The translations under genes were made by a program, and so were the position numbers. 32,239 bases of DNA from Verrucomicrobiota bacterium (lineage in GTDB: Bacteria; Verrucomicrobiota; Verrucomicrobiia; Chthoniobacterales; UBA10450): the NCBI GenBank assembly GCA_003219195.1, contig QHPX01000086.1:587-32825 (forward strand), in the 5' to 3' direction. Under the pieces are notes generated by a model. The model was not told the DNA's origin and made no database searches. It saw only the letters and a list, made by a program, of their open reading frames with translations. Of this stretch, positions 1 to 32,239 are shown piece by piece; the first letter of the stretch is position 1, and the number at the start of each line of letters is the position of its first letter.

Positions 1-1
1 G

Positions 2-574
2 GGCATCATCGCCATTCAAATTGAAAAAGGCGATCGCTTGATCGATGCCAAGCTGACGAACGGAAATAACGAGATCGTGCTTATCACCCGGGAAGGAATG
101 AGCCTGCGCTTTCACGAAGAACAATTGCGCGATCAAGGACGCAACACGGTGGGGGTATGGGGAATTCGGCCCGACAAAAAAGATCACGTCGTAGCAATTG
201 CGATTGTCGATCCAAACGCGATGCTCCTTGTCGCCGGCGAAAACGGCATCGGCAAGCGAACACCGTTCGATGATTACCGCAAACAACGACGCGGCGGCAA
301 AGGGATCATCACGATGAAGACCGGGGAAAAGACCGGCAAAGTAGTCGGTGCCCTCACGGTCACGGACAAAGACGAGCTCATGCTCATTACGACCAAAGGC
401 CAAATGGTGCGGACGCGGGTAAAGGAGATCCGGGTCGTTGGCCGGAACACCATGGGGGTCAAGCTGATGGATCTGCGCGGCGCCGAAAAACTGCAGGCCA
501 TCGCGCCGGTCGTTAGTCAGGAGAGCGAAGTTGGCGCAGAAGAAATTTCCAACTCGACGCCGGCAGACAAATAG
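2..574 (+). CDS. gyrA: DNA gyrase subunit A, C-terminal part (5' truncated by window edge)
   Basis: This is the C-terminal DNA-wrapping beta-pinwheel of the type IIA topoisomerase subunit A, which lets gyrase introduce negative supercoils. The reading frame is open from base 2 and ends at TAG 572-574, so about 190 residues are visible and the catalytic tyrosine domain lies upstream of the window. The blades show the repeated family pattern (for example GIRPDKKDHVVAI and TTKGQMVRTRVKEIRVVGRNTMGVKL). A clear GyrA-box, QRRGGKG, is encoded near 285-305; this motif separates GyrA from ParC, so I favour gyrA. The tail after the last blade is short and acidic (ESEVGAEE). A strong hairpin terminator follows. 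The identification is firm; only the exact paralogue could be disputed. Confidence 0.93.
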   Translation, partial: GIIAIQIEKGDRLIDAKLTNGNNEIVLITREGMSLRFHEEQLRDQGRNTVGVWGIRPDKKDHVVAIAIVDPNAMLLVAGENGIGKRTPFDDYRKQRRGGKGIITMKTGEKTGKVVGALTVTDKDELMLITTKGQMVRTRVKEIRVVGRNTMGVKLMDLRGAEKLQAIAPVVSQESEVGAEEISNSTPADK

Positions 575-611
575 TGCTCGAATTCGACAACTAGCCGACG
601 CCGTCTTTGCG

Positions 612-648
612 AAAAAAAGGAATACGCGCATCGCGTGCCCCCTTTTTT
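612..648. terminator. Bidirectional Rho-independent terminator
   Basis: A hairpin with core ACGCG-CAT-CGCGT (624-636) is flanked by an A-run ending in GG on the left and CCCCC followed by six T on the right. Both strands therefore have a stem followed by a T-tract. It lies between gyrA on the plus strand and the convergent lipoprotein gene on the minus strand and can serve both. Confidence 0.7.
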
Positions 649-671
649 CCCAATTAGCAAACTCGCGCCGT

Positions 672-854
672 CTAGTAACCGCGCGGGGGAGGAGGGATAG
701 GCTGTTCGATTGTAGTAGTGTGAGTGGTCGCCGGCTGGGTCACCGTTTCCTCCGTCGTCGTCGTGGTCGTCTCGGTCGGCTGCGATGCACAGGAACTCAG
801 GAGCGTCATGGCAAGAAGTGCAAGAACCGGCGTAAGAATAATAAGTTTTTTCAT
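672..854 (-). CDS. Small threonine-rich lipoprotein
   Basis: Encodes about 60 residues. The N-terminus MKKLIILTPVLALLAMTLL followed by SSC is a classical lipoprotein signal peptide with the lipobox cysteine near residue 22. The mature part is tiny, with runs of threonine (TETTTTTTEETVTQ) and a proline-rich end (PIPPPPRGY). The frame stays open 12 codons upstream, but the ATG at 854 places the basic residues right before the hydrophobic core, so I chose it. It would be a lipid-anchored envelope peptide of unknown role. It is convergent with gyrA across a shared terminator. No enzymatic domain is visible. Confidence 0.65.
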   Translation of the reverse strand: MKKLIILTPVLALLAMTLLSSCASQPTETTTTTTEETVTQPATTHTTTIEQPIPPPPRGY

Positions 855-954
855 AATGAAGTTGATCGTTCCAAGAAGGATTCGTAGCAAGTTGCTTTCA
901 CAGATGTATTAAAAAACACAGAAGCTGCTGTCGGCATTCTTCTTTATCTCGATC

Positions 955-1341
955 CTAGTGATTGTCGATCTTAGCACGCTGCCGTTTCAACTCAGCGCGC
1001 TTGCGCTTGGACTCGAGAATCTTTCTTTTGAGGGCGCGCGGACGTGGTGATTTGCGACGACGCTCCTTTTCATGATGCGCCACTTCTACGGCACGTCGTT
1101 GTTCGCGAGCCCGTTCGATCGCGTCGAGCAGCCGTTCGCGCGCGAGCTTGCGGTTTTGCGCCTGCGATCGCGAATCCTGCACCGTCACGCTGATTCCGCT
1201 TGGCCGGTGACGCAAGGTCACCGCGGTTGCGACCTTATTTACGTTCTGACCACCAGGCCCGGAAGATCGCGCAAAGCTTTCTTCCAAATCCAATTCGCGG
1301 ATTCCGAGTCGAGCCGTTCGACTCTCAATCGTTTTTTCCAT
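955..1341 (-). CDS. Peptide chain release factor-like protein with GGQ motif (ArfB/ICT1 type)
   Basis: A 128-residue class I release-factor-like domain protein lacking the codon-recognition domains. Residues 19-45 contain [19 protein letters not shown], with GGQ at 30-32, the universal peptidyl-tRNA hydrolysis motif. The C-terminal 40 residues are strongly basic ([29 protein letters not shown]), like the tail by which ArfB enters the empty mRNA channel of stalled ribosomes. Family knowledge suggests ribosome rescue by hydrolysing peptidyl-tRNA on non-stop complexes. The ATG at 1341 begins 20 bases after the stop of the upstream FMN reductase gene, which suggests an operon; an in-frame start at 1389 would overlap that gene and adds non-conserved residues. 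Strict ArfB, or a related GGQ-only factor of unknown specificity, cannot be decided here. Confidence 0.82.
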
Positions 1342-1360
1342 CGCCAAATCAGCAGCGCAT

Positions 1361-1930
1361 TCAAAGCGGCGCGATATTCTGCCGGCCATTGCGCAGCACG
1401 CGCGCCATCCAAATCAATTCGTCGAGAAATTTGTCCACGCGCGAGACATAGCTTTCATCGAGCAACTGCCCCCGTTCATCGAAGAGGGTTCCGACTTTTC
1501 CGAAGTTCACGTCTTCGAAGATCGTGACGAGACCGAGCTCGCGCAGGACCGGCAAAAGATTTTCGATTACGCGCGCACCACCAAACAGCCCGGCCGAGAC
1601 GCCGCAAATTCCAGCGGCTTTGTGAATGTATTCTTTCAAATTCATATCGAGCGCGTGCTTTAGAAGTCCTGGGTAACCATGATTATACTCCGGCGTGACG
1701 ATAATGAGACCATCGCAGCGTTCGATCGCTGCAGAAAACTTCGGATCTTTCATTTGCTCGCCGGCATCGTCGAGGTGTATGGGAAGCTCGCGCACATCGA
1801 TCAGTTCCGTTTCAACGCCCGCACGTTTCTTCGCCTGTTCGAAAACAAATTGCCCGACATGCTCGCTTTCGCGGCCCCGGCGCGCCGTTCCCAGAATAAT
1901 GGGAATGAAGAATGGGCGCTCTGCCGGCAT
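1361..1930 (-). CDS. NADPH-dependent FMN reductase family protein
   Basis: A 189-residue flavodoxin-fold oxidoreductase. The N-terminus [18 protein letters not shown] is the phosphate-binding loop that holds FMN, and the middle motif [17 protein letters not shown] is the hallmark of NADPH-dependent FMN/azo/quinone reductases of this family. Members reduce FMN, quinones, chromate or azo dyes with NAD(P)H in the cytoplasm; the true substrate cannot be read from sequence. The gene covers the normal family length. It is followed 20 bases later by the release-factor-like gene on the same strand, so the two are probably cotranscribed. Confidence 0.85.
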
Positions 1931-1971
1931 TGGATCGACAATTCGGATGGAAGGAAACGTTAGTAATCTTC

Positions 1972-2037
1972 TGCCGATGGCCGGAACTCAAACCGGCACG
2001 GGCCGTTTAAAGTCTAACGGATTTCAAGTCAATCGGT
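1972..2037 (-). other. Degenerate tRNA 3'-half (possible integration scar)
   Basis: Read on the minus strand this stretch has an anticodon-loop-like ACTTGAAATCCG, a T-arm-like GCCGG-TTTGAGTT-CCGGC and an acceptor end CATCGGCA. The D-arm is missing and the T-loop carries an extra base, so it is not a functional tRNA. The last eight bases equal the acceptor 3' strand of the tRNA-Leu at 2999-3084. A 3' tRNA half is what site-specific integration often leaves behind. The reading is tentative. Confidence 0.35.
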
Positions 2038-2082
2038 AAGTATTGAGTGAGGCCGATGGCTTTCATGAACTGTTTATCTTTC

Positions 2083-2709
2083 TTAAGCGGCATGCGCGGG
2101 CAGATTTTCTTCAATCTCGTTGATCAACTCGGGAATAGTGATCGGCTTGGCGAGAAATGGATGCCCTTGGATGCGGAGGCCAGCCTTTGTCTCAGGTTTC
2201 GTGACTAGCGCGGTGAGAAAGATAATCGGCGTTCTCTGCAATTCCGGATCGGCCTCGATTTGTGCCGCTACTTCGCCTCCGTCTGTCTCTGGCATCAGTA
2301 TGTCTAACAAGATCAGATCCGGCCTAAAATTCTGGGCACTTTGATGAGCCCTGGTAGCATCGTGCTCCTCGCGCACGAGATAGCAGCCGGTCCTTTCGAG
2401 AAGTATTTTGACCAGGCGGGTGCTTTCGCGGTCGTCATCAACAATCAGGATGCGTCGCTTTTCTCTGACCGCCGACCTGGCGATTGCATCGATCTCAGAC
2501 TGATCGAACCAATAAACGCGACACAGCGGTGGATTTTGACTAACGATGTACGAAGCATTCACATTAAATCCGTTCGCGTCTTCGATGACTTGCATTACAC
2601 CCGATACTTCCAAATCTATTCCGTCCCTCACCGGCCTGAACGTCACAGTCTGTCCGTCGATCTTCTCAGGGGACATTGGCAGCTTAACCGTCGGCGGTCT
2701 GTATCTCAT
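2083..2709 (-). CDS. Response regulator with short N-terminal domain
   Basis: About 208 residues. The C-terminal receiver domain (residues 85-205) has the full set of phosphorelay residues: acidic pocket in ILIVDDD (91-93), phospho-acceptor D136 in LILLDILMP, T166 in IIFLTA and K188 in PFLAKPI. The roughly 80-residue N-terminal part (IDGQTVTFRPVRDGIDLEV...) is not a DNA-binding or output domain I recognise. With no output domain it probably acts by protein contact in a His-Asp relay; no histidine kinase is nearby. The frame is open further upstream, but those codons overlap a transposase remnant read in another frame, so I start at the ATG at 2709, right after that remnant ends. A start at 2676 is possible. 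Confidence 0.75.
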   Translation of the reverse strand: MRYRPPTVKLPMSPEKIDGQTVTFRPVRDGIDLEVSGVMQVIEDANGFNVNASYIVSQNPPLCRVYWFDQSEIDAIARSAVREKRRILIVDDDRESTRLVKILLERTGCYLVREEHDATRAHQSAQNFRPDLILLDILMPETDGGEVAAQIEADPELQRTPIIFLTALVTKPETKAGLRIQGHPFLAKPITIPELINEIEENLPAHAA

Positions 2710-2720
2710 ACACGAGAAGA

Positions 2721-2891
2721 TCAGACTGCACTTAGTTCTAGCAAGGCGATAATTTCCTCCAAGTCCCAAATATGGTCGGTCACTTCCGTTTCTATTATTG
2801 GTGTGACTTCCAACGTTTGGCGAATCCGGCGGAAATTGTAATGCATGTAGTGAAGCGCAACCGCGTGCTCGCTGGAATTCCACTTGGCAAA
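2721..2891 (-). mobile_element. C-terminal remnant of an IS1-type transposase
   Basis: The translated tail, from FAKWNSSEHAVALHYMHYNF through RRIRQTLEVTP and TDHIWDLEEIIALLE, matches the C-terminus of IS1-like DDE transposases common in soil bacteria, which read roughly VALHYMYYNFVRIHQTLRVTPAMEAGVTDHVW from memory. Only about 55 residues remain. The catalytic domain is gone and upstream sequence in the frame does not fit the family before running into tRNA-Leu. It is a dead fragment lying directly upstream of the response regulator. Confidence 0.7.
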
Positions 2892-2998
2892 ACTTGGCGA
2901 ATAGACGGGTAATCCGTGCGTTTTGATGCGCGAACGTGCAGAATCGATTGAACTCGCTGCGTTCGCAAATGTCACCTCGTAAAATGCGTTTTGAGAAG

Positions 2999-3084
2999 TG
3001 CCGATGATGGGATTCGAACCCATACCTCGCTTTTCGCGAGAACGGATTTTAAGTCCGTTGCGTCTGCCATTTCGCCACATCGGC
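2999..3084 (-). tRNA. tRNA-Leu (anticodon UAA)
   Basis: On the minus strand the 86 bases fold as a class II tRNA. The acceptor stem is GCCGATG/CATCGGC with discriminator A. The anticodon arm is ACGGA-CTTAAAA-TCCGT, giving UAA. A long variable arm TCTCGCGAAAAGCGAGG and a T-arm TGGGTTCGAATCCCA follow. The long variable arm and UAA anticodon specify leucine. CCA is not encoded. Confidence 0.95.
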
Positions 3085-3244
3085 GCAATGCGTGCACTCT
3101 ACGCGGGTCGCTGCGCAGACCAAGATTTTTTGCGCCGCAGCGGCTACATCCGCAAAGCCGCCGCGACGCGTAATTAATTATTAGAGGCGGGCGTTTCCTC
3201 GCCGGAAGGAGCATATTCAGACAGTTTCAAGTGGGAGAAAGTTT

Positions 3245-3773
3245 ATGGCAGGTAAATTGGACGGAAAGAAAATCGCAATTCTGGTGGCGGACGGTTTCGA
3301 GCAAGTCGAGATAACCGGGGCAAATCCAGGGAATGCATCACGCCGACAAAGGCGATAAGTTCGATGTCGATCTTACCGTCGCCGATGCACGGCCGGAGGA
3401 GTTTGACGCGCTCATGATCCCCGGCGGCTTGCTAAATCCGGATGCGCTGCGCTCGAATGAAGATACGCTCGAATTTGCGCGACATTTCTTCCACGAGAGC
3501 AAACCAGTGGCGGCGATTTGTCACGGACCGCAAGTGTTGATCAGCGCGGATCTCGTGCGCGGGCGGAAGATGACTTCGTGGCCGGCAATCAAGGCGGATA
3601 TGTGCAATGCGGGAGCGCGTTGGGTGGATGAAAAAGTCGTGGTCGATAACGGCCTGGTCACAAGCCGCAAGCCCGATGACATTCCGGCGTTCAACGAAAA
3701 GATGATCGAGGAATTCTGCGAAGGCCGGCATGAAGCGATAGCCGGAGCGAGTTCCGCGGTTCTCGAGACCTAG
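3245..3773 (+). pseudogene. DJ-1/PfpI family (type 1 glutamine amidotransferase-like) gene with internal frameshifting deletion
   Basis: An ATG at 3245 with a GGGAG ribosome site opens a typical PfpI start, GKKIAILVADGFEQVEIT, then runs out of frame within about 12 codons. The rest of the protein continues in another frame from about 3320 (GQIQGMHHADKGDKFDVDL) to 3773. It includes the nucleophile elbow AAICHGPQVL and the domain end. The family normally has about 20 residues between these parts (the proline-rich loop and first helix), which are missing. A deletion of roughly 60 bases, not a multiple of three, near 3312-3322 explains it. Translation from the ATG at 3333 could yield a 146-residue fragment with the cysteine but no first strand. 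Family members include stress-related deglycase/protease-like proteins. Confidence 0.75.
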
Positions 3774-3785
3774 TTCGCAGCCATC

Positions 3786-3829
3786 GGAGCGGCGGCGAAA
3801 ATTTTCCGTCGCATTTGAAACGCCGCTCC
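3786..3829. other. Intergenic hairpin
   Basis: Perfect 9-bp arms GGAGCGGCG (3786-3794) and CGCCGCTCC (3821-3829) enclose a 26-base loop, which contains a smaller GCGA/TCGC pair. It lies between the broken PfpI gene and pgsA. There is no T-run, so it is either a structured repeat or a weak terminator. Confidence 0.4.
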
Positions 3830-3898
3830 AGGCTCGCGCCGGCCAAATTCCCTTGCAACTTGTAGCTGAGACTTCAATTTCACGATTGGAGCGCTCCC

Positions 3899-4504
3899 AT
3901 GACCACCGCCAACAAAATCACCGTCGTTCGGATTCTGATGATTCCGGCGTTCGTGACGATGGCGATTTATTACGGCCAAAGCATTCAGCGAGGCGCACCA
4001 CTCGAATGGCAACGATTTGCGGCAATCATCATTTTCCTGCTCGCCGCGGTGAGTGATGGTCTTGATGGTTACATCGCGCGCCGATACAATCAGCGCAGCT
4101 CGTTAGGCGTAATTCTCGATCCCATTGCGGACAAGGGGTTGCTCCTCAGCGGCATCATCACGTTGAGCATCACCAACTGGAGCGAACTCGACCCCGATTA
4201 CGGAAGGTTTCCGGCGTGGTTCCCAGTTCTTGTCATCACCCGCGATGCTGTCATCCTAGTCGGCGCGGGTGTCTTGCATTTGCTTAACGGCAAGGTGCAA
4301 GTGAAACCAAATTGGACCGGCAAAGTTGCGACTGTTTGCCAAATGTGCGCGATCGCGTGGGTGATGTTGCAGCTGCATTTTCTTCCCCTGCTCTTCGTTG
4401 TCATCGTCGCCGGAATTTTCACATTCGTGTCCGGCATCGTTTACGTAATGGATGGTGTGCGCCAATTGCAGGCCGAAGGCCACGCTCACGCCAAACGGGA
4501 CTGA
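3899..4504 (+). CDS. pgsA: CDP-diacylglycerol-glycerol-3-phosphate 3-phosphatidyltransferase
   Basis: A 201-residue membrane enzyme of the CDP-alcohol phosphatidyltransferase family, which makes phosphatidylglycerol phosphate from CDP-diacylglycerol and glycerol-3-phosphate. The signature DGx2ARx8Gx3Dx3D is intact in DGYIARRYNQRSSLGVILD followed by PIAD (residues about 57-79). The N-terminal ITVVRILMIPAF is typical of PgsA. Several hydrophobic helices follow. The ATG at 3899 is preceded by GGAG inside the palindrome GGAGCGCTCC with good spacing. The der gene starts 20 bases after its stop. Phosphatidylglycerol synthase is favoured over cardiolipin or phosphatidylserine synthase by the N-terminus and size. 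Confidence 0.87.
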   Translation: MTTANKITVVRILMIPAFVTMAIYYGQSIQRGAPLEWQRFAAIIIFLLAAVSDGLDGYIARRYNQRSSLGVILDPIADKGLLLSGIITLSITNWSELDPDYGRFPAWFPVLVITRDAVILVGAGVLHLLNGKVQVKPNWTGKVATVCQMCAIAWVMLQLHFLPLLFVVIVAGIFTFVSGIVYVMDGVRQLQAEGHAHAKRD

Positions 4505-4524
4505 CCTTGGTTTTTCTGTGTGCG

Positions 4525-5943
4525 ATGAACGGCCAAAGCGGAACGCCGAACGTCGCCATCGTCGGTCGCCCGAACGTCGGTAAATCGGCGCTGTTCAATC
4601 GCCTGATCGGCCGCAAGATCGCAATCGTTCATGATCAGCCGGGCATCACGCGCGACCGGCTTTCGGCAATTTGCACGCTCGCGGAGCGGCCGTTTAATCT
4701 TTGGGACAGCGGCGGAATTTTTGGCGCGGGCGAACCGGAATTGACCTCTCAAGTGCGTCATGCCGCCGAGGAAGCTTCGCGCGAAAGCGATCTTCTTTTG
4801 TTCGTGGTCGATGCAAAAGAAGGACTTTCACCGATTGACCAGGAACTCGCGGGAACTCTACGCAAGTCTCACAAACCAATCGTCCTCGTCGTTAACAAGA
4901 TCGACAATGAGCAACACGAGAACCTCGCGGCGGAATTTGGCACGCTTGGGTTCGAAAGAAACCTGTCAATCAGCGCCGAGCATGGCCGCGGCATTTCTGA
5001 ATTGGTCGAAACGATTGTCGATCTTTTGCCCGCGAGCGCGTTAGAGATCGAGAAGCGAGCGTCGAAAAGCGAGAAGCGGCTGAGCATCGCCGTCATCGGT
5101 CGTCCGAACGTCGGTAAATCGTCGCTGATCAATTCCATCATGGGCAGCGAACGTGCCATCGTCAGCGAATTGCCAGGTACGACTCGCGACGCGATCGATA
5201 TTTCATACGAGCGGAATGGCGAACAATTTCTGTTCATCGACACCGCTGGAATCCGCCGGCGCGGCAAACACTCCAGCTCGGTTGAAGTCTTTAGCGTGAT
5301 GCGCGCAGAGCGGAGTATTCGTCGGGCGGATCTCTGCGTGCTGATCGCCGATGTTACAAGCGGCGTCACTGCGCAGGACAAACGGATCGCCGGCTTAATT
5401 CAAGAGGCGCGCAAAGCGGTGATCGTCGTCCTGAACAAATGGGACCTGGTCAAACCCGCCACAGGACGAGTCCGGCCGACTGGCGGACCGAAGCGCGGTG
5501 AAAGGCAAACGATCAGACAACTTGTCGATCTAGCGCGCGAGAAGCTTTTCTTTCTCGACTACGCGCCGGTACTGGTCGCATCGGCGCGCACCGGCGAAAA
5601 CATTGAACACTTGTTTGGACTTATCGCAAAAACTCAGAGCGAATCTCGCGCCCGCATTGGCACCGGTGTCCTCAATCGTTTATTGCGTGCTGCCTTTGCG
5701 GCCAACCCGCCAACGATGAAGAAAGGCCGGCGCCTCAAATTGTTTTACGGAGTACAAGCTGCCGGAACGAAAGATCATCGAAATCTGCCGCCGCCGGAAT
5801 TTGTCCTGTTTGTGAACGATCCGCGATTGCTGAGCGAGCAATACAAGCGTTATCTGGAATCGCAAATTCGTAAGGCACAATCCTACGCTGGGTTGCCAAT
5901 CGTTTTCACCTTGCGGGCACGCACGGATTCGCGCCGGACCTAA
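4525..5943 (+). CDS. der: Ribosome-assembly GTPase Der (EngA)
   Basis: A 472-residue protein with two tandem GTPase domains and a C-terminal KH-like domain, the defining layout of Der, which is needed for 50S subunit maturation. Domain 1 has GRPNVGKS (14-21), GITRDR, WDSGG and NKID. Domain 2 has GRPNVGKSSLINS, GTTRDAID, DTAGI and NKWD. The first G3 motif is DSGG rather than the usual DTGG. The C-terminal part (NPPTMKKGRRLKLFYGVQ) matches the KH-like domain. The frame is open 71 codons upstream into pgsA, but homology begins only at the ATG at 4525. The 12-mer ATTGTCGATCTT occurs twice, in opposite orientations, at 4897 and 5014. Confidence 0.95.
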   Translation: MNGQSGTPNVAIVGRPNVGKSALFNRLIGRKIAIVHDQPGITRDRLSAICTLAERPFNLWDSGGIFGAGEPELTSQVRHAAEEASRESDLLLFVVDAKEGLSPIDQELAGTLRKSHKPIVLVVNKIDNEQHENLAAEFGTLGFERNLSISAEHGRGISELVETIVDLLPASALEIEKRASKSEKRLSIAVIGRPNVGKSSLINSIMGSERAIVSELPGTTRDAIDISYERNGEQFLFIDTAGIRRRGKHSSSVEVFSVMRAERSIRRADLCVLIADVTSGVTAQDKRIAGLIQEARKAVIVVLNKWDLVKPATGRVRPTGGPKRGERQTIRQLVDLAREKLFFLDYAPVLVASARTGENIEHLFGLIAKTQSESRARIGTGVLNRLLRAAFAANPPTMKKGRRLKLFYGVQAAGTKDHRNLPPPEFVLFVNDPRLLSEQYKRYLESQIRKAQSYAGLPIVFTLRARTDSRRT

Positions 5944-5951
5944 TCATTTGA

Positions 5952-6012
5952 CGGTCGGGCGAAACTCCGTCGAGCCGCGAAATTCACGGCTGCGCAGAGC
6001 GTCGCCCTACCG
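5952..6012. repeat. 61-base imperfect palindromic element
   Basis: The two arms, beginning CGGTCGGGCGAAACTCCGTC and ending in the complement of CGGTAGGGCGACGCTCTGCG, are imperfect inverted copies meeting at GCCGCGAAATTCACGGC. It fills most of the gap between der and the MoxR gene. It resembles REP-type or miniature inverted-repeat intergenic elements and could fold in RNA as a long hairpin. Confidence 0.55.
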
Positions 6013-6072
6013 GCTTGTAGTCGCGGCAGTTTGATCGAACATTCTCCCTCTGGCGCCTGTCTCATCACACAC

Positions 6073-7059
6073 ATGAAATCCACTCAGGAAATTACGGCCG
6101 AAGTGCAACGGCTCGGCCAATGGATTCCTGCATTGCGCGAACAAATCGGGCATGTGGTAATCGGGCAGAAATATCTGGTCGATCGACTTCTGCTTGGCTT
6201 GCTCGCGAACGGTCACATTTTGCTCGAAGGCGTGCCCGGCCTGGCGAAAACGCTGACCGTGAAAACGATGGCCGCCTGCATTCAAACCGGCTTTCAGCGG
6301 CTGCAATTTACGCCCGATCTTCTGCCCGCCGATTTGATCGGCACGCTCATCTACAACCCGCGCACCGGAGAATTTACAACCAAGCTCGGCCCGATCTTTT
6401 CAAATTTGATCCTGGCCGACGAAATCAATCGCGCTCCGGCCAAAGTGCAAAGCGCGCTGCTTGAGGCGATGCAGGAAAGGCAAGTGACGATCGGCGAACA
6501 AACTTATCCGCTCTCCGATCCATTCCTCGTGCTCGCCACACAGAATCCGATCGAGCAGGAAGGAACTTATCAACTGCCCGAAGCGCAGCTCGATCGTTTC
6601 ATGTTAAAATTGAATATTGGTTATCCGCAAAAATCCGAGGAACGAACAATTCTCGATTTGATGGCGACTTCGGCGCCGGACTTGCACGTCAATGCGGTGG
6701 TCGACCCGAAACAGGTCATCGCGGCGCGCGATATCGTAAACCAAATTTACATCGACGATCGCGTGAAGGATTACATTGTCGATGTTGTTTGGGCGACGCG
6801 CGATCCGGCCGCCTATAATTTGCGGCTCGAAGGATTGGTTCGGTACGGAGCATCACCGCGCGCCACGATTTATTTGGCGCTCGGCGCACGCGCGCACGCA
6901 TTTCTCAACCGCCGCGGTTATGTCACACCGCAAGATGTGAAAAGCATCGGCCCGGATGTGTTGCGTCATCGCATCATCGTCAGCTACGAAGCCGAAGCTG
7001 AGGCGGTCACGAGCGAGACAATCGTGGAAAAAATCTTTGCCGGGCTTCCGGTGCCCTAG
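6073..7059 (+). CDS. MoxR-type AAA+ ATPase
   Basis: A 328-residue AAA+ ATPase of the MoxR family. These proteins act as chaperone-like remodellers for VWA-domain partners encoded next to them. Walker A is GVPGLAKT (53-60), Walker B is LILADEIN (112-119), and the sensor/arginine regions ATQNPIEQEGTYQLPEAQ and LDRF follow, with the C-terminal lid domain after that. I start at the ATG at 6073; an in-frame TTG at 6031 lies just past the palindromic element and adds non-conserved residues. It leads the Bat operon, 8 bases before the DUF58 gene. The product would energise assembly or activation of the BatA and BatB VWA proteins. Confidence 0.9.
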   Translation: MKSTQEITAEVQRLGQWIPALREQIGHVVIGQKYLVDRLLLGLLANGHILLEGVPGLAKTLTVKTMAACIQTGFQRLQFTPDLLPADLIGTLIYNPRTGEFTTKLGPIFSNLILADEINRAPAKVQSALLEAMQERQVTIGEQTYPLSDPFLVLATQNPIEQEGTYQLPEAQLDRFMLKLNIGYPQKSEERTILDLMATSAPDLHVNAVVDPKQVIAARDIVNQIYIDDRVKDYIVDVVWATRDPAAYNLRLEGLVRYGASPRATIYLALGARAHAFLNRRGYVTPQDVKSIGPDVLRHRIIVSYEAEAEAVTSETIVEKIFAGLPVP

Positions 7060-7067
7060 CTCGCAAG

Positions 7068-7967
7068 ATGAGGGAAACGGAACAGAAAACAGCAGAGATT
7101 CTAAAAAAGATCCGGACACTCGAGATCAAAACACGCGGCTTGGTCGAGACCGCATTCGCGGGGGATTATCACAGCGTCTTTAAAGGACGCGGCATGAATT
7201 TTGAGGATGTGCGCGAATATCAACCGGGAGACGAAATTCGCGCGATCGACTGGAATGTGACGGCGCGGCTCGGCACAGCGTTCGTAAAACAATTCACCGA
7301 GGAGCGCGAGTTGACCGTGATGTTGATTGTCGATGTTAGCGCGTCAGGCAATTTCGGCAGCACCACGCAATCGAAGCGCGAACTTGCGGCAGAAGTTGCG
7401 TGCTTGCTCGCGTTCAGCGCAATTCGAAATAACGACAAGGTCGGCCTGCTTCTCTTTTCCGATCGGGTCGAGCTTTTCATTCCGCCAAAGAAAGGCCGGT
7501 CGCATACATTGCGATTAATTCGAGAAATCCTGTTCTTTCAACCCGGGGGACGCGGGACTGCGCCGGCGCTTGCGCTCGATTATCTAAACAAGATCGTCAC
7601 GCGCCGCGCGGTTGTATTTTTTATTTCCGATTTTCAAGCGCCCGACTTTTCACACGCTCTCGCCGTGAGCGGGCGGAGGCACGATTTCATTGCCATTCAT
7701 ATTCAGGATGAGCGGGAGAAGGTCTTGCCCGGCATTGGAATCATCACGCTGGAAGACGCCGAAACCGGCGAGCAAATCGAAGTGAACACGATGGAGCGCG
7801 CGACCCGGCAGCGTTTTACTGATTTCGCAGACGAACAGGAAGCGGAACTTTCGCGCACACTCCGTCGCAGCAACATCGACGCGATCGCCTTGCGGACGGG
7901 AGAGGATTATTTGCCGGCTTTGCGCTCATTCTTCAAGCAACGCGAGCGACGTGTGGCGGTTCGATAA
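7068..7967 (+). CDS. DUF58 domain protein (VWA-like MoxR partner)
   Basis: A 299-residue soluble DUF58 protein. The signature region GRGMNFEDVREYQPGDEIR followed by AIDWNVTARLG (residues 40-69) and the VWA-like beta strand VMLIVDVSASG (84-94) define the family. DUF58 genes almost always sit directly downstream of moxR genes, as here (8-base gap), and the product is thought to be a MoxR partner. No signal peptide or membrane helix is seen, so it should be cytoplasmic. Its TAA stop shares its last base with the ATG of the next gene (TAATG), indicating translational coupling. Confidence 0.88.
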   Translation: MRETEQKTAEILKKIRTLEIKTRGLVETAFAGDYHSVFKGRGMNFEDVREYQPGDEIRAIDWNVTARLGTAFVKQFTEERELTVMLIVDVSASGNFGSTTQSKRELAAEVACLLAFSAIRNNDKVGLLLFSDRVELFIPPKKGRSHTLRLIREILFFQPGGRGTAPALALDYLNKIVTRRAVVFFISDFQAPDFSHALAVSGRRHDFIAIHIQDEREKVLPGIGIITLEDAETGEQIEVNTMERATRQRFTDFADEQEAELSRTLRRSNIDAIALRTGEDYLPALRSFFKQRERRVAVR

Positions 7968-8491
7968 TGCCGATCTTGTCCATGTCGATCTTGCTGGCGG
8001 AAGAATTTCACGACATTGCACCGCCGGTCGATTATTCGTTGGTCCCGCCGTGGGTGATTTTTGTCGCGACGTTTGCTGGATTAACTTTGCTCGGCTTGGT
8101 GACCTGGTTGATTTTACGGAAGCGTCAGCGGCCGCAACCACCAAGACTGCCGCGCGATATTGCGCTTGAGTCGCTCGAGCAAATCAGCGCCGAGATCGAG
8201 AGAATCAGTCCGTATCGATTCAGCATTCGTGTGTCGGACATTCTTCGCCGCTACGTCACCGAGCAATATGCACTGCCGGTGACACGCCAGACATCGGTCG
8301 AATTTCTAAACGCGCTCACGAAATCTTCCCCGTTTTCGGACGAGGAAACGAGGCTGCTCGAGAATTTCCTGAATCGATGCGACCTGATTAAATTCGCGCG
8401 TTACGATGCGACGACGGCGGACAGTCGTTCGCTTCTCGAAGAAGCAACGCGCTTTGTCAAAGGAGGAGAACTTGCAACTACATTTGCCTGA
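7967..8491 (+). CDS. Membrane-anchored DUF4381-like protein of the Bat operon
   Basis: A 174-residue protein with a short periplasmic N-terminus, one clear transmembrane helix (about 28-51, WVIFVATFAGLTLLGLVTWL) and a basic, proline-containing stretch leading to a cytoplasmic helical domain (LEQISAEIERISPYRFSIRV...). This layout fits the small DUF4381-type proteins found between DUF58 and BatA genes. The start ATG overlaps the stop of the DUF58 gene. It probably couples the MoxR/DUF58 pair to the membrane VWA proteins; this is inferred from position only. Its 3' end overlaps the ribosome site and first codons of batA. Confidence 0.65.
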   Translation: MPILSMSILLAEEFHDIAPPVDYSLVPPWVIFVATFAGLTLLGLVTWLILRKRQRPQPPRLPRDIALESLEQISAEIERISPYRFSIRVSDILRRYVTEQYALPVTRQTSVEFLNALTKSSPFSDEETRLLENFLNRCDLIKFARYDATTADSRSLLEEATRFVKGGELATTFA

Positions 8492-9527
8492 TTGGGCGGC
8501 GCGTACCGCGCTCACGTTCGCGCGTCCGTGGTTGCTCCTGTTGTTGCTCGGGATCCCGTTGCTCGCCTACTTACGCGGGAAACGTGGGCCCGCGGCGGCG
8601 TTGACCTTTTCGTCAACAGCGACGCTGCGCGCCATCGGAAAACAGAGCGCTGCTCGCGCCGGCAAAATGCTGCGCGCGCTGTTGCTCGCAACTTTAGCGC
8701 TTTTCGTCGCCGCGCTGGCGCGGCCGCAACTTGGTAGAAGTCTTACTCAAGTCGAAGCCAGCGGCATCGACATCATGCTCGTGCTCGATGTCTCCGGGTC
8801 GATGTTGATAAAAGATTTTACGATCGGCGGCGAAGAGGCGACGCGGCTTGATGCGATCCGTGAAGTAACGCGAAAGTTCATCGGGGGTCGGCCGAACGAT
8901 CGCATTGGCATCATCGCCTTCGGCGGCCGGCCTTACGTGGTAAGTCCGATGACTTTGGATCACGATTGGCTTTTGCAAAATCTCGAACGCGTGCGGATCG
9001 GACTGGTTGAAGATGGCACTGCCATCGGATCGGCCATGGCTGTGGCAGCGAACCGACTCAACGACAAGCGCTCCAAGAGCCGCGCCATCGTACTTTTAAC
9101 TGATGGAGAAAATAACGCCGGAAAGATTCCGCCAAATACCGCGGCGGAAGCGGTAAAGGCGCTTCACATCCACTTCTACGCGATCGGCGCGGGCATTAAC
9201 GGAGTCGCGCCAGTGCCGATCTTTACCCCGCGGGGCCCGCTCACCGATACCCTGGGGAACATTCTCTACGAAAACCAGCGCGTGGAATTCAATGAGGCCG
9301 GGTTGAAGGAAGTGGCCAAGATCGCAGGCGGACAATTTTTCCGCGCGACCGACACGAAGTCGCTCGAACAAATCTATCAAGACATCGACAAACTTGAGAA
9401 ATCGACCGTCAGCGTGAAAAAATATCAGGAATATCGAGAATTATTTGCGCTCTGCATCATGAGCGGCTGCGGTTTGCTGCTCGGGCAGATTTTGCTGTCG
9501 CAGACAATCTGGAAAAAATTGCCGTGA
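8472..9527 (+). CDS. batA: BatA-like VWA domain membrane protein
   Basis: A 351-residue protein with two N-terminal hydrophobic segments (about 19-35 and 68-82), a VWA domain (about 98-290) and a C-terminal transmembrane helix. The MIDAS metal site is intact: LDVSGSM (D106, S108, S110), the downstream threonine region EDGTAIG, and LLTDGEN. The start is set by a strong Shine-Dalgarno AGGAGGAG (8461-8468) a few bases before the TTG at 8472. There is no closer ATG, and the upstream ATG at 8406 would lie deep in the previous gene. BatA and BatB are described as aerotolerance-linked inner-membrane VWA proteins; the exact role here is inferred from operon context. Confidence 0.87.
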   Translation: MQLHLPDWAARTALTFARPWLLLLLLGIPLLAYLRGKRGPAAALTFSSTATLRAIGKQSAARAGKMLRALLLATLALFVAALARPQLGRSLTQVEASGIDIMLVLDVSGSMLIKDFTIGGEEATRLDAIREVTRKFIGGRPNDRIGIIAFGGRPYVVSPMTLDHDWLLQNLERVRIGLVEDGTAIGSAMAVAANRLNDKRSKSRAIVLLTDGENNAGKIPPNTAAEAVKALHIHFYAIGAGINGVAPVPIFTPRGPLTDTLGNILYENQRVEFNEAGLKEVAKIAGGQFFRATDTKSLEQIYQDIDKLEKSTVSVKKYQEYRELFALCIMSGCGLLLGQILLSQTIWKKLP

Positions 9528-9543
9528 AGGAGATGTCGATCTT

Positions 9544-11745
9544 ATGAGCTTCGGGGCGCCGGAATGGTTTTGGGGATTGCTGGCGATACCAGTTCTAGTG
9601 GCTCTTTACGTTCGCGCAGAATACCGCGGCGCCGAGCGTTTGGGCGAATTTGTTTCGCCGCGCCTGCTCCCGCAACTCTCGGGGACGGTGAATCGATTTC
9701 GCCGCGTCCTGCGTTTCGGGTTGCAACTGTTCGGCCTCGTTTGCGCGATCGTCAGCCTGGCTCAACCCCGCTGGGGCTATACGTTCCAGGATGTAAAACG
9801 CAAAGGTCTCGATTTGCTCATCGCGGTGGACACGTCGCGCAGCATGCTTTCTAACGACGTGCCACCGAACCGTCTGGAACGCGTCAAACTCGCGGCGCAG
9901 GATTTGATTAACGAATTGGAAGGCGATCGTGTCGGCTTGATTGCGTTTGCCGGTCGCGCCTTTTTGCAAGCCCCGCTGACAATCGATTACGAAGCCGCTG
10001 TGGAATCGATCAACGATCTTGATACAAAAACGATTCCCGAAGGCGGGACAAATATCTCGGAAGCAATCGCGCTCGCGTCGCGAACTTTCGGAAAGAGCGC
10101 GATGGGAAATCGCGCGCTGATTATTTTTACCGATGGCGAAGAGTTAAGCGGCGACGCAATGCAAAGCGCGAAGATTGCGGCCGACACCGGTGTACGCATT
10201 TTTACGGTTGGCGTGGGGACGCCGGAAGGCTCGCTCATTCCGATCAGTGGGGAAGATGGCGGAACAGCTTTTGTCAAAGACTCCGCAGGCCAAGTCGTAA
10301 AATCGAAATTGGATGAAAAACGCTTGCGCGAGATTGCGCAAGCCAGCGGAGGATTTTATTTGTACTTGGAAAACGGCCCGCGCACAATGCAGCAGATTTA
10401 CACTGAAGGCCTCGCCAAAATGCAAGCCGCCGAGCTCGACGTGCGCTTGTCGCGACGGCCAATCGAGCGCTACGAATGGCCACTCGGCGTCGCTTTGCTC
10501 GCGCTCGCCACGTCGATCTTGATTGGCGAGCGCAAACGGGTGCGCGAAAGAATTTATTCTCGCGCGCCGGCAAAGATCGCGGCAGCAACCGCTGCTCTCC
10601 TGATCTTTTTCGCGCCATTCGCCTTTGCCGCGGTCTCCGGGCTGGAAGCCTATCGTAAGGGGGAGTTCGGTGATGCTTACACGCAATTTCAGCAAACATT
10701 ACAGGCGCATCCGCAGTCGCGCGCGGAAGATAAGCTTCATTTCGATTCCGGCGCGGCGGCTTACAAAATGAAAGATTATGGCAAAGCGCTGGAATCGTTC
10801 AGTCAGGCGCTGCTCTCGCCTGATCGCGGTCTGCAGAGCAAGAGCCATTACAATCTCGGCAACACGCTTTATGAGCATGGCGAAACGCAAAAGAGCGACG
10901 ACAAAAAGCTGAGCGATTGGGCAAACGCGCTGCAGCACTATGAGCAGACGCTTAAGGTCGAACCGCAGAACAAAGAGGCGGAGGAGAATTACGAATACGT
11001 AAAGAAAAAGATCGAGGAGCTAAAGAAAAAGCGCGAGCAACCGCCGCCACCCTCGCCTTCGCCCTCGCCGCCATCAAAGCCGCAAAAGAACGAAAAGCAA
11101 AATAACCAAAATCAGCAACAGCAATCCTCGTCGCAAGATCGACAACAACAGCAGAAAGAGCAGGACCAACAGCAGCAGCAGCAATCACACGCTCAAAACA
11201 AACCCGAAAACGGCCAAAACCAAAGACCAGAAGACAAACAGGACCAAGCTCAAGCAAAGAACGAACAACAGAAGAAAAAGCAGCCAGAACCGGGCGAAAG
11301 CCCGTCGCCTTCGCCCGGCGACGGACAGCAGCAACAAAATCAACCCTCATCTTCGCCCGGGAAACAAAAAGGCGAGCAGGCTACAAAAAATCAATCGCCC
11401 GGCGAGCGACAGGCGGAGGAATCGCCAAGTCCCGGTGAAGGCGAAAGCGAGACGCCCTCGCCATCGCCGGGAGAAGGTGAAGGCTCAGGCGAAAATGCAA
11501 CGCCATCCGCTACTCCCTCAGAATCGCCGCAAAAGAAATTCGCTGGCGAATTGAAAGGAGCCGCAAGCGAGAAGCCGGAGAAGCCGCCGGAACAAACCGC
11601 GCAGATTGCCGAGGCCGAACCGGAGAAAGAAGGTCAAATGAGCGAACGCCAGGCCGAGGCGCTCCTCCAGTCGATGAAGGATGAAGAGGCGCGTGTGCGA
11701 TTGGATGAACACAAGGCCGCACGCCATGTCTATAACGACTGGTAG
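9544..11745 (+). CDS. Fused BatB-BatC protein: VWA domain, TPRs and Q/P/S-rich tail
   Basis: A 733-residue fusion. Residues 1-330 are BatB-like: two N-terminal hydrophobic segments, a VWA domain with MIDAS DTSRS (96-100), GGTNIS and FTDGEE, and a membrane helix at 312-327. A second hydrophobic stretch (345-362) ends in AFAAVSG, like the signal peptide a free BatC would carry. It is followed by BatC-like TPRs (about 365-480). Residues 500-690 are low complexity, made of K/Q/N blocks and repeated SPSPGEGE-like units. The last 50 residues (MSERQAEALLQSMKDEEARV) match the conserved end of BatC-type proteins. BatB and BatC are usually separate genes. The expected topology puts the VWA and TPR parts in the periplasm. 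Confidence 0.85.
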   Translation: MSFGAPEWFWGLLAIPVLVALYVRAEYRGAERLGEFVSPRLLPQLSGTVNRFRRVLRFGLQLFGLVCAIVSLAQPRWGYTFQDVKRKGLDLLIAVDTSRSMLSNDVPPNRLERVKLAAQDLINELEGDRVGLIAFAGRAFLQAPLTIDYEAAVESINDLDTKTIPEGGTNISEAIALASRTFGKSAMGNRALIIFTDGEELSGDAMQSAKIAADTGVRIFTVGVGTPEGSLIPISGEDGGTAFVKDSAGQVVKSKLDEKRLREIAQASGGFYLYLENGPRTMQQIYTEGLAKMQAAELDVRLSRRPIERYEWPLGVALLALATSILIGERKRVRERIYSRAPAKIAAATAALLIFFAPFAFAAVSGLEAYRKGEFGDAYTQFQQTLQAHPQSRAEDKLHFDSGAAAYKMKDYGKALESFSQALLSPDRGLQSKSHYNLGNTLYEHGETQKSDDKKLSDWANALQHYEQTLKVEPQNKEAEENYEYVKKKIEELKKKREQPPPPSPSPSPPSKPQKNEKQNNQNQQQQSSSQDRQQQQKEQDQQQQQQSHAQNKPENGQNQRPEDKQDQAQAKNEQQKKKQPEPGESPSPSPGDGQQQQNQPSSSPGKQKGEQATKNQSPGERQAEESPSPGEGESETPSPSPGEGEGSGENATPSATPSESPQKKFAGELKGAASEKPEKPPEQTAQIAEAEPEKEGQMSERQAEALLQSMKDEEARVRLDEHKAARHVYNDW
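11040..11530 (+). repeat. Low-complexity coding segment (Q/K and SPSPGE repeats)
   Basis: Within the BatB-BatC gene, CAG/CAA-rich runs (QQQQ blocks) alternate with imperfect repeats coding SPSPSP, SPSPGDG, ESPSPGEGE and TPSPSPGEG. It encodes a disordered linker, probably spanning the envelope or cell wall zone, and is prone to replication slippage. Confidence 0.75.
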
Positions 11746-11773
11746 AACGATGGCGTTCGATGTTTGATTGAAG

Positions 11774-13633
11774 ATGTCGATGTACGGAGTGCGTGCTTCC
11801 ATTCCAGTTTTTTTCCTGACGCTGACCGCGTTTGGCGGAGCCAATTGCGTGTTTGCGGATGCTCCGAGAGTGACGGCAGTTCTGAGCAACTCGGAAGCCG
11901 CCGTCGGACAAACGGTCCAGTTGCAAATCAAAGTCACGGGCGATCGCGCTGCGCAAGCGCCCGAAAATATCGTTATTGACGGTCTCGAAATTAATCGCAC
12001 CGGAACAGAACAGCACTTCGAGATGAACAACTTCAACGTGAGCTCGAGCGTGATTTACAATTACACGATTCTCCCGCTCAAATCCGGCACGTTCAAAATT
12101 CCGCCGCAAACGGTTCGCATCCGCAGCAGTTCGCTGCGCACACCGGAATTGACATTAAACGTCGCGGATTCACCTGGTCGTTCCTCTTCGTCGCGCTCAA
12201 ATCGCAACCTGCAACCTGGCGATGCGGACAAGCTTGTCTTCGCCGAATTGATCGTGCCCAAAAAGATTGCCTTTGTCGGCGAGACGGTGCCAGTCGAAAT
12301 TCGGCTTGGCTTTGACCCGCGTGCACATCCGAAGTTGGTCGATGGCCCGGAGATAACCGGGCAGGGATTTACCGCGCAAAAGTTGCAGCAGTCCCAGGAG
12401 AATCTGGAAACGCTCAACGGCAGATCTTATGACGTGGTGACGTTCAAGACTGCGGTCGCGGCCGCGCGCGCGGGAAAATTCGAAATCGGGCCCGTGAAAG
12501 CGAAAGCGCAGGTGTCGCTCCCACGAACCCCGAGCACGTCACGATCGCGCTCACGCTCGCCCTTCGACCTGTTCAACTTGGATGATCCCTTCTCCGATCC
12601 GTTCTTTGCAGACCCATTTGGTCAATCCGAGCGGCGCGAGATTGACGTGGAAAGTGAACCCGCAACCTTCGAGGTGAAACCGCTGGCCGCGAATGCGCCG
12701 CCGAGCTTCTCCGGCGCGGTCGGAAATTTCACGATGACGACAGACGCCGAGCCAAAAAATGTGCAAGCCGGCGACCCGATTACCGTAACATCGACAATCT
12801 CCGGGCGCGGAAATTTCGATCGCGTCAATGCGCCTGTCTTTGAGGATGAGCGAGGCTGGCACAAATATCCGCCATCCGCCAAGTTCAAGCAGGACGACGA
12901 TGTCGGTATTAGCGGCGCGAAAACCTTCGAGACCGTTATTTCACCGAATGAAAAGAAACAGGCCCTTCCGCTTCTGGCATTTTCGTATTTCGATCCGCTA
13001 AAAGAAAAATATGTGACGCTGCGGAGCGACGCGATCCCGATCAGTGTCCAGGGTGGCGCCCCGATCCCACCGAACGCGGTCGCATCGCAGCCGGCGGCAA
13101 CGGCGCCAGCTACCGTCGGTGCGAAGCCCTCGCCGAAGCCGCAGGATATTTTGTATCAACTGACGGAACGTCCCCCGCGCGCGCAGTCGTTCACGCCGCT
13201 GTTCGCGTGCCCGATCTTCTGGATTGCCCAGCTGATCCCGCTGGCGGCACTGCTTGGATTTGCCGGATGGAAAATCCGGCAAGCGAAGATCGACAATCGC
13301 GAAGCGCGTCGCATCGGCGCTTTGCACCAGGAATCGACTGATCTTTTGCGAAGGTTAAGACGAGGCGAGGTGTCGCCGCAGGAATATTTCTCGGACGCTT
13401 CCCGCGCTGTGCGGGTGAAGACGGCGCTCGCCAAGAATGTGGATCCAAACGCAGTAGATGCGGAAATGGCGGCAGCAACGTTTCGGCTCGACGAAAGCTC
13501 CCGCGCGCAATTGCGCCGGTTGTTCGAGCGAAGCGACGAATTGCGTTACAGCGGCCGTCCCAATGGGACCGGAACAATTTCCCCGGAAAACCGCCGTGAA
13601 GTGCTGGAGCTAATCGAGAATTTACGGGTATGA
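11774..13633 (+). CDS. batD: BatD-like protein (oxygen tolerance family)
   Basis: About 620 residues with an N-terminal signal peptide (VFFLTLTAFGGANCVFADA), an extended beta-rich region (APRVTAVLSNSEAAVGQTV, then repeated Ig-like strands), and a C-terminal transmembrane helix (PIFWIAQLIPLAALLGFAGW, about residues 475-495). A basic cytoplasmic tail follows. This is the BatD layout: periplasmic beta-sandwiches tethered to the inner membrane beside BatA/B/C. An in-frame TTG lies two codons upstream of the chosen ATG at 11774. A serine/arginine and D/P/F-rich insert (SRSRSRSPFDLFNLDDPFSD) lies near residue 260. The stop overlaps the next gene's start by ATGA, so the two are coupled. Confidence 0.82.
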   Translation: MSMYGVRASIPVFFLTLTAFGGANCVFADAPRVTAVLSNSEAAVGQTVQLQIKVTGDRAAQAPENIVIDGLEINRTGTEQHFEMNNFNVSSSVIYNYTILPLKSGTFKIPPQTVRIRSSSLRTPELTLNVADSPGRSSSSRSNRNLQPGDADKLVFAELIVPKKIAFVGETVPVEIRLGFDPRAHPKLVDGPEITGQGFTAQKLQQSQENLETLNGRSYDVVTFKTAVAAARAGKFEIGPVKAKAQVSLPRTPSTSRSRSRSPFDLFNLDDPFSDPFFADPFGQSERREIDVESEPATFEVKPLAANAPPSFSGAVGNFTMTTDAEPKNVQAGDPITVTSTISGRGNFDRVNAPVFEDERGWHKYPPSAKFKQDDDVGISGAKTFETVISPNEKKQALPLLAFSYFDPLKEKYVTLRSDAIPISVQGGAPIPPNAVASQPAATAPATVGAKPSPKPQDILYQLTERPPRAQSFTPLFACPIFWIAQLIPLAALLGFAGWKIRQAKIDNREARRIGALHQESTDLLRRLRRGEVSPQEYFSDASRAVRVKTALAKNVDPNAVDAEMAAATFRLDESSRAQLRRLFERSDELRYSGRPNGTGTISPENRREVLELIENLRV

Positions 13634-14376
13634 AACAACTTATTGTCGCTCTTTGCTGTATGATGGTTTGCACATTTGTTGTTTCACCGGCATTTCCGCA
13701 GTCGGATGCGGAATTTGCCAAAGCAAACGCGAATTATGCGGCAGGCCATTTTCAAGAGGCAGTCAACGGTTATGAAACACTCGTCCGCTCGGGAGAATGG
13801 AGCGCAAATCTGTTTTACAATCTCGGCAACGCTTACTTCCGAGTGGGAGATTTCGGGCATGCGATTTTGAATTACGAACGCGCACTCGCGCTGGATCGAC
13901 ATCATCCGGAAGCGGACGCGAATTTGCGCATCGTGCGAGATGAGGCACGCGCACTGGAGATGCAATCAAGCTGGCCGGAGCGTTATTTCCAATTTGGGAG
14001 CCTCAGTCAATACAGTGTCGTGGCGGCGGTCGCCTTCTGGCTCGGGATGTTTTGCGTTTTCCGGTTGATCTTCGGGCGACGCCGTTCCGCTGCGATCATC
14101 GCATTGTCGATCTTATCTTTTTCGACTTTCGTTATTGCGGCTTTTGCGATTTATAAACTCGAGAATGGCAACAACGGGCGCGCACTTGCGATTGTGACTG
14201 GCACCGGAGTCGAAGCGCGGTTTGCTACCGCAGACAGTGCGAACAGCGTCCTCGCGCTGCCTCCTGGCAGCGAAATCAAAATCCTGAGTACTCGCGGAGA
14301 CTGGATTTATGCGGCGCTGCCCAACAATCTGCGCGGCTGGCTTCCGGCGAAGAGCGCGGAATTGGTGCGGCTGTAG
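13630..14376 (+). CDS. BatE-like TPR protein with C-terminal SH3-like domain
   Basis: A 248-residue protein. It has a signal peptide (1-23), TPR motifs (about 27-112, including NLFYNLGNAYFRVGDFGHAI and LNYERALALDRHHPEADANL), two membrane helices (about 120-180) and a C-terminal SH3-like domain (VEARFATADSANSVLALPPG, GDWIYAALPNNLRGWLPA). The same order of domains is seen in BatE-type proteins that close Bat operons. The TPRs face the periplasm and would contact BatB-BatC and BatD. The ATGA overlap with batD indicates translational coupling. It appears complete, and a hairpin follows downstream. Confidence 0.78.
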   Translation: MKQLIVALCCMMVCTFVVSPAFPQSDAEFAKANANYAAGHFQEAVNGYETLVRSGEWSANLFYNLGNAYFRVGDFGHAILNYERALALDRHHPEADANLRIVRDEARALEMQSSWPERYFQFGSLSQYSVVAAVAFWLGMFCVFRLIFGRRRSAAIIALSILSFSTFVIAAFAIYKLENGNNGRALAIVTGTGVEARFATADSANSVLALPPGSEIKILSTRGDWIYAALPNNLRGWLPAKSAELVRL

Positions 14377-14400
14377 GCACGGCGCTGTGCGTCGTCGAAA

Positions 14401-14459
14401 ACCGGCCGCAGGCCGGTGGCTCCAGTGCTGATATTTGCGACGATCATAGATCGCCACTA
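14401..14459. repeat. Intergenic hairpin pair after the Bat operon
   Basis: Two small hairpins: ACCGGCC-GCA-GGCCGGT (14401-14417, perfect 7 bp), then CGATC-ATA-GATCG, whose flank CATAGATCGCCACTAG is nearly the same as CATAGACCGCCACTAC in the pair at 25866-25916. They probably belong to one intergenic repeat family. There is no T-run, so an intrinsic terminator is unlikely. Confidence 0.45.
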
Positions 14460-14469
14460 GAGAATTTGT

Positions 14470-15882
14470 ATGAAGGCGGAGATGGACATCGGTACCGACA
14501 AGAAAGCGCTCCAGATCAATCTGGATGCGAAGAAGTATGGGACATTCGCCGAGATCGGTGCCGGCCAGGAAGTTGCCCGCCGCTTTTTCCACGTGGGCGG
14601 CGCGGCCGGGACGATCGCAAAGACGATGTCGGCTTACGACATGACCTTTAGCGATGCGATTTATGGCCCGACCGATCGCTATGTGAGCCGTGTCCGGCTG
14701 CAAACAATGCTAGACCACGAATACAACCTCTTGCTCGAACGGCTTAACGCGAAACTGGGTGGAGGGCGAACGTTCTTCGTCTTTGCCGACACAGTCGCAG
14801 CGCGCAGCTTTAAGCAGCACAACGAATCGCACGGCTGGCTCGGCGTGCGATTTCAATCCCAAAAGCACGGCGAGCCGAGCCAGATCATCATTCACGTGCG
14901 AATGCTCGATGAGACCAATGTCGATCAACAGGAAGCGCTCGGAGTTATCGGCGTTAATCTAATTTACGGCGCGTTCTTTTATGCCGAGCCGGAAAAATTG
15001 ATCTCATCGCTGCAAGAAAATCTGGCGCCAGGGCGGATCGAAGTGGACCTGATCAAATTTTCCGGTCCGCTTTTTTGCAAGGTCGACAATCGCTTGATGA
15101 GCTTGCAACTCGTCAGCCAGGGTTTGACGAGCGCGGTCATGTTCAAAGCGGATGGCGAGACGGTGCAGCCCGCGGAAGTTTTTTATAAAAAGGCGATCCT
15201 GGTCGAACGCGGTAGTTTTCGCCCGGTCACTTACGCGACCAACGACATGCTGGATGGCGCGCGCGGTGTGTTTCTGGCGCAGTCGGGTTGCTCGGAGAAA
15301 GATCTGGTCGTGCTCATGGAGATGACGCTCGAGAATCTGCTTGCCGAAGGGCAGCTCAATCACACCGATTTTCTCGCCCGCGTCGATATTTTAGGCGCGC
15401 TCGGACGAACGGTCTTGATCTCGAGATTCGGCGAATATTACCGGTTGGCGGGATACCTCTCGCGCTACACGAATCGAATGATCGGGCTGGTGATGGGGGT
15501 GCCGAGCTTGATGGAGATTTTCGATGAGAAATATTATCTGAACCTGGAAGGTGGAATTCTGGAAGCGCTTGGCCGGATGTTTAAAGCCGGACTGAAGCTT
15601 TACGTTTATCCTATGATCGACGAAGAAACGGGCAAAATCGTCACCGCTACGCAGCTCGAAGTCGCGTCAAACCTGCGGTCGCTGTTTGATTATTTGATCG
15701 ACAATCAGTTTATCGAAGAGATCTCCCATTATCATTCCGAGTACCTGCGGATCTATCCGGCGGCGGCCCTGGCCAAGCTGCAGTCCGGGGATACCGGATG
15801 GGAGCGAATGGTTCCGCCGGAAGTCGTCCAGATCATCAAGGAACGCGAATTCTTCGGCTACCACGCGCCGGTCGCGGCGTAA
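14470..15882 (+). CDS. Conserved protein of unknown function (about 470 aa)
   Basis: I recognise this family by its N-terminus (ALQINLDAKKYGTFAEIGAG, then EVARRFFHVGGAAGTIAKTM) and C-terminus (WERMVPPEVVQIIKEREFFG). From memory, relatives in Verrucomicrobiota, Planctomycetota and Cyanobacteria carry unreliable labels such as nicotinate-nucleotide adenylyltransferase or TonB-dependent receptor. Nothing here supports either: there is no signal peptide, beta-barrel or HxGH nucleotidyltransferase motif. The protein is soluble and mixed alpha/beta, with a well-conserved glycine-rich start. The high apparent conservation suggests a real enzymatic or structural role. It stands alone after the Bat run, about 94 bases downstream and on the same strand, and 97 bases before pilM. 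I assign no function. Confidence 0.8.
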   Translation: MKAEMDIGTDKKALQINLDAKKYGTFAEIGAGQEVARRFFHVGGAAGTIAKTMSAYDMTFSDAIYGPTDRYVSRVRLQTMLDHEYNLLLERLNAKLGGGRTFFVFADTVAARSFKQHNESHGWLGVRFQSQKHGEPSQIIIHVRMLDETNVDQQEALGVIGVNLIYGAFFYAEPEKLISSLQENLAPGRIEVDLIKFSGPLFCKVDNRLMSLQLVSQGLTSAVMFKADGETVQPAEVFYKKAILVERGSFRPVTYATNDMLDGARGVFLAQSGCSEKDLVVLMEMTLENLLAEGQLNHTDFLARVDILGALGRTVLISRFGEYYRLAGYLSRYTNRMIGLVMGVPSLMEIFDEKYYLNLEGGILEALGRMFKAGLKLYVYPMIDEETGKIVTATQLEVASNLRSLFDYLIDNQFIEEISHYHSEYLRIYPAAALAKLQSGDTGWERMVPPEVVQIIKEREFFGYHAPVAA

Positions 15883-15978
15883 CTGACGATTAGCGGACGC
15901 CTGACAAATTCACGCATGAAATAGGGTTAGAAAAAGATCAACGTCGGCACAGTTCCCGCTACATGGGACGTCAGCATC

Positions 15979-17052
15979 ATGGCCAGACGCGGAGATTCCG
16001 TTATCGGGATAGATTTAGGCAAGCATGCGTTCAAAGGCGTGTCGCTGCGCCAGAACAGCGATTCCCGCCTCGTGCTCACGAACTTCGCTTCGCGCGAAGT
16101 GCCGGAAGAATTCGCCACGGTCGATGAATTGGCGCAGCCACTGAAACTTTTACTGCGCGAACTTGGCGGACGTATCAGGGGTTGTGCCCTCGCCATATCT
16201 CATCCCGTCGCGCTCTTGCGCATCATCGAGCAACCCAGCACGCCCATTAACTTGCTCCGCAATGCGCTGCGTTTAAATGGACTGGCTGTGCTCAACCAGG
16301 AATGCAAAGATTTCGTGCTCGATGTCGCGCCGGTGTGCGCAAATGGAACTGGCGAAGGCAGTGCGAGCGGAATCGACTCGGGCGGGGTAGCGGTTCAGAG
16401 CGCCGTCGCGACAAAAACCAAGTACCTCGTGGGTGGAATGCTGCGTCAAACCGTGAAGCAAATATCTGAAGCCATGAACAAGACGCGTGTCTCGGCGGAC
16501 ATTCTTCAACTGGCTCCGGTATGTTCGTTCAACGCTTTCGAATTCGCTTACCCGGAAATTTTCCACAACGACGCTTTTCTCCTCCTCGACATGGGACACT
16601 CCCAGAGCACGGTGCTCATGGGCAGCAAAGGAGAACTGGTGCTGGTGCGCGGCATCGATTACGGAGGAAAGACGCTCCGGCAAGCGCTCACCGCAGACGG
16701 TGCGCTCGAAAAAGATGCAGCCTGGACGCTGCTTCAGCAGGGCGATCCGGGGATGGCAGGGATCTGCCGTGCATCGTTCGCGCGCCTCGCCACCGAGGTC
16801 CGTAACTCGATCGGCTTCTTCGAAGGGCAAAGGGAAGAAAGCATTAGCCGAGTTTGTGTTTCCGGCGGATTAGCCCGCATCGAGACCATTCTCCAGATGC
16901 TGAGCGACGAGCTCGGACTGCCGTGTGAAATTTGGGATCCGCTGGAGACATGTGAAGTGGCCCTCTCCGCGCCGAAGCGAGAGGCCCTCCCCCATGAATT
17001 TGTTTCGCTCAACGTCGCCTGCGGGGCGGCATTCGAATACCTCAGAACCTAA
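15979..17052 (+). CDS. pilM: Type IV pilus assembly protein PilM (actin-like ATPase fold)
   Basis: A 357-residue cytoplasmic protein with the actin/FtsA-like fold. Phosphate-1 loop VIGIDLGKHAFKGVSL (8-23), phosphate-2 loop AFLLLDMGHSQSTVLM (about 199-214) and the adenosine motif VCVSGGLARIETILQML (about 293-309) are all visible. PilM binds the N-terminal tail of PilN and links the pilus motor to the inner-membrane PilN/PilO/PilP complex. The gene is followed 6 bases later by the PilN-like gene, in the order M-N-O-P. Akkermansia has a comparable pilM-containing block. The sequence is full length with no obvious loss of motif. Confidence 0.85.
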   Translation: MARRGDSVIGIDLGKHAFKGVSLRQNSDSRLVLTNFASREVPEEFATVDELAQPLKLLLRELGGRIRGCALAISHPVALLRIIEQPSTPINLLRNALRLNGLAVLNQECKDFVLDVAPVCANGTGEGSASGIDSGGVAVQSAVATKTKYLVGGMLRQTVKQISEAMNKTRVSADILQLAPVCSFNAFEFAYPEIFHNDAFLLLDMGHSQSTVLMGSKGELVLVRGIDYGGKTLRQALTADGALEKDAAWTLLQQGDPGMAGICRASFARLATEVRNSIGFFEGQREESISRVCVSGGLARIETILQMLSDELGLPCEIWDPLETCEVALSAPKREALPHEFVSLNVACGAAFEYLRT

Positions 17053-17058
17053 CGAGCG

Positions 17059-17712
17059 ATGGCACTTCATCTCAACCTCCTTCACGAGGAGATTCTGGAA
17101 CAAAGACAACGCCAGCGCGATCCGCTGAAGATCGGCATGATCGCGCTCGTCGGCTGTGGCGTGTTGCTTTTTCTTTATTACACTTGGAACGCGTACCGAA
17201 CCCTGGAGATCAAGAGCCGCTTGACCACAATCGAGCGAGCTTGGAAGAAGATCGAACCAGGGGTGACCGCCGCGCAAAAGCGGGTCGCGGACCTTGAAGG
17301 CGTCATTAAAACCACGCGGGCACTCGACGATTACATCGACAATCGATTCTTCTGGGCGCCAGTTTTGCAAAAGGTTTCACGCTGTGTAGCGCCGAATACG
17401 CAGTTAACCAATTTTGAAGGCGCCGTTCAGGATGAGAACAGAGAGATCGACGTCTCCCTTGAAGGCATAGCGGCCGGGCGCGAACCACGATCCGTCGCGG
17501 AAGATCTACGCCAGATGCTGCTCGAACAGTTTCACCAGAGCTACAGCGACGTGAAGGCGGAGTTCAAAACCCTCGAAGACCTCGATACCATCGTTAATGT
17601 CGCCGGCACACACATGGCGACGGCGCATTACATTCTCACCGTAAATTTCAATCCAGCTGCTATGCCCAAGCCTGGCGAATCGCCCGCTGCCACGCGCGCC
17701 CGGAAACAATGA
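17059..17712 (+). CDS. PilN-like type IV pilus inner-membrane protein
   Basis: A 217-residue bitopic protein. The N-terminus MALHLNLLHEEI resembles the INLLP motif by which PilN inserts into PilM. A transmembrane helix (about 26-44, IGMIALVGCGVLLFLYYTW), a coiled-coil segment (55-85, RLTTIERAWKKIEPGVTAAQ...) and a periplasmic ferredoxin-like domain follow. The cysteine in KVSRCVAPNTQLTNFEG sits where PilN proteins have conserved hydrophobic residues. It is 6 bases after pilM and 4 bases before the PilO-like gene. Sequence similarity to characterised PilN is weak, so the call relies on topology, the NLL motif and position. Confidence 0.72.
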   Translation: MALHLNLLHEEILEQRQRQRDPLKIGMIALVGCGVLLFLYYTWNAYRTLEIKSRLTTIERAWKKIEPGVTAAQKRVADLEGVIKTTRALDDYIDNRFFWAPVLQKVSRCVAPNTQLTNFEGAVQDENREIDVSLEGIAAGREPRSVAEDLRQMLLEQFHQSYSDVKAEFKTLEDLDTIVNVAGTHMATAHYILTVNFNPAAMPKPGESPAATRARKQ

Positions 17713-17716
17713 ATCC

Positions 17717-18277
17717 ATGAAGGTAAACAAAGATCAGATCAAGAAGCTGTTTCTTAGTACCATGGGCTTCATATTTTTACTCTACGTTTACTTTAGCTTC
17801 TTCCTCGGCCCGCTGAATCGAAGCCGCGATGGCATGCTGCTAGAGATTAAAGATCTTCAAAGCAAGCTGGACGCCTCCAAGGAGCAAATGAACAAAGCGG
17901 TCAAGCTCGAACAACAGGCCAAAACTTCGACCGGTCGTTTTGCGGCATTAAAGGCCCTCAATCCGGAAGGCGCGCCGATTGCCTGGTTTCCTCCTCGAGT
18001 CAGAGCATTCTTCGCAAACCAGCAGGTCGATAAAGTTGTTGCGAGGCTCGAAGGCAGCACCGGCTTCAAGCCAACCGAGCTTACCGGATGGATGAAATAC
18101 AGCTGGATAATCGACCTTCCCCAGGCCGATTACGGAACGTTAGGCCGCGCAATCGCTGAACTGGAAAACACCGCCCCTCTCCTGTCGATCACGAAGCTGA
18201 GCATCCACACCTTGCCCGAGCAATCCCAATTCCAGCATGTCGGTCTTGCCGCCGTTAACATCATTGAAAAGAAATGA
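17717..18277 (+). CDS. PilO-like type IV pilus inner-membrane protein
   Basis: A 186-residue bitopic protein. It has a short basic N-terminus (MKVNKDQIKK), a transmembrane helix (about 11-31, LFLSTMGFIFLLYVYFSFFL), a coiled coil (about 38-75, LLEIKDLQSKLDASKEQMNK) and a small periplasmic alpha/beta domain. PilO pairs with PilN in the periplasm and supports the secretin-linked alignment complex. It sits between the PilN-like and PilP-like genes, and its TGA overlaps the next ATG (ATGA). The call rests on topology and gene order. Confidence 0.68.
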   Translation: MKVNKDQIKKLFLSTMGFIFLLYVYFSFFLGPLNRSRDGMLLEIKDLQSKLDASKEQMNKAVKLEQQAKTSTGRFAALKALNPEGAPIAWFPPRVRAFFANQQVDKVVARLEGSTGFKPTELTGWMKYSWIIDLPQADYGTLGRAIAELENTAPLLSITKLSIHTLPEQSQFQHVGLAAVNIIEKK

Positions 18278-18684
18278 AAAGCTTCGCATTTCTTTTCCTT
18301 CCGCTCGTTATTGCCCTTGGTGCCCTGCAGGGCGGCGAGTCCCCCGTGCTCGAGATTAAGAACAAATCTTCTTTTCAAATGGAGAGGAATGGCCGCAATC
18401 CTTTTTGGCCAATCGGTTTTAAACCAGCGGCCCAGCTGTCGAATCGCAGCGCCAACCATGCCGGGCCGGACGTTCCTTTAACCGCCTTCCTCCTTAGTTC
18501 GATCACCCTCGACCTGGGAACGCACTTCGCGATTATCAACGGTAAAACCATGCAGGAAGGCCAGCAGTTCAGCTTGCAATCGGGCTCTCAGAATTATCAG
18601 ATCAAACTCAAGTCCATTGAGGATGGGCGCGTCATTCTTGCGTGTCGCGACCAGGAGATCATTGTGCCGCTACGGCGCAAGTAA
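18274..18684 (+). CDS. PilP-like periplasmic pilus protein
   Basis: A 136-residue protein with an N-terminal signal sequence (FLFLPLVIALGALQGG), a linker carrying RNGRNPFWPIGF (the RNPF element resembles the RDPF motif of PilP), and a small beta-domain (AIINGKTMQEGQQFSLQSGS, then YQIKLKSIEDGRVILAC and REIIVPL-type strands). This beta-domain is the PilP/GspC homology fold that docks onto the secretin. There is no lipobox, whereas many PilP proteins are lipoproteins. Its start overlaps the PilO-like stop. No pilQ follows; the secretin gene must lie elsewhere. Confidence 0.6.
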   Translation: MKSFAFLFLPLVIALGALQGGESPVLEIKNKSSFQMERNGRNPFWPIGFKPAAQLSNRSANHAGPDVPLTAFLLSSITLDLGTHFAIINGKTMQEGQQFSLQSGSQNYQIKLKSIEDGRVILACRDQEIIVPLRRK

Positions 18685-18819
18685 TCGCCGCGATCGTTCG
18701 CTCGCACCGAAGCAAAGTCGGCCGGCCAGGCTGGATTCTGCGCCGAGTTAGATCGACAATTACTTGCGCCTCTCAGAGCCGCGGCTGAGGTTGTTCTCGT
18801 TAGGCGAGATTCACGCTTT

Positions 18820-19473
18820 ATGCCGAGCGAACATTTTGACGGCAAACCCAAGTCACTTGGTTCCCCCGTCGCTCGCGCGGCAAGGCATGCAGAGTTACAC
18901 GAGCGGCATATTGCTCCATTGACTGCTTTTGTCGATGCACTCCGCGTCGAGATGGGTTCACATTATCAAATCCCCTATTTCGATCCACACGATGGAGGAA
19001 TCGCCGCCGAGGTCTTGTACCTACTTGAAGCACCGGGCGCCAAGGCTGTCTTTTCGGGCTTTATCTCACGCGACAATCCGGATGAGACCGCGAAAAACTT
19101 CTTTCAAATCAACCAGCAATCAGGAATCCCACGGAAGCGAACGATAACTTGGAATATCGTTCCCTGGTATATCGGCTCTGGCTCGCGAATTCGCCCCGCC
19201 AATTCAGATGATGTTGAGAGCGGCCTCCGTCGACTAAATTCGCTTTTGGATCTTTTACCGAAGTTGCGAGCTGTCGTGCTTGTCGGCCAGAAAGCTCAAC
19301 GCAGTTCAAGCAATATTGCCAAGCTGCGTCCCGGCATCAGACTGTTCAAGTCACCACATCCAAGTCCGTTATTCGTCAACAGCTCTTCTTCCAATCGAGA
19401 GAAGATACTTACCGCCCTCAGAGAAGTCGCAGCTTGTTTGGATACGTCCTGGACGCGACATCCAACCGCCTAA
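18820..19473 (+). CDS. Uracil-DNA glycosylase superfamily protein
   Basis: A 217-residue protein of the UDG fold. Motif 1 reads LLEAPGAK (69-76), the centre has WNIVPWYIG (111-119) and motif 2 is HPSP (180-183) in FKSPHPSPLFVNS. Superfamily members excise uracil or related damaged bases; the glutamate/proline-glycine motif and the HPSP loop form the active pocket. It lacks the four cysteines that bind the iron-sulfur cluster in family 4 enzymes, so it belongs to a less characterised branch. It stands alone between the pilus block and the convergent cstA gene, only 20 bases from the cstA stop. Confidence 0.75.
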   Translation: MPSEHFDGKPKSLGSPVARAARHAELHERHIAPLTAFVDALRVEMGSHYQIPYFDPHDGGIAAEVLYLLEAPGAKAVFSGFISRDNPDETAKNFFQINQQSGIPRKRTITWNIVPWYIGSGSRIRPANSDDVESGLRRLNSLLDLLPKLRAVVLVGQKAQRSSSNIAKLRPGIRLFKSPHPSPLFVNSSSSNREKILTALREVAACLDTSWTRHPTA

Positions 19474-19493
19474 CCGCGCTGAGCTTGTTCTCC

Positions 19494-21539
19494 TCAGACG
19501 TTCGCGGCACCAACTTGCCCAATCGGCACGAATTCGCTTTCGCGCAGTACCACGGGCCTAGTGCCGCGCACCAGTTGCCACCAGTGAATCGCCGAGCCGA
19601 GCACGATTAGGAGCACGAGCACGAGAAATAAGGCCGCAACCAAGGCGTCAAATCGCCAGACGGATGCTTGTCGAATCAGTTCCGCTGCTTTGTAGGGATC
19701 AGCCAGCGCCGCGGCTTGCTCGCTCAACGATTGCGCGCCAGTCAGGAAGCCAAGTTTCGGATCGACCGAGAAAATTTTCAGGTAACCGGCGGAAAACGTG
19801 ACCGCGCACATGAAACAGAGCGGCACAAGCGTGACAAAAAGATATTTCGCTTTCTGCATTTTGATTAACACCGTTGTGCCCAAACAAAGTGCAACGACCG
19901 AGAGCAATTGATTCGCCAGGCCGAACAACGGCCAAAGGCTGTTGATTCCGCCGAGCGGATCGATTACGCCCTGATACAAAAACCAGCCCCACGCGGCCAC
20001 GAGCAGCACGCTGGCAAGGAAGTTCGCGTTCCACGAGCGCGTATTGCCGAACGGACGCCACACATTGCCCAGCAAATCCTGCAGCAAAAATCGGCCGACG
20101 CGCGTGCCAGCATCAATCGCCGTAAGAATAAAAAGCGCTTCGAACATGATGGCGAAGTGATACCAAAGCGCGAGCGCCGTCGGGCTGGCCGACGCCCGCG
20201 CAAACATGTGCGCCATGCCCACGGCAAATGTCGGCGCACCACCTGCCCGTCCGAACATCGTCTTCTCGCCCAGGTCCTGCGCTAAGATCGACATCTGCTG
20301 TTCCGTCACCGGAAATCCGGCGGCCGACACTTTCGCGACCACTTCGCTCGGCGTCCCTTTCGCGTTGATCGCGAAATATTCGCCCGGTTGCAAAACACAT
20401 GCTGCGATCATTGCCATCAATGCCACCATCATCTCCGTGATCATCGCGCCATAGCCGATGTCGCGAATGCGCGACTCCCGCCCGAGCATCTTTGGTGTCG
20501 TGCCCGAAGCGATGAGCGAATGAAAACCAGAAACCGCGCCGCAGGCGATCGTAATAAAAACAAAGGGAAACACCGGCCCGGCAAATACCAGTCCACTTCC
20601 ATCGACAAAACGTGAGATCGACGGCATCAACAACGTTGGATGCAGCAATACCACGGCAAGCGCCAGGGCCGCGACCGTTCCCAGTTTCAAAAACGTGCTC
20701 AAGTAATCGCGCGGCGTGAGCAGCATCCAGACTGGGAGAATCGACGCGGCCAACCCGTAAATCATGATCGCCCAGGCGATCCATTTTTGATCGTGTCGAA
20801 ACCAAACTTCGACCGCCGGATATTGCGCGAGAAATTGTCCGCCCCAGACTGCCAAGATCAGCCCAAACAATCCGAACGCGGTGATCCATGCGACGTTGAA
20901 TTTTCCGCTGCGCAGGCCGGCCCCCATGATCAGTGCGATTGGAATTGTCATCGCAATCGTGAACACGCCCCACGGACTTTTGGCCAGCGCCTGGACAACC
21001 ACGAGCGCGAGGACGGCCAAAAGAATAATCATGATCGCGAGGACGCTGATGAGCGCGAGTGCGCCGACGCCCGGCCCGATTTCCTCTTTCACGATCTGGC
21101 CTAATGTCTTGCCGCCGCGCCGGACGGACGCAAACAAGATGATCATGTCGTGCACGGCGCCGCCCAGCGTCGCGCCAATCAAGATCCACAACGTTCCCGG
21201 GAGAAAACCAAATTGCGCCGCCAGTACCGGACCGACTAGCGGTCCCGGCCCGGCAATCGCCGCGAAATGATGACCGAACACCATCCATCGATTCGTCGGC
21301 ACGAAATCCTTGCCGTCGTTTTGCACAACCGCTGGTGTCGCACGTTCGTCATTCAGAACGAGCACCTTCGCCGCCAGCCATTTGCTATAAAAACGATAGC
21401 TGATCGCGGCCGCGCAAAAGCCCGCCGTGACGATCCAGAGTGCGCTGACCGATTCACCGCGCGAAAGCGCTAGCACACAGATGGACGCGAGCCCGAGAAT
21501 GGTGACCGCGATCCAAAGCAGTCTTTTCCAGAGAGCCAT
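19494..21539 (-). CDS. cstA: Carbon starvation protein A family transporter (CstA/BtsT)
   Basis: A 681-residue polytopic membrane protein with many hydrophobic helices. Family blocks are VPTNRWMVFGHHFAAIAGPG, LVGPVLAAQFGFLPGTLWIL, GAVHDMIILFASVRRGGKTL, CGAVSGFHSLIASGTTPKML and FALFILTAIDAGTR-like motifs near residue 475. CstA and its relative BtsT import peptides or pyruvate with cations during carbon limitation. The length is close to that of the E. coli protein (about 700). Which substrate it carries cannot be told. It is transcribed against the UDG gene and away from the methyltransferase gene. Confidence 0.92.
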   Translation of the reverse strand: MALWKRLLWIAVTILGLASICVLALSRGESVSALWIVTAGFCAAAISYRFYSKWLAAKVLVLNDERATPAVVQNDGKDFVPTNRWMVFGHHFAAIAGPGPLVGPVLAAQFGFLPGTLWILIGATLGGAVHDMIILFASVRRGGKTLGQIVKEEIGPGVGALALISVLAIMIILLAVLALVVVQALAKSPWGVFTIAMTIPIALIMGAGLRSGKFNVAWITAFGLFGLILAVWGGQFLAQYPAVEVWFRHDQKWIAWAIMIYGLAASILPVWMLLTPRDYLSTFLKLGTVAALALAVVLLHPTLLMPSISRFVDGSGLVFAGPVFPFVFITIACGAVSGFHSLIASGTTPKMLGRESRIRDIGYGAMITEMMVALMAMIAACVLQPGEYFAINAKGTPSEVVAKVSAAGFPVTEQQMSILAQDLGEKTMFGRAGGAPTFAVGMAHMFARASASPTALALWYHFAIMFEALFILTAIDAGTRVGRFLLQDLLGNVWRPFGNTRSWNANFLASVLLVAAWGWFLYQGVIDPLGGINSLWPLFGLANQLLSVVALCLGTTVLIKMQKAKYLFVTLVPLCFMCAVTFSAGYLKIFSVDPKLGFLTGAQSLSEQAAALADPYKAAELIRQASVWRFDALVAALFLVLVLLIVLGSAIHWWQLVRGTRPVVLRESEFVPIGQVGAANV

Positions 21540-21601
21540 TATTCCATTTTAATTGAAATTGCCGCGTCGCGCCACAGCTGCAATGTATCCTGAAACAGCC
21601 T

Positions 21602-22348
21602 ATGCGCTTTTCCCACAAAATAGCAAAACTGACAAGCGGCCGTGCTTTCAGCAGCGCGCGAAGCCATCTCCGTCGTTTCATCTTCGGATGGCGCGTTCCC
21701 ATCAAGCTCGAAGCGAACGCAATCATCGATACGATCGATCGTAAGGAGTTCGAACAGATTTATGAGCGCTACGCCGTCGACGATCCGGGCGAAGATTGGC
21801 CGAAATATCTCGATCTTCCCCGTTGGATCGACATTAATATTCGCCGCATCCGCGACGTCGAGCTCGATATTGTCACGCGCAAACGCATTCTCGATCTCGG
21901 TTGCGGCGCCGGGTACTTCGCTTACATCGGGCAGTTGCTCGGACACGAAGTCGTCGGCCTCGATCTCGATGATCTTCCCATGTTCGGCGAAAGCACGCGG
22001 ATGTTGGGCGTGCGTCGCGTGATCTGGCGCGTGCGGCCTTTCGTCCCTCTGCCCAATCTGGGAGAAAAATTCGACCTCGTCACCGCGTTCATGATTTGTT
22101 TTAACAATCACAAACAGCCTGATCTTTGGGGTGTGCCGGAATGGGAATTCTTTCTCGACGACCTGTCCAGGCATCTTACGTCGCGCGGCCGCGTTTGGCT
22201 GGAATTGAATAGCGAATACGACGGCACTTTTTACACGCCGGAGTTACGACAGTTCTTCGAACACCGCGGCGCCAAGATCGAGAATCAGCGCGTCGTTTTT
22301 AGTTCAGGCTTGCGCGCGCCTGCTTTAGCCGCGCCAATTGCTCGCTGA
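21602..22348 (+). CDS. Class I SAM-dependent methyltransferase
   Basis: A 248-residue protein. Residues 96-110 (ILDLGCGAGYFAYIG) form the glycine-rich SAM-binding motif I, VVGLDLDD (118-125) is the acidic motif II that binds the ribose, and FDLVTAFMICFNNH is the post-II strand. The N-terminal 90 residues are basic then helical (IDTIDRKEFEQIYERYAVDD). The acceptor is unknown; small metabolites or sugars are as likely as RNA. The 3' end overlaps the end of valS by 50 bases on the opposite strand. It starts 62 bases from the divergent cstA gene. Confidence 0.75.
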   Translation: MRFSHKIAKLTSGRAFSSARSHLRRFIFGWRVPIKLEANAIIDTIDRKEFEQIYERYAVDDPGEDWPKYLDLPRWIDINIRRIRDVELDIVTRKRILDLGCGAGYFAYIGQLLGHEVVGLDLDDLPMFGESTRMLGVRRVIWRVRPFVPLPNLGEKFDLVTAFMICFNNHKQPDLWGVPEWEFFLDDLSRHLTSRGRVWLELNSEYDGTFYTPELRQFFEHRGAKIENQRVVFSSGLRAPALAAPIAR

Positions 22349-24953
22349 AATTCTTCCGTCGCAGCCGATGTTCCACGACCACCGCCGCCGGCGCGCGATC
22401 GACAAAAGATTTGTTCTTCAATTTGTCTTCGACCGTTCGCACTTCCCCTTCCAACCTCGCAATTTCTTTGTCGAGGCGCTCGCTCTCCGCCGCTTTGTCC
22501 GCCTTGGTGATTGCGAGAAAAATTTCGCCGAGCGGAGTCATTGCAACTGGAATGCCAGGCTCCGATTTATGTTTCGGATCGAGAATGACCTCCTCAGCGT
22601 TCAGCAAACGCGAAATCGCCGGTAGGTGATCTGATACTTCTTTTTCGTCAGCTCGTAAAATGAAACGCGCCTTTGTGCTTGATGAAATTTTCGCTTCCGC
22701 GCGAAGATTTCGACCCGCCTGAACAGTTTCGTAGATCGCGGCCACAAGTTTTCGCTTCCCGGCAAGATCGACATCGTCCAGTCCGAATGTTTTCGGCGTC
22801 GGTTCAAACTGGATCGATTTTTCTCCGAAACCGAGCAGCGACCACAGCTCCTCGGTGATGTGCGGCATGAACGGGTGCAGCAATCGCAAGACCGCCGAGA
22901 GCACGAAATCCATCACCGCTAGTGCGGATTTCTTGCGCGATTCATTGTCGGCAAAGATTTCAGTCTTCGCTGCCTCGACGAACCAGTCGCAGTAATCGCT
23001 CCAGAAGAAATCGTAAAGGTGCTGTGCGACCGCATTGAATTGATATTCGCCGTACGCCGCCTCGACCGCGTCGATTGTCTCATTTAATCGCGCCAGCACT
23101 TCAACTGCAAAGATCGATCCCGCGACTGCGGGATCGATCTTTGGCGCAATTTCGCTCGGGCCGTGCATCTGCCGAAAGCGCGCTGCGTTCCAAAGTTTGG
23201 TCGCGAAGTTGCGGCCCTCTTCAATTTGCTTTTCGTCGAAGCGAATGTCCTGACCGCTTGGCGCGATGCGCATGAGGCCGAAACGCAATCCGTCTGCGCC
23301 ATACTTGTCGATCAACTCGAGCGGATCGGGCGAGTTGCCGAGCGACTTCGACATTTTGCGCCCCTGCTTGTCGCGAATCAGTCCGGTAAAGAAAACGTCG
23401 CGGAATGGAATGTTGTCTTCGATGCGCTTCGATTTGCCGGGCTTGAACTCGAGTCCGGCGATGATCATCCGCGCCACCCAAAAGAAAATAATGTCCGGCG
23501 CGGTCACAAGCACCGAACTTGGATAGAATTTCCTTCGCGTTTCCTCGTCCATCGTTTCATACGCCCACAACCAGGACGAGAACCAAGTGTCGAGTGTGTC
23601 CGGATCCTGCGTCCAGTTCTCTTCGTCCTTCGGAGGCTCAAGCCCAACACAGATTTCTTCTGACTTCTGACTTCTGACTTCTGACTTCTGACTTCGATAC
23701 CACGCCGGTATCCGATGGCCCCACCAAACCTGGCGGCTGATGCACCAGTCCTGAATTTTTTCCAGCCATTGCGCGTAGACCTTTTCCCAATGCGCGGGAA
23801 AGAAGCGAATGAGATGATCGCGCACGACGCCGAGCGCTTCCTTCGTTTTCGGATAGCGCAAAAACCATTGCTCGCTGAGCCGCGGTTCAATCGGCACTTC
23901 GCTGCGATCGCTGAAACCGATATTGTTTTCGTACGGTTCCGTTTTCGAAAGCAGTTTTCTCTCTTTCAGGATCTCCGCTGCTTTATGGCGCGCTTCGAAT
24001 CGGTCGAGTCCATTCAATTCCGGGACCGCCGGACAATTGATCCGGCCATCTGGCATAAGCACGTCGAGAATCGGCAAGTTGTGCCGCTGGCCAATTTCGA
24101 AATCTAATTTGTCGTGCGCGGGAGTGACTTTTAGAACGCCGGTGCCGAACTCGGGGTCGATCGCTTCGTCGGCGATGATGGGAAGTTTCTCACGCGCGAG
24201 CGGACGCCAGGCATGTTTGCCGATAAGATCGACATATCGTTTGTCGTTCGGATGAACCGCGACACCGGTGTCGGCGATAATCGTTTCCGGCCGGGTGGTG
24301 GCGACTTCCAAAAACCGTCCCGGCTCTTCGACAATTTCGTAGCGAGCATAATATAAATTTCCTTTTTGCGGTTTGGAGATGACCTCTTCATCAGAAAGCG
24401 CCGTTTGCGCGGCCGGGTCCCAGTTGATCATTCGGACGCCCCGATAGATCAGTTTCTTTTCATAAAGATCGACAAAAACTTTTTGGACGGCGCGGACATA
24501 ATCATCATCGAGTGTGTAGCGTTGACGCGACCAATCGCACGAGCACCCGAGGCGTTTGAGTTGTTCGATGATGATGCCGCCGTGTTTATCCTGCCATTCC
24601 AAGACGCGGCGCAGAAATTCCTCTCGACCGAGATCGTGGCGCGTTTTTTTCTCAGTGCGGCGGAGATGTTTCTCGACGGCGGTTTGGGTCCCGATGCCAG
24701 CGTGGTCGGTCCCCGGCAGCCAGAGCACTTCGCAACCAAGCATACGCGCGCGACGCGCCAAGATGTCCTGGATCGTATTGTTAAGAACATGCCCAAGAGT
24801 GAGCGTGCCGGTGATGTTCGGCGGCGGAATGACTATCGAGAACGCCGGCTTCGATGACCGCGCATCAGCTTCGAAATCGTGATTGTCGATCCAACGTACG
24901 TACCATTTTGGTTCGACCGATTTCGGATCGTAGGTTTTCGAAAGCTCAGCCAT
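22299..24953 (-). CDS. valS: Valyl-tRNA synthetase
   Basis: An 884-residue class Ia synthetase that charges tRNA-Val and edits threonine. The HIGH region reads PPPNITGTLTLGHVLNN (around 50-63) and the KMSKS loop is GRKMSKSLGNSPDP (531-535). The editing domain (ATTRPETIIADTGVAVHPND), anticodon-binding domain and C-terminal coiled coil (ERLDKEIARLEGEVRTVEDK) are present. Two oddities lie inside the frame. One is a 7-base tandem repeat coding RSQKSEVRSQKSEE at about residue 420, replacing the usual linker before the TQDPDTLDTWFSS block. The other is a perfect 16-bp palindrome near residues 604-615. Neither breaks the frame. Confidence 0.96.
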   Translation of the reverse strand: MAELSKTYDPKSVEPKWYVRWIDNHDFEADARSSKPAFSIVIPPPNITGTLTLGHVLNNTIQDILARRARMLGCEVLWLPGTDHAGIGTQTAVEKHLRRTEKKTRHDLGREEFLRRVLEWQDKHGGIIIEQLKRLGCSCDWSRQRYTLDDDYVRAVQKVFVDLYEKKLIYRGVRMINWDPAAQTALSDEEVISKPQKGNLYYARYEIVEEPGRFLEVATTRPETIIADTGVAVHPNDKRYVDLIGKHAWRPLAREKLPIIADEAIDPEFGTGVLKVTPAHDKLDFEIGQRHNLPILDVLMPDGRINCPAVPELNGLDRFEARHKAAEILKERKLLSKTEPYENNIGFSDRSEVPIEPRLSEQWFLRYPKTKEALGVVRDHLIRFFPAHWEKVYAQWLEKIQDWCISRQVWWGHRIPAWYRSQKSEVRSQKSEEICVGLEPPKDEENWTQDPDTLDTWFSSWLWAYETMDEETRRKFYPSSVLVTAPDIIFFWVARMIIAGLEFKPGKSKRIEDNIPFRDVFFTGLIRDKQGRKMSKSLGNSPDPLELIDKYGADGLRFGLMRIAPSGQDIRFDEKQIEEGRNFATKLWNAARFRQMHGPSEIAPKIDPAVAGSIFAVEVLARLNETIDAVEAAYGEYQFNAVAQHLYDFFWSDYCDWFVEAAKTEIFADNESRKKSALAVMDFVLSAVLRLLHPFMPHITEELWSLLGFGEKSIQFEPTPKTFGLDDVDLAGKRKLVAAIYETVQAGRNLRAEAKISSSTKARFILRADEKEVSDHLPAISRLLNAEEVILDPKHKSEPGIPVAMTPLGEIFLAITKADKAAESERLDKEIARLEGEVRTVEDKLKNKSFVDRAPAAVVVEHRLRRKNFSEQLARLKQARASLN
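23108..23143. repeat. Perfect 16-bp inverted repeat inside valS
   Basis: Arms CAAAGATCGATCCCGC (23108-23123) and its exact complement (23128-23143) enclose the 4-base loop GACT. In the valS frame it codes part of a short segment (KIDPAVAGSI) just before the LARLNETID helix, where synthetases differ in length. It would form a very stable hairpin in mRNA or DNA. Confidence 0.8.
23657..23695 (-). repeat. Heptanucleotide tandem repeat (CTTCTGA)5 inside valS
   Basis: Five exact copies of CTTCTGA followed by a partial CTTC. Because 7 is not divisible by 3, three units code seven residues (SEVRSQK). Gain or loss of one unit would shift the valS frame, while gain or loss of three would keep it. The same repeat type appears from memory in intergenic and coding DNA of several bacterial phyla. 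Confidence 0.9.
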
Positions 24954-25043
24954 CGCGATGAATCATCCGAAGGCCGAGCGGGTTTGCAAAATGAAAAGGT
25001 GAACACTTGCGGCGGCAGGCCACCGCCATCACCTTCCGGCTGC

Positions 25044-25865
25044 ATGAGCGATCTGCGCTCCATCGGCGTTTTTGATTCCGGCATCGGCGGGCTCACCGTC
25101 GTGAAGGCGGTGCGCGATTTGCTGCCTAACGAAAAAATTTTTTATCTCGGCGATACCGCCCGCGTTCCTTACGGCGGAAAAAGCGCGACCACGGTTCAAC
25201 GTTACAGCGTTGAGATGACGCAGATGCTGCTCGGCGAAGACGTGAAAGCGATTGTAATCGCGTGCAATTCGGCTTCCGCGGTGGCGTTGCCGAATTTAGA
25301 GAAAACTCTTTCCGTCCCGGTGATCGGGGTGATTTTACCCGGCGCGAAAGCCGCCATCGCCGCGACGCGCAATCGCCGCATTGGCGTAATCGGCACGCGC
25401 GCGACGATTAAGAGCGGCGCATACGAGCGCGCCATCCACTCACTTGATTCGAAGATCGACATCTCCGCGCGGGCCTGTCCGCTGCTCGTGCCCTTGATTG
25501 AAGAGGGCTGGCTCAATGACGAGCTGTCGGATCGTGTGATCACGCGTTACCTCGAGCCAATGGTCCGCGAGAGAATCGATACACTCGTGCTCGGCTGCAC
25601 GCATTATCCGTTGCTGGCTGATGCGATCGCTCGTTTTCTTAAGAGCAATGTGAAACTGGTCGATTCTGCTTGGAACTGCGCGGCAGCCGTCCAGGATCTT
25701 TTGAATCGACAATCACTGCGCGCGCCGGCGGAGAGTTCCGGCGGCCTCGAAGTAGCCCTCACAGATGCGCCCGACAACTTCCTGCGGGTCGCGCGCGAGG
25801 CATTGCAATTAGAGATTGGCGAGGTGCAATTGCGCGAAGTTATGCACGGCGCGCCGGCACTGTAG
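25044..25865 (+). CDS. murI: Glutamate racemase
   Basis: A 273-residue enzyme interconverting L- and D-glutamate for peptidoglycan synthesis. The catalytic cysteines are in IACNSASAVALP and LGCTHYPLLADAI. The N-terminal signature SIGVFDSGIGGLTVVKAV and the substrate loop DTARVPYGGKSATTVQRYS are intact. The frame is open upstream to a GTG at 24879 inside valS, but homology starts at the ATG at 25044. The gene is divergent from valS, with 90 bases between them. It ends one base before a pair of hairpins shared with the convergent YjbR-type gene. Confidence 0.93.
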   Translation: MSDLRSIGVFDSGIGGLTVVKAVRDLLPNEKIFYLGDTARVPYGGKSATTVQRYSVEMTQMLLGEDVKAIVIACNSASAVALPNLEKTLSVPVIGVILPGAKAAIAATRNRRIGVIGTRATIKSGAYERAIHSLDSKIDISARACPLLVPLIEEGWLNDELSDRVITRYLEPMVRERIDTLVLGCTHYPLLADAIARFLKSNVKLVDSAWNCAAAVQDLLNRQSLRAPAESSGGLEVALTDAPDNFLRVAREALQLEIGEVQLREVMHGAPAL

Positions 25866-25916
25866 CGGCGCTCTGCGAGCGCCGAAATCGAAATGGGTCG
25901 GCGGTCATAGACCGCC
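25866..25916. repeat. Tandem hairpin pair between convergent genes
   Basis: CGGCGCTC-TGC-GAGCGCCG (25866-25884) and GGCGGTC-ATA-GACCGCC (25900-25916) are two perfect hairpins. They fill the 52-base gap between the stop of murI and the stop of the opposite gene. The second is related to the element at 14440-14459. They may act as a two-way transcription barrier or be mobile palindromes; there is no T-run. Confidence 0.65.
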
Positions 25917-25917
25917 A

Positions 25918-26262
25918 CTACAACTTTTGCTTCGCTTTCGGCAGACTTTTCACCACCAGCTCATAAGAGTGGTCGATCATCGTACGCAGCTCTGCCTCCG
26001 GAATGCCGCTGTCTATTTCCACCGTATTCCAATGTTTCTTGTTCATGTGATAACCGGGCCGAACCTGTTCGTACCGGTCGCGCAGATCCAGCGCGAGATC
26101 GGGATCACACTTCAAATTCACAGTCGCCGGCACCCCGTCGAGCGCAGCGAGCGCGAACATTTTTCCGCCAACTTTGAACACGAGAACATCTTTGCCGAAC
26201 GGCGTGCCTTCAGTCGCACCACGCTGTTCGAGGCAATATTCACGGAATCGCTCAAGATCCAT
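25918..26262 (-). CDS. MmcQ/YjbR family protein
   Basis: A 114-residue single-domain protein of the MmcQ/YjbR family with the CyaY-like/double-wing DNA-binding fold. Family features seen are LERFREYCLEQRGATEGTPF at the start, the central FKVGGKMFALAAL and NLKCDPD, and GYHMNKKHWNTVEI followed by LRTMIDHSYELVV. The biochemical role of the family is not established; DNA binding is suggested from structure. It lies downstream of the hemerythrin gene on the same strand (73-base gap). Confidence 0.85.
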   Translation of the reverse strand: MDLERFREYCLEQRGATEGTPFGKDVLVFKVGGKMFALAALDGVPATVNLKCDPDLALDLRDRYEQVRPGYHMNKKHWNTVEIDSGIPEAELRTMIDHSYELVVKSLPKAKQKL

Positions 26263-26335
26263 ATCCGCGAACAGATTAACGACACCTGTGATGAGAGCGA
26301 ATCGGAACGCTACAGTGTTAGCGAACCGAGCATTC

Positions 26336-27031
26336 TTAAGCGGGCGTAAACTGGCTCAGATCATAAATGCCGAGTCGCTTTTCTATCCCAGCCACTTTGT
26401 CCACCATCTTTTCAAAACCGTCCTCACCGAACAGTTCGTTCTCTTTTTTCTCGAAATCCTCGCCGAGCGCGTCGAATTCGTGCGGCGTCACGATTTTGTG
26501 GAAAGCCGGAAAAAGCACGGTGTCCTCGCGGGCTTCGTGCGGATTGTACATGCGAATGAATTGGCGCATCGAGTCCGCAAGCCGGACGCGCTCCGACGCA
26601 TTCTTTAACGAGCCCCAATTGGCCAGGCGCATGGTCACATCCGTGACCCGCCGGCCAGCCTGGTGCTGATCGCGCAGCACCCTCACCAAATCGACTAACT
26701 GGTGCGCTTTTTCGAAACGTGGAAACAGAAAATCCTCTTCCAGCTTTTCGTGATAATCTTCGATGAAACTGCGAATAATTCCGGCCGCGTCCGCCAGCGC
26801 TTCCGGTGGAAAATCCTGCTTCGCGTCCATCCGGCGAAGCACTTCGCCATAGACCAACAGCACGCGCTTCAACACTCCATGCTCGCGCATCAAGTCTTCG
26901 GGCGGCGCGACTTCCTCCTCCTTTTTCTCTGGCTCGGCAGTGACTGCAAAGGACAGACCGGTAACGGCTGACGTCCCAACGATGATGCCGCTTCGCAAAA
27001 AAGCTCTGCGCGATGAATACGAGCTTTTCAT
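26336..27031 (-). CDS. Tat-exported hemerythrin (HHE) domain protein
   Basis: About 231 residues. The N-terminus SSYSSRRAFLRSGIIVGTSA carries a twin-arginine signal (SRRAFLRSG), so the folded metal protein would be exported. The mature domain is a four-helix bundle with hemerythrin ligands: REHGVLKRVL, EDYHEKLEEDFLF, RDQHQAGRRV and NPHEAREDTVLFPAFH. These supply the histidines and glutamates of a di-iron site. Family members bind oxygen or sense NO or iron. Export of a hemerythrin is less common than cytoplasmic location. The ATG at 27031 gives the signal peptide directly and lies 30 bases after the glyS stop. An in-frame TTG at 27061 would leave no gap. Confidence 0.82.
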   Translation of the reverse strand: MKSSYSSRRAFLRSGIIVGTSAVTGLSFAVTAEPEKKEEEVAPPEDLMREHGVLKRVLLVYGEVLRRMDAKQDFPPEALADAAGIIRSFIEDYHEKLEEDFLFPRFEKAHQLVDLVRVLRDQHQAGRRVTDVTMRLANWGSLKNASERVRLADSMRQFIRMYNPHEAREDTVLFPAFHKIVTPHEFDALGEDFEKKENELFGEDGFEKMVDKVAGIEKRLGIYDLSQFTPA

Positions 27032-27061
27032 GGCGATCTTAGATTCGACGTTCCATTTCAA

Positions 27062-28423
27062 TTACGCAATCCGCTGGGACAACAGCTGCATCAAATCCAA
27101 AATTTTCACGCGCTCCTGCTTCATCGAATCGCGGTCCCGCAGCGTGACTGTATCTTGTAATTGTCGATCTTTCTCGCCGAGTGTTTCGAAATCGATCGTC
27201 ACGCCGAACGGCGTTCCAATTTCGTCCTGGCGACGATAACGCCGTCCGATGGCGCCGCTTTCATCGTAGAAGACATTCATGTGCGGCCGCAAAAGATCGA
27301 CAATCTCTTTTGCTTTCGCGACCAGTTGTTCCTTGTTTTTCAAAAGCGGAAACACCGCGCATTTGATCGGCGCCATGCGCGGATGAAAACGCAGGACGGT
27401 GCGCGTTTCCATTTTTCCTTTTTCGTCCGGCGCTTCGTCTTCCGCGTACGCTTCGCAAATCAGGGCAAGGACAGTGCGATCCACACCGGCGCTTGGCTCG
27501 ACCACGTGTGGAATAAATTTTTGCTTTGTTTCCTCATCGAAATACTCCAGCGACTTACCGCTGGCTTTCTGATGCTGCGATAAATCGTAATCAGTGCGAT
27601 AGGCCACTCCTTCGAGCTCCTGTCGGCCAAAAGGGAAATCGTATTCGATGTCGTAAGTGCCTTTCGAATAAAACGCGCACTCTTCGTCGGGAACTTTTCG
27701 GGCGTGCAGCTTGGCGCGCGGAATGCCGACGTTCTCGTAGAACTTGAGCCGCTCTTCCAGCCAGTAATCCAACCACTTCATCCCCTCCTCTGCCCGGCAA
27801 AAATATTCCAACTCCATCTGCTCGAACTCGCGTGAGCGAAAAGTGAAATTGCGCGGATTGATTTCGTTGCGAAATGCTTTCCCGATCTGTGCAATGCCGA
27901 ATGGCAACTTCTTGCGCGAAACTTCAAGAATGTTCTTAAATTGAAGGAAGATCGCCTGGGCTGTCTCGGGACGGAGATATGTGATCGACGATTCGTCCTC
28001 GGTCGCGCCGACGTATGTCTTGAACATCAAATTGAATGCGCGCGGTTCGGTCAGATCTTTCCCGCCACAATTCGGACACTGTTTGACGCCTTTCTTGTCG
28101 ACAAGCTGATCAGCGCGCAATCGCGCTTTGCAAGATCGACAATCAACCATCGGGTCGCTGAACGTGTCTTCGTGGCCGCTCGCTTTCCAGACCGCGCGAT
28201 TCATCAAGATCGATCCGTCCATCCCGACGACGTCCTCGCGCTCGTGCACCATCACCCGCCACCAATAATTTTTCAGGTTGCGCTTCAACTCCACGCCGAG
28301 CGGACCGTAATCCCAGCAGCCATTCAGGCCGCCGTAAATCTCGCTCGATTGGAAAATAAAACCGCGCCGTTTGCATAGGCTGACGATCTTTTCCATGCGT
28401 TGGGAATCAGACGGGGTGCTCAT
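27062..28423 (-). CDS. glyS: Glycyl-tRNA synthetase, homodimeric (alpha2) type
   Basis: A 453-residue class II synthetase of the single-chain, eukaryote/Thermus-like type, unlike the alpha2beta2 GlyQ/GlyS enzyme of many bacteria. Visible are the N-terminal block [20 protein letters not shown], motif 2 region [19 protein letters not shown], motif 3 ([13 protein letters not shown]) and the C-terminal anticodon-binding domain. A CxxC...CxxC pair (CRSC and CPNC, about residues 96-118) could bind zinc. It charges tRNA-Gly in the cytoplasm. The exact 12-mer ATTGTCGATCTT or its complement occurs three times inside the gene (27160, 27294, 28132), in three different frames. Confidence 0.95.
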
Positions 28424-28489
28424 CGAAACAGAGTTAACCGCAGATTACGTAGGATTGAATCTGGAAACCAGGAAACCACGAAGGAAATA

Positions 28490-28556
28490 CAAAGACATAA
28501 ATCAGGAAAGCAGGAAAAAAGGAAACTATCCTGGCTTCTTGGCTTCCAGATTTATG
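28490..28556. repeat. A-rich imperfect inverted repeat after the OsmC gene
   Basis: CATAAATCAGGAAAGCAGG on the left pairs imperfectly with CCTGGCTTCTTGGCTTCCAGATTTATG on the right, which includes the last codons of the OsmC gene. The left side continues an AGGAAACCA-like simple repeat between 28460 and 28520. It may act as a terminator for the OsmC transcript. The evidence is structural only. Confidence 0.4.
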
Positions 28557-29004
28557 TTTGCGGCTCGATCGTCACTTCGGTCTTAACCGAACTGGCGATG
28601 AAGCACTGTTCGTGCGCGGTGTGATTCATCTCGTCGAGCTCTTCCTTGCTCGGCTGCTTGTCGCCGGAAAATTTCGTTTTTTGCCGGAGAACAACGCGCG
28701 TGATGGCCAATTTACCTTCCGCATTTTTCTCCATGTGGCCGACCGCTTCATCGACATATTCATCGAGCACGAACTTCTTTTTGCATGCCACGGCGAGAAA
28801 CGTCAGCATGTGACAACTCGAAAGGGAGGCAACAAACGCTTCCTCCGGATCCACATACTTCGGATTGCCGAGATAAGCGGGCGCGGCCGACGCTTGCATC
28901 TCGTGACCGCCATCAAACTTCCAAATGTGATCGCGCGAATATTTCTGATATTCGAACGGCGTACCGCCGCGTTTCCAAGTGAGAGTAATTTTGTGTTCGG
29001 ACAT
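28552..29004 (-). CDS. OsmC family peroxiredoxin-like protein
   Basis: A 150-residue OsmC/Ohr-fold protein. The N-terminus HKITLTWKRGGTPFEYQKYS and the central VDPEEAFVASLSSCHMLTFL block are typical. Cysteines at 64 (SSCH) and 134 (EQCFIASSV) are in the positions of the peroxidatic and resolving residues, so organic hydroperoxide reduction is plausible. C74 is additional. An upstream in-frame start at 29031 exists, but the ATG at 29004 begins right at the conserved domain. The gene is on the same strand as glyS, 128 bases apart, with an inverted repeat between them. Confidence 0.85.
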   Translation of the reverse strand: MSEHKITLTWKRGGTPFEYQKYSRDHIWKFDGGHEMQASAAPAYLGNPKYVDPEEAFVASLSSCHMLTFLAVACKKKFVLDEYVDEAVGHMEKNAEGKLAITRVVLRQKTKFSGDKQPSKEELDEMNHTAHEQCFIASSVKTEVTIEPQT

Positions 29005-29092
29005 GTTTTTAGATAGAATGGGGCAGCTCACAGAGCAAGCGCGACGCTTGCGCTAAAAGGCGCCCGTTCTATTTTGTTGCGCCCAAAAATTC

Positions 29093-29164
29093 GCGCGATT
29101 AGCTCAGTGGTAGAGCGCTTGCTTCACACGCAAGAAGTCGCAGGTTCGAACCCTGCATCGCGCA
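29093..29164 (+). tRNA. tRNA-Val (anticodon CAC)
   Basis: A 72-base cloverleaf. The acceptor stem is GCGCGAT/ATCGCGC with discriminator A, the D-arm is AGCTCAGTGGTAGAGC, the anticodon arm is CTTGC-TTCACAC-GCAAG (anticodon CAC) and the T-arm is GCAGGTTCGAACCCTGC. CCA is not encoded. The change in DNA character just downstream makes it a candidate integration site. Confidence 0.95.
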
Positions 29165-29248
29165 AGTTCCTTGTCATTAGGACTTTGTGGGACAGATGTG
29201 GACTCTGACGGACTAAACGTCTGCTCTCCAAAACTTAATAGTTTCGCC

Positions 29249-29412
29249 TCACCTGTGTTTAACAGGACAGGCGCGGACACGCTTATCGAGATCGGTGGCG
29301 TCGACTTGGATTTCGTAATCGGCATCGAGGTAATGAAAGCGCACGTTGTCGCCATCGCGTAAGATGAATTTGACGTTGGTCCCGGCTTGAAGGGTATGGA
29401 ACCCGTTTGAAA
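29249..29412 (-). pseudogene. Gene remnant with coding-like codon pattern, start missing
   Basis: On the minus strand a frame with strong third-position C/G bias reads GFHTLQAGTNVKFILRDGDN then VRFHYLDADYEIQVDATDLD and KRVRACPVKHR, ending at a stop at 29249-29251. There is no ATG or GTG start, and a stop lies upstream near 29467. I do not recognise the family; alternating strands suggest a small beta-barrel (SH3-like) C-terminus. It probably is the tail of a gene truncated by rearrangement next to tRNA-Val. Confidence 0.4.
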
Positions 29413-29451
29413 GTCCTCGACTTGTCAGCCAAAAACCCGTTAGATGCCGAT

Positions 29452-29973
29452 ATGTTGCTCAAATCATATAGTATTAGCTTCGTTGGCTTACTCCTTGTAA
29501 CGTCCAGTGCCTGGGCGGGGACGTCGGCTCTTGAAGGGGTTGTGAAGGATCCCACCGGACAGCCCGTCAAAGGCGCCGATGTCCGGATTGAAGCCACAAA
29601 CGGACGTAATTTCTCCAGGATTGTTAAGACCGATGCCACCGGCCATTACACCTCCGATGGCCTTGCGGTTGGTATTTATAAAGTCACTCTCGTTGTCAAT
29701 GGAGCCGTCAAGGCATCGATCCTCAATGCCTACACGCAGTCTGGCAAACCCACTCAGCTCAACTTTGAACTCACCCCAAAGACAAATTTCGTCAAGACAC
29801 ATAAGGTTTGGATTTCCCCCCCGACCGGAACTCTTATCGGCGGCGGTCAATGGGTCGACGTGGATGATAACGGCAATATCGTCAACAATAATGGAGTGAG
29901 CAGCGTCGAGAGATCGGGTGCGATTCAAACGAACATGTTGACAGCGCGTCCTAAATCGCCGGGGGGTCAATGA
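29452..29973 (+). CDS. Secreted carboxypeptidase-regulatory-like domain protein
   Basis: A 173-residue protein with a signal peptide (MLLKSYSISFVGLLLVTSSA, cleavage near WAG) and a transthyretin-like/CarboxypepD_reg domain (residues 26-105: LEGVVKDPTGQPVKGADVRI, then KTDATGHYTSDGLAVGIYKV). Such domains are beta-sandwich modules of outer-membrane or secreted proteins. The remainder (ISPPTGTLIGGGQWVDVDDN) is low complexity and glycine/asparagine-rich. The frame is open upstream to a TTG at 29407, but the ATG at 29452 gives the signal peptide. It is isolated, in the sparse region after tRNA-Val, and its function is unknown. Confidence 0.65.
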   Translation: MLLKSYSISFVGLLLVTSSAWAGTSALEGVVKDPTGQPVKGADVRIEATNGRNFSRIVKTDATGHYTSDGLAVGIYKVTLVVNGAVKASILNAYTQSGKPTQLNFELTPKTNFVKTHKVWISPPTGTLIGGGQWVDVDDNGNIVNNNGVSSVERSGAIQTNMLTARPKSPGGQ

Positions 29974-30226
29974 TTTTTACAAAGCCCCAATCGGCGCGAT
30001 AAGCGCATTCTAATGCCACGAGACTTGGATTGCTTTTCTTGCACGCGCCAGACTCGACCTAGCTAAGTGGCCACATCTGCGCTAAACCAAGCCCTAAGCG
30101 CGCAGCACGTTAAACATCATCATCCTCGACCTCAACACGCGGACATCGGCGTACGCAGCCTGCTCGACTGAATTCGCTCTTACCGAAAGTCGTTCTCTGA
30201 ATTCGGCCATGGCTCGTCTTCGAGAG
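29974..30226. other. Region without a convincing gene
   Basis: No conserved coding frame was seen. A 38-codon minus-strand frame (30094-30210) begins with ATG and could be a small protein or a gene remnant, but it has no recognisable family or ribosome site. Confidence 0.5.
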
Positions 30227-30275
30227 ATAAGGGACTTATCGCGTCCCCTTAAAAATCCCCTTCTAGGGGGAACAA
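30227..30275. repeat. Hairpin repeat, copy 1
   Basis: ATAAGGGAC-TTATCGC-GTCCCCTT followed by AAAAATCCCCTTCTAGGGGGAACAATT. It is nearly identical to the copy at 31573-31627. The first hairpin has a one-base bulge here; the second, CCCC-TTCTA-GGGG, is perfect. Confidence 0.75.
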
Positions 30276-30330
30276 TTAATCGGAACGCGGGGCGAATTCG
30301 CGTTGACGGGTATGACGGCCATGCGCTTGA

Positions 30331-30361
30331 TTGGTTTTCTTTTGCTGTTTTGTGGTATAAT
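30331..30361 (+). promoter_or_regulatory. Candidate sigma70 promoter with extended -10
   Basis: A consensus TATAAT (30356-30361) is preceded by TGG, an extended -10 element, in a locally T-rich stretch. A weak -35 TTGGTT lies at 30331-30336 with a 19-base spacer. It is about 130 bases upstream of the TPR gene at 30492, in the right orientation. Confidence 0.45.
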
Positions 30362-30491
30362 CAAGCGCGTCCCGAGGAAAGACGTAAGCCTCCCGTGAAT
30401 AACGCTTGTCGGTGGCGAGAATTGAGTCGAGGGCTTCAGCGAATCCTATTTTTTGCATGTGAAGGTGATCTCTCCAGGAAGAGCGACAGCT

Positions 30492-31334
30492 ATGATAATT
30501 AGCAACTGCGCGCGGAGCAACTGGAGTAAATGCAAAAGAGCTGCCGCCACGCTCTTCATTCTGCTCCTTACGCCTGTGCTCGCGCGTGCGCAATCCATCG
30601 GTCCGTCGGTAAAAACGTGGATAGAAATCAAAGCGGCCCATAAGGCATCGGAGGCACTCGCGAATCCCAACGTAACGGCAAAAGAGCGTCTGCGTGTGGA
30701 GCAAATCTACTACCAACTCGTCCGGGACAATCCGCAGTCTGTCCCGGCGCAAAACGCCCTTGCCGCATTTCTCTGGAAAAACAGGAAGGCGGAAGCAGCC
30801 ATCGAACATTGGCGGACAGCGCAACGGCTCGAGCCGGAGAATGGGGAAGCGGCCAACTCGTTGGGCGGCGCGTACCTCAGGATGGGCCGCGTCCGCGAAG
30901 CGGCGGAGCAGTTTCTTTTGGCGGTTCGCTCCGAAAGTGACAATCCCGATTATCATTTCGACCTCGGGAACGTCGAATTCCTCCTCCGCCGTGATCTGAC
31001 GGCGGCTTGGAAGACCGATTCTGCGGATTTGTTGCAACGCGCCCTGTTCCAATTTCGCGAAGCCAGCCGGCTCGCTCCGACCGACCTGGAATATGCCCGA
31101 GCTTACGCGGAAACATTTTATGGAATGCCGAACCCCGATTGGGATGAGGCGCAAATCGCCTGGCAGCATTATCTCGAGCTCTCCACGAATCGGAACTTCG
31201 GCTACTTGCAGCTCGCGCGGGTCAGCCTGAAGCGGCACAAGAAAACTGAAGCCTTGTCTTTCCTCGATAAAATTTCAGACTCCTCGTATTCCGAGGTAAA
31301 AGAAAAACTGCGGAAGCAAGCCGAAGCACTCTAG
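30492..31334 (+). CDS. Exported TPR-repeat protein
   Basis: A 280-residue protein with an extended basic N-terminus, a hydrophobic core (AAATLFILLLTPVLARAQS) and a likely cleavage after ARA (about residue 33). At least four TPR-like helix pairs follow (residues 65-280), for example VPAQNALAAFLWKNRKAEAA, then GEAANSLGGAYLRMGRVREA and DYHFDLGNVEFLLR. TPRs are protein-binding scaffolds; the partner is unknown and no enzyme domain is present. The frame is open from a TTG at 30453, but the ATG at 30492 is preceded by AGGAAGAG. An antisense frame of similar length is a shadow. It lies between two copies of the hairpin repeat. Confidence 0.75.
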   Translation: MIISNCARSNWSKCKRAAATLFILLLTPVLARAQSIGPSVKTWIEIKAAHKASEALANPNVTAKERLRVEQIYYQLVRDNPQSVPAQNALAAFLWKNRKAEAAIEHWRTAQRLEPENGEAANSLGGAYLRMGRVREAAEQFLLAVRSESDNPDYHFDLGNVEFLLRRDLTAAWKTDSADLLQRALFQFREASRLAPTDLEYARAYAETFYGMPNPDWDEAQIAWQHYLELSTNRNFGYLQLARVSLKRHKKTEALSFLDKISDSSYSEVKEKLRKQAEAL

Positions 31335-31572
31335 ACGACGGCGAAGCACGAGAAGCGGGTTTGCTTTCGTTACCCATCACCGTGGCTCCTGCTTTCGAAT
31401 ATCGCGTTCAAGCTTCTTCATAGTTTCGACCACCGTCACGTCGATTCAAATTCTGGGACTATTCTAGCGACGTTCATTCCCAAATTTCCATGGTACCGCG
31501 ACCGGGCCGATTCGAAAAATAAGGGCACACGTTGTCCCTCGAAGAATTGCGCCAAATAGTCACGGACGACGA
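31335..31572. other. Region without a convincing gene
   Basis: There is no conserved frame on either strand. Short pieces on the minus strand look weakly coding but are cut by stops, which would fit decayed genes. Confidence 0.5.
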
Positions 31573-31627
31573 AATAAGGGGACTCATCGCGTCCCCTTAA
31601 AAATCCTCTTCTAGGCGAGAACAGTTT
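31573..31627. repeat. Hairpin repeat, copy 2
   Basis: AATAAGGGGAC-TCATCGC-GTCCCCTT is a perfect 8-bp hairpin (AAGGGGAC/GTCCCCTT) followed by AAAAATCCTCTTCTAGGCGAGAACAGTT. It matches copy 1 over about 48 bases with a handful of changes. It sits about 20 bases before the next gene. Confidence 0.75.
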
Positions 31628-31646
31628 TCAGCGTTACTGTTCTATC

Positions 31647-32050
31647 ATGTCTCCGGCCCAAGAAGACGGGGACGAGGTGAAAAAGCAGAAGCGCACCCCA
31701 GCTTATAACAATAGTTTTGGCCCCAACACTGATAAGTTGCTTCACCTTCTACGATTTACCGAGAGGGCTACACAAAGCTATCTTCCACAGTTACAGGCCG
31801 TTTCCCCTAAGATAGGCGCGTTAAGTCCCGCAGACGCGGACTACGCAGAGAAGCTCCGCCAGGTGGCTGAGCAAGCTCTCAAGCACACCTCGGAATTAAC
31901 CGGCGGTATTCTCACCATTCACGAACTGATGCCGGTACTAATTGTCGCGATCACACTCTCGCCTTTCACTGTGCGTACGCCAGCCTCATTTTCTCGATAG
32001 TGTCGATCGTCGTGCTGCTGACGCTCCTGTTGCATTTGCTCATCCGTTGA
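31647..32050 (+). pseudogene. Small two-helix membrane protein with apparent frameshift
   Basis: An ATG at 31647 opens a 117-codon frame: a hydrophilic helical part (TDKLLHLLRFTERATQSYLP, then YAEKLRQVAEQALKHTSELT), followed by a first hydrophobic segment ELMPVLIVAITL. The frame then turns polar and stops at 32000. In the next frame, from about 31970, the sequence reads CAYASLIFSIVSIVVLLTLL then LHLLIR and stops at 32048-32050, a textbook second membrane helix. A one-base indel near 31955-31972 would join them. It may be a real mutation, a sequencing error or programmed shifting. I do not recognise the family; the layout (coiled-coil plus hairpin of helices) is holin- or effector-like, but that is a guess. 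Confidence 0.5.
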
Positions 32051-32133
32051 CAAACAAGAAGCAAAATGTTCGTAATATCATGAGAAAATATTTTTGTCGT
32101 CGCTGTTGGGTTACACATTTCTGTTCTTGGTGC

Positions 32134-32239
32134 TCATGCGACCGCCTTCTTGGTTTCCATTTCTGCGGTGTATTTGCCGAAGCGCGCTTTACTGTTGCAC
32201 CAGGCGCGGTGATGGAGCGCCCGTTGCGCATCGGCCACA
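32134..32239 (-). CDS. C-terminus of an unidentified gene running off the window
   Basis: Minus-strand frame with 34 codons and a stop at 32134-32136: VADAQRALHHRAWCNSKARF then GKYTAEMETKKAVA. It is rich in basic residues and coding-like in codon third positions. I do not recognise the family. The other minus-strand frame over this stretch (32040-32231) is less convincing. Confidence 0.35.
   Translation of the reverse strand, partial: VADAQRALHHRAWCNSKARFGKYTAEMETKKAVA

Follow-up and report, generated by a model that had tools for sequence, protein, structure and literature searches.

An intact batB-batC gene fusion in a Verrucomicrobiota Bat operon is the common form among its relatives

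Here, we report that positions 9544-11745 of a 32,239-nucleotide stretch of DNA from a Verrucomicrobiota bacterium, hereafter the window, hold a single intact frame that joins BatB to BatC. The fusion is real and ordinary for the group to which the organism belongs. Our reading, to which we give a probability of roughly 0.88, is that a single gene stands for batB and batC in an ordinary Bat operon and that both halves of its product would lie in the periplasm, in a MoxR-linked Bat complex. A batB-batC fusion has already been reported from Leptospira biflexa (PMC3557215).

The operon that holds the fused gene is an ordinary Bat operon. Its gene order, assigned by Pfam, is moxR, DUF58, DUF4381, batA, batB::batC, batD and batE-like, and its genes are as follows.

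6031..7059, + strand, moxR, AAA+ ATPase (Pfam)
7068..7967, + strand, DUF58 protein (Pfam)
7967..8491, + strand, DUF4381 protein (Pfam)
8406..9527, + strand, batA, VWA (Pfam)
9544..11745, + strand, fused batB::batC frame, 733 amino acids, stop included
11768..13633, + strand, batD (Pfam)
13630..14376, + strand, batE-like TPR protein (TPR by Pfam)

The true start of batA is probably downstream of the first listed ATG. The end of the batE-like protein reads as what we take to be an SH3-like domain. Further along the window, at 15979-18277, three open reading frames resemble pilM, pilN and pilO by eye.

The frame of batB::batC is open throughout, and a Pfam search finds a BatA N-terminal domain, a VWA domain and TPR repeats in one chain of 733 residues; a first-pass annotation of this DNA had proposed such a fusion of BatB and BatC. 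The BatB part consists of two N-terminal helices, a VWA domain with a complete MIDAS and a third helix. The BatC part consists of a signal-like helix, the TPR domain, a tail rich in Q, P and S, and a conserved C-terminal helix. The segments, all on the + strand, are listed below.

9544..9768, + strand, BatA/BatB N-terminal two-helix domain, residues 1-75 (PF07584; helices 6-36 and 51-72 in the structure model)
9811..10305, + strand, VWA domain, residues 90-254 (nearest solved folds 3ibs and 4jdu)
10474..10521, + strand, third BatB membrane helix, residues 311-326 (model)
10528..10572, + strand, positively charged loop ERKRVRERIYSRAPA, residues 329-343 (sequence; presumably on the cytoplasmic side)
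10573..10629, + strand, BatC signal-peptide-like helix kept in the fusion, residues 344-362 (signal peptidase I might cut after Ala362)
10636..11037, + strand, BatC TPR domain, residues 365-498 (Pfam and model)
11050..11631, + strand, disordered tail rich in Q, P and S, residues 503-696 (model)
11644..11742, + strand, conserved C-terminal helix and NDW end, residues 701-733 (alignment, model and C-terminal counts)

PF07584 matches with 33.1 bits (cut-off 25.9) and PF13519 with 77.4 bits (cut-off 27). In the VWA domain, D96, S98, S100 and D197 are invariant among 36 aligned proteins and T169 is found in 90% or more; these five residues we take to be the MIDAS positions. The VWA part matches Bacteroides BatB 3ibs with an E value of 3.1e-44 in a sequence search, and 4jdu and 3ibs head the list in a fold search, so that the VWA fold is shared with Bacteroides BatB. 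The TPR family PF07719 (TPR_2) scores 38.8 bits over the whole protein (cut-off 27), with its best repeat at 398-423. No single repeat of the window protein passes E 0.01 by itself in Pfam, and the predicted structure has helical repeats over 365-498. The window protein does not reach the cut-offs of the Leptospira-specific models NF047506 for BatB (118.5 of 350 bits) and NF047507 for BatC (28.7 of 175 bits).

Most of the relatives examined carry the fused form, and it is not unusual. After removal of identical sequences and broken loci, the distinct Verrucomicrobiota BatB sequences comprise 156 fused, 29 split and 13 unjudged. In the cluster nearest to the window, defined by a BatB profile score of 470 bits or more and including Chthoniobacter flavus, the distinct sequences comprise 58 fused and 2 unjudged, and no split batB/batC was found among these 60. 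The first-pass annotation had presented the fusion as a departure from VWA and TPR proteins that are normally separate, which is overstated, and it had called for a survey of the two forms; fusion emerged from that survey as the majority and as the sole judged form in the nearest cluster, yet split genes occur elsewhere in the phylum. The close relatives occur in records labelled Chthoniobacterales, Spartobacteria or Verrucomicrobia. All loci with a BatB frame number 232, of which 187 are fused, 29 split, 9 truncated at the end of a contig, 4 of another kind (L040, L207, L212, L214) and 3 broken (L099, L108, L110), the last three classes being counted neither as fused nor as split. These locus counts are redundant because they come from several scans whose loci overlap; for this reason the distinct sequences are counted separately. 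Two of the scans, on overlapping sets, matched 108/113 and 107/115 genomes, and up to 30 loci from each were examined. The survey was not random, one scan favouring close relatives and 60 regions being picked by hand. In 15 of the 187 fused loci the TPR profile is silent in the C-terminal half, which is therefore BatC by position only.

Across the phylum, lineages with the fused form are interspersed with lineages with the split form. In a rapidly built tree, some of whose branches are long (n=132, 103 fused and 29 split; nearest cluster thinned to every seventh row; L161 labelled split by hand; L040, L110, L207, L212 and L214 omitted), the fused/split label must change 11 times, against 26.7 for shuffled labels, and well-supported branches force at least 9 of these changes; fusion and fission are indistinguishable on this tree. 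At the split loci the two genes overlap by four bases in 26 of 29 cases (ATGA in 24, GTGA in 2), by one base in 2 and otherwise in 1, so that batB and batC could be joined or parted repeatedly by minor changes in this overlap. One pair with the same family and genus code comprises a fused locus (L191) and a split neighbour (L187); in this pair, BatB's own terminal RKR stands ahead of the former signal peptide.

Several further observations were made on these loci. In L204, L208-L210, L213, L215, L216 and L218 (family codes f24, f25 and f20) BatB is fused to a C-terminal half without a TPR profile match, which is either a diverged BatC or another partner. BatB frames are broken inside the VWA part in L099, L108, L110 and contig C144 of genome G001, and also further on in L108 and G001, through either sequencing errors or decay. 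Three separate matches to BatB lie on contig C1 of G128, a genome from the same class, near 1372190, 1715144 and 3396014.

The tail of the protein, which had been called unusual, turns out to be a normal BatC feature. Residues 503-696 are disordered in the model and are followed by a helix at 701-722 of moderate to good confidence. Among 52 close relatives, pairwise identity is 0.72 in the region of the C-terminal helix and 0.47 in the tail. A terminal W is found in 154 of 174 complete fused frames, redundant loci included, and in the batB-coupled BatC of 21 of the 29 split loci; 7 of the other 8 have a separate same-strand frame ending KDW. The split BatC of Parabacteroides has a Q-rich tail and an EW end, and Q-rich tails also occur in the Vibrio and Pseudoalteromonas fused proteins described below. 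The recurrence of the W end, the C-terminal helix and the Q-rich tail in split and other BatC proteins assigns the tail to BatC. At the seven split loci with the separate KDW frame (L156, L163, L164, L166, L167, L168 and L170), which is 165-204 amino acids long, the batB-coupled frame lacks the W end, and BatC may itself be encoded there in two pieces. The fused BatBC of a Vibrio campbellii plasmid record (L234) has a run of 125 consecutive glutamines in its tail.

The hydrophobic segment at 344-366 carries APFAFA followed by AVSG, and residues 344-362 are, to judge from their sequence, the former BatC signal peptide, in the position that the signal peptide takes in split BatC. This agrees with the retention of a BatC signal-like segment that the first-pass annotation had noticed; its placing of both halves in the periplasm is a plausible topology. 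We propose that helices 1-2 and helix 3 would hold the VWA domain on the periplasmic side of the membrane, as their counterparts do in other BatA and BatB proteins, with the caveat that TM1 and TM3 of the window protein are weakly hydrophobic on the insertion-energy scale used (5.44 and 4.8). The Arg/Lys-rich loop 329-343 would remain cytoplasmic, and its positive charges suggest that the VWA and TPR halves both face the periplasm. The former signal peptide would restart translocation and so still export the TPR half, the tail and the C-terminal helix, and the two periplasmic halves would act within the MoxR-linked Bat complex. Of the Borrelia homologues, BB0173 is reported to lie in the inner membrane with its VWA domain in the periplasm, and BB0172 is reported as an outer-membrane protein (PMC5700661), so that location may vary within the family.

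The fate of the junction depends on whether signal peptidase I cuts after Ala362, for which sequence features leave about even odds. A cut would make the protein a polyprotein that releases a soluble periplasmic BatC and leaves either a fourth helix or the remnant of a signal peptide on BatB, and we regard this outcome as evenly balanced. Position 362 is a small residue, A or G, in 45/52 aligned close relatives, and [AVSTG]xA occurs within 12 residues before Gly366 in 43/52. Across junction clusters this motif is in excess (69/95 where shuffling predicts 57.8, z 2.7), as in split BatC (17/24, z 1.9) and the BatD/E signal peptides (106/132, z 3.3), unlike in the second helix of BatE (19/34 against 18.7, z 0.1). 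The apolar run of the junctions is short (16 residues), near that of split BatC (14) and of the BatD/E signal peptides (16) and unlike that of the BatE second helix (23). On the insertion-energy scale used, the junction median of 4.04 lies between split BatC (5.13) and the BatD/E signal peptides (2.76), far from the BatE second helix (-1.06). However, TM2 of BatB and of BatA, both presumably uncut, have the same or a larger excess (24/36, z 3.4, and 19/26, z 3.3; when the motif is restricted to AxA, z is 5.1 and 5.0, and the junctions reach 2.8). Their apolar runs, of 16 and 15 residues, are as short as that of the junctions, and TM3 of BatB matches the junction in its weak hydrophobicity (insertion energy 3.91). 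The junctions are, by these measures, closer to signal peptides than the BatE second helix is, yet not separable from BatA/BatB TM2. The classes could not be usefully told apart with an 18-column signal-peptide matrix for which BatD/BatE N-termini served as the training set (fused 9.1, proteobacterial fused 5.6, split BatC 9.6, training 13.2; BatB TM2 8.1, BatA TM2 8.6, BatE second helix 9.2). The evolutionary rate was not decisive: the junction helix evolves at 0.32, the BatB TM1-3 at 0.60-0.63 and the BatE and BatD signal peptides at 0.21 and 0.27, but the rate of the BatE second helix, also 0.32, equals that of the junction. A 7-column matrix was discarded because it had drifted into the hydrophobic core; its medians were 5.10 for fused, 4.50 for split, 5.70 for BatB TM2, 5.46 for BatA TM2 and 5.01 for the BatE second helix.

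Alternatively, the product may stay uncut as a four-helix membrane protein with its BatB and BatC domains locked 1:1, a tentative reading of appreciable though minority probability. The junction segment of the window protein has an insertion energy of 0.16 on the same scale, which makes it hydrophobic enough to remain as an anchor and more so than the protein's own TM1, TM2 and TM3 (5.44, 2.43 and 4.8), and the model draws a single helix at 342-360 with low confidence (block means 50-54). Junctions as a group keep the small-residue motif and the short core, which is more than anchoring alone needs; these features are nevertheless compatible with anchoring because BatA/BatB TM2 show the same. 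Additional production of BatC by initiation at a start codon within the loop is decidedly improbable: a GTG at residue 333 does stand upstream of a usable signal peptide, but the window protein has no ATG between residues 326 and 372, and in the loops of 152 fused proteins ATG is found in 35, GTG in 64 and TTG in 39, with ATG or GTG plus a Shine-Dalgarno-like word in only 8. That an assembly or sequencing artefact joined two genes is very unlikely indeed. The draft genome from which the window comes is in 183 contigs; however, all judged members of the nearest cluster, from many separate assemblies, are fused, and the broken L099, L108 and L110, left out of that cluster count, are interrupted in the VWA part and none at the junction.

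In PMC3557215, the fused BatB-BatC of L. biflexa, like that of the window, is one gene inside a bat cluster with VWA plus TPR, in a different phylum, and the passages drawn on here make no mention of an internal signal peptide; the fusion is apparently missing from pathogenic leptospires, and bat fusions are mentioned for Borrelia, Spirochaeta thermophila and Francisella. For Borrelia, PMC5700661 describes another fusion, one that joins BatD to TPR/SH3 parts. In Parabacteroides (L239), the split BatC resembles that of the window in its TPR, signal-like N-terminus, Q-rich tail and C-terminal EW (NDW in the window), but in Bacteroides and Parabacteroides BatB and BatC are two separate genes. Proteobacteria also have fused VWA-TPR proteins, three annotated (Vibrio sp. 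WP_166015242.1, A. tumefaciens WP_174005219.1 and R. leguminosarum WP_012755491.1) and three in unannotated frames (V. campbellii, Pseudoalteromonas and Cupriavidus), with 23.6-26.5% identity to the window protein by tblastn. All six share its junction helix, Arg/Lys, hydrophobic stretch and AxA-like end, a cleavage-type motif that favours a cut, and the three annotated ones have the same gene order. Three of the six have a W end and three do not; unlike the window protein, those of the rhizobia and Cupriavidus are short in the tail and lack the W end. Our literature search, which covered few subscription journals, found no paper on an internal signal peptide in BatB-BatC fusions. The FbcH cytochrome b/c1 is a polyprotein with known cleavage, and BatBC, although unrelated, would work alike if its internal signal peptide is cut.

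The role of Bat proteins is disputed between papers: moxR and batA of Riemerella are tied to heat and oxidative stress (PMC11834572), and a protective role could not be shown in L. biflexa (PMC3557215). A fusion that occurs naturally and recurs suggests that BatB and BatC work as direct partners. With not quite an even chance, fused BatBC proteins in several phyla are polyproteins, in which repeated fusion of ATGA-coupled genes keeps a cleavable internal signal and one chain always provides equal numbers of BatB and BatC. Cleavage at the junction would make BatBC a simple and widespread bacterial polyprotein; without it, the BatB and BatC parts would be fixed at 1:1 and the topology of the complex would be constrained.
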